From contig JAUJNT010000002.1 in the NCBI GenBank assembly GCA_030448005.1, positions 686,759 through 734,351 on the forward strand: DNA of 47,593 nucleotides. Direction: 5' to 3'. The notes below the pieces were generated by a model, which was not told the DNA's origin, ran no database searches, and saw nothing but the letters and a program-made list of their open reading frames with translations. This stretch comes from Thermoleophilaceae bacterium (GTDB lineage: Bacteria; Actinomycetota; Thermoleophilia; Solirubrobacterales; Thermoleophilaceae). Shown here piece after piece: positions 1 to 47,593 of the stretch; within the stretch, counting starts at the first letter, position 1, and every line of letters begins with the position of its first letter. Position numbers and translations under genes: made by a program.

Positions 1-522
1 GGGCCCGCCCTGCTGCGAGAGGGCCGCCCGCGACTGTGCGTCCTGCGCACTTTCAGCAAGGTCTACGGGCTGGCCGGCCTGAGGGTGGGCTACGCGCTCG
101 CCTCCCCGGAGGTGGCCGACGCGCTCGGGCGCGTGCGGCCGATCTTCAACGTCAACGCAGCGGCACAGGCCGCCGCGCTGGCGTCCCTGGCGGGACGCGA
201 CGCCCTCGAAGCCCGGGTGGCGCACACGCGGGCGGCCCGCATGGACCTGCGCGACACGCTCGCGGAGGCGGGGCTGGCGCCCGTGTCCTCGCAGGCGAAC
301 TTCGTGTACGCCGACGTGCCGGGAGGAGATGCAGCGGGGCTGGCCGAGCAACTGCTGCAGGCGGGTTTCATCGTCCGGGCGCTCGAGGGGTTCGGCGCCC
401 CTGGGGCGATTCGCGTGACCTGCGGGACAGACGAGGAGAACGCCGCCTTCGCGCAGGGGCTGAAAGGGGTGCTCGAGCGCCAGGGGGCCCGCCCGGATGC
501 AGCCGAGCGCCACGACGGCTGA
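1..522 (+). CDS. Histidinol-phosphate-type aminotransferase, C-terminal part
   Basis: PLP-dependent class I/II aminotransferase truncated by the window start; frame 1 is open from the first base. The visible RTFSKVYGLAGLRVGYA stretch is the PLP-lysine motif of the HisC subgroup (Lys at codon 20), followed by the small C-terminal domain ending in RVTCGTDEENAAF, the usual HisC C-terminal arginine region. It would transfer the amino group between glutamate and histidinol phosphate, but related aromatic or cobalamin-pathway aminotransferases (CobD type) share this motif, so the substrate is open. The stop lies 26 bases inside the next gene, which suggests translational coupling. Confidence 0.85.
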   Translation, partial: GPALLREGRPRLCVLRTFSKVYGLAGLRVGYALASPEVADALGRVRPIFNVNAAAQAAALASLAGRDALEARVAHTRAARMDLRDTLAEAGLAPVSSQANFVYADVPGGDAAGLAEQLLQAGFIVRALEGFGAPGAIRVTCGTDEENAAFAQGLKGVLERQGARPDAAERHDG

Positions 523-1714
523 CGAGACGGAGGTCGCGGGCCCGGCCCACGTGGCCACCGTTTCCTTCTTGGCCTCGCGGGCGGTTCCCAGCGGCGGGTT
601 CTTCGTGGCCCTCGCGGGTGGCATGGCGCTGGCCCGGGTGGCACACAGGCGCGGCGCCCGCCAGGGCTACGGTGCCAGTGCGGCGGCCGTGCTCGAGACC
701 GTGGCCATCATGGGCCCCGCCCGGTTCAGCGTGCCGTTTACACAGGCGGTCACCGCGCCGATGCTCGGCCGGCTTGAGGCGCGCTCGGTGGCGGCACTCG
801 CCCAGGTGGTGGCCTGCACCGGGCTCAGGGTGATCCTCAACGCCATCGGCGTGGGCTTCTTCATCTGGGTGGTGGGGGGCCTCGAGACCTATGCGGGCAG
901 CTACGACGCCATCGCTGAGCGGTTCGGCTTCAACGTGAGCGAGCGCGACACGGTGCTGGTCACCCTCGCGGGGCTGCTCATCTGGGGCGTGTTCGCGAGC
1001 GTGGTGCAGGTGTGGGTGTATCGCCGCGGGCTGCGCGAGTGGGGCACACCCACCGATGAGTCGCAGGAGCCCCCGGCGGCGGCTGGCCCGCACGACGGCC
1101 GCTTCGATCCGCGGGCGGTGGCCCTGGCCGCCGTGATCGGCTTCGGGGTGCTTCTCGCCAGCACCGAGTGGATCGTGCTGGCAGCCGTCGCCGGATGGGT
1201 GGGCCTGGCCTGGGCGCTCTCGCGCCCGGACTCGAGCGCCGCGCCGACCGGGCTCGTGCTGGCGTCGGTGCTCGCCGTGAGCGCGCTGGTCTTCACCCTC
1301 CTGGGCGGGCTGGGACTCGACCTGGCGCTTCGGCGCGCTGCGCGTGCGGGGCTGCTCGTGATCGTGGCGACCTGGCTGCGCGCCGCCGCGGGGGCGGACG
1401 GGCTGAGGGAGGTCTTCCGACGGGTGCTCGGCAGGCTCGGGTGGCTGCCCGGGGCCCGCGAGACCGCCGGCGTGCTCGACAGGATCGGCGCCGAGGGGCG
1501 GCTGTTGGCCGCGGGCCGGTCGCTCACGGCCTCGCTCGACGGGGTGCCCACCAGCCCCAAGCCGGTGCTCGATGCGGTGCTCGCGTGGGTGGCGAGCGAG
1601 GCCGGTCGCTTCCGTGCCGGACTGACCCCGCCCCGCCTGACGCTGCGGTCGGGTCTCCCGGACGTGGCGCTGCTGCTGGTGGTGCTCGCCTCCGCGGGGA
1701 CGCTGGCCGCCTGA
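497..1714 (+). CDS. Polytopic membrane protein of unknown function
   Basis: 405-residue integral membrane protein I do not recognise. It has hydrophobic segments at about residues 65-85, 115-140, 155-180, 205-245, 255-280 and a C-terminal one at 385-404, with an arginine-rich cytosolic stretch near residues 300-335. The ATG overlaps the aminotransferase by 26 bases, so the two are probably co-translated. If the upstream gene is CobD-like rather than HisC, a CbiB-like or transport role would be worth testing, but no CbiB motif is evident. It ends inside a perfect palindrome shared with the convergent asparagine synthetase gene. Confidence 0.65.
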   Translation: MQPSATTADETEVAGPAHVATVSFLASRAVPSGGFFVALAGGMALARVAHRRGARQGYGASAAAVLETVAIMGPARFSVPFTQAVTAPMLGRLEARSVAALAQVVACTGLRVILNAIGVGFFIWVVGGLETYAGSYDAIAERFGFNVSERDTVLVTLAGLLIWGVFASVVQVWVYRRGLREWGTPTDESQEPPAAAGPHDGRFDPRAVALAAVIGFGVLLASTEWIVLAAVAGWVGLAWALSRPDSSAAPTGLVLASVLAVSALVFTLLGGLGLDLALRRAARAGLLVIVATWLRAAAGADGLREVFRRVLGRLGWLPGARETAGVLDRIGAEGRLLAAGRSLTASLDGVPTSPKPVLDAVLAWVASEAGRFRAGLTPPRLTLRSGLPDVALLLVVLASAGTLAA

Positions 1715-1728
1715 CCGCGGTCAGGCGG
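1707..1728. terminator. Perfect palindrome across two convergent stop codons
   Basis: A 22-base perfect palindrome (arm CCGCCTGACCG) contains the TGA of the upstream + gene (1712-1714) and the TGA of the - strand asparagine synthetase gene (1721-1723). Either transcript could fold it into a strong GC hairpin, so it may act as a bidirectional terminator or RNA 3'-end stabiliser. There is no U-tract, as is common in high-GC actinobacteria. Confidence 0.5.
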
Positions 1729-3226
1729 TGGCGAAGCGGCCGACCGTGTGCTCCGGTCTCACGCCGGGCAGGTGCTCGCGAAAGATCCGGAAGTAGGCAA
1801 GCTCCTCGCGCGTCCTGAGCGGCGGGTACACCGCCCCCCGCTCGCTTTCGAGCTCCGCCTCGGTGACCGTCTCCTCCATCACCGCGGTCAGCACCTCCGC
1901 CGCCCCGCTGCCGTCGCCGAACTGCGACTTCTCGCGCCACAGGAGCTCGTCGGGCAGCCACCCCGTGAAGGCCTCCCGCAGCAGCTGCTTCTCGGGATGG
2001 CCCGGGCCGGAGAGCTTGCTCTCCGGTGGCAACCGGAGGGCGAAGGCGATCACCTCGCGGTCGAGGAACGGCACGCGCGCCTCGAGCCCGTGGGCCATCG
2101 TCACCCGGTCGCAGCGCTGGAGGTTCAGGTTGTGCAGCCCCTCCACGGTTCGCACGATCTCGTCGTGCAGCTGCTCGGGGTGGCTGAAGTCACGCAGGTA
2201 CTGATAGCCGGCGAACAGCTCATCGGCACCCTCGCCGGTCAGTACCACCTTCACATGGCGGGCTGTCATCTCGGCCAGGAGGTAGTTGGGCACCGCGCTT
2301 CGCACGAGGGAAGGATCGAAGTGCTCGATGGTGCGTACCGACACCGGGACCGCCCGAAGCGCCTCCTCGGCGGTGTAGACCCGCTCGTGGTGATCGGTGC
2401 CGAGGTACTCGGCGGCCGCGCGGGCGGCCAGCAGGTCGGCGCTTCCCTCGGTGCCCACGGCGAAGGTCTTGAGCCGCTCGCCCTCCCGCGCGAGGCGGCG
2501 TGCCGCAATTGCCGCGACGAGCGTGGAATCGAGCCCACCCGACAGAAAGACCCCAACGGGCACGTCACCCATCATCTGGCGCTCGACGGAGGCGATGAGC
2601 ACCTCGCGCGTCTCCTCCCGCTCGGACTGCTCGCCCCCTCCGCCGGCTTCGCTCTCGGTCTGCGGGACCGCGGCGGCGAAGCGCTCGAGACCCGCCTGCG
2701 GGGTCCAGTAGCAGCCCGGCGGGAAGACCTCGACACGGTCCTGGAGCTGCTCCTCGAAGGCCGCCATCTCAGAGGCGAAATGCACGCGGCGGTCTCCTTG
2801 TGCCCAGTAGAGCGGCTTGATGCCCACGGGATCCCGGGCCGCGACGAAGCTGCCGTCGGGGCCGGCCGCAAGCAAGGCGAACATGCCCTCGAGCTCACCG
2901 AGCGCGCCCGGCCCCCGCTTTGCCAGCAGCCGCAGCGCAACCTCGTTGTCCGAGCGGGTGGAGTACTCGGCCGGGCCGAGCGTCGAGCGGACCTCCTCGT
3001 GGTTGTAGATCTCTCCGTTGCCCACGAGCCACAGCTCCTCCTCGGGGGTCGCCAGCGGCTGACGCCCGCTCTCGAGGTCGACGATCGACAGCCGCCGGTG
3101 CCCGAGCCAGCTGCGCTCGAGTCGCACCTCTCCCTCGTCGTCGGGCCCGCGGTGCTCGAGGCGCCTGAGCATCCGGCGGCCCTCCTCGGGCCGGGGCCTG
3201 CCGTACTCGCCCGCGATCCCGCACAT
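1721..3226 (-). CDS. asnB: Asparagine synthetase (glutamine-hydrolysing)
   Basis: 501 residues. After Met1 the sequence MCGIAGEYG exposes Cys2, the class II glutamine amidotransferase nucleophile, followed by RLEHRGPDDEG, RLSIVDLESGRQP and NGEIYNHEEVR typical of the glutaminase half (about residues 1-190). The synthetase half has the PP-loop SGGLDSTLVAA at about residue 230 and GEGADELFAGY further on. It converts aspartate, glutamine and ATP to asparagine in the cytosol; members of this family also amidate secondary metabolites. It lies 3 bases downstream of a nitrilase gene and below a methyltransferase gene on the same strand, so it is probably the last gene of a three-gene operon. It is slightly shorter than E. 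coli AsnB, with all landmarks present. Confidence 0.92.
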   Translation of the reverse strand: MCGIAGEYGRPRPEEGRRMLRRLEHRGPDDEGEVRLERSWLGHRRLSIVDLESGRQPLATPEEELWLVGNGEIYNHEEVRSTLGPAEYSTRSDNEVALRLLAKRGPGALGELEGMFALLAAGPDGSFVAARDPVGIKPLYWAQGDRRVHFASEMAAFEEQLQDRVEVFPPGCYWTPQAGLERFAAAVPQTESEAGGGGEQSEREETREVLIASVERQMMGDVPVGVFLSGGLDSTLVAAIAARRLAREGERLKTFAVGTEGSADLLAARAAAEYLGTDHHERVYTAEEALRAVPVSVRTIEHFDPSLVRSAVPNYLLAEMTARHVKVVLTGEGADELFAGYQYLRDFSHPEQLHDEIVRTVEGLHNLNLQRCDRVTMAHGLEARVPFLDREVIAFALRLPPESKLSGPGHPEKQLLREAFTGWLPDELLWREKSQFGDGSGAAEVLTAVMEETVTEAELESERGAVYPPLRTREELAYFRIFREHLPGVRPEHTVGRFATA

Positions 3227-3229
3227 GCG

Positions 3230-4083
3230 CTAGATGACCTGGGCGGCCGGGGGGCCGAGGCCGTACGCGAATGGACGCCTGTCGGCGAGGTGCGAGAGCT
3301 GGCTACGAGCCGCGTCCACCGCGCCGCGCGGATCCACCCGGGCGAGCGCGATGCCGGGCCGCGAGCCCGTGTGCGCCAGCACGCGGCCGTCCGGGTCGAC
3401 CACCTTGGCCTGCCCGGGGAACCGCAGCCGACCGAGCCTGCCGCTCTGGTTGGCGGAGACCCACACCACCTGGTTCTCGAGTGCCCTGGCCTGGTCGAGC
3501 AGGTTGAAGTGGCGCACCTCGCGGTCGTGGCGCGTCCATGCGGAGGGCTGGGTCCTGCAGGTCGGCCAGGCCGCGAGCGAGGCGATGATCCCTGCTCCGT
3601 CGAGGGCCAGCTCCCGTGCAGCCTCGGGGAAGATCTTGTCGTAGCAGATCAGCATGCCCATGCGCCCGAGCGGGGTGTCGAAAGCGGCGAACTCCCCGCC
3701 TGCCGTGAACGTAGCGCGTTCGCAGGCCGGCAGGTGCACCTTGCGGTGGTGGCCCAATACCCCGTCTCCGCTCACGCACACCGCACTCGAGTAGGGCCCT
3801 CCCTCACCGGACTCGGTGTAGCCGACGCAGACCACTGCGGGCCCTGCCGCCCTCGCTAGCCGCGCGATCTCCTCGCCGTCCGGCCTGAGGGCGGGCGGTG
3901 GCGCCACCGGTGGGCGCAGCACCGGCAGGCTCGTCTCGAACAGGTACCCCCCGAGGGCGGACTCGGGAAAGACGACCAGCTCCGCCCCCGTGCCCGGGCT
4001 CGCCGAATCGAGCGCTCGACCTGTCGCAGACCGGCCTCGAGGTCGCGCCCGAAGCACCCGGCCACCGCCGCCACCGCGGGCAT
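3230..4083 (-). CDS. Nitrilase/carbon-nitrogen hydrolase, broken by one frameshift
   Basis: C-N hydrolase superfamily amidase. The N-terminus (MPAVAAVAGCFGRDLEAG..., ATG at 4083; alternative ATG 4110) and the body (AELVVFPESALGGYLFE...) are in different frames. Adding one C in the C5 run at 3985-3989 joins ...RRARARG to AELVVFPE and gives a 284-residue protein, normal for the family. The catalytic Glu (VVFPES), Lys (HHRKVHLPA) and Cys (MLICYDKIFPE) are all intact after the shift. The gene is otherwise undamaged, so an assembly error is more likely than true loss. It ends 3 bases before asnB. Substrate unknown; a small amide or carbamoyl compound is expected. Confidence 0.8.
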
Positions 4084-4195
4084 CCTGCTGACGCTGCGCC
4101 TGCGAATCATGTGCCCAGTCTCGAGGCTGCAGGCGCCTCGGTGTAGCCCCCGTGGTCCAAAGATCGCGGTCACCGGTTAGACAGCCGGTCCAGCC

Positions 4196-5107
4196 TCAGG
4201 GGCCTGGCGTGCGCGCGGAGAGCAGCAGGTTGTAGAAGACCGCCGCCGGCAGGCGCGGCTCGAGCAGCACGCGGTCGAGCGCCTGCAGCCCGAGGTAGCC
4301 CCGGTAGGCGTACTGGTACCAGAGCCACGGCAGCTGGGCGGGCTCGGCGGTGGCCTCGAGCGCCCGGTTGGCCCAGCCGAACAGGCTGGCCGCGAGCTCC
4401 TCGCCGCTCACCCTGACCTGCTCGAATCCCGCCCCGCGTGCGGGGCGCGCGAGGGCGGCGGGTGTGAAGGAGTGCACGTCCACCAGGCGCTCGAGCCGCT
4501 GTTCCTCGTGTGCCTGGTGGTGCCCGTTGCGCGACGCTGCGCGGGCGCCCACGAGGGCGCGCCAGGCGGGGGCCACCGCGTGAGCCGCTCGCTTGGGGAT
4601 CGCGGCGATCCGGTCGCCGTGGCGCGACGGCTCGCCGCAGAAGGCGATCGCCCCGTCGGGCCGCAGCACCCGCATGAACTCGCGGAAGCAGGCGTCGAGG
4701 TCGGGCAGGTGGTGGAGCACGGCGTGTCCGAAGACCAAGTCGAAGCTGTGGTCGGGGAACGGCAGCTGCGCCGCCTCGCACGAGCGGGTCTCGATGTCGG
4801 CCCCGAGCCGAGCTGCGCTGGCGTCCAGCACCTCGAGCATGCCGGGCGAGATGTCGGAGGCGGTGTACTCGTCGAGCACACCGGCCTTCAAGAGGTTGAG
4901 CCCGAAGTAACCGGTCCCCGCTCCGATCTCGAGCCCGTGCTCGAACCGCTCCGGCCGGCCGAGCGCCTTCCAGAGCTTGACGACTACCTGGCGCCGGCCT
5001 CGCGCGCCGTAGTCGATTCCCCATTTGGCGTCGTAGTGCGCGGCGGCGAGGTCGTGGTAGCGGGCGTTTGCCTCGTGTATCTCGTTCGTGGTCGTCGGCG
5101 CGCCCAT
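4196..5107 (-). CDS. SAM-dependent class I methyltransferase
   Basis: 303 residues with a Rossmann methyltransferase fold: motif I LEIGAGTGYFGLNLL (about residues 79-93), acidic loop ASDISPGMLEVLD, and the post-IV block FDLVFGHAVLHHLPDLDACFREF typical of Methyltransf_11. A C-terminal all-alpha region of about 120 residues may bind the substrate. It is divergent from the methyltransferase at 5221 and upstream of the nitrilase and asnB genes on the same strand (about 110-base gap). It could methylate a sugar, lipid or small metabolite; the neighbouring polysaccharide genes make a sugar O-methyltransferase plausible, but nothing in the sequence fixes the substrate. Confidence 0.85.
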   Translation of the reverse strand: MGAPTTTNEIHEANARYHDLAAAHYDAKWGIDYGARGRRQVVVKLWKALGRPERFEHGLEIGAGTGYFGLNLLKAGVLDEYTASDISPGMLEVLDASAARLGADIETRSCEAAQLPFPDHSFDLVFGHAVLHHLPDLDACFREFMRVLRPDGAIAFCGEPSRHGDRIAAIPKRAAHAVAPAWRALVGARAASRNGHHQAHEEQRLERLVDVHSFTPAALARPARGAGFEQVRVSGEELAASLFGWANRALEATAEPAQLPWLWYQYAYRGYLGLQALDRVLLEPRLPAAVFYNLLLSARTPGP

Positions 5108-5220
5108 CCGGCGCGGAAGGCTAGGGAAGTGAGGGGGGTGTGGTCTTTCAGTACGCGAGGAGTCAACAAATCAGCCACACCCCATGGGCGGGCCCCGCGC
5201 TCCCTAGACTCCGCGCCGCG

Positions 5221-5985
5221 TTGAGCGAGCCGGCCGAGTACCTGCAGCGCGACCAGCCGGAGGGCGTGCCGCCGCTCGCCCTGACGGGCGAGCGCACGCT
5301 GCCCGACGTGCCCGAGGAGAACTACTGGTATCGCCGGCACCTGGTGGTGTACGAGTGGATCGCGCGCCGCTGCGCCGGGCTCAGGGTGGTGGACATGGCC
5401 TGCGGGGAGGGCTACGGCACCGCGGTGCTCGCGCGGCGGGCACCGTGGGTCACGGGCGTCGATGCCAACCCCGAGGCCCACGAGCACGCGCGCATCAAGT
5501 ACTCCCAGCCCGGCGTTCGCTTCGTGCGCGACCTGGTGGACCGCTATGCCGAGGAGTGCGACGCCGTGGTCTTCCTCCAGACGATCGAGCACGTCGAGGA
5601 CCCGGAGACGGTGCTCGGCCACCTGCGCGGCATGTTGCGCCCGGGAGGCACCGCCTACATGAGCACGCCGAACGTGCTCACGCTGGCGCCCGCGGGCGAG
5701 GAGAGGTCCGGAAACCCGTGGCACGTGCGCGAGTACCGGCACGGCGAGCTGCTCGAGCTATGTGAGAGCTGCTTCGAGGAGGTGGAGCTCCTCGGCCTCT
5801 TCCACGCACGCAAGCTGCGCGTCCACGACCTTGCTCTCAGGCTCGGCTGGGATGCCCTCCACAGCCGGCTGGGCCTGACGCGCGCGTTCTATGACCGCTT
5901 CAACCCGGCCATCGCGGCCGGCGACTTCAAGCTGCGCCCCGGGCCGCTCGACCGGGCGCTCGACTTCCTGGCGATCCTGCGATGA
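5221..5985 (+). CDS. SAM-dependent methyltransferase, Rv3030-like
   Basis: About 254 residues from a TTG start that I prefer because similarity-like sequence begins there; the frame is open back to a GTG at 5140. It has LTGERTLPDVPEENYWYRRH, a signature I associate with Rv3030-type sugar methyltransferases, then motif I VVDMACGEGYGTAVLA and the acidic-end strand VTGVDAN. The stop overlaps the next ATG (ATGA), so it is translationally coupled to the GH57 gene. In Mycobacterium the Rv3030-Rv3031-Rv3032 order belongs to 6-O-methylglucose lipopolysaccharide synthesis; by synteny this enzyme may methylate glucose units of an alpha-glucan. Start uncertain. Confidence 0.85.
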   Translation: MSEPAEYLQRDQPEGVPPLALTGERTLPDVPEENYWYRRHLVVYEWIARRCAGLRVVDMACGEGYGTAVLARRAPWVTGVDANPEAHEHARIKYSQPGVRFVRDLVDRYAEECDAVVFLQTIEHVEDPETVLGHLRGMLRPGGTAYMSTPNVLTLAPAGEERSGNPWHVREYRHGELLELCESCFEEVELLGLFHARKLRVHDLALRLGWDALHSRLGLTRAFYDRFNPAIAAGDFKLRPGPLDRALDFLAILR

Positions 5986-7442
5986 GCCACCGCGGCGCGC
6001 TCGCGCTCGTCCTTCACTCCCACATGCCCTACGTCGAGGGGTTCGGCACGTGGCCTTTCGGCGAGGAGTGGCTCTGGGAGGCGGTGGCCACGGTCTACCT
6101 ACCCCTGCTGAGCCTCCTCGAGGAGGCTGAGGCGCCCGTGACGCTGGGGCTCACGCCGGTCCTCTGCGACCAGCTCGAGACGCTCCCGGGGGACGCGGGC
6201 GACCGCCTGGCGGACTTCCTCGGCGAGACCCGCCGCGCCGTGCACGAGGAGGATCGCAAGGGCCTCGTGCAGGGCGGCCGGCACGAGCTGGCCGCGGAGC
6301 TGCGCCGTGCCGGTGGGGACTACGAGCGGGCCCTGGAGGACCTCGGGATGCGCGGGGGCAGGCTGCTCGAGGCCTTCGCCCGGCTGGGTGCGGACGGGCC
6401 GATCGAGCTCTGGAGCTCGGCGGCCACGCACGCCGTGCTGCCGATGCTGGCGACGGGCGCGGGCACCGCCCTTCAGATCGCCACGGGAACAGCTGCCCAC
6501 GAGCGTCGCTTCGGCGGCTTCGCCGGCGGCTTCTGGCTGCCGGAGTGCGCGTACGAGCCGGGGCTCGAGCGGGATCTGGCCGATCGGGGGGTGCGCGCGT
6601 TCTGCGTCGACCAGACGGGGGTGCACGGCGAAGGCGCGGCGGAGGCGCTCGAGCCGGTGATGACCCCGGCCGGCGCGGCCGCGGTGCCGATCGACTGGCT
6701 GACCGTGGAGCTCGTCTGGAACGCCACGACCGGGTATCCGGCCGACCCCGGCTATCGCGACTACCACCGCCGCACCCTCCACGACCTGCGGCCGTGGAGC
6801 AACGCCGGCGACCCATATCGGCCGGCGCAGGCCCGCGCTCTCGCGCGCGGGCACGCGCGCGACTTCGTGCACCGCTGCATCGAGCGGCTCGACCGCCATG
6901 CCATGGAGCGCGACCGGCCCGGCCTGCTCTGCTGTGCGCTCGACACGGAGCTGCTCGGTCACTGGTGGTACGAGGGGCAGGTGTGGCTGCGGGAGGTGTT
7001 CGAGGCGGCGCGCTCGCTGGAGCTCGAGCTCGTGACCGTCTCGGAGGGGCTCGAGCGTGTGCCGCTCGTGGAACGGGAGCTTGCCCCGTCCACGTGGGGA
7101 ACCGGCAAGGACCTCCGCACCTGGGACTCCCCGCGGGTGGCAGAGCTTGCCTTCGCGGCCCGGGCGGCGGAGCTGCGGACAGTGGCGGGCGCGGCGCGGG
7201 GAGCGGAGCCCGCCGCCGCACTCATGCGCGCCGCGCGCGAGCTGCTCGCGATGCAGGCGGGCGACTGGGCCTTTCAGGTGACCCGCGACCTGGCGGGCGA
7301 CTACCCGCTCGAGCGGGTGGCCGCGCACGCCGCCGCCCACGACGCGGCGCTTGGCGCTCTGGCAGACTCAGGTCCCGTGCCGGAGCCCGCGTTGCGCAAC
7401 CTGGCGCCCTATCTCGAGCTGGCGCCGCTGCTGGCTCCGTGA
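5982..7442 (+). CDS. GH57 family 1,4-alpha-glucan branching enzyme (Rv3031-like)
   Basis: 486 residues. The N-terminus ALVLHSHMPYV is the GH57 metal/substrate signature. GGFWLPECAYEPG contains the nucleophile Glu188 and CALDTELLGHWWYEG the acid/base Asp321. The C-terminal helical domain with repeated RVAELAF/LLAMQAGDWAF matches the DUF1957 extension of branching enzymes. GH57 branching enzymes cut alpha-1,4-glucan and rejoin it as an alpha-1,6 branch. The gene overlaps the methyltransferase upstream by 4 bases and the GT4 gene follows after 10 bases, the same order as Rv3030-Rv3032. Confidence 0.93.
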   Translation: MSHRGALALVLHSHMPYVEGFGTWPFGEEWLWEAVATVYLPLLSLLEEAEAPVTLGLTPVLCDQLETLPGDAGDRLADFLGETRRAVHEEDRKGLVQGGRHELAAELRRAGGDYERALEDLGMRGGRLLEAFARLGADGPIELWSSAATHAVLPMLATGAGTALQIATGTAAHERRFGGFAGGFWLPECAYEPGLERDLADRGVRAFCVDQTGVHGEGAAEALEPVMTPAGAAAVPIDWLTVELVWNATTGYPADPGYRDYHRRTLHDLRPWSNAGDPYRPAQARALARGHARDFVHRCIERLDRHAMERDRPGLLCCALDTELLGHWWYEGQVWLREVFEAARSLELELVTVSEGLERVPLVERELAPSTWGTGKDLRTWDSPRVAELAFAARAAELRTVAGAARGAEPAAALMRAARELLAMQAGDWAFQVTRDLAGDYPLERVAAHAAAHDAALGALADSGPVPEPALRNLAPYLELAPLLAP

Positions 7443-7452
7443 CCGACTCCGC

Positions 7453-8637
7453 ATGCGTGTCCTGATCCTCTCCTGGGAGTACCCGCCCCTGATCGAGGGC
7501 GGCCTGGCGCGACACGTGCGAAAGCTGGCGGAGAACCTGGCGGCACAGGACGTGGATGTGCATGTGCTCGCGCGTGGGCTCGAGGAGTCACCCGCGGAGG
7601 AGGAGTGCGAGGGCGTGCTCGTTCACAGGGTGCGAGAGCCCGAGCGCCCGCGCGAGCTCGGAGAGTTCGTGACCTGGGTCGAGCACATGAACGCGGACAT
7701 GCTCGCCGCGGGCGTGGACGTGGGTGACCGCTACGACTTCGACATCGTCCACGGGCACGACTGGCTCGTGGCCGGTGCGGGAGACCATCTGGCCAAGCGC
7801 TTCCGCTGCCCGCTGGTGGTCACCATCCACGCCACCGAGTACGGCCGCCACCAGGGCTGGGTGGAAAAGCACCCGCAGTCCTACATCCACGGGGTCGAGC
7901 GCTGGATGTCCAATCGCGCGGAGCGCGTGATCACCTGCTCCGCCTACATGCGCGAGCACGTGGCCGACATCTACGGCCTCGAGGAGCGGCGGATCGCGGT
8001 GATCTCGAATGGCATCGACCCCTCCGAGCTCGTGCCCGTGGACGACCTCGGCACGCTCCGGGGGCGGTTCGCGGCGCCCGAGGAGCGACTCGTGCTGCTG
8101 GTGGGCCGGCTGGTCTACGAGAAGGGATTCCAGCTCGCGCTCGAGGCGCTGCCCGGCCTGATAGAGCGGGTGGGCAACGTGCGCTTCATCGTGGCCGGCT
8201 CCGGCACGGCCGAGGCGGAGCTACGCGAGCAGGCCACGGAGCTCGGACTTGACGCCCACGGCGCCTTCCTCGGTTGGATCGGTGACGACGTGCTGCACTC
8301 GCTCTACCGGATCGCCGACCTCACCGTGGTTCCCTCGATCTACGAGCCCTTCGGGCTCGTGGCGCTCGAGGCGATGGCCTCCGGCTGCCCATGCCTCGTG
8401 GCGGACACGGGCGGCCTGCGCGAGGTGGTCCCCAACGACGACGTCGGACTGCGCTTTCGCTCACGCGACCCGCACTCGCTGGGGCAGATGGCAGAGCGGT
8501 TGCTGACCGACGCGGTCCTGCGCGACCGCCTGGTCGCCGAGGCCTCAGAGCACGTGCTCGCCTTCGACTGGACCGACGTGGCCCGGCAGGCGGCACACCT
8601 CTACGGCGAGGTGGCGGCGACCCCGTCTCGGGCGTGA
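7453..8637 (+). CDS. GT4 alpha-1,4-glucosyltransferase/glycogen synthase-like (Rv3032-like)
   Basis: 394 residues. The start MRVLILSWEYPPLIEGGLAR is the GT4/GT5 glycogen-synthase N-terminal loop; the GT-B C-domain has VGRLVYEKGFQLALEALPG and the nucleotide-sugar motif PSIYEPFGLVALEAMASGCP with the EX7E glutamates. It would extend an alpha-1,4-glucan from a nucleotide diphosphoglucose. The ATG at 7453 was chosen because conserved sequence begins there, 10 bases after the GH57 stop. It overlaps the LysE gene by 4 bases. Position and motifs make it the counterpart of Rv3032, used in both methylglucose lipopolysaccharide and glycogen synthesis in mycobacteria. Confidence 0.92.
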   Translation: MRVLILSWEYPPLIEGGLARHVRKLAENLAAQDVDVHVLARGLEESPAEEECEGVLVHRVREPERPRELGEFVTWVEHMNADMLAAGVDVGDRYDFDIVHGHDWLVAGAGDHLAKRFRCPLVVTIHATEYGRHQGWVEKHPQSYIHGVERWMSNRAERVITCSAYMREHVADIYGLEERRIAVISNGIDPSELVPVDDLGTLRGRFAAPEERLVLLVGRLVYEKGFQLALEALPGLIERVGNVRFIVAGSGTAEAELREQATELGLDAHGAFLGWIGDDVLHSLYRIADLTVVPSIYEPFGLVALEAMASGCPCLVADTGGLREVVPNDDVGLRFRSRDPHSLGQMAERLLTDAVLRDRLVAEASEHVLAFDWTDVARQAAHLYGEVAATPSRA

Positions 8638-9251
8638 GCGGCGGGGAGCTTCTCAGCTTCTTCGGCGTGGCAGCCGTGCTCGTGATCACGCCGGGGGCCG
8701 ACATGGCGCTCGTCACCCGTAACGCGCTGCGAGGTGGCAGGCTGGAGGGACTCGAGACCATCGCCGGGATCATGCTCGGCCTCTCCGTCTGGGTCACGCT
8801 GTCCGCGGCGGGGGTCGCCGCCCTGCTCACGGCTTCCACCACCGCCTTCACGGTCCTCAAGGTGGCCGGAGCCGCCTACCTGGGATTCCTCGGAGTCCAG
8901 GCCCTGTGGGCGGCGATCAGGGGAGACGCGATCGACGAGAGCGCCGGTAGGCGGGCGCACTCTCCGTTCACGGAGGGACTGCTCACCAACCTGCTGAACC
9001 CGAAGATCGCCGCGTTCTTCACGAGCTTCCTGCCGCAGTTCGTGGATCCCGGCGAGCCGGTCTTCGGCGCGTCGCTCGCCCTCGGAGGCGCCTTCATGCT
9101 GATGGGCCTCGTGTGGCTCGTCGCGCTCGCCTCCACCGTCGCCTCGGCCAGGGGCCTCATGTCGCGCCCTCGCGTGGCCAGAGCATGGAACGCGGTGGCG
9201 GGCACGGCACTCATCGGGCTCTCCGTGCGGCTGGCGGTGGCTGAGAGGTAG
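8634..9251 (+). CDS. LysE/RhtB family exporter
   Basis: 205 residues starting at a GTG that overlaps the preceding stop (GTGA). It has six hydrophobic segments and the family sequence VLVITPGADMALVTRNALRGG near the N-terminus, plus LLTNLLNPKIAAFFTSFLPQF, the second conserved LysE block. The family exports amino acids or related small solutes across the inner membrane. Its place at the end of the glucan operon is probably by co-transcription; a direct role in polymer synthesis is not evident. A GC hairpin follows its stop. Confidence 0.9.
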   Translation: MSGGELLSFFGVAAVLVITPGADMALVTRNALRGGRLEGLETIAGIMLGLSVWVTLSAAGVAALLTASTTAFTVLKVAGAAYLGFLGVQALWAAIRGDAIDESAGRRAHSPFTEGLLTNLLNPKIAAFFTSFLPQFVDPGEPVFGASLALGGAFMLMGLVWLVALASTVASARGLMSRPRVARAWNAVAGTALIGLSVRLAVAER

Positions 9252-9253
9252 CG

Positions 9254-9272
9254 GGCGGGCGGTCAGCCCGCC
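9254..9272. terminator. GC hairpin between convergent genes
   Basis: Perfect 7-bp stem GGCGGGC/GCCCGCC with a GGTCA loop lies directly after the LysE stop (9249-9251) and covers the stop of the convergent NUDIX gene (9263-9265). Its place suggests a bidirectional terminator; there is no T-tract. Confidence 0.5.
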
Positions 9273-9916
9273 AGCAAGAGTCCCATCCCGCGCAACTGCC
9301 CATCTGCCTCCGGCGGCCAGTCGGCCGGGTCGGGGGGCCACCAGACGTGGGCGTCGTGCTCGGCGTCCATCTCGACCCGTGCGCCGCCGGGCGCGAGCGT
9401 CGCCAGGCCGACCAGCAGGATGAGGCCCGAGGGCACGCGCACGAGCGCCTCTACGCTCAGTAGCCGCGGGCGCACGCCCCACTCCTCGTGGAGCTCTCGG
9501 ACGAGGGTGTCCGCGGGGTTCTCGCCCACCTCGACCGCGCCGCCCGCCCCGAGCGCCCACCGTCCCGGCCAGGTGGCCACCCAGGGTGCCCGGCGTCCCG
9601 CGAGCCAGCGGCCCTCGGCATCTCGCACCACGCACAGGGCCGAGATCGACGCGCCCGCGTCCCGGCCGAGGCGCAGAGACCAGCGGGCCGGCTCGAGCTC
9701 GAGGCGCAGGTGCCGGGCCGAGGAGTCGAACTCCACCATGCGGGCGCTCATCCCGTCGTGGGTCGGCGAGCCCCGCCGCCGCAGCTCGGCCACCGCGGCA
9801 TCGGCCGCGGCGGTGGCGGGAGCGTCGGGCACGAACGGCTGGTCTCGCCAGCGCGCCTCCACCTGGGAGGCATCCCAGGGCCCGCGGGCCAGTAGAGCCG
9901 GCGCGCCGTTGGCCAC
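9263..9916 (-). CDS. NUDIX hydrolase
   Basis: About 217 residues from a GTG at 9916, just after the stop of the acyltransferase gene; the longer open frame overlaps that gene and is not needed. The NUDIX box GAVEVGENPADTLVRELHEE followed by WGV fits GX5EX7REUXEEXGU completely, so the Mg-binding catalytic helix is intact. The first about 90 residues lack a NUDIX fold and may be a substrate-specificity extension. NUDIX enzymes cleave nucleoside diphosphate-linked compounds; substrate unknown. It is on the same strand as, and immediately below, the hexapeptide transferase, so the two form a small operon convergent with the glucan genes. Confidence 0.88.
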   Translation of the reverse strand: MANGAPALLARGPWDASQVEARWRDQPFVPDAPATAAADAAVAELRRRGSPTHDGMSARMVEFDSSARHLRLELEPARWSLRLGRDAGASISALCVVRDAEGRWLAGRRAPWVATWPGRWALGAGGAVEVGENPADTLVRELHEEWGVRPRLLSVEALVRVPSGLILLVGLATLAPGGARVEMDAEHDAHVWWPPDPADWPPEADGQLRGMGLLLAG

Positions 9917-9918
9917 GC

Positions 9919-10620
9919 CTAGCTCCAGCGCATCCGGCGTGGCTCTGCGCGCATGCGGATCACCCGCGCCGGCACACCCCCCACGACGGCGTTTGCCGGC
10001 ACGTCGGCGGTGACCACCGCGCCCGTTCCGATGATGGCGTTGTCGCCAACCGTCACGCCGCGCAGGATGCAGGCCCCGTAGCCCACCCACACGTTGTGGC
10101 CCACGCGCACGTCGCGTTTGTAGATACCCTGCCGGCGGATCGGTCGGTCCACGTCGACCACGCCGTGGTCGAAGTCGATCACCATCACGCGGTCGGCGAT
10201 CACGCACTCGCGCCCGATCGAGACGTGCTGGAAGGCCGAGATGGTGCACTCCTGCCCCAGCACCGTCTTGGCCCCGACGGAGACCAGCCCCTCATGGCAG
10301 CGGATCTTCGTGCCGTGTCCCAGCCACGACCAGCGCCCGAGCTCGACGCGCCCCTGCGGCCCGATCTCGAGCACCACCTCAGAGCCGATGAAGGCGATGC
10401 CGTCGGTACGCAGGCGGCGGCCGTAGGAGGTGAGGTAGCGGCGGCGAAAGAGAGCGGCCAGGAGCCTCGCGTAGCGAGCGTTCAGCATGCGGTTGCGGCG
10501 CATGAACCGCAGGAGCGTTATCGGGCCGCCCGCGAGCGGCGCCGGCGGGCCGCGACGCTCGGGAGGCTCGCCGTCGGGTGGCGCGACCTCCGGCTTCACT
10601 TGGGACGTTGCGGGCTCCAT
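9919..10620 (-). CDS. Hexapeptide-repeat acyltransferase
   Basis: 233 residues. Left-handed beta-helix hexapeptide repeats run from about residue 80 (GPQGRVELGRWSWLGHGTK) to VGDNAIIGTGAVVTADVPAN and VVGGVPARVIR, the characteristic end of the maltose/galactoside/WbbJ O-acetyltransferase group. VIDFDHGV places the expected catalytic His in the loop. It transfers acetyl or another small acyl from acyl-CoA to a sugar hydroxyl. Mycobacterial methylglucose lipopolysaccharide loci carry an acyltransferase gene (Rv3034c) near the same GH57/GT4 genes, so decoration of the glucan is a reasonable inference. The first 45 residues are proline-rich and probably disordered. Confidence 0.87.
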   Translation of the reverse strand: MEPATSQVKPEVAPPDGEPPERRGPPAPLAGGPITLLRFMRRNRMLNARYARLLAALFRRRYLTSYGRRLRTDGIAFIGSEVVLEIGPQGRVELGRWSWLGHGTKIRCHEGLVSVGAKTVLGQECTISAFQHVSIGRECVIADRVMVIDFDHGVVDVDRPIRRQGIYKRDVRVGHNVWVGYGACILRGVTVGDNAIIGTGAVVTADVPANAVVGGVPARVIRMRAEPRRMRWS

Positions 10621-10702
10621 CGCCTGCCCGGATCATAGGTGGGGGCCGCGGTGAGAAGCCGGATAGTGGCGCTTCAGAGGGGCTTGTGCCAGAGTGGCCG
10701 CG

Positions 10703-11461
<759 letters not shown>

Positions 11462-11466
11462 CCCTC

Positions 11467-14022
11467 GTGCTGACGGTGGCCCTCAAGGGCATCGCCGCAC
11501 GCAAGATGCGTGCCGCCGGCACCGTCTTCGCCGTCTTCCTCGGGGTGGCGCTCATCGCCGGCACCTACATCCTCACCGACACGATCAACCGGTCGTTCGA
11601 CGACATATTCACCACCGCCCTCGAAGGCACGGACGTCGTCGTGTCGCCCAAGGTGATCGTGGAGCAGGAGTCCAGCGAGCCGCCGGCGTTCCCGGCATCC
11701 GTGCTCGAGACGGTCAGGCAGGTGGAGGGCGTCGAGAAGGCCGAGGGCGGGATCTTCTCGGTCGTGAGGATCACCAACTCCAACGGAGACACCCTCGGCT
11801 CGGAGTTCGCCCCCCAGTTCGTGGCCTCAGTGTTGCCCGAGCCGTTCGACGTCTTCACATACGAAGAGGGTCGCGCGCCTCGCACGGATCGGGAGGCGGC
11901 TATCGACCAGGCCAATGCCGAGCGGGAGGACATCGGTATCGGCGACTCGGTCGGCGTGGCAGGCGAGGGACGGTTGAGGCGCTACCGGGTGGTGGGGATC
12001 AACAAGCTCGGCGACACCGCCAGCGGCGGGTCGGCCAGGGTGACCCTCGTCCGCCCGGAGGCCCAGGAGGTGGCGGGAAAGCGAGAGGAGCTCGATCAGA
12101 TCTCGGTTGCCGCGTCCTCCGGTACCTCCCCGATCGACCTCGAGCGCAGGATCGCGCGGGTGGTGCCCTCCTCCGTCAGAGTGGAGCTTGCCTCCGAGAG
12201 CGCGGAGCGCCGCACGAAGGACATCGGTGACGACCTCGGCTTCATCAAGGTCGCGCTGCTGGTGTTCTCAGGGGTGGCGCTCGTGGTCGGCGGCTTTCTC
12301 ATCTTCAACACCTTCTCGATCACCGTGGCCCAGCGCATCCGCGAGTTCGGCCTCCTGCGAACGCTCGGCGCCTCACGCGGCCAGCTCCTCCGCAGCGTGC
12401 TGGCGGAGGCGCTGCTGATCGGCGTGCTCGGGTCCGTGCTCGGGCTGCTGGCCGGCGTGGGCTTTGCCAACGGCATCAACTCGCTGTTCAAGTCGTTCGG
12501 AATCGACCTGCCCAACACGGGAACGGTGATCGTGGGGCGCACGATCGTCGTGGCGCTCACGATCGGCATCCTCACCACGGTCGTCGCGTCGATGACACCC
12601 GCGCTGCGCGCCACGCGCGTCTCGCCGATGGATGCCCTGCGCGAGGCGGCGCTGCCCGAGTCGCGCCGCCGGGGGCGGGTCACCGCCGTGGTGGCCGCGC
12701 TGCTTGGGGCCCTCGGGCTCGGGATGCTGCTGATCGGCCTGTTCGGCGGGCTCGAGTCCTCGAGCTCGGCGGCCAGCCTGATGGGGGGCGGCGCGGCCGC
12801 CGTGCTGTTCGCCGTCTCGCTCTACAGCCCCCAGCTCGTGCGGCCGCTGGCCGCCGCGGCCGGCAGGCCGATCGAGGCCCTGCGCGGCCTCACCGGCCGC
12901 CTCGCCCGCGAGAACGCGATGCGCAAGCCGGGTCGCACGGCGGTGACCGCGGCGGCGCTGATGATCGGGCTGGCGCTCGTGGTCTTCGTGACGGTGTTCG
13001 CGGCCGGCATCAACGAGTCGATCGCCTCGGCCATCGACCGCAACTTCAAGGGCGATCTCACGATCCAGAACATCGACGGCTTCTCTCCCGTCCCGCGGTC
13101 GATCGAGCGGGACGTGCAGCAGATCGAGGGCATCGCGGCGGTATCGGCCATCCGGTTCAGCGAAGGCAAGGTGGAGGGTCAAAAGGCCACCCAGCGCGTG
13201 GCGGCCGTTGACCCGCCGAACATCGGCAGTGTCTTCGACTTCGAGTTCACCGAGGGCGACAAGTCCTCGCTGGAGCAGCTGGGAGACAACGAGGCGATCC
13301 TCGACGAGTCCTATGGCAAGTCGAACAACGTGGACGTGGGAGACGACCTCGAGGTGCTCACGCCCACCGGCCGGCGGCTGTCATACCGCGTGGTGGCGGC
13401 GGTGAAGGACCGCACCGACTTCCTCGGCAGCTTCGTGGTCAGCCACGCGGCACTCGCTCAGGACTTCGGCGAGACCCGCGACAACTACATATTCGCCGCC
13501 TTCGCCCCTGGGGCTGACGTCGGCCAGATCCAGAAGCGCGTCGAGCGGCTGGTCAAGGAGCGGTATCCCTCGGCCGAGGCACTCGACCAGGAGCAGCTGA
13601 AGAAGTCCCAGAAGGAGCAGATCGGGCAGCTCCTGGGGCTCGTGTACGCGCTGCTCTCGCTGGCGGTGGTGGTGTCGATCTTCGGGATCGTGAACACGCT
13701 CGCGCTCTCGATCCACGAGCGCACGCGCGAGCTCGGGATGCTGCGGGCGGTGGGTATGTCGCGCCGTCAGGTCAGGCGGATCGTGCGCTACGAGGCGGTG
13801 ATCACCGCCCTGATCGGCGCCATCCTGGGAACCGTCCTGGGAGTTCTCTTCGCTGCGCTGATCTCGCGGCCGCTCGCCGACGAGGGATTCGAGCTGGCCT
13901 ATCCGGTGGGCACGCTCCTTTTCCTGCTGGTGCTTGCCGCGCTGGCGGGGGTCCTGGCGGCGATCGGGCCCGCCCGCCGGGCCTCGCGGCTTAATGTGCT
14001 CGACGCGCTGGCCTACGAATAG
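11467..14022 (+). CDS. ABC transporter permease with two FtsX domains
   Basis: 851 residues from GTG 11467, 5 bases after the ATPase stop. Architecture: TM1 (about 12-35), a periplasm-type MacB domain (about 40-250), FtsX domain 1 with three TMs (about 258-395, containing RIREFGLLRTLGASRGQLL), a two-TM linker (405-465), a second TM and extracellular domain (490-700), and FtsX domain 2 (about 722-850, with HERTRELGMLRAVGMSRRQV). Such fused permeases export lipids, lipoproteins or peptides, or transmit force to envelope hydrolases. The neighbouring secreted peptidase favours an FtsEX-like control role, as inference only. Confidence 0.93.
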   Translation: MLTVALKGIAARKMRAAGTVFAVFLGVALIAGTYILTDTINRSFDDIFTTALEGTDVVVSPKVIVEQESSEPPAFPASVLETVRQVEGVEKAEGGIFSVVRITNSNGDTLGSEFAPQFVASVLPEPFDVFTYEEGRAPRTDREAAIDQANAEREDIGIGDSVGVAGEGRLRRYRVVGINKLGDTASGGSARVTLVRPEAQEVAGKREELDQISVAASSGTSPIDLERRIARVVPSSVRVELASESAERRTKDIGDDLGFIKVALLVFSGVALVVGGFLIFNTFSITVAQRIREFGLLRTLGASRGQLLRSVLAEALLIGVLGSVLGLLAGVGFANGINSLFKSFGIDLPNTGTVIVGRTIVVALTIGILTTVVASMTPALRATRVSPMDALREAALPESRRRGRVTAVVAALLGALGLGMLLIGLFGGLESSSSAASLMGGGAAAVLFAVSLYSPQLVRPLAAAAGRPIEALRGLTGRLARENAMRKPGRTAVTAAALMIGLALVVFVTVFAAGINESIASAIDRNFKGDLTIQNIDGFSPVPRSIERDVQQIEGIAAVSAIRFSEGKVEGQKATQRVAAVDPPNIGSVFDFEFTEGDKSSLEQLGDNEAILDESYGKSNNVDVGDDLEVLTPTGRRLSYRVVAAVKDRTDFLGSFVVSHAALAQDFGETRDNYIFAAFAPGADVGQIQKRVERLVKERYPSAEALDQEQLKKSQKEQIGQLLGLVYALLSLAVVVSIFGIVNTLALSIHERTRELGMLRAVGMSRRQVRRIVRYEAVITALIGAILGTVLGVLFAALISRPLADEGFELAYPVGTLLFLLVLAALAGVLAAIGPARRASRLNVLDALAYE

Positions 14023-14025
14023 CTC

Positions 14026-15117
14026 ATGTTCCGGGCACGGAATCCGATGAAGGTCCTTGTGCCTCCGCTCGCGCTGGCTCTCCTCATGCTGCTCACGCTG
14101 GCAACGCCGGCGTCTGCGGCCACCGTTTCGGTGGACAGCGGCGGCACTCTGCGGGTAAACGCGACACCCGGAGAGCAGAACGCGATCACGGTGGCCCCCG
14201 AAGGGCTCACGGGCTTTGCGCCGGTACTCGCCCTTTCAGACGCGGGGGCCGCCCCGACGCCCGGCGCCGGATGCCTGCCCGCTCTCACGCCCGATCGCGT
14301 GACCTGTGGCTCGGCAGCGATAACTCGCATCGAGATGGACCTCGGAGACGGCGATGACTCGGTGCTGGTGTTGGCGCCGCTGCCCTCCCGCCTGCGCGGC
14401 GGCGAGGGCGACGACGAGCTCACCACGAGCGCCGGCCGAGACCGTCTCGACGGCGGGAACGGGAGCGACTACGCCGACGCGGGCGAAGGGGATGACACCG
14501 TGCTGATGCGAGACCGGCGGGTGGACAGCGTGCTGTGCGGTGAGGGACGGGACCGCGTGCGGGCCGAGGTGCTCGACACCCTCGAGTTCTCTTGTGAATC
14601 CGTGAACTACGGGCCGCCCGGCCGTGCCGGCAGGCTGCTGCTGAAGAGCGGCGGTGGGCGTTTCGTGCCGGTCCCCGGTCAGCGCGGCGCGCGCGTGGAC
14701 CGCCGCATCCTGCCGGGAGTGCTCTACATCATCCGCCGCTACCGCGTGTCGATCGGCGACGGTTACTCGCTGTCTGGCAACCACGCGCCGCGAGGTGAGC
14801 ACCCCCTCGGACTGGCGGTTGACGTCTATCCCGGTGCTGGGGGAGGCTGGCGCCAGGTCAGCCGCCTTGCTCGCTGGGCCGAGCCGCGCCAGAACCGGCC
14901 ACGGCCGCCGTTCAGATGGGTCGGCTACCGAGGCGATCACAACCACGGCCCCGGAAACCACCTGCACCTCTCGTGGCAGCACTCGCCGGGGCGCCGCGGC
15001 CGGCCGGTGCGACAAGTGTGGGTGTTCGCGGTGAAGCGGGCGCGGGCGGCCTCGGCGGCCGTGTCGCTCGGGGCGCCCACCGCTTCGACGCGCCGGCTGG
15101 CGCAGCCTGACAACTAG
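14026..15117 (+). CDS. Secreted M15-like peptidase with acidic RTX-like repeats
   Basis: 363 residues; ATG 14026, alternative ATG 14047. A Sec signal ends near TPASAATV. Residues about 105-190 hold Gly/Asp-rich elements (GDGDDSVLV, GGEGDDELT, DGGNGSDYADAGEGDDTV) resembling Ca-binding RTX repeats. The C-terminal third has GEHPLGLAVDVYP and YRGDHNHGPGNHLHLSW, matching the HxxxxxxxD...HxH zinc pattern of M15/VanY D,D-carboxypeptidases and related LAS peptidases. It probably trims peptidoglycan peptides or binds wall outside the membrane. It starts 3 bases after the ABC permease stop, which suggests joint expression and possible activation by that ABC complex. Confidence 0.8.
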   Translation: MFRARNPMKVLVPPLALALLMLLTLATPASAATVSVDSGGTLRVNATPGEQNAITVAPEGLTGFAPVLALSDAGAAPTPGAGCLPALTPDRVTCGSAAITRIEMDLGDGDDSVLVLAPLPSRLRGGEGDDELTTSAGRDRLDGGNGSDYADAGEGDDTVLMRDRRVDSVLCGEGRDRVRAEVLDTLEFSCESVNYGPPGRAGRLLLKSGGGRFVPVPGQRGARVDRRILPGVLYIIRRYRVSIGDGYSLSGNHAPRGEHPLGLAVDVYPGAGGGWRQVSRLARWAEPRQNRPRPPFRWVGYRGDHNHGPGNHLHLSWQHSPGRRGRPVRQVWVFAVKRARAASAAVSLGAPTASTRRLAQPDN

Positions 15118-15152
15118 TTGCGCTGCGGCCGCGGGCCGTAGGATGCGCGGCC

Positions 15153-16109
15153 ATGGCCCGGGCCGGAACGCAGAACGCAGATCTGGCCGAGCGGTTGCTG
15201 GCCGGCGACAAGCGCGCGCTCGCGAGGGCCATATCGCTGGTGGAGGACGACGATCCTCAGGGCTGGGCGCTCGTGCGCGAGGTCTACCCGCACACCGGCA
15301 AGGCGGCGATCGTGGGTTTCACGGGGCCTCCCGGCGTCGGCAAGTCGACTCTGATCGGCGCGCTCACCGCTCACGCGCGCCAGGCCGATCGAGGGGTCGC
15401 CGTGCTGTCCATAGACCCGTCGTCCCCGTTCACCAAGGGCGCGCTGCTCGGCGACCGCATCCGGCTCACCGACCACTTCCTCGACTCGGGGGTCTTCATC
15501 CGGTCGATGGCCACCCGCGGCTCGCTCGGCGGCCTATCGGAGGCCACCCTCCAGGCCGCGTTGCTGATGGACGCCTCCGGCAAGGACGATGTCTTTCTCG
15601 AGACTGTGGGAGTCGGGCAGGCCGAGGTGGACATCATCGACCATGCGGACACCGTCGTGCTGGTGCTGATGCCGGGATCCGGCGACTCGATCCAGGCGCT
15701 CAAGGCGGGCGTCATGGAGATCCCAGACGTGATCGCGGTAAACAAGTCCGACCATCCGCTCACCGACACGATGATCAGGGAGATCCGCGGGGTGCTCTCG
15801 CTGGGCCCGCCCGAGGAATGGCAGGTGCCGATCGTGAAGACGGAGGCCTCGCGTGCGGAGGGGGTGGAGGAGCTTCAGCAGCAGATTGCCGCCCACCGTG
15901 AGCACATCGAGTCCAAGGGGTCGCTCGTCGAGCGCCGGCGGCGCAATCTGATGAACGAGGTGGTGGCGCTCGCCGCGGGACGTCTGCGCCGGCGCCTCGA
16001 GCGATCGATCCAGGAGGACTCCGGCGTGCAGGAGCTGCTCGACGAGGTGGTTGCGCGCCGGCTCGACCCGGCCAGTGCCGCCAGCCAGCTGCTCGAGCGA
16101 GACCTGTAG
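15153..16109 (+). CDS. meaB: Methylmalonyl-CoA mutase-associated GTPase MeaB
   Basis: 318 residues of the MeaB/ArgK G3E family. P-loop GFTGPPGVGKSTLIGAL near residue 55, switch region VLSIDPSSPFTKGALLGDRI, the MeaB block IRSMATRGSLGGLSEAT, FLETVGVGQAEVDI and the guanine-specificity NKSD. MeaB gates adenosylcobalamin loading and protects acyl-CoA mutases from inactivation. The partner mutase subunits lie about 18 kb downstream (34091-36249) rather than adjacent, which is unusual but not rare. The ATG at 15153 follows the peptidase stop by 35 bases. Confidence 0.95.
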   Translation: MARAGTQNADLAERLLAGDKRALARAISLVEDDDPQGWALVREVYPHTGKAAIVGFTGPPGVGKSTLIGALTAHARQADRGVAVLSIDPSSPFTKGALLGDRIRLTDHFLDSGVFIRSMATRGSLGGLSEATLQAALLMDASGKDDVFLETVGVGQAEVDIIDHADTVVLVLMPGSGDSIQALKAGVMEIPDVIAVNKSDHPLTDTMIREIRGVLSLGPPEEWQVPIVKTEASRAEGVEELQQQIAAHREHIESKGSLVERRRRNLMNEVVALAAGRLRRRLERSIQEDSGVQELLDEVVARRLDPASAASQLLERDL

Positions 16110-16119
16110 GCCGGGCGCG

Positions 16120-16404
16120 ATGTCGCTGCTCAGCTACTTGATCGCGCTGGCCGTGACCGGGCTGATCGTGGGCGCCCTCGCCCGGCTCGCCCTTCCGGGC
16201 CGGGACCCGATGTCGATCCCCATGACGATCGGCGTCGGCCTGCTCGGGTCCTTTGGCGCCGGGCTGCTCTCGCTCCTGCTATTCGACAGCGAAGGCGCGG
16301 GAATCACGCTCTCGATCCTCGGGGCCACGTCAGTCATGTACCTCGTCCGCCGCTCGCGCGGTGGTGGCCTGCTCGATCCGGGAACGCCGCCGGACGCCCG
16401 CTGA
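16120..16404 (+). CDS. Small membrane protein, GlsB/YeaQ-like
   Basis: 94 residues with three predicted transmembrane helices: LLSYLIALAVTGLIVGALAR, TIGVGLLGSFGAGLLSLLLF and a third near ILGATSVMYLVR. The pattern TGLIVGALARLALPGRDP followed by a glycine-rich second helix is that of the GlsB/YeaQ/YmgE transglycosylase-associated family, whose function is poorly known (stress-linked). The ATG lies 11 bases after the meaB stop. Cytoplasmic C-terminus is basic and proline-rich. Confidence 0.75.
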   Translation: MSLLSYLIALAVTGLIVGALARLALPGRDPMSIPMTIGVGLLGSFGAGLLSLLLFDSEGAGITLSILGATSVMYLVRRSRGGGLLDPGTPPDAR

Positions 16405-16414
16405 TAAGCCCCGT

Positions 16415-16430
16415 GTTAGGGTCCCCTAAC
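16415..16430. promoter_or_regulatory. Palindrome over a possible -10, just upstream of the phosphodiesterase-GT2 gene
   Basis: GTTAGGG-TC-CCCTAAC: perfect 7-bp arms around a 2-base centre, ending 2 bases before the ATG at 16433. TAGGGT (16417-16422) fits a TANNNT -10 box, which would place the transcript start at or near the ATG (leaderless). A repressor bound here would block transcription. The TTAGG...CCTAA half-sites recall DtxR/IdeR boxes, but spacing is shorter than the known 19-base iron box, so no regulator is assigned. Confidence 0.4.
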
Positions 16431-16432
16431 TC

Positions 16433-18766
16433 ATGGGGGAGGGCCACATCCGAGCGCAGGGCACCGCCGGAGCGCTCGAAGTCTGGGCGGCGCGCGCCTG
16501 GAACCTCTTCAACGAGGGCAAGCCCTTCTCGATCGTCTTCCCGGTCATGGTCCTGCTCGCCGCCGCGCTCGTGGGTCTCGCCCCTGATGGCAACCTCGCC
16601 GTGGCGCTCGCGGGCACCGCGGGGCTCGCTTCCGTGCTCTCGCGCTTCGCATTTCCGCTGCGGGGGAGGGCGCTGCTCTGGCTCGCTGGCGCCGCATCGG
16701 TGCCGCTGCTCGAGCCGTGGCGGGCGCCGGCGTTGCTGCTGGGAGCCCTCGCCGGCTATGCGTTCTTCACCGTCCTCTTCTGGGGCACGCTCTACTACCG
16801 CCTGAGGACTGGGGCTCCCTGGACGAACTTCACGCGCTTCTGGCGCCTCGTGCTCACCAACTCGGACCCCACGAGCGGCAACGCGTTGGAGCAGGTGCCA
16901 AAGCTCCTTATGAGCCTCGCCGCCGGCGTGCTCCTGGCCGAGCAGCCCACGCCATCGACTGGCCTGCGCATTGCCGTGGCCGCGCTGCTCGCGAGCGCCC
17001 TCGGCGCGCTGGCCTGGCGCCGCTTTGCCCGTGGTCGCCTGCCGGCGTACCCGAGCCGCCCCAGCGGCCGAACGGCTCCGCCCGCCGCTCGGGCCGGGCG
17101 GGTGTATGTGATCGTGGTCGATGGCTGCAACCGCAGCCGGCTGTGGCAGGCCGACACGCCGGTGATTGACCGCCTGGCCCGGGAGGGCACGGAGTACCTG
17201 GCGGTCGAGCCCGCCTACCCGGCCCGCACCGTCGTCTGCTTCTCCTCGATGCTCACCGGCGCAGCGCCGCAGGAGCACGGCATGCGCTCCAACTTCGCGC
17301 CCCGCCTCGGCGTGCGGTGCGAGTCGGTCTTCGATGTGCTCGAGCGCCACGGCAAGCGCGGCCGGCTCGTGGGCATCGCCCATCTGCTCGACCCGTTTGG
17401 CGAGGAGGTGGTGCGCTCGGTCACCTCGGTGCAGCCCACCGCCCAGATCGACCTGTCGCTGGCCGCCGCGGGACGCCGTGTGGTGGAGGAGGAGGATCCG
17501 GATCTGCTCGTCTTGCAGCTGCTGGCCGCGGACCAGCTCGGCCACGTACGCGGTGTACGCAATCCGGAGTACCTCGACCAGCTCGCGGAGACAGACCGGC
17601 GGATCGGCGACTTCCTCGCCTTTCTCGCCGAGCGTGGCAAGCTCGATACCAAGGGGGGCGCAGGCGATGCCACGGTGATCCTGATGGCCGACCACGGCCA
17701 GGGGCGCGGGATCGGCGGCCACGGCCATCTCGACTGGGGCGAGCGCCCCGTGCCGTTCGTGGTGTGGGGAAAGGGAGCGGTGCCCGGAGCCACGAGCCAC
17801 GAGCCGCGCTCTGTGTGCGAGCTGGCCGCCACGGTGTCGGAGCTGCTGGGAGTCGAGGCCCCGGCGGGCGCCCGCGGCCGTGCGCTCGTGCCCGTCACGG
17901 ACTCGGGGGTCACCGCAGCTCCCGCGCGCGGGCGCTGCCTCGCGATCGTGGTGGCCAGGGACGAGGAGCCTCGCCTCGGTCCGGTGCTCGAGCGGCTGCC
18001 CGGGCAGGCGTGTGGCATGCCGGTCGACGTGGTGGTGGTGGACGACGGCTCGCGTGACCGGACGGTAGATGTTGCGCTGACGGCGGGGGCGGAGGTGGTC
18101 TCACACGGCTCATCACGCGGGCTTGGCGCGGCCCTCCGGAGCGGGCTCGACCATGCCCGCCGGCGGGATTACGCCGCCGCCGTGTACCTCGACGGCGACG
18201 GCGAGTACGACTCGGCGGAGCTGGCGACGGTGCTGGAGCCGATCGCCCGCAGACGGGCGCACTATGTCCTGGGGTCCCGCTTTCTCGGTGCGCGTGAGGG
18301 GATGCGCTGGCACCGCACCCTCGCCAACCGCCTTACCTCGGCGCTGCTCGGCACGCTCATGGGCGCCGTCATGAGCGACGGGCAGACCGGCTACCGCGCC
18401 TTCTCGCGCCACGCGATTCACGTGGCCCGGATCCGGCACGACTACAACTACGCCCAGGTGCTGACGCTCTCGCTGTGGGGCGCCGGCATCGAGCCGGTGG
18501 AGGTCCCCATCTCCTACCGCCGCCGGGCCGGTGGCCGCTCCTTCGTGCGCTACCCGGAGTACCTGGTTCGCGTGGCACCGGCCCTCTGGCGCCAGTGGCG
18601 CGACTCGAGGAGCGCCAGGAGGAGCAGCGCGCACCCGAGCGCTCCGGCGGCCACGTACGGCCAGGGCGAGTCCCCGAAGAACGGGAATGCGCCGGTCAGC
18701 GGTCCGAAGGGGGCGTCGGGTCGCGGGGTGACGAGCCCGCCGGCTCCCAGCCGGACGTCCCCGTAG
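16433..18766 (+). CDS. Membrane-anchored phosphodiesterase fused to GT2 glycosyltransferase
   Basis: 777 residues. Residues about 29-203 are hydrophobic membrane segments. Residues about 222-485 are an alkaline-phosphatase-superfamily phosphodiesterase: Asp230 (VIVVDGCN), nucleophile Thr266 (YPARTVVCFSSMLTG), Asp367/His371 (ADQLGHVRG), Asp420-His421 (MADHGQG) and His430/His432 (GGHGHLDW), so all metal positions are filled. Residues about 500-723 are a GT2 domain of the dolichyl/undecaprenyl-phosphate sugar transferase type: VVVDDGSRDRT (Asp537/538), YLDGDGEYDS (Asp587, Asp589), SDGQTGYRAFSR. The last about 55 residues are low complexity and antisense to the convergent membrane protein gene. 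A lipid-linked sugar or envelope-polymer role is inferred; this domain combination is not one I know. Confidence 0.85.
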   Translation: MGEGHIRAQGTAGALEVWAARAWNLFNEGKPFSIVFPVMVLLAAALVGLAPDGNLAVALAGTAGLASVLSRFAFPLRGRALLWLAGAASVPLLEPWRAPALLLGALAGYAFFTVLFWGTLYYRLRTGAPWTNFTRFWRLVLTNSDPTSGNALEQVPKLLMSLAAGVLLAEQPTPSTGLRIAVAALLASALGALAWRRFARGRLPAYPSRPSGRTAPPAARAGRVYVIVVDGCNRSRLWQADTPVIDRLAREGTEYLAVEPAYPARTVVCFSSMLTGAAPQEHGMRSNFAPRLGVRCESVFDVLERHGKRGRLVGIAHLLDPFGEEVVRSVTSVQPTAQIDLSLAAAGRRVVEEEDPDLLVLQLLAADQLGHVRGVRNPEYLDQLAETDRRIGDFLAFLAERGKLDTKGGAGDATVILMADHGQGRGIGGHGHLDWGERPVPFVVWGKGAVPGATSHEPRSVCELAATVSELLGVEAPAGARGRALVPVTDSGVTAAPARGRCLAIVVARDEEPRLGPVLERLPGQACGMPVDVVVVDDGSRDRTVDVALTAGAEVVSHGSSRGLGAALRSGLDHARRRDYAAAVYLDGDGEYDSAELATVLEPIARRRAHYVLGSRFLGAREGMRWHRTLANRLTSALLGTLMGAVMSDGQTGYRAFSRHAIHVARIRHDYNYAQVLTLSLWGAGIEPVEVPISYRRRAGGRSFVRYPEYLVRVAPALWRQWRDSRSARRSSAHPSAPAATYGQGESPKNGNAPVSGPKGASGRGVTSPPAPSRTSP

Positions 18767-19938
18767 AGCCAGACCGACGCGGCCACGGTGATCGCCGCCA
18801 GCACGCTTCCGGTGCGCGGCAGGTGGCGCAGTCCCCACGCCGCCAGGGGCACGGCCATGGGAAGGGCCGCCAAGAGGTGGCGCGGTGGAAACCAGAAGCC
18901 GAACATGGTGGGCGCCAGGAATGCGGCCACGAGCATCTGGGCGCCGAGCACGCCCGCGCAGATCAGGCCGACTCGCTCCCGCGAGCGCAGATCGGGCACC
19001 GCGCGGGCCAGGCCCTCGCGGCGTGAGCGGTAGAGCAGCCAGAGGCCGGCCAGGGCCAACAGCGTGAAGGGGGCCCAGCGCAGGAGCCCGTAATCGTGGT
19101 CGATCATCAGGGCGACGAGGCGGTAGGAGCGCTCGAGGTAGCCGCCCGGGAAGTCGGCGTCCGTGGCGGTCTGACCGGCCACGTCGGCGGCGTAGGGCGT
19201 CGGCCCGCCGTAGAGCGCCTCGTTGACTCCCACGTACAGCGCGAGGCTGAACCCGGCAAGCTCGGCCGAGCCGAGCGCGAGCGTGCGCCGCTGCGCGCGC
19301 AGCAACGAGCGGAGCGCAAAGGCGCCCACCACGACCCCCGCCGGCACGAACTTCGTGCCAAGCCAGGGGAGGGTGCCGAGCAGCGCGAAGCAGGCGAACG
19401 CATCGCGCCGGGACACCCGCTCGTCCAGGCGGATCGCAAGCAGCGCGGCCCCCGCGAGCGCGGCAGCTGCGGTCAGCTCGGGGTAGACCGCGCTGCCGTA
19501 CGCGAGAAAGGGAGGCGAGAGCCCGAAGGCCAGGGCCGCCCCGAGCGCCCAGGGATCGGGCACGGCCCGTAGTGCCAATAGGTACCCGAGAGCGCAGGCC
19601 AGCGCCCCGATCGCGGCGAGCAGCAACTCGACCGCGCGCGCACCGCCGAGGGCGTAGGCCGGGGCGATCAGCAGCGGGAAGCCCGCGCCGTGGGGCTCGT
19701 GGAGCCGGCCCTCCGTCTCGACGCCGTGCCGGTCGAGCTCGTACGGGTAGTAGGCCTCGTAGCTGCGCTCGGCGTACTGGTTCTCCACGTCCAGGTCGCC
19801 GTCCTCGACGATCGACCGGGCGCTCAGCAGGTAGTGGGGCTCGTCGCCGCCGTAGTCCGAATCGCCGAAGGCATCGAGGCCGAGGGTGGCCGAGTAGACG
19901 GCGACGAGGACCAGCCAGAGCAGGAAGGCCCGCCTCAC
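18550..19938 (-). CDS. Polytopic GT-C-like membrane glycosyltransferase
   Basis: 462 residues with about ten transmembrane helices. The first extracytoplasmic loop carries DSDYGGDEPHYLLSARSI; an acidic pair in this loop is the catalytic feature of GT-C enzymes (PMT, ArnT, mannosyltransferases), which use polyprenyl-phosphate sugars. The loop with FWFPPRHLLAALP is also seen in such proteins. It runs convergent with the phosphodiesterase-GT2 gene, whose GT2 domain could make the lipid-linked donor. The two reading frames overlap by 217 bases; the helix ALGCALLLLALLESRHW in this protein lies within the overlap, so the overlap is real for this gene. It is 9 bases below a collapsed acyl-CoA dehydrogenase gene. 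Confidence 0.8.
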   Translation of the reverse strand: MRRAFLLWLVLVAVYSATLGLDAFGDSDYGGDEPHYLLSARSIVEDGDLDVENQYAERSYEAYYPYELDRHGVETEGRLHEPHGAGFPLLIAPAYALGGARAVELLLAAIGALACALGYLLALRAVPDPWALGAALAFGLSPPFLAYGSAVYPELTAAAALAGAALLAIRLDERVSRRDAFACFALLGTLPWLGTKFVPAGVVVGAFALRSLLRAQRRTLALGSAELAGFSLALYVGVNEALYGGPTPYAADVAGQTATDADFPGGYLERSYRLVALMIDHDYGLLRWAPFTLLALAGLWLLYRSRREGLARAVPDLRSRERVGLICAGVLGAQMLVAAFLAPTMFGFWFPPRHLLAALPMAVPLAAWGLRHLPRTGSVLAAITVAASVWLYGDVRLGAGGLVTPRPDAPFGPLTGAFPFFGDSPWPYVAAGALGCALLLLALLESRHWRQRAGATRTRYSG

Positions 19939-19947
19939 CGCGGTCTC

Positions 19948-20184
19948 TCAGCAGCCGAGGTAGCGGGCGATCACCAGCTGCTGCACCTCGTCGGTGCCCT
20001 CACCGCCGTAATCCCAGTCGAAGTGCATCCCCATGAACCGGAGCTCGCCAAGCTTGGCCACGATCTCGTACGGAAAGCGGCCCTCGCGATCGAGCTCGCC
20101 CGCCCATCGGCCTGTCTCCCCGTCGGCGAACTCCCGCGCCACGCGGCGGATCGCCCGCTGCTCGTCGCTCAGCTGGAAGTCCAT
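19948..20184 (-). pseudogene. Acyl-CoA dehydrogenase with large internal deletion (78 residues)
   Basis: The first about 58 residues (MDFQLSDEQRAIRRVAREFA ... KLGELRFMGMHFDWDYGG) are a normal N-terminus of an acyl-CoA dehydrogenase of about 380 residues. The remaining residues EGTDEVQQLVIARYLGC match the extreme C-terminus of the same family (usually YEGT.EIQRLVIAR.L). About 300 residues, including all FAD-contact and catalytic regions, are missing, with the frame kept. The join falls at a YGG/YEG-like motif that occurs near both ends of full-length genes, which suggests deletion by short-homology recombination. Spacing to the genes on either side stays tight (6 and 9 bases). It cannot be a working dehydrogenase. 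Confidence 0.8.
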
Positions 20185-20190
20185 GCGGGG

Positions 20191-20394
20191 TCAGTCGACG
20201 CGGCGCTTGAAGACGATCACATGACCGTCCTTCTCGCGATGCAGGTTGACGTCGAGGAAGACGGTGGCGAGCTCCCACCCCTCGGCCCCCAGCCGCGAGA
20301 GCTCCTCCTGGAACTTCGTGCGGTCGAGCTCGTCGCTCTGGCGTCCCATGAAGCCGTGCGTGATCACTGTGGTGGTGTAGTCCCAGGTCGTCAT
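20191..20394 (-). CDS. DUF4177-type small protein
   Basis: 67 residues from ATG 20394 (MTTWDYTTTVITHGFMG). The pattern WDY..., a middle LSRLGAEGWELATVFLD and a final HVIVFKRR is that of the small DUF4177 family, whose members are short beta-rich proteins of unknown function. The longer open frame upstream is arginine-rich with no family features and is left out. It starts a tight run of three - strand genes with the collapsed dehydrogenase and the GT-C-like protein. Confidence 0.75.
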   Translation of the reverse strand: MTTWDYTTTVITHGFMGRQSDELDRTKFQEELSRLGAEGWELATVFLDVNLHREKDGHVIVFKRRVD

Positions 20395-20654
20395 ACGACC
20401 GGACCCTACTTGCAGCCACCGGCGGCGAAGCGGGCGACGACTCCGACGAAGAGCAGTGGCCGCGTCCGAATCGTTAGGCGGCTGTGAGTGCAGGTTCGGC
20501 AGCGGGAAGAGGCCTGTGAAGCGTCCAAGGCGGCGGCGCTTCCCTAGCTCTGAACGTTCGGACATCATCGATGACGAAGGCGTAACTTCCCTCGGGATCG
20601 CGCAGGCGCGCGCCGGCCAGGGGCGAGGGTCGCTCGGCTGATCACTCCCTGCGC

Positions 20655-21499
20655 ATGAGATGGGGATGCTTAGCGGTCAGCGACCCGAGGCAACTTCGCC
20701 CCGCACCGGGCGTCGGACTGCCGGCGCGCGTGTTCCGAAGCAGCCAGCCCGAGTTCGTGCCGGACGTGAGGATCGACAAGAACTTCGCGCGCGTGCCCGC
20801 CGCGGTCGAGGTCGGCCTCTCCGCCGCAGTTGCGCTTCCTCTGTGTGACGGAGACGAAGTCCGCGGGGTGATCGAGTTTCTCAGCCGCGGCGCACGCTAC
20901 CCCGAACCGGAGATAATGGAGATGATGGAGACGCTCACCGCACTGATCGGCCGGTTCTTCCCGATCGTCACAGAGCGCGAAGAGCTACGCGGAAAACTCG
21001 AGGGCTTTGCCCTGACGGATGAGCTCACCACGCTTGCAAACCGGCGCGCGTGGGAGCAAGGGCTGCAGCGCTAGCTCTCCCGCGCCGAACGCACGGGCCA
21101 GGGCCTGTGCGTAGCGCTCGTCGACCTCGACGACTTCAAGGGCTACAACGACGAACACGGTCACCCGGCGGTGACGCCCTGCTGCGTGACACGGCCGCCG
21201 CCTGGACCGCGTGCCTGCGACCAAGCGACCTGCTGGCCCGCCTCGGGGGAGATGAGTTCGCCGTCGCTCTTCCGGCTCAAACACTCGAGAGCGCGCGTTC
21301 AATGGTCGAGCGCCTCAGAACGGCCGCACCTCACCCGATGACCTGCTCGGCCGGTCTGACGACCTTGCGGCGGCCGGGAGAGACCGCCCGCCAAGTGATC
21401 TCGAGCACAGACAGAGCCCTCTATGAAGCCAAACGGACAGGGCGCGACAAGACCTTGGTCGCCGACGACCTGGCCGCTCTCCCGGCCGGCCCCACATAG
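20655..21499 (+). pseudogene. Broken GAF-GGDEF diguanylate cyclase
   Basis: Frame 20655 gives the end of a GAF domain (GVGLPARVFRSSQPEFVPDV ... VALPLCDGDEVRGVIEF) and the start of a GGDEF domain (LTDELTTLANRRAWEQGLQR), then an in-frame TAG at 21072-21074. The same frame continues with VALVDLDDFKGYNDEHGH until about 21170, where one missing G shifts it; the other frame resumes with GDALLRDTAAAW and LARLGGDEFAVAL, the GGDEF signature, through residues typical of the domain end (DRALYEAKRTGRDK). The first half of the GAF domain is also absent. A nonsense codon, a frameshift and 5' truncation together point to a real pseudogene of a c-di-GMP synthase. Confidence 0.85.
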
Positions 21500-21580
21500 G
21501 CAGGCAAAACTACCGGCGAGGTCGCACAACCGTCACGTTCGGAACTCTCCTGAGGGCCTGACCGCTCTAGCGTCGTTCCC

Positions 21581-22483
21581 GTGAGATGCGAGCGCGGGCA
21601 GGCGACGGTCGAGTGGGTCGGGCTGGTGCTGGTGGCCGCCCTGATCCTCGGAGGCGCGGCGGCGCTCGCGGGCCCCGACGTCGATGGCCGGTCGTTCGGC
21701 GGCTTCCTCGCTCACCGGATCGTGTGTGCCACGCGCGGAGGTTGCGACGATGGTGACACGGTGCTCGCAAAGGCCTACGGCCCGCGCGATGCAGATCTGC
21801 TGCGCCGCCACGCGCCGAACGTCGTCTACGAGCCGGGCGAGCGGCAGCTCCCGGTCGACTGGAAGGAGTGCCGTCAGCGCAGCTGCGCAGACGCCCCCGA
21901 TGACCGGGATCTCGACTCTCACCGTACGAACGCCGGGCGCCGCGCCACGGTCTACACACGGGTGGTGCGCCGTGGTCGGCGCACCTACCTTCAGTACTGG
22001 TTCTACTACCCGGACTCGAACTCCACCTTCGCCGGCTCCGACAAGCTTTGGAAGGGAAGCGTCCTGGCTCAGCTCGCGGGGCGGGCGGTGCGGGGAAGCT
22101 CACGTTATCCGGGCTTTCACCGCGACGACTGGGAGGGGTATCACGTGAGGATCGACCGGCGGGGGAGGGTCGCGGTGCGCTCCACCTCCCATGGCCATTA
22201 CCAGTGGTGCAAGCACAAGCGCTGCCGCAACCGTTGGGGACCGCCTACCGGCTGGACGCGCGTGTCGAGCGGGAGCCATGCCGGGCACATCCCGCTCGAC
22301 CGGCGCTCCCGTCCCCGTCTGCCAGGCCGCGACCTGCGCGAGCGCACGAGCACCTCTGACGGCCTACGTCTGCGACCGCTCGAGTCGGCCGGCAACCGTC
22401 GCGGCTACCGGCCACTCGAGAAGGGGATCAAGCCGCCGTGGCGCAAGGGGGCCTACCGCCATCCAGAGGACGACGAGTCTTGA
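21581..22483 (+). CDS. Prepilin-like secreted protein with Vps62/lectin-like domain
   Basis: 300 residues from GTG 21581. The N-terminus RGQATVEWVGLVLVAALILG has a G|QATVE site (Gly before cleavage, Glu at +5) and one hydrophobic helix, as in type IV/Flp prepilins and TadE-like pseudopilins. The rest is soluble with six or more cysteines (IVCATRGGCDD, KECRQRSCAD) and LQYWFYYPDSNSTFAG plus FHRDDWEGYHVRIDRRGRV, resembling the HDGDWE block of Vps62-type beta-sandwich proteins. It may be a cell-surface adhesin or pilus-linked protein; function not known. A deleted copy of its 3' end lies at 23652-23717. Confidence 0.7.
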   Translation: MRCERGQATVEWVGLVLVAALILGGAAALAGPDVDGRSFGGFLAHRIVCATRGGCDDGDTVLAKAYGPRDADLLRRHAPNVVYEPGERQLPVDWKECRQRSCADAPDDRDLDSHRTNAGRRATVYTRVVRRGRRTYLQYWFYYPDSNSTFAGSDKLWKGSVLAQLAGRAVRGSSRYPGFHRDDWEGYHVRIDRRGRVAVRSTSHGHYQWCKHKRCRNRWGPPTGWTRVSSGSHAGHIPLDRRSRPRLPGRDLRERTSTSDGLRLRPLESAGNRRGYRPLEKGIKPPWRKGAYRHPEDDES

Positions 22484-22582
22484 GCGCGCTCGGCAGATCG
22501 AGGTGCAGATCCACTGGTTCCGGATTCTCGCAGGGATTGGTACTTCTGCTCAGACCTATAGCGGCGTAGTGTGCGTCTCGTC

Positions 22583-23239
22583 ATGGCTACGGCACCATCG
22601 GAGCGCACCCGCGTGCGCCGCGCGCCCGCGCGCGGTGCATACGACCGTGGCACGATCGACGCGATCCTCGACGAGGGCCTCGTCGCCCACCTCGCCTTCG
22701 CGGTCGACGGCCAGCCGTACGTCATTCCCACGCTGCACGCGCGCGTCGGCGACACGGTCTACTTCCACGGCTCGGCCGCGAGCCGCATGATCCGCACGCT
22801 GACGGCGAGCGGACCCGCCTGCCTCACGGTCACGCTGCTCGACGCGATGGTGCTTGCGAGGTCGGCGTTTCACCACTCCATGAACTATCGCTCGGTGGTC
22901 GTGCTCGGACAGGCGCGCGCGGTGGCCGACCCGGCCGAGCTGCTGGTCGCGCTGGAGGCATTCACCGAGAAGCTCGTCCCCGGCCGCTGGGACGAGGTCC
23001 GCCGGCCGAACACCAAGGAGCTGAAGGGCACCCGCGCGCTCGCCATGTCGCTCGACGAGGCCTCGGCCAAGGCGCGCAGCGGCCCGCCGGTCGATGACGA
23101 GGAGGATCTCGAGCTCGACGTGTGGGCGGGCCTCATCCCGCTGGGCCTCGCCGCCGGCGACCCCGTCGCCGACCCGAAGCTCCCGTACGGCATCACGCCG
23201 TCCGCGGTCGTGACCGGCTGGAAGCCCGGCGGTCGCTAG
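22583..23239 (+). CDS. Pyridoxamine 5'-phosphate oxidase-family FMN protein
   Basis: 218 residues from ATG 22583 (GTG 22571 possible). RGAYDRGTIDAILDEGLVAH, YVIPTLHARVGDTVYFHGSA and HHSMNYRSVVVLGQAR fit the split-barrel FMN-binding fold of the PPOX/FMN-flavin reductase (Pfam Putative_PNPOx, NimA-like) group, with the conserved FHGS phosphate-contact turn. Such proteins are flavin- or heme-binding oxidoreductases of varied substrates. It sits between the prepilin-like gene and a deleted copy of that gene's 3' end, so it may have been involved in the same duplication. Confidence 0.85.
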   Translation: MATAPSERTRVRRAPARGAYDRGTIDAILDEGLVAHLAFAVDGQPYVIPTLHARVGDTVYFHGSAASRMIRTLTASGPACLTVTLLDAMVLARSAFHHSMNYRSVVVLGQARAVADPAELLVALEAFTEKLVPGRWDEVRRPNTKELKGTRALAMSLDEASAKARSGPPVDDEEDLELDVWAGLIPLGLAAGDPVADPKLPYGITPSAVVTGWKPGGR

Positions 23240-23651
23240 GTGTGTTGTTCACCCGTCAGCTGACAGTGTCGTGCGACTCGCACAGCTGACCGCGGCTTCC
23301 GCGACCGCGGCCATGCTCGCCGTCCACGCCGAGCCCCCGGCACGCAGTCACGTTGTGGCCGCGGCGGCGGCTGCACTGCGATGACCCTGCGAGCCGCTCG
23401 CCCAGCCCGCATCGCCCCCGAAACCGGCGCCAAGCGCTGATCGTCGCCGGCGACAGGCCGGAGTGCGAGATGTCAGCTCGCCCGCGGAGGAGCGGTAGGG
23501 CAGGCTTGCCAGCGTACTCCAGCTCCCGATCGAGATGATAACGAGATCCCGGTGTATCCGTCCCTCCTCGGACTCACCATGGAAACGGCGTAGCCGATGA
23601 CTGATGGCTCGCTTCAGCCGACGAACGATTTGCCGCTGCTCACCACTCTCG
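23240..23651. other. Intergenic stretch without a recognisable gene
   Basis: No reading frame here shows family features or codon pattern; several short frames on both strands are arginine/proline-rich shadows. I see no hairpin with a T-tract, no RNA gene and no operator. Its end runs into the repeat copy at 23652. It looks like decayed sequence in an unstable segment. Confidence 0.5.
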
Positions 23652-23717
23652 GCTGCACGCGCGTGTCGCGCGGGCGCCATGCCGCAAGGGCGCCTACCGC
23701 CATCCAGAGGACGACGA
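23652..23717 (+). pseudogene. Deleted second copy of the prepilin-like gene 3' end
   Basis: Positions 23652-23683 match 22251-22282 with three mismatches, and 23684-23717 match 22443-22476 with one mismatch. The two blocks are contiguous here but 160 bases apart in the gene at 21581-22483. This is therefore a partial duplicate that has lost 160 bases and everything upstream. The copies are in the same orientation and about 1.3 kb apart, flanking the PPOX-type gene. Confidence 0.7.
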
Positions 23718-23864
23718 CCCCTGGACGCACTTGACGCGGCCCGCCTCGCTGAGCCCGCCCCGCCCACTCGCCGCACTGATCCGGCAACGCGAATCCGCCC
23801 CGATGGGTCCCCCGTTGTGGGTAGGGTGGAGCGAGACGGCGTCTACAGCGAAAGGACCCGCAGC

Positions 23865-24032
23865 ATGGCCAGGACGGTGCGCGAGCAGCAGGACAAGCGG
23901 CGAGAGGAGAAGCTTAAGCAGGTGCAGGAGCAGGTCGACGAGGGTTCGCTCGTCATCCGCAAGATGACCAAGAAGGAGCGCAAGGACAACCCGGCCAAGC
24001 CTCGCCCGAAGGACAAGCGCAGGAAGCGCTAG
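23865..24032 (+). CDS. Small basic protein
   Basis: 55 residues, 16 Lys/Arg of the first 40, starting MARTVREQQDKRREEKLKQV and ending in a Lys/Arg/Pro tail. An AAAGGA element about 10 bases before the ATG is a credible ribosome binding site and decides the start. The first half is likely one charged helix. No family recognised with certainty; a nucleic-acid- or ribosome-associated protein is possible. The acyl-CoA ligase gene begins 11 bases downstream. Confidence 0.6.
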   Translation: MARTVREQQDKRREEKLKQVQEQVDEGSLVIRKMTKKERKDNPAKPRPKDKRRKR

Positions 24033-24043
24033 CGGCCGCGGAG

Positions 24044-25687
24044 GTGGGACGCGACCTCTTCGGATCGGTCGTGCACAACCTCGCCGGCCTGAAGGTGCTG
24101 ATCGACGCGGGCGTCATACGTCCGATCAGGCCGGACAAGCTGGCGCAGGTGGCCGTGACGACGGCGCGCTGGGGGATGGGCCCCGCCGCGGGCTACATCG
24201 CGTCGGCCATCATCTCGCCGGACTCGCCCGCGATCATCGACGAGCTCGGCACCCTCACCTTCGCGCAGGTCCACTCCCGCACCAACCGGCTGGCGCACGC
24301 CCTGTCACACGCGGGCGTGAAGGAGGACGACGGCGTGGGCATCATGTGCCGCAACCACCGCGGCTTCGTCGAGTCCACCGTGGCACTCGCAAAACTCGGC
24401 GCTCACGCCCTCTACCTGAACACCGCCTTCGCCGGCCCGCAGCTCACCGAGGTCGTGAAGCGCGAGAAGCCGGTCGCCATCATCTACGACGAGGAGTTCG
24501 CCGACCTCCTCGAGGAGGCGGGCAGGCGCCGCAAGCGCTTCGTGGCCTGGTGCGAGGGAGACAAGACGAAGGACCCGAGGATCGGCGACCTGGTCGAGAC
24601 GGGCCTTGAGGAGGCCCCGGTGCCGCCCGACTCGGCCAGCCGGGCGATCATCCTCACCTCCGGCACCACGGGCTCGCCGAAGGGCGCCAACCGCTCATCG
24701 CCCGAGTCACTCGACCCGGCGGTGGCGCTCCTCTCGAAGATCCCGTTGCGCTCGCAGGGGGTGGTCCACATCGCGGCGCCGCTCTTTCACTCGTGGGGGT
24801 TTGCGCACTTCACGCTCGGGATGCTGCTGGGCTCCGCGCTCTCCCTGAACCGCAAGTTCGACCCCGAGAGCTGCCTGGCCGAGATCGAGCGCAGGCGTGC
24901 CGAGTCGCTCGTGGTGGTGCCGGTGATGATGGAGCGGATCCTCGAGCTCCCGGAGGAGGTCCGGCGAAGCTATGACACCTCCTCCCTGCGCGTGGTGGCG
25001 GCGAGCGGCTCGGCGCTGCCGGGCGCCCTGGCCGCGCGATGGATGGATGCGTTCGGCGACACCCTCTACAACCTCTACGGCTCGACGGAGGTGGCGTGGG
25101 CCACGATCGCCACGCCCGCCGACATGCGAGCGGCGCCCGGAACCGCCGGGCGCGCGCCGAGGGGAACGGTGGTGGCGCTCTACGACGAGAGAGGGAGGCA
25201 GGTGCCTCCAGGGGAGACCGGCCGCATCTTCGTGGGCAACGACATGCTCTTCGAGGGCTACACCGGCGGGGGCTCCAAGGACGTGATGGGCGGCCTGATG
25301 GCCACCGGTGACGTGGGACGGATGGACGACACGGGCCGCCTCTTCGTGGAGGGACGCGACGACGAGATGATCGTCTCCGGTGGGGAGAACCTGTTCCCCC
25401 GGGAGGTCGAGGACCTGCTCGCATGCCACGAGGGTGTGGCGGAGGTGGCCGCGGTCGGGGTGGAGGACGAGAGGTTCGGCCAGCGGCTACGAGCTTTCGT
25501 CGTACCGGCCAAAGGGCAGAAGCCGAGCGAGGACGAGCTGAAGAGCCACGTGAAGTCGAACCTCGCGAGCTTCAAGGTGCCGCGCGAAGTCTGGTTCATG
25601 GACGAGCTGCCGCGTACCGCAACCGGCAAGGTGCTCAAGCGCGAGCTGAAGGAGATGGAGCAGGCCCCGAAGGGCCGACGGGCCTAG
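24044..25687 (+). CDS. Acyl-CoA synthetase (AMP-forming)
   Basis: 547 residues from GTG 24044. ANL-superfamily motifs: P-loop AIILTSGTTGSPKGA, YNLYGSTEVAWATIATP (A5), TGDVGRMDDTGRLFVEGRDD (A7/A8 hinge), ENLFPREVEDLL, and the catalytic lysine near the end in LPRTATGKVLKRELK. It activates a carboxylic acid, probably a fatty acid, to its CoA thioester with ATP. This fits the acyl-CoA oxidation genes downstream (thiolase, mutase, ETF). The last stop shares the four bases CTAG with the stop of the convergent aldo/keto reductase gene. Confidence 0.93.
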   Translation: MGRDLFGSVVHNLAGLKVLIDAGVIRPIRPDKLAQVAVTTARWGMGPAAGYIASAIISPDSPAIIDELGTLTFAQVHSRTNRLAHALSHAGVKEDDGVGIMCRNHRGFVESTVALAKLGAHALYLNTAFAGPQLTEVVKREKPVAIIYDEEFADLLEEAGRRRKRFVAWCEGDKTKDPRIGDLVETGLEEAPVPPDSASRAIILTSGTTGSPKGANRSSPESLDPAVALLSKIPLRSQGVVHIAAPLFHSWGFAHFTLGMLLGSALSLNRKFDPESCLAEIERRRAESLVVVPVMMERILELPEEVRRSYDTSSLRVVAASGSALPGALAARWMDAFGDTLYNLYGSTEVAWATIATPADMRAAPGTAGRAPRGTVVALYDERGRQVPPGETGRIFVGNDMLFEGYTGGGSKDVMGGLMATGDVGRMDDTGRLFVEGRDDEMIVSGGENLFPREVEDLLACHEGVAEVAAVGVEDERFGQRLRAFVVPAKGQKPSEDELKSHVKSNLASFKVPREVWFMDELPRTATGKVLKRELKEMEQAPKGRRA

Positions 25688-26820
25688 ACCGACGCCGGCG
25701 AGAGGTCGCGGTAGGGGTCGATGTCCCAACGGGACCCGACCGCAGCGAGCTCCTCGGTGAGCGGCCAGCGGTCGGGCCGCTCGGCGCCCTCGTGGTCAGG
25801 CACCCCGCCCTTCAGAGTCATGCTGCCGCTGTTGTCGCCGATCAGCCGGATCTCCTCGACCTCTTGCGCTGAGAGGACCGTCTCGGCGGGCGTCGCGGCC
25901 AGGTCCGCGCGCTTGTCCTCCACCGGCCTGGCATCGTGCCCCGCCTCCTGGATCAGCGTCGGCACGCAGCAGGCCACGGTGTGGTGGGCGAGGTTCCACT
26001 GACAGGCCAGCCCGAGCGGAGACAGGCCGTGCCGCTGTGCGATCGGAAGCATCCGCTCGAGGCGCTCGAGCCCGCGCTCCACCCACCCGTCCGGCCGGAA
26101 GCGCCGATGGTCTCCCTTCGCGAACTCGTGGCCGGCATGGATGTCCCCGTGAAACAGCCCGCCGTAGTCCACCACCCGGGTGAGTACGCGCACCCCCGAC
26201 GCGGCGGCGGCGGGGAGCACGAGCTCGCCCGGCCATGGCTCCAGCGGGTTCAGGATCACCATCGCCCAGTCGATCAGGGCGCCGAAGCGCTCCAGGCAGT
26301 CGATGATGTCGAGGGTGAACCCGTTGGCCGGCCCCGGCGCGACGCCGATCGCGGTAGCCAGGCCGTCCGCGCGCAGGGCGTCCATCGCCTGCCACACGGC
26401 CTGGCTGGTGTAGCCGGTGCGGTCCGGGTTGTGCAGCAGAAGCAGGTCGAAGGCGTCCACCCCGCAGCGCTCCAGGCTGCGCTCCGTGGCCATCCGCAGG
26501 TAGTCGGCGTAGGCATCGGGACCCCGAAGGCCGGGGTCGGTGAAGCGCGGAAAGCCGCGCGGGCCGTCGCGCTCGCCCTCGTAGAAGTCGTGGCCCACGG
26601 CACCGACCAGCGAGTAGCTCTCCCGCGGGACGCCGGCGATCGCCCGCCCTACGAGCGTGTCGGCCTCGCCCTGGCCGTACACATCGGCGGTCACCACCGT
26701 GTCGATCCCCACCCCCGGCCGCAGCAGCTCGATCAGGCGCCTGTCATCAATGGGCTCGCCGAAGTGCATGAAGCGACCTCCGCTCCACGCCCCCACCGCC
26801 ACATGCCCGGGCTCGTGCAT
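25684..26820 (-). CDS. Aldo/keto reductase-like protein lacking two tetrad residues
   Basis: 378 residues with a TIM-barrel aldo/keto reductase layout: TADVYGQGEADTLVGRAI (catalytic Tyr region), FDLLLLHNPDRTGY (catalytic His), later ATAIGVAPGP and LGLACQWNLAHHTV with GDNSGSM in the tail. The tetrad Asp five residues before the Tyr reads Val, and the usual lysine position (normally TK.G) reads SLVGAVGHD, so Asp and Lys appear absent while Tyr and His remain. It may be inactive, use another chemistry, or be a regulatory fold. It ends on a CTAG shared with the ligase stop. The lipoprotein gene ends 19 bases upstream. Confidence 0.8.
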   Translation of the reverse strand: MHEPGHVAVGAWSGGRFMHFGEPIDDRRLIELLRPGVGIDTVVTADVYGQGEADTLVGRAIAGVPRESYSLVGAVGHDFYEGERDGPRGFPRFTDPGLRGPDAYADYLRMATERSLERCGVDAFDLLLLHNPDRTGYTSQAVWQAMDALRADGLATAIGVAPGPANGFTLDIIDCLERFGALIDWAMVILNPLEPWPGELVLPAAAASGVRVLTRVVDYGGLFHGDIHAGHEFAKGDHRRFRPDGWVERGLERLERMLPIAQRHGLSPLGLACQWNLAHHTVACCVPTLIQEAGHDARPVEDKRADLAATPAETVLSAQEVEEIRLIGDNSGSMTLKGGVPDHEGAERPDRWPLTEELAAVGSRWDIDPYRDLSPASV

Positions 26821-26839
26821 GTTCCAATGCTAGACCGGT

Positions 26840-27409
26840 TCACAGCTCGTCCCGCGCGGCCGCCAGGCGCCTGCCCAGCGAGGGCCAGATGCCCTTCACG
26901 TCGCGCTCTGCCTCGCGCAGATAGGCCTCCGCGCTTCGCCCCACCACCGGGATCTCCGTCTCCTTGCCGGCGTCGGCCTCCTCGAGGGTCTGGACCATCA
27001 GGTTCACCTGCCTGCTCGCCGGACCCAGCAGCGCCTTGGCCGCGTCGCGCTCGGCGAAGCGCAGAAAGGCCTCGGTGCTGCGCCGGTCGAGCGCTCGCAT
27101 GTCGCCGTCGGCGTCGAGGATCACGAGCGAGGGCACCACCTCCCGCAGCTGCCCCAGCCTCGCTATGCCGAACTCGTCGAGCTTCCGGCTCTCGAAGCTC
27201 CCGTCGGATACGAGCTCCCGCACCCGCGCCCGCAGCCGGCGCGCCTCGGCCCTCGAGGTGCGCAGCGTCTCCTCGGTGTCGATCGCGTCATCGAGGTGCT
27301 CGCGCGCCCCGGCCAGGGTGCGGCCCTGCTCCTCGGAGAGCTTCTCCGGAGGCCCGCAGCCGACGAGGGCTGCCACGGCGACCGCCGCCAGCGCCAGCGC
27401 GCGGCGCAC
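26840..27409 (-). CDS. Predicted lipoprotein, helical
   Basis: 189 residues. The signal peptide RALALAAVAVAALVGCGPP has a lipobox (LVGC) with Cys18 as the lipidation site. The mature part is alpha-helical and charged (REHLDDAIDTEETLRTSRAE), with VPSLVILDADGDMRALD in the middle, which resembles a thioredoxin-like strand but without a CXXC. Function unknown. It lies between the leucyl aminopeptidase gene (25 bases) and the aldo/keto reductase gene on the same strand and is probably co-transcribed with them. Confidence 0.75.
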   Translation of the reverse strand: MRRALALAAVAVAALVGCGPPEKLSEEQGRTLAGAREHLDDAIDTEETLRTSRAEARRLRARVRELVSDGSFESRKLDEFGIARLGQLREVVPSLVILDADGDMRALDRRSTEAFLRFAERDAAKALLGPASRQVNLMVQTLEEADAGKETEIPVVGRSAEAYLREAERDVKGIWPSLGRRLAAARDEL

Positions 27410-27434
27410 GAGCGCTAGTGGACCTCCCGTGACA

Positions 27435-28898
27435 CTAGATCGAGCTCCCCGCTCGCCGGGCCAGCTCGATCAGCGACCTCACGCCGAAGCCCGACGCGCC
27501 CTTTCCGGCATACGGGCGGCCGAGGCCCCACGCGCTGCCCGCGATGTCCATGTGCACCCACGGGACCTCGCCCACGAAGTTGTGCAAGAACTCCGCCGCC
27601 GTGATCGACGACGCCTTGCGGACTTCCGGCGCGTTGTCGAGGTCGGCGTACTTGCCCTTGATCAGGTCGGCGTACTCCGGGTGAAGCGGCAGGCGCCAGC
27701 CGATCTCGCCGGTGGCGGCGCAGGCGGCGTTCACCGCGGCGAACCAGTCGTCGTCGTTTGAGAACAGACCGACATGGGTGCTGCCGAGCGCGACGATGAT
27801 GGCCCCTGTGAGCGTCGCCAGGTCGACGACCCGCTCGACCCCCTGCTCGAGCGCGTAGGCCAGCGCGTCGGCCAGGATGAGCCGCCCCTCTGCGTCGGTG
27901 TTGTTGACCTCGATGGTCTTGCCGTTCATAGCGGTCACGATGTCCCCCGGCTTGACCGAGCGCCCGCTCGGCATGTTCTCGGTGGCGGGCACCACCGCCG
28001 TGATCGTCACGGGAAGCCCCAGCTCGGCGATCGCGCCGATCGACTCGAGCACCGCGGCGCCGCCCGACATGTCGAACTTCATCTCGCTCATCTTGCCCCC
28101 GGGCTTGAGCGAGATGCCGCCGGTATCGAAGGTCACTGCCTTTCCCACGAAGCCCAGGTGCGGACCCTCGGTGCCGCCGCTGTAGCGCAGCACGATCAGG
28201 CGTGGCTCGGCGTAGGTGCCCTGGGCCACGGCGGCGAATGCGCCCATGCCCTTCGCGATGATCCCCTCGCGGTCGAGCGTCTCGACCTCGAGCGAGTGCT
28301 CGTCGGCTATCTCCCTGGCCCGATCGGCCAGGAAGGTAGGCGTAGCCACGTTCGAGGGCAGGTTCTGCAGGTCGCGCGCCCTGTTGGCGGCCCTGGCCGC
28401 CACCTCGGCCCGGCGCAGGTTGTCCTCGGAGATGTCGGCGCCGGCGATCTCGAGCGACTCCAGCGCGCCGCCGTTGCCGGTCTCCTCGTCTTCGCTCTCC
28501 CCCTTCGACTTGAAGCGGTCGAACTTGTAGAGCGTGAGGATCGTTCCCTCCACGAGCCCAATCTCGGCGTTGTCGTCGGGAAGCGCCCACGACAGGGAGA
28601 CGGCGCCGAGCTCCTTGGCTCGCGTGGCCGCGGCCGAGGCCGCCACCCTCGCCTTCTCGGGGTCGAAGTCCTCCCGCTTTCCCAGGCCGGCGATCAGCAC
28701 CCGCCGCCTGCCACCGCCCGGAGCGTCCTCGTGGGCCACGGCCACCTTGCGAAGCCCCGGCCTTGCCTCACCGAGCTCCACGAGCTGCTGGAGCTCCGGC
28801 TCGGCCAGCCGCTCCCCCTCGAAGAGGCCCAGCACACGGGTGTCGGCGGCGGTCTCCTGGGGGGCGCCCTCTCGGGCGCTGATGGCGATCTCTGGCAT
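27435..28898 (-). CDS. pepA: Leucyl aminopeptidase (M17)
   Basis: 487 residues from ATG 28898 (MPEIAISARE). The M17 catalytic half has GKAVTFDTGGISLKPGGKM (metal-binding Lys/Asp), the family signature NTDAEGRLILADAL (Asp, Glu metal ligands and catalytic Arg) and DLATLTGAIIVALG. The N-terminal half is the macro-like domain. It removes N-terminal residues from peptides in the cytosol with two divalent metal ions, active as a hexamer. Divergent from the thiolase gene, with about 108 bases between them. Confidence 0.95.
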   Translation of the reverse strand: MPEIAISAREGAPQETAADTRVLGLFEGERLAEPELQQLVELGEARPGLRKVAVAHEDAPGGGRRRVLIAGLGKREDFDPEKARVAASAAATRAKELGAVSLSWALPDDNAEIGLVEGTILTLYKFDRFKSKGESEDEETGNGGALESLEIAGADISEDNLRRAEVAARAANRARDLQNLPSNVATPTFLADRAREIADEHSLEVETLDREGIIAKGMGAFAAVAQGTYAEPRLIVLRYSGGTEGPHLGFVGKAVTFDTGGISLKPGGKMSEMKFDMSGGAAVLESIGAIAELGLPVTITAVVPATENMPSGRSVKPGDIVTAMNGKTIEVNNTDAEGRLILADALAYALEQGVERVVDLATLTGAIIVALGSTHVGLFSNDDDWFAAVNAACAATGEIGWRLPLHPEYADLIKGKYADLDNAPEVRKASSITAAEFLHNFVGEVPWVHMDIAGSAWGLGRPYAGKGASGFGVRSLIELARRAGSSI

Positions 28899-29006
28899 GG
28901 CGCGGCAGTCTAGCCCGCGCATGGCGCGCGCCCCTGCCGGTCCGGGGGGAGGGCTTCGCTATCGTCTCGACCCCCTTCTTCGCAGCCAAGGAGATCGACG
29001 AAGACG

Positions 29007-30191
29007 ATGCCCAAGACCGTGATCCTGGGGACCGCCCGCACCCCCTTCGGGAAGATGGGCGGGGCCCTCGCTCCGCTGGACGCCACCGATCTCGGCGCCC
29101 ATGCCATGAAGCACGCGCTCGACCGCGCCGACGTGGCCCCCGAGCAGGTCCAGCACGTGATAGTCGGTCAGGTGCTCCAGGCGGGCCAGGGGCAGATCCC
29201 CTCCCGCCAGGCCCAGATCAAGGCGGGGATTCCCAAGGAGGTCCCCTCCGAGACGATCAACAAGGTGTGCGCATCGGGCATCCGCGCCGCCGGGATCATC
29301 GACCAGCAGGTGCGAGCGGGCGACGTGGAGGTGGCCGTCGCGGGCGGCATGGAGTCCATGTCGGGCGCTCCCTACCTGCTCAAGCAGGCCCGCTTCGGAT
29401 ACCGCATGGGCGACGCCAAGGCGCTCGACGCGATGGTGCACGACGGCCTCACCAACCCCTTCACCGGAAAGCAGATGTACGTGGAGGCCACCGAGGTCGG
29501 GGACGAGCTCGAGATAACCCGGCCCGACATGGACAGGTTCGCGCTCCGCAGCCACGAGTTGGCGATCGAGGCCACCGACGAGGGCAGGCTCGCCGAGGAG
29601 ATCGCGCCCGTGACCATCGAGTCGAGGAAGGGCAGGGCGGTGGTCGAGGTGGACGAGGCGCCGCGCCGCGGGAGCTCGCTCGAGGCGCTGGCACGCCTCC
29701 CCGGGCTGACCGGCAAGGAAGGCTCCCACACCGCGGGCAACGCCCCGGGAGTCAACGACGGCGCCGGGGCGCTCGTGCTCGCAAGCGACGAGTGGGCGAG
29801 GCGCAACTCCAGACAGCCGCTGGCCACGATCGTCTCCCAGGCGGCGGTGGCCGACGACTTTCCCCTCCTGGCTCGCACCCCCGCCAACGCCACCAAGGCG
29901 GCTCTGGAGAAGGCGGGGCTCGAGCTCGAGGACATCGACCTGTTCGAGATCAACGAGGCGTTTGCCTCCGTGGCCATCAACTCCTTCCGGATGCTCGGCG
30001 TGGACGAGTCGAAGGTCAACGTGAACGGCGGCGCGATCGCCCTCGGCCATCCGATCGGCGCCTCGGGCGCCCGCATCCTCGGCGCGCTCGTGCACGAGCT
30101 GCGGCGAAGGGGCGGCGGCCTCGGTTGTGCGGCCATCTGCTCGGGAGGGGGCCAGGGGGACGCGGTGATCCTCGAGGTAGGCGGCGGCTGA
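29007..30191 (+). CDS. Acetyl-CoA acetyltransferase (thiolase)
   Basis: 394 residues. Active-site Cys88 in NKVCASGIRAAGI, the NEAFASVAIN block, catalytic His in GGAIALGHPIGASGARILG and second Cys in AAICSGGGQGDAVILE are all present. AAGGAG at 28988-28993 may be the ribosome binding site. It condenses or cleaves acetoacetyl-CoA or longer 3-ketoacyl-CoA; the sequence does not tell biosynthetic from degradative use. Neighbouring acyl-CoA ligase and ETF genes favour beta-oxidation. Confidence 0.95.
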   Translation: MPKTVILGTARTPFGKMGGALAPLDATDLGAHAMKHALDRADVAPEQVQHVIVGQVLQAGQGQIPSRQAQIKAGIPKEVPSETINKVCASGIRAAGIIDQQVRAGDVEVAVAGGMESMSGAPYLLKQARFGYRMGDAKALDAMVHDGLTNPFTGKQMYVEATEVGDELEITRPDMDRFALRSHELAIEATDEGRLAEEIAPVTIESRKGRAVVEVDEAPRRGSSLEALARLPGLTGKEGSHTAGNAPGVNDGAGALVLASDEWARRNSRQPLATIVSQAAVADDFPLLARTPANATKAALEKAGLELEDIDLFEINEAFASVAINSFRMLGVDESKVNVNGGAIALGHPIGASGARILGALVHELRRRGGGLGCAAICSGGGQGDAVILEVGGG

Positions 30192-31018
30192 GTGGGGCTG
30201 ACCCGACGGCGCTCTCGCCGAGGGCCAAAGACCTGACCGGCGCCGCCTTCTTCGATCTCGACAAGACCCTGATCGAAGGGTCCTCCGGGATCTTCTTCGC
30301 GCGTGCGGCCTACCGCTCGGGCCTGATCGGGCGCCGTCAGCTGCTCGTCGATCTCTGGGCCAACGTCAAGTTTCGGCTGCGCGGCTCGAGCGACGCGGCC
30401 AGCGAGGAGATCAGGCAGCGCGTCCTCGACGCCATCGCCGGAACGCCGGTCAAGGACCTTCAGCGGCTCGGGCCGGAGATCCTCGCGGGGGTCCTGCCGC
30501 GGATCTACCCCGACGTCCTGAAGGCCGCGCACGAGCACCAGGACGCGGGTCGGCTTGCATTCATCGTCACCGCGGTCTCCCAGGAGATGGCCGAGCTGAT
30601 GGCGCACGTGCTGGTGCTGGACGGAGGCATCGGCACGCGTTCGGAGATCAAGGACGGCATCTACACCGGCCGCCCCGACGGCCCATTCACATACCGCAGC
30701 GGGAAGGCCGAGGCCATCCGCATGGTGGCCGAGGAGCACGGAATCGATCTGAGCGCCTCCTATGCCTACTCGGACTCGGAGTCGGACCTGCCGATGCTGA
30801 GCGCCGTCGGCCACCCGGTGGCCGTCAACCCCGACGCAGAGCTCGAGCGGATCGCCCGCGAGGAGGGCTGGCGCATCATGCGCTTCGACAGGCTCGGCCG
30901 ACGGCTTCGCATCGCCGGGGCCCTCGGCGCGATCACGCTCGTTGGCGGGGGCGGCGGGTACGTGGCGGGCCGGATCCGTAGGCGCCCCAGTCGCCTCGCC
31001 GTCCTGCTTCGCCGGTGA
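30192..31018 (+). CDS. HAD-IB phosphatase, start separated by one frameshift
   Basis: HAD superfamily IB (SerB-like) protein: motif I AFFDLDKTLIEGSSG, motif II FIVTAVSQE, motif IV AYSDSESDLPMLSAVGHPVA. No ATG/GTG/TTG starts this frame. A GTG at 30192, directly after the thiolase stop, joins it if one G is added to the G4 run at 30194-30197, giving MGADPTALSPRAKD...; the total is then 275 residues with an exact codon count. I take this as a homopolymer error. A C-terminal hydrophobic glycine-rich segment near residue 250 suggests membrane contact. Relatives dephosphorylate phosphoserine or lipid phosphates; substrate unknown. Confidence 0.8.
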
Positions 31019-31024
31019 GGGCCG

Positions 31025-32716
31025 CTAGCCGGGAGCCCGAGTGAGCTCGGCGATACCACTGCCCAGCCGGCGGGGTGTGCCGACCCTGACCTCCTGGGAG
31101 ACGCGCGTGAGGCGATCGCCCGCCAGCCAGATGGCCCGGTAGGTCTCACCGGGGCGAAACGGCAGCCGTCGCAGGAAGAAGCCGTCCGGGTCGGTGGCGA
31201 AGCCGGTACGCGGCGGCGCGCCGGGGGCCAGCAGCCCGAGGCTCGCCTCGACGATCCACCTGCCAAGGGCCCCCCGGCGCTGGATCACCACGTTCTGGGC
31301 GCCCGGGCGGGGGCGCACCTGTCCGAAGGCCACCGTGTGGGTGTCGCCGGCCGGCTCCTGGACGGTCTCGACGAAGAACGGCAGGCGGAACCCCTGCACC
31401 ACCGAGCGCTTGGGAGGGCCGTCATGGTGAAAGAGGCCGGTCTGGTAGTCCGCCCAGCGCCCCGCACTCCCCGCCGGTTTGGACATCTCGGGGCCGATGT
31501 CCTCGAGCAGGAACTGGGCGAACATCTTGACCTCGGGCCGGCGCCAGGCGAGGTAGGTGGCCTGGCCGAGGTAGCGCGCGTGGTCCTCCGGGGTGTGCCC
31601 GCGGGGGTCCGGTGGGTTCGTCTCGTAGCCGTACTCGGTGATGTAGAGCGGCAGCGGCCTGGCCAGCCGGCCGCGCGCGTGCAGGCTTGCGAGTAGGCCG
31701 GTCAGGCGGTCGAGCTCGCCGATCTGCACGCGGTCCCTCGTGAGATCGCGTGCGTCGGGCGTCGTGGTCCTAGAGTAGGGGTGGTGGGCGAAGCCGTCCG
31801 CTCGCAGCGGGCGGAAGCGGCGGCACTCGCGGCGGCGCAGCGGGCGCAGGGAAGAGTCGACGCACGCCAGCTCGCGCGTGAAGCGCAGCGGGCCGATGCC
31901 CCGCCGGGCGCCACGGCCAGGCTCGGCCTCGGCGGCAAGGCCGCCGATCAGCACCTCGTTGCCGGGGCTCACCTCCTTGACCTGGTCGTACGCGGCGTCG
32001 TGCATGCGGCGGTAGAGGTGCGGGGAGGCCGGCCGCCAGGCCGCCATGGCCGCGCCCGAGCCACGGCGCCGGCCGGCGCGGCCCGGCAGGTCCGGCCGGC
32101 GCATCGGCACGCGCTCCCACTGCGGTCGCAGGAAGACGGGATGGTTGGGCTCGTTCCACGTGGTCCACAACCGCACCCCCGGGAGCCTCGCGTCGCGGTC
32201 TCCCGGGTCGGCGAAGCGGCCGCTGTAGCGCTCGGCCACCGCGCGCGCGAAGAGGCCGAACTCGCGAGCCGACGGTCGCCACGCGTGGCGGCGATCGATC
32301 GGGTTGCCACTCGCGACCGCCCAGCGCGGCGCGAAGAACGCCAGATCGATCATCACCTCCATGCCCGCCCTGCGCGCCTCCTTTACCGCGCGGTCGAGCC
32401 GGGCGAACGGCTCCCGCGGGTACTCGCCTGAGTCGGCGGCATCGAATCGGGGCTTGCGCCGGTCCTCGGTGCCGGGCGCGAGCGCCCCCCAGCTCGCGGT
32501 CAGCCTGACGCGGTCCGCACCGAGGTTCGCCATCCGCTGCGCGGTTCGCCTGACCTCTGCGGCCGGGCGGTGAAGCAGGAGGGCGTCGTCCTGGATCACC
32601 GTCTCCATCGTGTGCGGTGGCCGCTCCGGCTGCGCTGAGCCGCCCCCCAGCGCCGCGCCGGAGCCACACGCCAGCAGCGTCGCAAGCGTCACCGCCAGAC
32701 CGCACCTAAGAGCCAT
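31025..32716 (-). CDS. Secreted lipoprotein glycoside hydrolase, clan GH-A-like
   Basis: 563 residues. The N-terminus has a lipobox (ATLLACGSG), so it is probably an outer-face lipoprotein. A TIM-barrel glycosidase follows: GADRVRLTASWGALAPG, WTTWNEPNHPVFL with the likely acid/base Glu, and PLYITEYGYETNPPDP with the likely nucleophile Glu, the spacing of clan GH-A (GH5/GH39-like). The C-terminal about 130 residues may form a beta-sandwich module. Polysaccharide or glycolipid substrate unknown. It is convergent with the HAD gene and divergent from the UV endonuclease gene. Confidence 0.8.
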   Translation of the reverse strand: MALRCGLAVTLATLLACGSGAALGGGSAQPERPPHTMETVIQDDALLLHRPAAEVRRTAQRMANLGADRVRLTASWGALAPGTEDRRKPRFDAADSGEYPREPFARLDRAVKEARRAGMEVMIDLAFFAPRWAVASGNPIDRRHAWRPSAREFGLFARAVAERYSGRFADPGDRDARLPGVRLWTTWNEPNHPVFLRPQWERVPMRRPDLPGRAGRRRGSGAAMAAWRPASPHLYRRMHDAAYDQVKEVSPGNEVLIGGLAAEAEPGRGARRGIGPLRFTRELACVDSSLRPLRRRECRRFRPLRADGFAHHPYSRTTTPDARDLTRDRVQIGELDRLTGLLASLHARGRLARPLPLYITEYGYETNPPDPRGHTPEDHARYLGQATYLAWRRPEVKMFAQFLLEDIGPEMSKPAGSAGRWADYQTGLFHHDGPPKRSVVQGFRLPFFVETVQEPAGDTHTVAFGQVRPRPGAQNVVIQRRGALGRWIVEASLGLLAPGAPPRTGFATDPDGFFLRRLPFRPGETYRAIWLAGDRLTRVSQEVRVGTPRRLGSGIAELTRAPG

Positions 32717-32879
32717 TCGTCTCCTTGCCTCGGCCGCTTGCCCGGTGAGCGGATGCTGTCACACCGGACGATCCTCTCGCTTTACGTAGTCCATAGCGCG
32801 GCGTCGTTCGTACACCGCGTGTGGACAGCCCCCCGCAGCGGGCCGTTTGACACCGGCGGCAGACAGGTATCCCCGCGAT

Positions 32880-33836
32880 GTGCGGCTCGGCTTCGCGGTC
32901 AAGGTGCTCGGCGAAGGCGGGCTCCCCTCCCATGACGCGCGCCGCTGGCAGTCGGGGCCGCATCTGCGGACTTCGCTCGAGTACCTGAACGAGATCCTTC
33001 GCTACCTCGACCGCCATGACATCCGCATGTACAGGATGGCCACCGCGCTGGCACCCTACGCGAGCCACCCCGATCTGCCCCGGTTCCATCGTCAGGTGGA
33101 GGAGTGCGCCGACGAGCTGGCGGCCACGGGCGCGCGCGCACGCGGTCTTCGCGTCCGGCTCTCGAGTCACCCCGGCCAGTACACGGTGCTGAACTCCGAG
33201 GACGAGTCCGTCCGGCGCGCCGCAATGGCCGAGCTCGAGGTTCAGGCGGCGGTCTTGGACGCGATGGGCCTGCCCCCGGAGGCAGTCGTGGTCGTGCACA
33301 TTGGCGGCGCGACGGGCGGAAAGGATGCCGGCGCGGATCGCTTCATGGCCGGCTTCGAGGCGCTCTCGGCTCGCGCGCAGGCTCGGCTCGTAGTCGAGAA
33401 CGACGACCGCTCCTACGGTGTGGCCGACGCCGTGGCGGTAGGACGGAGGGCCGGAGTCCCCGTGGTCTTCGACTTGCTCCACCACAACTGCAACGACCCG
33501 GCTGGGATCCCCGACCGGGAGGCGCTCCAGATGGCGCTCTCCACCTGGCCCGAGGGAGTGAGGCCGAAGGTGCACTACTCCTCGCCGCGGCTCGAGATCG
33601 GGGTGCGAAAGCGCCAGAACGGCCGGCGTGTGGAGCGCGTGCCGGTGATACCTGACATGCGGCTGCACGCCGACCTCATCGATCCGCTGGCCTTCGAGCC
33701 CTTCCTGGCGGACACCGTGGCCGGCCTCGAGCTCGACGTGATGCTCGAGGCAAAGGGCAAGGATCTCGCGCTCCTGCGGCTGCGTGAGCAGCTCTCGGGG
33801 CGCCAATCGGCGTTAGAGAACGCGCCGGATGGGTAA
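32880..33836 (+). CDS. uvsE: UV-damage endonuclease (UvdE/UvsE)
   Basis: 318 residues from GTG 32880, where the family N-terminus RLGFAVKVLGEGG begins; TTG 32847 is possible. Conserved blocks: RMYRMATALAPYASHPD, LSSHPGQYTVLNS, VVVHIGGATGGKDAG, LVVENDDRSYGV, VVFDLLHHNCND, VHYSSPRLE and DVMLEAKGKD, which supply the three-metal site of this TIM-barrel nuclease. It nicks DNA 5' of UV photoproducts and starts an excision path independent of UvrABC. TTGACA (32847-32852) with TATCCC 15 bases later would place a transcript start at about the GTG, so a leaderless message is possible. Confidence 0.92.
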   Translation: MRLGFAVKVLGEGGLPSHDARRWQSGPHLRTSLEYLNEILRYLDRHDIRMYRMATALAPYASHPDLPRFHRQVEECADELAATGARARGLRVRLSSHPGQYTVLNSEDESVRRAAMAELEVQAAVLDAMGLPPEAVVVVHIGGATGGKDAGADRFMAGFEALSARAQARLVVENDDRSYGVADAVAVGRRAGVPVVFDLLHHNCNDPAGIPDREALQMALSTWPEGVRPKVHYSSPRLEIGVRKRQNGRRVERVPVIPDMRLHADLIDPLAFEPFLADTVAGLELDVMLEAKGKDLALLRLREQLSGRQSALENAPDG

Positions 33837-33845
33837 CCCGGTGTC

Positions 33846-34034
33846 GTGCTCAATTTGATCATCACGCTGTTGCCCGTAGCCGAGGGCCGGAGCCAGAACC
33901 CCAGCGATGGCGGCGGCATTCTCGTGATCCTCGGGGTCATCGCGGTGATGGTGATCGTGATCCTCACCGTCTGGACTCTGATAGCGCGCGCCAGCAGCCG
34001 GCGCCGCGGCCGGGCATCCGGCACCGGCGGCTGA
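33846..34034 (+). CDS. Small single-pass membrane protein
   Basis: 62 residues from GTG 33846, 10 bases after the endonuclease gene. One clear helix ILVILGVIAVMVIVILTVWT is followed by a basic C-terminus (RRRGRASG), so the tail should be cytoplasmic. The frame has good hydrophobic periodicity, but there is no recognised family. It could be a real small protein or a chance frame. Confidence 0.5.
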   Translation: MLNLIITLLPVAEGRSQNPSDGGGILVILGVIAVMVIVILTVWTLIARASSRRRGRASGTGG

Positions 34035-34090
34035 TCCCGACGCGAGCAGACCTGCGCGGTCTCCCTGCGCAGGTGGCGTACCCTGAGGCG

Positions 34091-35727
<1,637 letters not shown>

Positions 35728-35814
35728 TTGCATCGGGGGCTCCCGCCCCCGGAGCCCCCGGGCCCGCGCCGCCCGACCCGGCCCGGAGAGCAGCCATTAG
35801 ACTCGCGGCGAGCC

Positions 35815-36249
35815 ATGTCAGCTGACGCCGAGGCACCAGAGAAGGACCGCTCCACGGGCAGGAAGATCCGCGTGGTGGTGGCAAAGCCCGGGCTCGACGG
35901 CCATGACCGCGGGGCCAAGATCATCGCCCGGGCGCTGCGTGACGCCGGCATGGAGGTCATCTACACGGGCCTTCACCAGACCCCGGAGCAGATCGTCGAG
36001 ACCGCACTGCAGGAGGACGCCCACGCCGTGGGCCTCTCGATCCTCTCCGGTGCGCACATGACACTCGTGCCGAAGATCGCCCGGCTGCTCAAGGACGAGG
36101 GCGCCGATGACGTCGTGCTCGTGGTGGGCGGCACGATCCCGAAGGACGACGTCGCGGAGCTGAAGGAGCTCGGCGTGGCCGAGATCTTCACGCCCGGGTC
36201 CTCAGTCCAGGAGATCATCGACTTCATCGAGAAGTCCGTCTCCTCCTAG
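35815..36249 (+). CDS. Cobalamin-binding small subunit of acyl-CoA mutase
   Basis: 144 residues from ATG 35815. The B12-binding signature is complete: [17 protein letters not shown] (DxHxxG with the base-off histidine), then [15 protein letters not shown] (SxL) and [10 protein letters not shown] (GG). It is the stand-alone form of the mutase C-terminal domain and pairs with the large subunit 87 bases upstream. Together with MeaB (15153) they convert methylmalonyl-CoA to succinyl-CoA or a similar isomer, feeding odd-chain or branched acyl-CoA into the TCA cycle. Confidence 0.94.
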
Positions 36250-36398
36250 CCGCGACCGCGAGGACTCGCCATGCGCCGGGGCGGCCTCTGGCTCGTGCGG
36301 CAGGGAGAAATGAGGTGGCCGGACAGGGAGGCGAGGCCGTGCCCCAGCGGGCCGCGCGGTAGAGCGGTTTGGCGGCGCGCCGACGGGTATGCCGAGGC

Positions 36399-36414
36399 GA
36401 CTGACTCGTCAGTC
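36399..36414. promoter_or_regulatory. TetR-type operator upstream of etfB
   Basis: GACTGA-CTCG-TCAGTC: 6-bp arms with a 4-base centre, an ACTGACT..AGTCAGT-like palindrome of the kind bound by TetR-family regulators of fatty-acid oxidation in actinobacteria. It lies just upstream of a TACACT box at 36426-36431 (TANNNT -10), over the region where the -35 would be, so binding would repress etfBA. The 150 bases upstream of it contain nothing else I can name. Regulator gene not in this window. Confidence 0.6.
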
Positions 36415-36425
36415 AACCAGCCGGA

Positions 36426-36431
36426 TACACT
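36426..36431 (+). promoter_or_regulatory. Possible -10 box of the etf operon
   Basis: TACACT fits TANNNT; its expected -35 position (about 36403-36408) falls in the palindromic operator. The region around it (ATACACTTAGAAAAGG) is AT-richer than the rest of the window. The TTG start of etfB lies about 80 bases downstream, leaving a normal leader. Confidence 0.4.
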
Positions 36432-36509
36432 TAGAAAAGGCCCGAACAGGTGCCTCGCGAGGGACGGTGCGCCACCCTCCAGCAGCAGCGAAAACGTTAA
36501 GGAGAACCC

Positions 36510-37304
36510 TTGAAAATCTGTGTCCTCGTAAAAGAGGTACCCGACGCTGCGGTCGAGAAGCAGATCGACACCGCCACCAAGCGGCTGGATCGCAGCGGCG
36601 AGAAGAACCTGAACCCTTTCGACACCCACGCCATCGAAGCTGCCATGCAGCTGAAGGAGGGTGGCGCGCTCGAGGTCGAAGAGGTCGTGGCCGTGACGAT
36701 GGGCCCCGGCAGCGCCGTGCGCGCTCTGCACAAGGCCGTGTCGCTCGGCGCCGACCGCTCGGTTCACCTGAGCGACGATGCGCTGGCCAACTCCGACGTG
36801 TGCGCAACGGGCTATGCGCTGTCCAAGGTGCTCGAGGCGGAGAGCCCCGACCTGGTGCTGCTCGGACAGCAGTCCGATGACGGCGAGTGCTACACGATCG
36901 GCGCGGTCCTGGCCGACCATCTGAAGATGCCATCGCTGACGCAGGTGATCAACATGGAGGTCAACGACGGCAAGCTGCGCTGCGAGCGCCAGGCCGAGTA
37001 CGGCTACGACACCGTGGACGTGGAGCTACCGGCGGTCATCTCCGTCGGTGACGCGATCAACGAGCCTCGCTACCCGTCGCTGAAGGCGATCATGGGAGCG
37101 AAGAAGAGGCCGCTCGAGACCAAGTCGATCTCCGATGCCGGCATCGAAGCCGGCCGTGTCGGCTCCGCGGGCTCGCGCACGTCGGTCCTCGCGATCAACC
37201 CGCCGCCGGCGAAGCAGCCGGGCGAGGTCATCGAAGACGATGACACCGACGAGACCGTCGAGAAGATCGTCGGGTGGCTCGAGGAAAGGAAGCTCTTGGC
37301 ATGA
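36510..37304 (+). CDS. etfB: Electron transfer flavoprotein beta subunit
   Basis: 264 residues from TTG 36510; an AAGGAG at 36499-36504 at proper distance decides this start, and the MKICVLVKEVPDAAVEKQID N-terminus is standard for EtfB. Further EtfB blocks: NPFDTHAIEAAMQLKEGG, VTMGPGSAVRALHKAVSLGAD, LLGQQSDDGECYTIGAVLAD and VDVELPAVISVGDAINEPRYPS, which includes the ETF-beta signature. EtfB binds AMP and, with EtfA, takes electrons from acyl-CoA dehydrogenases. It overlaps etfA by 4 bases (ATGA). Confidence 0.96.
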   Translation: MKICVLVKEVPDAAVEKQIDTATKRLDRSGEKNLNPFDTHAIEAAMQLKEGGALEVEEVVAVTMGPGSAVRALHKAVSLGADRSVHLSDDALANSDVCATGYALSKVLEAESPDLVLLGQQSDDGECYTIGAVLADHLKMPSLTQVINMEVNDGKLRCERQAEYGYDTVDVELPAVISVGDAINEPRYPSLKAIMGAKKRPLETKSISDAGIEAGRVGSAGSRTSVLAINPPPAKQPGEVIEDDDTDETVEKIVGWLEERKLLA

Positions 37305-38278
37305 GCGGGATCCTCACCTACGCCCTGCACCACGAGGGCGCTTTCAACAAGAACTCGCTCGGCGCCGTCTCCGAGGGCGCACGGCTCGCCGAGGAGATCG
37401 GCGGCCAGGCCGCGGCGATGGTCGTGGGAGGCGATGACCTCACCGATGACCTGTGCGCGTCCCTGGGAAATTACGGGGCCACGAAGGTCTACCGCGCACG
37501 GGCGCCGGAGGGCCTCGCTCAGCCGGTGGTCGACGCCATGGCCAAGGTCATCAAGGACGACGGCTACGGCTACGCCCTCTTCGGGGGCGGTCTGCTCGGC
37601 TTCGAGATCGGGGCGGGCCTCACCGCCCGCCTGAGCGCGGGCGTGACCATGGAGGTCACAGCGGTGAAGGCCCAAGATGGAAGGCTCGTGGCCGAGCGGC
37701 CCATCCTGCAGGACACCGCGATCGTGGACGTGGAGTACGTCGGCGACACGGGGATCATCATCGGCCGCCTGAATGCCTTCGACGTCGCGGCGCCGGGTGA
37801 CGGGACGGCCGAGGTCGTGGACGTGGACGTCCAGCTCGAGGAGCACTCCACCCGGGCGGTGATGGTCAAGCGCGGCGAGCAGCGCGGCGCCGACGTGAAC
37901 ATCGAGGACGCCGAGCTGTTGGTGGCGGGCGGGCGCGGCCTGGGCAAGTCCGAGGGATTCGACCTGTGCGAGGACCTCGCGGGCGCCCTCGGCGGCGCCG
38001 TGGCGGCCACGCGCGCGGTCGTCGACGCGGGCTGGTACCCCTACGCCGCGCAGATCGGGCAGACGGGCAAGACCGTCGCGCCCAAGCTCTACCTGGCGGC
38101 GGGCATCTCCGGCGCCATTCAGCACAAGGTCGGGATGCAGAGCTCGGAGAACATCGTGGCGATCAACAAGGATCCCAACGCCCCGATCTTCGAGTACTCC
38201 GATCTCGGCGTGGTGGGCGACCTGAACAAGATCCTGCCGAAACTCACCGAGGCAGTGAAGGCCAAGCGAGGCGGCTGA
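37301..38278 (+). CDS. etfA: Electron transfer flavoprotein alpha subunit
   Basis: 325 residues from ATG 37301, overlapping the etfB stop. The C-terminal FAD domain has AQIGQTGKTVAPKLYLAAG, ISGAIQHKVGMQSSENIVAI and NKDPNAPIFEYSDLGVVGD, the ETF-alpha signature. It carries the FAD that passes electrons to ETF:quinone oxidoreductase, whose gene starts at the last base of this one. Standard length; no anomaly. Confidence 0.96.
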   Translation: MSGILTYALHHEGAFNKNSLGAVSEGARLAEEIGGQAAAMVVGGDDLTDDLCASLGNYGATKVYRARAPEGLAQPVVDAMAKVIKDDGYGYALFGGGLLGFEIGAGLTARLSAGVTMEVTAVKAQDGRLVAERPILQDTAIVDVEYVGDTGIIIGRLNAFDVAAPGDGTAEVVDVDVQLEEHSTRAVMVKRGEQRGADVNIEDAELLVAGGRGLGKSEGFDLCEDLAGALGGAVAATRAVVDAGWYPYAAQIGQTGKTVAPKLYLAAGISGAIQHKVGMQSSENIVAINKDPNAPIFEYSDLGVVGDLNKILPKLTEAVKAKRGG

Positions 38279-40002
38279 TGCCCACCGCGCCGGTCGACTT
38301 CGCGCCGCGCGTGGACTCCGCCAAGGAGTTCGTCGGGCGTCCCACCGATCCCGAGGACGAGCGGATCGAGGTGGGCATCGTGATCGTCGGGGGCGGGCCG
38401 GCGGGGCTCGCCTGCGCGATCCGGCTCAGCCAGCTGCTCGAGGAGGAGCCCGAGCTGGCCGAGTCGCTCGGCGAGGTGCCGGTGGCGCTGGTGGAGAAGG
38501 GAAAGGGCCCCGGCTCGCACCTGCTCTCCGGCGCCATGATGCGCCCTTCGGCCATGCGCGAGCTCTTCCCCGACCTTCCCGAGGAGGAGTGGCCCACCTA
38601 TGGAACGGTCGCGCGGGACCGGGTCTACTTCATGACCAAGCGCAGGGCGGTGCCGCTCGTGCCCACGCCGCCTCCCTTCCGCAACCACGGCAACCACATG
38701 ACCTCGGTGGCCCAGCTGGGGCGCTTCCTCAGCCAGAAGGCAGAGGAGGCGGGTGTCTACATCCTCGGCGAAACCGTGGCGGCCAAGCTGCTCGTCGAGG
38801 ACGGCGTGACCGTGGGGGTCAGGACCGGGGACAAGGGCCGCGGCCGGTCGGGCGAGGAGCTCGGCAACTTCGAGCCCGGCTCGGACCTGATCGGCAAGGC
38901 CACGGTGCTAGCCGAGGGAACCCAGGGGCATCTCGCGGGTGCCGCCATCCGTCACTTCGGCATCGGCTCCGGGGACCCGATGCAGTGGGAGCTCGGCGTG
39001 AAGGAGGTGTGGGAGGTGGCCAGGCCGCTCGACCGCATCATCCACACCCTCGGCTGGCCGCTCAAGTTCGGCGCCAGGTACCGCGAGTTCGGCGGGAGCT
39101 GGCTCTACCCGATGGGCGAGGACAAGGTGTCCTTGGGCCTGGTGGCCGGGCTCGACTACCGCGACGCCCGCTTCTCGGTCCACGACACGCTGCAGCTCTT
39201 CAAGCAGCACCCGATGATCAAGGACATCCTCGAGGGCGGCAAGCGCGTGGCCTGGGGCGCCAAGACGATCCCCTCGGGTGGTTACTGGGCGATGCCCGAG
39301 AAGCTGTCCGCTCCCGGGCTCTGCATCACCGGGGACTCCGCCGGCATGGTCAACGTGCCCCAGCTGAAGGGCATCCACTACGCCATGCACGCGGGGATGT
39401 TCGCGGCCGAGGCGATCGTCGACGCGCTGAAGAAGGGCGACACCCGTGACCTCTCCGGGTACGAGCAGCGCGTCCGGGAGTCGGAGATCGCGAGCGAAAT
39501 CTACCGCTCGCGCAACATGCGCCAGCCCTTTGCCAAGGGCTTCTTCTTCGGCGGCGCGGTGGCCAACGCGATGGAGATGTCCGGCGGCCGCTTCCCCGGG
39601 GGCCACTGGAAGACCCACGACGACGCCACGGTCGACGTGTTCATCGGCAAGGAGCGGGGGTACCCGAAGCCCGACGGCAAGCTCACCTTCGACCGGCTCT
39701 CGAGCGTGTTTGCCACCGGCAACGCGACCCGCGACGACGCTCCCAACCACATCCGCCTGCGCGAGAAGGTGCCGCTCGAGCTCGCGCTGATGTGGGAGAA
39801 CATGTGCCCCGCACAGGTGTACGAGGTTCCCGAGGAGGAGCTAGAAGCCGCCTCCGAGGGCAACGGGAAGCTTGATGGCAAGCACCTGGTGAAGCTCCAG
39901 GTCACCCCCTCCAACTGCGTGCAGTGCGGGGCCATCACCGCCAAGGGCGGGCGCCTGACGCCGCCCGAGGGCGGCGACGGACCGAATTACCAGCTCACCT
40001 GA
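38278..40002 (+). CDS. Electron transfer flavoprotein-quinone oxidoreductase, 3-Cys cluster site
   Basis: 574 residues. FAD motif VIVGGGPAGLACAIRL near residue 40, GKGPGSHLLSGAMMRPSAM, and ITGDSAGMVNVPQLKGIHYA, all typical of ETF-QO. The C-terminal 4Fe-4S region keeps Cys510 (ENMCPAQVYE), Cys547 and Cys550 (SNCVQCGAITAKGG), but where the family has the fourth ligand (NCxxCxxC) position 553 is Ile. The surrounding end, TPPEGGDGPNYQ, is in frame and normal. It accepts electrons from reduced ETF and passes them to menaquinone or ubiquinone at the membrane. The gene overlaps the etfA stop by one base, so three genes form one operon. Confidence 0.93.
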   Translation: MPTAPVDFAPRVDSAKEFVGRPTDPEDERIEVGIVIVGGGPAGLACAIRLSQLLEEEPELAESLGEVPVALVEKGKGPGSHLLSGAMMRPSAMRELFPDLPEEEWPTYGTVARDRVYFMTKRRAVPLVPTPPPFRNHGNHMTSVAQLGRFLSQKAEEAGVYILGETVAAKLLVEDGVTVGVRTGDKGRGRSGEELGNFEPGSDLIGKATVLAEGTQGHLAGAAIRHFGIGSGDPMQWELGVKEVWEVARPLDRIIHTLGWPLKFGARYREFGGSWLYPMGEDKVSLGLVAGLDYRDARFSVHDTLQLFKQHPMIKDILEGGKRVAWGAKTIPSGGYWAMPEKLSAPGLCITGDSAGMVNVPQLKGIHYAMHAGMFAAEAIVDALKKGDTRDLSGYEQRVRESEIASEIYRSRNMRQPFAKGFFFGGAVANAMEMSGGRFPGGHWKTHDDATVDVFIGKERGYPKPDGKLTFDRLSSVFATGNATRDDAPNHIRLREKVPLELALMWENMCPAQVYEVPEEELEAASEGNGKLDGKHLVKLQVTPSNCVQCGAITAKGGRLTPPEGGDGPNYQLT

Positions 40003-40011
40003 GGGCCGCAC

Positions 40012-40227
40012 ATGGCTGTCGCCGCGGAGTCGCTCACTGTCCCGGGAACGTCCCGAGAATCCGATCCACTCAAACGCTCGAAGCGCGGCGCCATCCCGGG
40101 CCGTGAGCATGTGCACGTCCGGGAAAGGGCATTCCCGGAGGGTTCTAACGAAGCGGCCTACCGCTTCTCGCGCGCGAAGGAGGAGCGCATGAACTCGCTG
40201 CTCCTCCTGAACGAGGCTGTCGGATAA
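40012..40227 (+). CDS. Doubtful small reading frame
   Basis: 71 residues from ATG 40012, 9 bases after the ETF-QO gene. No family features; the middle holds a strong hairpin (40119-40138) and its last residues and stop codon come from a copy of the IS end (40212-40232). It may be a degraded gene cut by an old insertion or just the operon's 3' untranslated region. Low confidence as a gene. Confidence 0.2.
   Translation: MAVAAESLTVPGTSRESDPLKRSKRGAIPGREHVHVRERAFPEGSNEAAYRFSRAKEERMNSLLLLNEAVG
40119..40138. terminator. Hairpin downstream of the etf operon
   Basis: CCGGGAA-AGGGCA-TTCCCGG: a perfect 7-bp stem with a 6-base loop about 120 bases after the ETF-QO stop. It is the first strong hairpin after the operon and could be its terminator; the following bases (GAGGGTTCTAAC) have only a short T run. 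Confidence 0.4.
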
Positions 40228-40232
40228 AGCCG
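40212..40232 (+). repeat. Solo copy of the IS1182 left end
   Basis: CGAGGCTGTCGG at 40212-40223 repeats exactly at 40364-40375, where the intact IS begins, and the match continues to 17 of 21 bases. The copies are in the same orientation, 152 bases apart. It looks like the end of an earlier or related element, or an off-site target for the same transposase. Confidence 0.55.
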
Positions 40233-40366
40233 GCGCGAAAACGGTGCTGCGCGCTCGCTCAGATAGGCACCAGAGCCGCCGTGCGGGGCGACGCGATGAG
40301 CGGCATAGATCGTCTGGCGGACGCGGTGGCCGATTGCAGGACCCGCCCTTAGAACCGATCCAGCGA

Positions 40367-42060
40367 GGCTGTCGGGAAAAGCGGTCCGGCCAGACTGGCG
40401 GCGTGGTTTCGGGGCGGCGATCGCGCCTCGGTCGGCGCGCCGAGGGCCGTTTAGGCCCCGGCGGCGGCTGTGCGGTGGGTGTGGAGCTTGAGGAGGTTGT
40501 GGCTTGCTCCGAATAGCCGCCATTCCGATCTGCATGCGGCCCTGCCCCTGCGTTGGAAGCGATCGAAGCGGCGGTTGAACTTCATCTGCCCGAACACCGG
40601 CTCGACTGTCACCTTGCGTTTTCGGTAGAGCGCCTTCGCCTGGTCTGTTTGCAGCACCCGGCGCATGAACGCGTAGAGGCCGCCGTCCAAGCCCGGACGC
40701 GGATTCTTTCGCAGCGCGGCGTCCGGAGGGATCAGCACCTGGATCCCGCGGCTGACGACCGCCTCCATCTGGCGCTTGTGCCAGTAGCCAGCGTCGGCGA
40801 CAACGACATCCGGTGAGCCGGCGCCGATCGCTGCGAGATCCCGTTCGGCGGCGTCGACCATCGGCTCGAGGTGGCCGAAGTCGGGCGAGTCGACGGTGAC
40901 CTCCGCGGCGATCAGAATCTGGTGCTCGTTGACAGCCGCCTGCGCGTTGTAGGCCTGCACCGCCTGCTTGCCGAGCGACTTCATCAGCCGCGAGTCGGGA
41001 TCGGTCGTGTTGACCTCGCCGTGTGGCAGCTCGGGCGGGCGGTAGGGCTTCGGGGGCGCTCCGAGGCGGCGGCCGTTCCTCATCACCCCACGCGCGCGGT
41101 AGGCCTCATAGGCGGCGTTTGCCTGGTGCTCTGCCTGTAGCTCCTGCTCGAGCCGGCGCGCTGACTCAAGGAGGCGCTCCGAGCGAGAGCGCGCGACCGG
41201 CCGCGCCTCGCGCTCACGCTGCTGATCGAGCGCGCGGCGGCCCTCGCGAAGCCAGGCGCGGCGGCCCTCGGCGCGGGTGACAAAGCGCGCCGGGTCGAGC
41301 TCGATCGCGACGGCCGCGTCCTCTCGCTCGGGCGTCTTTGCCTCTGCGGTGCCTGGCTCTCCGTCGGTCCTGCGCTCCTCATCGAGCCGCTCCTTTGCCG
41401 CACGTAGCGCCGCCTTGCGGCCCGCGCTCGTGCGCAGCTGCTTGGGAAGCTCATCACCACGCGCATCGCCGTAGAGCTCGTCCTCGCGCTGGTCTGTCTC
41501 TGCCGCCTCGGCGAGGATCTCGCGTGCGATCGCCTCGTAGCCGCTGTTGGCATCGCGCGAGGCGTTGGCATGGACCTTCGTGCCGTCGATCGCGACGACG
41601 CCGACAGAGGCGAGCCCGGCCTTGCTGCACAGGCCGAGCACGGCGGTGAAGAGCTCGGCGAGCGCGGCCTCGTGGCGGACGCGGAAGTCGGCGATCGTCG
41701 AGTGATCGGGGACGAGGTTGCCGGCGACGACGCGGTAGGCGAGGTCCTCGACGCAGGCGCGCTCGATCTGCCGCGAGGAGCGGTTCCCGCGCGCGTAGGC
41801 GTAGAGCAGCAGCGCCACCATCATCGACGGCTCGTAGGCGGGGCGGCCGTGGCCGTCTGAGCGGTAGCTCACATAGAAGGCGGAGAGATCCACCTCCGCG
41901 ACGGCGTCGAGCACCGTCCAGACGAGGTGGTCCTCGGGCACCCAGTCCCGCAAAGACGGCGGCATCAAAAACGCCTGCTCACGGTCACAACCGATGAAGT
42001 TCATAGCCATAACCGAAGGGTCCTGGCGCGGCCGGACGGCACCCCCCTTTCCCGACAGCC
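40367..42060 (-). mobile_element. IS1182-type insertion sequence
   Basis: About 1694 bases bounded by inverted ends: GGCTGTCGGGAAAAGCGG at 40367 on the + strand and GGCTGTCGGGAAAGGGGG reading inward from 42060. It carries one intact transposase gene on the - strand. I see no clear target duplication in the flanks. It inserted between the etf operon and a small accessory region, without an obvious gene interrupted. Confidence 0.8.
40451..42010 (-). CDS. IS1182-family DDE transposase
   Basis: 519 residues. The N-terminal DUF772-type domain begins MNFIGCDREQAFLMPPSLRD and includes WVPEDHLVWTVLDAV and GRPAYEPSMMVALLLYAYA; the catalytic core has VVAIDGTKVHANAS (first Asp), SPDVVVADAGYWHKRQ (second Asp) and a C-terminal VEPVFGQMKFNRRFDRFQRRG (Glu). 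A charged coiled-coil-like insert lies at about residues 190-300. Reading frame is intact, so the element may still move. Confidence 0.92.
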   Translation of the reverse strand: MAMNFIGCDREQAFLMPPSLRDWVPEDHLVWTVLDAVAEVDLSAFYVSYRSDGHGRPAYEPSMMVALLLYAYARGNRSSRQIERACVEDLAYRVVAGNLVPDHSTIADFRVRHEAALAELFTAVLGLCSKAGLASVGVVAIDGTKVHANASRDANSGYEAIAREILAEAAETDQREDELYGDARGDELPKQLRTSAGRKAALRAAKERLDEERRTDGEPGTAEAKTPEREDAAVAIELDPARFVTRAEGRRAWLREGRRALDQQREREARPVARSRSERLLESARRLEQELQAEHQANAAYEAYRARGVMRNGRRLGAPPKPYRPPELPHGEVNTTDPDSRLMKSLGKQAVQAYNAQAAVNEHQILIAAEVTVDSPDFGHLEPMVDAAERDLAAIGAGSPDVVVADAGYWHKRQMEAVVSRGIQVLIPPDAALRKNPRPGLDGGLYAFMRRVLQTDQAKALYRKRKVTVEPVFGQMKFNRRFDRFQRRGRAACRSEWRLFGASHNLLKLHTHRTAAAGA

Positions 42061-42103
42061 ACCGACGAGGGGGGGAGCGGCGGGCACCTTGAGCGGTCCG
42101 CAG

Positions 42104-42358
42104 CTACGGAATGGGGCGCTCTGCCGTCCCTTCGGCAATGAGGACTTCAGCTAGTCGTTTCTGAAGCGTGAGTCGCTCACCTGTTCCACGCAGAATCGGC
42201 CGGCAATGATCATCCTGCTCGATGTAAGCGCCGTCCGTGATGACGACATCGACCTGATCCTCGGCTGCTCGCATGGCGCGGAGGAGCTTCTGCGCGCCGG
42301 GACTGTTTGGGTCGAAAGGTGGGCGTTTCCTGGCTGGCATGCCGGTCATCGTAGGCAC
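42104..42358 (-). CDS. Small hypothetical protein
   Basis: 84 residues from GTG 42358 (ATG at 42349 or 42340 also possible). The sequence MPARKRPPFDPNSPGAQKLL leads into VDVVITDGAYIEQDDHCRPI and a helical end, LQKRLAEVLIAEGTAERP. No family recognised. It begins 6 bases after the stop of the RsiG-like remnant on the same strand, so the two were probably in one transcript. Confidence 0.4.
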   Translation of the reverse strand: MPTMTGMPARKRPPFDPNSPGAQKLLRAMRAAEDQVDVVITDGAYIEQDDHCRPILRGTGERLTLQKRLAEVLIAEGTAERPIP

Positions 42359-42364
42359 GATTCA

Positions 42365-42538
42365 CTAGCTCTGCGCGCGCCCTTTGTCAATCCTTGCGAG
42401 GAGGACGCGTCGCTCGAAGGAAACGGCTTGCTCCCTCGAGGTGAGTCGCTCGATCAGCTGCTTTAGCTCCTCATCCGAGAGGGCGCCGAGGTGGGAGCCT
42501 CGCCCGTTGCACGGCTGCGGCGCGAGGACCGGTCCGAT
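42365..42538 (-). pseudogene. RsiG-like anti-sigma/c-di-GMP domain remnant
   Basis: On the - strand an open frame of about 57 codons after a TAG at about 42541, without an ATG/GTG/TTG start, reads LGALSDEELKQLIERLTSRE then QAVSFERRVLLARIDKGRAQ and a stop. This resembles the helical repeat of RsiG, the anti-sigma factor of WhiG, whose c-di-GMP motif is E(X)3S(X)2R(X)3Q(X)3D: here E-QAV-S-FE-R-RVL-L-ARI-D, with Leu in place of Gln (often His in relatives). A complete protein would extend further at both ends. I read it as the surviving part of a decayed gene; a short gene with an unusual start cannot be excluded. Confidence 0.45.
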
Positions 42539-42620
42539 CTATGCCTCCCCTTGGCCTGGCCACCGGAGCGCTGGCGCCCGCCGGGCCTGGATTAACGTCC
42601 TCGAGCAGGGCAACCGCCTC

Positions 42621-42640
42621 GTGCAGTTCTGGTACTGCAC
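42621..42640. repeat. Perfect inverted repeat
   Basis: GTGCAGT-TCTGGT-ACTGCAC: 7-bp arms with a 6-base loop in the 190 bases between the coiled-coil protein gene and the RsiG-like remnant. It could be the terminator of the - strand gene ending at 42728 or an operator. No other signal is visible in that gap. Confidence 0.4.
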
Positions 42641-42727
42641 GCCGAAGTCGAGCAACCTAAGCAGCCGGGACGCCGGCGCTTGCCCTCTCTGCGAGTGTCG
42701 CCCTGATCGTCGACGGCCGCAGTCAGG

Positions 42728-43975
42728 CTAGTCGCGCCGAAGGCGGTCCACTCGCTGGCGCCACACCTCGACGGTCCGGCGGGCCTGCGAGACCCTCTGG
42801 TCCACCGCGCTCACCTCCTCCTCCGAGCTCCGAAGCATGTCTTTGGCCGTCGTGGCAATGGCGTCAGCCTGCCGGGCACGGCTATCGGCGCGGTCTACCG
42901 CCTCGCGCAAGCGCGTGACGCGCTCCGTGGGTCGAGCGGTCGGATCGGGTTCTGCGAGCCGCGCCAGTGCTGCGGTCTTCGGGGGCACACGCGGCTCGAC
43001 CGGCTTCCCTTCCGCGAGCGCGATGAGCCCAGTCCCGACCCCCGTCACGAGGGTCAGGACCACCGCCATGCCAGGACCCAGGCGGCGGTCCGTCAGGGAC
43101 GCCGGGACGCCCGCAGCGTCACCTTTGACCTGGGTCGACCGCCACGCGGTCAACCCCAGCAGCATCACGATCGCTGCAATCACCGGGAACGCCATGGGTG
43201 CCAGCACGCCGGCCAACGCCGGGGAGAGCGCCGACGCCACAGCCGCTCCACCGGCCACCGTGGCGGCCGCCACAGCAACGGCTCTGGCGTAGACGGCTCG
43301 GTCGAGGCCCCGGGCGCGCCGGAGCGCCAACAAGGCAAGCAGCGGTCGCCAGCCGGCGGCCAGGGAAGCCATGAGCAACAGCCATACCGCCAGGGCGAGA
43401 GTCCTGGCCCTGTTTCCAAACCAGTTGAGGAGCTCCGCGTTGTAGGACGCTCGCCGAGCGTGCACCTGCTCCAAGGCGTTCCGGCGCTCATCGACCATCT
43501 GTTTCTCGGCGACGCTCGCGCGTCTCTGCGCGGCGGCTGCGCGACGACGAAGCAGGCTCGCTCGCTCGCGGCGCAGGCCGGTCACCTGCAGGAGTCGCAG
43601 CCGTCGGCCGCGGGCGACTGCTTGATCGCTCTCGGCGTGCCTGAGCCGGCGGCGGGCGTCCTCCAGCCTCCCCTCAGCACGCCTGCTGGACCTGTCGAGC
43701 TGCTCTTGGAGCGGGATTGCCGGCTCATCGCGCGGCTGCAGCAGGCCCGGTGGGTCCGGAAGATCCGGCGGATCCGAGAGAGACTCTCCAAGCGGGGGGT
43801 CACTCGGGTGGGCGCACGGAGGTCCCGAATCACCGCAGATATGTGTCGCTGACCGTGAGGCGTGCTGCGCCTCCGCCGTCGGGGCGCTACTGAACAGCGC
43901 AGCCAGGCACCAGCCCATCAGGAACGAGACGAGGAGCCACCGCATCATCACCCGGAATGATTGCGGGCGCACCAC
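42728..43975 (-). CDS. Membrane protein with signal peptide and coiled coils
   Basis: 415 residues; an internal ATG at 43945 (MMRWLLVSFLMGWCLAALF) starts the signal peptide and may be the true start. After a Pro/Asp-rich stretch comes a long Arg-rich coiled coil (about 90-180, e.g. RSSRRAEGRLEDARRRLRHA), then four hydrophobic segments (about 190-330) and a second coiled coil at the C-terminus (SSEEEVSAVDQRVSQARRTV). Function unknown; the layout suggests an envelope scaffold or mechanosensing protein. It lies between two insertion sequences. Confidence 0.65.
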   Translation of the reverse strand: MVRPQSFRVMMRWLLVSFLMGWCLAALFSSAPTAEAQHASRSATHICGDSGPPCAHPSDPPLGESLSDPPDLPDPPGLLQPRDEPAIPLQEQLDRSSRRAEGRLEDARRRLRHAESDQAVARGRRLRLLQVTGLRRERASLLRRRAAAAQRRASVAEKQMVDERRNALEQVHARRASYNAELLNWFGNRARTLALAVWLLLMASLAAGWRPLLALLALRRARGLDRAVYARAVAVAAATVAGGAAVASALSPALAGVLAPMAFPVIAAIVMLLGLTAWRSTQVKGDAAGVPASLTDRRLGPGMAVVLTLVTGVGTGLIALAEGKPVEPRVPPKTAALARLAEPDPTARPTERVTRLREAVDRADSRARQADAIATTAKDMLRSSEEEVSAVDQRVSQARRTVEVWRQRVDRLRRD

Positions 43976-44269
43976 GTGCGCGGCGCTGCTTGTGCGGACG
44001 ATGCACGGATGCCTCTGGGGGACGCGGCTCCCATCTGCGGACCGTGAGCAGGTACGGCCCGGAGGACGGCGAAGCGAGTCCCGTGACTCGCAATCGGGGT
44101 CCGCAAGGGCCTTGGCCCCCTATGCGATCACACTGCGCTCTCCGACGAAGGCGGCAGCGCCCCCTCTCGGTGTTCGGTAGAGGAAGCGGCGGCGAGAACT
44201 TCTGTCGAGGCGCGTCCGTGACGCGGCAACGCACTGCGCGGGATGGACCGCTCTGGCCCCCGGCGCTCC
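43976..44269. other. Intergenic region without a recognisable gene
   Basis: Frames open on both strands here are Arg/Pro-rich and carry no family features. It probably holds the promoter of the - strand coiled-coil gene and, at its right end, that of the RDD gene. No RNA gene or repeat was recognised. Confidence 0.45.
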
Positions 44270-44275
44270 TATTCT
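44270..44275 (+). promoter_or_regulatory. Possible -10 box of the interrupted RDD gene
   Basis: TATTCT ends 7 bases before the ATG at 44283, so transcription would begin at or within a base of the start codon, giving a leaderless message. No ribosome binding site is visible before the ATG, which agrees with this. The -35 is not clear. Confidence 0.35.
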
Positions 44276-44282
44276 CTGCCAC

Positions 44283-44507
44283 ATGCGGCACCACCGGCGA
44301 CCGCGGTTGCGCCCGTCCGCCCAAAGGGGCCGGTCGCAGCGCGCCCCGCTCTGGCGGCGATTCGTTGCCGCGATGGTGGATGGGGCGCTTGAGATCGTCG
44401 GCCAGATCGCCTGTCGCATGCTTGGTAGTTGGGCGGCCTCACCGGAGACCGCTTCAAGCACGGCCGAGCGGGTGCGTGCCGCGCTCCGAGGACTGCTGGA
44501 GCCCTCC
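44283..44507 (+). pseudogene. RDD-family membrane protein, N-terminal part (split by IS110)
   Basis: The N-terminal 74 residues include APLWRRFVAAMVDGALEIVG, the RDD family's first helix with Arg, Ala and Asp in the right places, then a helix-linker ending RAALRGLLEP. The frame runs on into the IS and stops at 44540. Joining 44283-44504 to 45923-46327 at the shared TCCCCG restores a 208-residue protein with the frame intact (see the C-terminal part). Confidence 0.75.
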
Positions 44508-44510
44508 CCG

Positions 44511-44780
44511 CCGGGCCACGAGACCGCCGGGGTCGCATAAACAGTGATGATGAGCTCAGGCGGTCTGGCCCGGGTCTGACCTGCGCATAAACTGACCCAG
44601 TCGGTGTCGTTCGCGGGGACTTGTCGGCTTGGGCTCGGCCGCCGTTGATCGCCCATTTGGGCGGTCGGGTCGGGCGGCGCGTGACTTGATAGGAACCTGC
44701 TCGCGACAAGTGCCTCGTCACTGTTCTGTCCGCCCTTCCCGACCGGACCGCCCTCGGTTGTGAAAGGACGCAGGTACAGA
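44511..44780 (+). ncRNA. Predicted bridge RNA region of the IS110 element
   Basis: IS110-group elements express a structured bridge RNA of roughly 170-200 bases from the left non-coding end, with one loop pairing to the target and one to the element's own ends. Here the 270-base non-coding left end is the right size and place. AGGAAC at 44691-44696 within GATAGGAACCTG copies the element's right terminus (ATAGGAAC, 45914-45921), as expected for a donor-binding loop. The target-binding loop and exact RNA ends were not determined. Assignment rests on family knowledge plus this match. Confidence 0.45.
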
Positions 44781-45908
44781 ATGAAGCACCACGAGACGCT
44801 CGTCATCGGCGGGGTCGACGCACACGCCGAGAGCCACCAGGTCGCCGCTTTGGACGAGCGCGGCGCGCTGCTCGGCTCTGAGAGCTTCCCGACGACCGCG
44901 CACGGCTACCGGGAGCTCCTTCAGTGGCTCTCGAGCTTCGGCAAGCTTGATCTGGTCGCAGTCGAGTCGACCGGCTCCTACGCCGCCGGGCTGACGCGCT
45001 ACCTGCGCTCTCAGGCGGTGCGGGTGCTCGAGGTCAACCAGCCGCATGCGCACACGCGGCGGCGGCTCGGCAAGAGCGACCCGATCGATGCCGAGCTGGC
45101 CGCGCGAGCTGCGCTTGCCGGCAAGGCGAGCGCGACCCCGAAGCAGACCGACGGGATAGTCGAGTCGATCCGCCAGTTACGGGTGGCGCGCCAGGGCGCT
45201 ATCAAGGCCCGCACCGCGGCCATGGCGCAGCTCAGGGACCTGATCATCACTGCTCCAGAGCCGCTGCGCGAAGGGCTCTGCGAGCCACGGACGATCCGCG
45301 CCAAGGCGAGCCGCTGCCGGCGACTGCGGCCCGCTGCGGGCGAGCTCGAGCATCCGGCTCAGGCGGCGCGCTTTGCGCTGCGCTCGCTCGCACGGCGCAT
45401 CGAGTCGCTCGACGAGGAGGTCACCGCACTCGACCGCGAGCTCGAGCGGCTCGTGCGCTCAGCCGCGCCGCGCACGACGGCGCTGCTTGGCATCTCGACC
45501 GGCCACGCAGGCCAGCTGCTGGTAACCGCCGGGCAGAACATCGAGCGCCTGCGCGGCGAGGCCTCGTTCGCCGCGCTCTGCGGCGCGAGCCCGATCCCAG
45601 CCTCATCCGGCAAGACGACCCGACACCGTCTCAACTACGGCGGTGATCGCGACGCCAACCGCGCGCTTCACCTGATCGCCGTCTGCCGCCTGCGCTACTG
45701 CCCCCGCACACGTGCCTACGCGAGGCGCCGGAGCGCCGAAGGCAAGACGAAGCCCGAGATCCTCCGCTGCATCAAGCGCTACATCGCGCGCGAGACCTAC
45801 AACGCGCTGGCTGCAGATCTCGCGGATTTCCGTCGCCAGCAGCGTACTCAAGGCACGACCATCTATTGCGGCGCCGGTCCGATCGGAATCACCCGCCACC
45901 GCGCTTGA
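44781..45908 (+). CDS. IS110-family transposase (DEDD)
   Basis: 375 residues from ATG 44781 (GTG 44760 possible). RuvC-like DEDD domain: VIGGVDAHAESHQVAALD (Asp), LDLVAVESTGSYAAGL (Glu), RRRLGKSDPIDAELAARAA (Asp, Asp). The C-terminal transposase_20 domain has FAALCGASPIPASSGKTTRH, with the serine that attacks DNA in this family, and RLNYGGDRDANRALHLIAV. It recombines DNA under direction of the bridge RNA. Frame intact. Confidence 0.93.
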   Translation: MKHHETLVIGGVDAHAESHQVAALDERGALLGSESFPTTAHGYRELLQWLSSFGKLDLVAVESTGSYAAGLTRYLRSQAVRVLEVNQPHAHTRRRLGKSDPIDAELAARAALAGKASATPKQTDGIVESIRQLRVARQGAIKARTAAMAQLRDLIITAPEPLREGLCEPRTIRAKASRCRRLRPAAGELEHPAQAARFALRSLARRIESLDEEVTALDRELERLVRSAAPRTTALLGISTGHAGQLLVTAGQNIERLRGEASFAALCGASPIPASSGKTTRHRLNYGGDRDANRALHLIAVCRLRYCPRTRAYARRRSAEGKTKPEILRCIKRYIARETYNALAADLADFRRQQRTQGTTIYCGAGPIGITRHRA

Positions 45909-45922
45909 CATCTATAGGAACG

Positions 45923-46327
45923 TCCCCGGACGAGCTCGGCGAAGGGCTCCCTGGCCTGTTGCTCGAGAGGCTCGGCAGAGGCAACTACTGGACCGCCGAG
46001 AAAGCAGTGATTGAGTTGGCGCCGAGACTCGGCTTGAGAACGGGCCCGACGATCTTGACTGGCGGCCAGACCCCGGGTCAAGTGCTCCTCGGCGTTCGTG
46101 TCGTGAGCTTGGACCGGCAGCCGATCACCGCCCGGCAGGCGTTCGTGCGGGATTTCGGTTACACGGCCGTGATCGCTTCGCTCGACCTCTGGCGGCTGCC
46201 ACCGGCTGCCCGTGCGTCCGCGAAGCTCGCGCTGGTGACCTTCGCCCTTGGCGTGCGGTTCCTCGACGCTGATCGGCGATCGATTGGTGATGCACTCGCT
46301 GGTACCCAAGTCATTCGGGTCGCGTAG
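45923..46327 (+). pseudogene. RDD-family membrane protein, C-terminal part (split by IS110)
   Basis: Continues the frame of 44283-44507: SPDELGEGLPGLLLERLGRG, ILTGGQTPGQVLLGVRVVSL (the RDD family's GxTxGK/QxLLGxRVV block), RQAFVRDFGYTAVIASLDLW and DADRRSIGDALAGTQVIRVA, the typical RDD C-terminal end. No start codon or promoter of its own is evident; some expression from the IS is possible. Function of RDD proteins is varied (osmolyte or ion transport has been proposed). Confidence 0.8.
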
Positions 46328-46396
46328 CTGCGCATTGCGACCAGCGACGAGACTGCTGGTCCTCGACGAATCCGGTACTCGCAACATTTTTCCGTC

Positions 46397-46894
46397 ATGA
46401 CGCCCATCCGAGTCGTGCGGGACGATGTGCGGGTGACCCGCATCGATGAGAAGGGGCCGCTGATCGCTGTGGGCGACGCCGCTCGCGCGCGGCTAGCTGC
46501 GGCATTCGAGCGGGACGGGGTCGTGGCCGCGATGCTCTTCGGCTCGCAGGCGCTCGGCACGGCGGGCCCGCTCTCGGACGTCGACATCGCGGTGTGGGCG
46601 GACCCGGGGCTTGACCGCGCCGAGCGATTCGACCTCCGACTGGAGCTGATCGCCGCGGCAACGGCTGCCCTTGGGACCGAAGAGGTGGACCTCGTCGTGC
46701 TCAACCACGCTCCACCGTTGCTTCGGCACCGCGCGCTTCGTGACTCCGTCAGGCTCGTGGACCGCGACCCGCGCTCCCGTGTCCGGTTGGAAACGTGGGC
46801 AATCCTCGACTACCTGGACACCAAGCCCCTGCGCGAGTTGCTCGGCGCGGCGGCGCTGAGCCGCCTGTCCGAGGGTCGCTTTGGTCGACCGTGA
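46397..46894 (+). CDS. mntA: MntA-type nucleotidyltransferase antitoxin
   Basis: 165 residues. MNT-domain motif GSX10DXD is complete: Gly49-Ser50 (AAMLFGSQALGTAGPL) with Asp61 and Asp63 (SDVDIAV), and a later Asp in EEVDLVVLNHAPP. Such proteins adenylylate a tyrosine of the partner HepT toxin and so neutralise it. The stop overlaps the hepT start by 14 bases, as in other mntA-hepT pairs. Confidence 0.88.
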   Translation: MTPIRVVRDDVRVTRIDEKGPLIAVGDAARARLAAAFERDGVVAAMLFGSQALGTAGPLSDVDIAVWADPGLDRAERFDLRLELIAAATAALGTEEVDLVVLNHAPPLLRHRALRDSVRLVDRDPRSRVRLETWAILDYLDTKPLRELLGAAALSRLSEGRFGRP

Positions 46895-47303
46895 GCGCGT
46901 GCTCGCGCGCATCCAGCGCGTGGAGGAGCTGCTCGCGGTGCTCGAGGAAATCCGCGGCGGCGGGAAGGAACGGCTGCTTACGGATCGCCACGTGCAGCTC
47001 GAGACCGAGCGCGCTCTGCAGGTTGCGATCCAGGCCTGCATCGACATGGGTGCCCAACTCGTGGCGGAGCTGGCGCTGCGGGCACCGGACGATTACCGTG
47101 GGATCTTCGAGCGGCTCGAGGAGGCCGGCACGCTCGACCCGCGGCTGGCACGAAAGCTCGGTGACGCCGCCGGCCTGAGGAACGTGCTCGTTCACGGCTA
47201 TCTCGACGTCGATCGTGAGCGATTGTGGTCCGCGCTCGGTGAGCTCGACGACCTCCGCGCTTTCTGCGCCGCCGCCGCGCGACTGCTCGAGAGCGGTGCC
47301 TGA
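46881..47303 (+). CDS. hepT: HepT-type HEPN ribonuclease toxin
   Basis: 140 residues from TTG 46881, inside the end of mntA. All-helical HEPN (DUF86) protein with the RNase motif RX4HXY at Arg100-His105-Tyr107 (LRNVLVHGYLDVD); the Tyr is the residue adenylylated by MntA. An Ala-rich ALQVAIQACIDMGAQLVAEL helix is typical of HepT. It would cut tRNA or mRNA when freed. Both genes look intact. Confidence 0.88.
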   Translation: MVDRERVLARIQRVEELLAVLEEIRGGGKERLLTDRHVQLETERALQVAIQACIDMGAQLVAELALRAPDDYRGIFERLEEAGTLDPRLARKLGDAAGLRNVLVHGYLDVDRERLWSALGELDDLRAFCAAAARLLESGA

Positions 47304-47355
47304 GGTGGGCGCCCGCGAAGCAGCCGCGGGAGATCATACGTGCGTTCGCCGCGCG

Positions 47356-47593
47356 TCAGGGGCCGGTAGCCGGAGGCTCGCCGGCTCCGCGGAGACCCAG
47401 GTACTCTGCCCGGGCGCGGAACGTGTCCCTCATCTCGCCCGTGATCTCGTCGAGGAACTCCTCGCGGTAGATGGAGTCGGTCAGCACGGCGATGGCGTAA
47501 TAGAGGCCCGAGAACGCGGCTATGCCGCTCGAGACCCGCAGGAGCTCCTCGGTGATCTGGACGCGCTCGCCCAGGAAGGGGATCGTCAGCAGC
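47356..47593 (-). CDS. Unidentified protein, C-terminal part
   Basis: The last 78 residues of a - strand gene whose start lies beyond the window. LLTIPFLGERVQITEELLRV is followed by SSGIAAFSGLYYAIAVLTDS (one hydrophobic segment) and an acidic helix REEFLDEITGEMRDTFRARA, ending GEPPATGP. It may be a membrane or membrane-associated protein. No family can be assigned from this part. Confidence 0.6.
   Translation of the reverse strand, partial: LLTIPFLGERVQITEELLRVSSGIAAFSGLYYAIAVLTDSIYREEFLDEITGEMRDTFRARAEYLGLRGAGEPPATGP

What the first reader, a model, noticed from the sequence alone, without database searches (positions are those of the whole stretch)
19948..20184. Acyl-CoA dehydrogenase collapsed to its two ends
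A 78-codon frame is the N-terminal about 58 residues of the family joined directly to its last about 18 residues, without frameshift and with operon spacing intact. The join sits at a YGGEGT sequence that mimics motifs at both ends of normal genes, suggesting deletion of about 900 bases by short homology. An in-frame survivor could still be made as a small polypeptide.
Basis: partly seen in the sequence, partly recalled or inferred. Interest (0 to 1): 0.5.

Follow-up and report, generated by a model that had tools for sequence, protein, structure and literature searches.

The report
Decayed enzyme gene, middle deleted
A gene for an enzyme of the fatty-acid-breakdown type has lost about 900 bases from its middle in one bacterium, leaving a short open frame that is most likely a dead remnant; relatives keep the whole gene in the same place.

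Summary
ORF 19948-20184 (-), 78 codons, is the first 61 codons of an acyl-CoA dehydrogenase joined in frame to its last 17. Intact orthologues lie upstream of the same GT-C-like gene in 11 of 15 relatives that have it, one in the same genus. The loss is 299 codons, 897 bp. The join shares a 5-base word (CGGYG) with both ends of most intact genes: consistent with short homology, not proof.

It looks like a real, not brand-new loss, not an assembly collapse: 6 of 20 invariant N-part residues are changed, against at most 1 of 20-21 in any intact gene, and omega is raised on this branch (0.16) but on none of 10 intact branches (at most 0.057). The genome holds no other close copy.

New here: 13 of 13 intact genes carry TANNNT 6-13 nt before the start (leaderless-type promoter). 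The remnant has none within 100 nt; a DUF4177 gene, best matched in another family, ends 6 nt upstream. Promoter loss followed by decay is the likely story. A small-polypeptide role is not excluded, but little supports it. Ordinary gene decay; low interest.

The parts
20002..20184 (-). N part of the remnant: first 61 codons of the acyl-CoA dehydrogenase, with the start codon at the position used by the intact orthologues
19948..20001 (-). C part of the remnant: last 17 codons (EGTDEVQQLVIARYLGC) plus stop; keeps the Glu of the GEGT motif
   Evidence: role of that Glu in relatives from PMC11153573 (passages)
20001..20005 (-). Deletion junction; word CGGTG here, CGGCG at both ends of most intact orthologues
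18550..19938 (-).
20191..20394 (-). DUF4177 gene ending 6 nt before the remnant's start codon; probably laterally moved
20403..20408 (-). TAGGGT, -10-like element 8 nt before the DUF4177 start
   Evidence: function inferred
20655..21505 (+). 5'-truncated GAF-GGDEF pseudogene (in-frame stop at 21072-21074, frameshift near 21170); intact 693-codon frame elsewhere in G007
21581..22483 (+). Uncharacterised gene whose relative lies directly upstream, divergent, of the intact dehydrogenase in three relatives

Best explanation
The ORF is a pseudogene remnant. An acyl-CoA dehydrogenase gene, ancestrally upstream of a GT-C-like gene and probably read from its own leaderless-type promoter, lost that promoter when a DUF4177 gene came to lie 6 nt before its start codon. 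Released from selection, it then lost 897 bp of its middle, probably by a slip between short shared words (CGGYG), and its N part has drifted. Shown: the intact syntenic orthologue, the size and place of the deletion, the missing promoter motif, the excess loss of invariant residues and raised omega. Inferred: the order of events, the slip mechanism, the lack of function.
For: Dehydrogenase match upstream of the same GT-C-like gene, same contig and strand, in 11 of 15 relatives that have that gene; 10 of the 11 were fetched and read as intact genes, and the eleventh (G021) has an open frame with the same C-terminus. 6 of 20 invariant N residues replaced against 6 of 266 pooled over 13 leave-one-out controls, Fisher P 4e-5, though columns and genes are not independent. 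With each branch length fixed to that of the neighbouring GT-C-like gene, omega is 0.16 on the remnant branch (2dlnL 20.0 over equality) and 0.005-0.057 on the 10 intact branches. TANNNT 6-13 nt before the start in 13 of 13 intact genes, 0.6% background, absent within 100 nt of the remnant. No other close copy in the genome, best 44%.
Against: The frame is still open, and the 17-residue C part has changed 0 of 11 invariant residues (N versus C, Fisher P 0.066). Omega stays significantly below 1, though that branch includes the time when the gene was whole. With the branch length left free the test does not resolve: 2dlnL was 3.5 (all 77 codons) and 4.2 (N part) with the length at its bound, and 0.85, where an intact gene (G017) gave 6.8.
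Confidence: 0.84

Rival explanations
1. Relay frame: the remnant has no protein function but is kept open because ribosomes leaving DUF4177 must cross it to reach the GT-C-like gene. In-frame deletions would survive, frameshifts would be polar.
For: DUF4177, remnant and GT-C-like gene are spaced 6 and 9 nt. No SD-like word in the 25 nt before the remnant, and no TANNNT in the 30 nt printed before the GT-C-like start (the latter by eye). GT-C-like omega on this branch equals background, 0.072 versus 0.075.
Against: Neutral simulations leave the frame stop-free in 38-63% of runs at 16-32 substitutions, indels not modelled, so an open frame needs no selection. A weak purine stretch (GAGAG) precedes the GT-C-like start. 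One species only.
Confidence: 0.1
2. Functional small polypeptide: the 78 residues make a helical peptide with a new role.
For: Open frame, start codon kept, C part conserved.
Against: Invariant N residues lost; the FAD- and substrate-binding middle is absent; no second short frame of this kind among the family and order matches listed, nor this join in 395 other genomes sampled from the phylum. The single-sequence fold (mean pLDDT 52) says nothing either way.
Confidence: 0.03
3. Assembly or consensus artefact that collapsed an intact gene.
For: The genome is a draft in 9 contigs; no reads were available here.
Against: A collapse would leave the N part as conserved as in relatives, and it is not. 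The promoter region differs as well. No near-identical whole or partial copy elsewhere in the held genome.
Confidence: 0.03

Closest known systems
Acyl-CoA dehydrogenase (PF02771 N-terminal domain; nearest NCBIfam model NF042972, below its cut-off)
   Same: First 61 and last 17 codons, start codon position and GEGT motif are those of the family.
   Different: The middle 299 codons, with the FAD- and substrate-binding parts, are gone; it should not work as an enzyme of this family (inference).
Internally deleted pseudogenes of bacterial genomes (general knowledge, recalled)
   Same: Internal deletion at a short shared word, drift of the remaining part, next to another broken gene.
   Different: The deletion happens to be in frame (one in three by chance) and the frame is still open.
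Leaderless genes with TANNNT promoters as mapped in Mycobacterium tuberculosis (PMC3898074, passages read)
   Same: TANNNT 6-13 nt before the start codon in 13 of 13 intact orthologues, no SD-like word in 11 of 13.
   Different: Inferred from sequence only; no start-site mapping. The remnant has lost the motif.

Membership tests
Acyl-CoA dehydrogenase family | N-terminal helical domain (PF02771) | tested here: met
   E 3.1e-15, 57 bits against cut-off 22.9, covering profile 1-71 of 113 only
Acyl-CoA dehydrogenase family | Middle beta domain and C-terminal helical domain, FAD and substrate binding | tested here: not met
   299 of 377 aligned codons absent relative to intact orthologues; no other acyl-CoA dehydrogenase domain reported
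Acyl-CoA dehydrogenase family | Catalytic Glu in the J-K loop (Glu376 of mature MCAD) | tested here: inconclusive
   Glu of GEGT is present; that it equals MCAD Glu376 rests on the motif, partly recalled, and on passages of PMC11153573
Pseudogene | Intact orthologue at the same place in relatives | tested here: met
   11 of 15 relatives with the GT-C-like gene, on the same contig and strand; 10 of the 11 fetched and read
Pseudogene | Relaxed selection | tested here: met
   6 of 20 invariant residues lost versus at most 1; omega 0.16 versus 0.005-0.057 on 10 intact branches with branch lengths fixed. With lengths free, unresolved
Pseudogene | No functional product | not testable with these tools
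   needs proteomics or removal of the gene
Leaderless gene (intact orthologues) | -10 element directly before the start codon, no SD | tested here: met
   13 of 13 with TANNNT at 6-13 nt; SD-like word in 2 of 13, at 13 and 17 nt. Sequence only, no mapped starts
Leaderless gene (the remnant) | -10 element directly before the start codon | tested here: not met
   no TANNNT within 100 nt

The most novel reading that the evidence does not exclude
The collapsed gene is kept open as a translational bridge: after a moved-in DUF4177 gene replaced the leaderless promoter, the shortened frame carries ribosomes from DUF4177 to a still-needed GT-C-like gene, so in-frame collapse was selected over any other loss.
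Probability: 0.1. Interest if true: 0.45.

Novelty: new member of a known kind. Interest (0 to 1): 0.17.

Why it matters
Mostly as a clean example of gene loss, placed by synteny: a moved gene replaces the promoter, the orphaned gene drifts, and an internal deletion follows at a short shared word. It also warns annotators that a small open frame with a good Pfam hit can be the two ends of a lost gene. The conserved TANNNT before the start codon suggests leaderless expression of this gene in the family, which is testable.

Tried and rejected
Tail as a continuation of the N-terminal domain instead of the C-terminus: rejected, 76-94% identity to the C-termini of the orthologue group against 30-45% over 14-20 residues to the continuation. 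An unguided multiple alignment did place the tail on the continuation, so that alignment was not used for folding.

Two different dehydrogenases fused: the best matches of the whole remnant are to the same orthologue group, but the two parts are short and on a long branch (0.52), so this is unlikely rather than excluded.

DUF4177-dehydrogenase as an ancestral operon: no support; none of 17 loci with DUF4177 matches from 16 other genomes (L114-L116, L162-L175; two from G216) shows the remnant or the GT-C-like gene beside it. These loci hold at most about 1.5 kb on each side and some reach a contig end.

Codon tests with free branch lengths: unresolved, as sites are saturated and some lengths ran to their bounds. 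With the remnant branch fixed at 2.0, 3.47 or 5.0, omega was 0.28, 0.16 and 0.11, each above background; the control on 10 intact branches was added on rechecking this report.

Single-sequence AlphaFold model: uninformative. Literature: a search on internally deleted acyl-CoA dehydrogenase genes listed 4 papers and one on deletion in pseudogenes listed 2; judged by titles and starts of abstracts only, none was on this point.

Full report
Observation. The ORF at 19948-20184 (-) is 78 codons long. Residues 6-76 match Acyl-CoA_dh_N at 3.1e-15. A search of its last 21 residues against the open frames of the loci fetched to that point put the best matches at the very C-terminus of intact dehydrogenases: 17 of 18 residues identical in four loci (two of them the same sequence), for example DAKILTIGEGTDEVQQLVIARALGC; the orthologue group ranges from 76% to 94%. 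So the frame is the two ends of one protein.

Relatives. In the family (31 genomes with the window's own), 29 have a match to the remnant at 1e-8 or better, to dehydrogenases of several kinds. The GT-C-like gene directly downstream has a relative in 15 other genomes. In 11 of those 15 a dehydrogenase match lies upstream on the same contig and strand: G007 (same genus), G018, G027, G025, G023, G024, G030, G028, G022, G021 and G014 (coordinates). In G015, G017 and G029 the two genes are on different contigs or the contig ends; in G019, 1.88 kb of contig upstream of the GT-C-like gene held no dehydrogenase match. I measured the gap for 10 of the 11 (G021 was not fetched): 7 overlap or are at most 75 nt apart, while G007, G018 and G022 have 680, 834 and 2241 nt (GT-C-like starts are the aligned starts). 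I read 13 intact orthologues, these 10 plus G020, G017 and G012 (G020 and G012 gave no GT-C-like match, and G017's is on another contig). Counted from the remnant's first column, 12 have 377 codons and G014 has 378; for G023 and G024 that column is one codon before their first ATG.

The deletion. 377 minus 78 is 299 codons, 897 bp, in frame. Codons read mostly TAC GGC GGC GGC GGC on the N side and ATC GGC GAG GGC ACC on the C side in intact genes, and TAC GGC GGT GAG GGC ACC here. At that junction the genes of G007, G020 and G018 share 5 bases; that of G012 shares 1. Among enumerated deletions of at least 700 bases in the G007 gene, 1.3% share 5 or more; among those of exactly 897 bases, 6.4%. 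For G020 the figures are 1.5% and 9.6%, for G018 1.2% and 6.4%. Short homology is plausible, not demonstrated.

Not an assembly collapse. 6 of 20 N-part residues invariant in the 13 intact genes are changed in the remnant. In leave-one-out controls no intact gene had more than 1 of 20-21; pooled 6 of 266. Mean identity of the remnant N part to the intact ones is 0.56, while each intact one averages 0.67-0.74 to the others. The C part shows 0 of 11 invariant changes; the contrast with the N part is not significant (P 0.066). A codon model with the remnant branch fixed at the length found for the neighbouring GT-C-like gene (3.47) gives omega 0.16 against 0.042 and rejects both equality (2dlnL 21.8) and omega 1 (105.5); fixed at 2.0 or 5.0 it gives 0.28 and 0.11. 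The same test on the 11 taxa that have both genes gives 0.161 for the remnant (2dlnL 20.0) and 0.005-0.057 for the 10 intact genes; the intact branches with the largest departures, G022 and G024 (2dlnL 6.8 and 6.6), depart downward. If omega went from 0.042 to 1 at the loss, about 12% of the branch would suffice (my arithmetic). With the branch length free the fit does not resolve. The species tree used has weak internal supports (31-46 at six nodes).

Absence elsewhere. The G007 intact protein finds no close copy in the window's genome besides the remnant; the best are paralogues of 44% and 43% identity. The degenerate junction pattern, with up to 2 mismatches, was found in 1 of 396 genomes sampled from the phylum, the window's own; that sample lists no other genome of the family. 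The family itself was covered by the protein search: the three other matches in frames under 200 aa lie within 465 bases of a contig start, toward which they run. In the order search 67 of 232 genomes matched at 1e-16, and apart from the remnant each match lies in an open frame of 227 aa or more. Collapsed genes with other joins, weaker matches or outside these groups would have been missed.

What happened upstream. In G027, G024 and G014 a gene related to window 21581-22483 lies within about 105 nt upstream and divergent of the dehydrogenase; in G025, G023 and G020 it lies about 1-3 kb away, and in the 5.8 kb upstream in G007 it gave no match. In the window 1.4 kb lies between: a DUF4177 gene and a broken GAF-GGDEF gene. 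The DUF4177 DNA is 87-92% identical over 175-234 bases to copies in another family of the order (G097, G103, G216, G217), against 85%, 77% and 74% in G005, G018 and G007; the longest similarity toward the remnant reaches 20188, three bases short of its start codon. This points to lateral movement of that gene. The GGDEF piece is 84% identical over about 819 bases to part of an intact 693-codon frame elsewhere in G007.

Promoter. All 13 intact dehydrogenase genes read have TANNNT 6-13 nt before the start codon; the rate is 0.6% in random 25-mers of the same loci and 3.2% in shuffled upstream DNA. An SD-like word appears in 2 of 13, at 13 and 17 nt. For G023 and G024 I used the first ATG as start. 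The remnant has no TANNNT within 100 nt upstream, while DUF4177 has TAGGGT 8 nt before its ATG. In M. tuberculosis TANNNT is the mapped -10 motif and leaderless transcripts are common (PMC3898074, passages). I infer that the intact gene is leaderless and that the moved-in segment removed its promoter. That promoter loss came first and deletion second is inference.

Could the survivor work? It keeps the Glu of GEGT, which by the family motif corresponds to the catalytic base between helices J and K (PMC11153573, passages; the correspondence is partly recalled), but lacks the middle of the protein. A single-sequence fold has mean pLDDT 52. At 16-32 neutral substitutions 38-63% of simulated frames remain stop-free, indels not modelled. 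The open frame is thus weak evidence. A relay role toward the GT-C-like gene, which remains under normal constraint, is the boldest reading not excluded.

Organism. One genome of the family (G029) has a dehydrogenase identical in DNA to that of Bacterium HR41, isolate HRbin41, and several of the top hits are Solirubrobacterales; an actinobacterium of that neighbourhood is likely, which is inference.

Noticed in passing
window 20655-21505: GAF-GGDEF gene, 5'-truncated with an in-frame stop and a frameshift; intact 693-codon frame elsewhere in the same-genus genome G007.
   Followed up: partly
window 20188-20427: DUF4177 gene more similar in DNA to copies in another family than to same-genus copies: probably a laterally moved single gene with its own -10-like element.
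   Followed up: partly
L133, L134, L136-L144, L146, L148, upstream of the dehydrogenase starts: TANNNT 6-13 nt before the start codon in 13 of 13 intact genes, no SD-like word in 11: leaderless expression seems conserved in this family.
   Followed up: yes
L133 6978-7657 and L134 2654-3487: In G007 and G018 extra DNA of 680 and 834 nt lies between the dehydrogenase and the GT-C-like gene, unlike the tight pair in seven other relatives.
   Followed up: no
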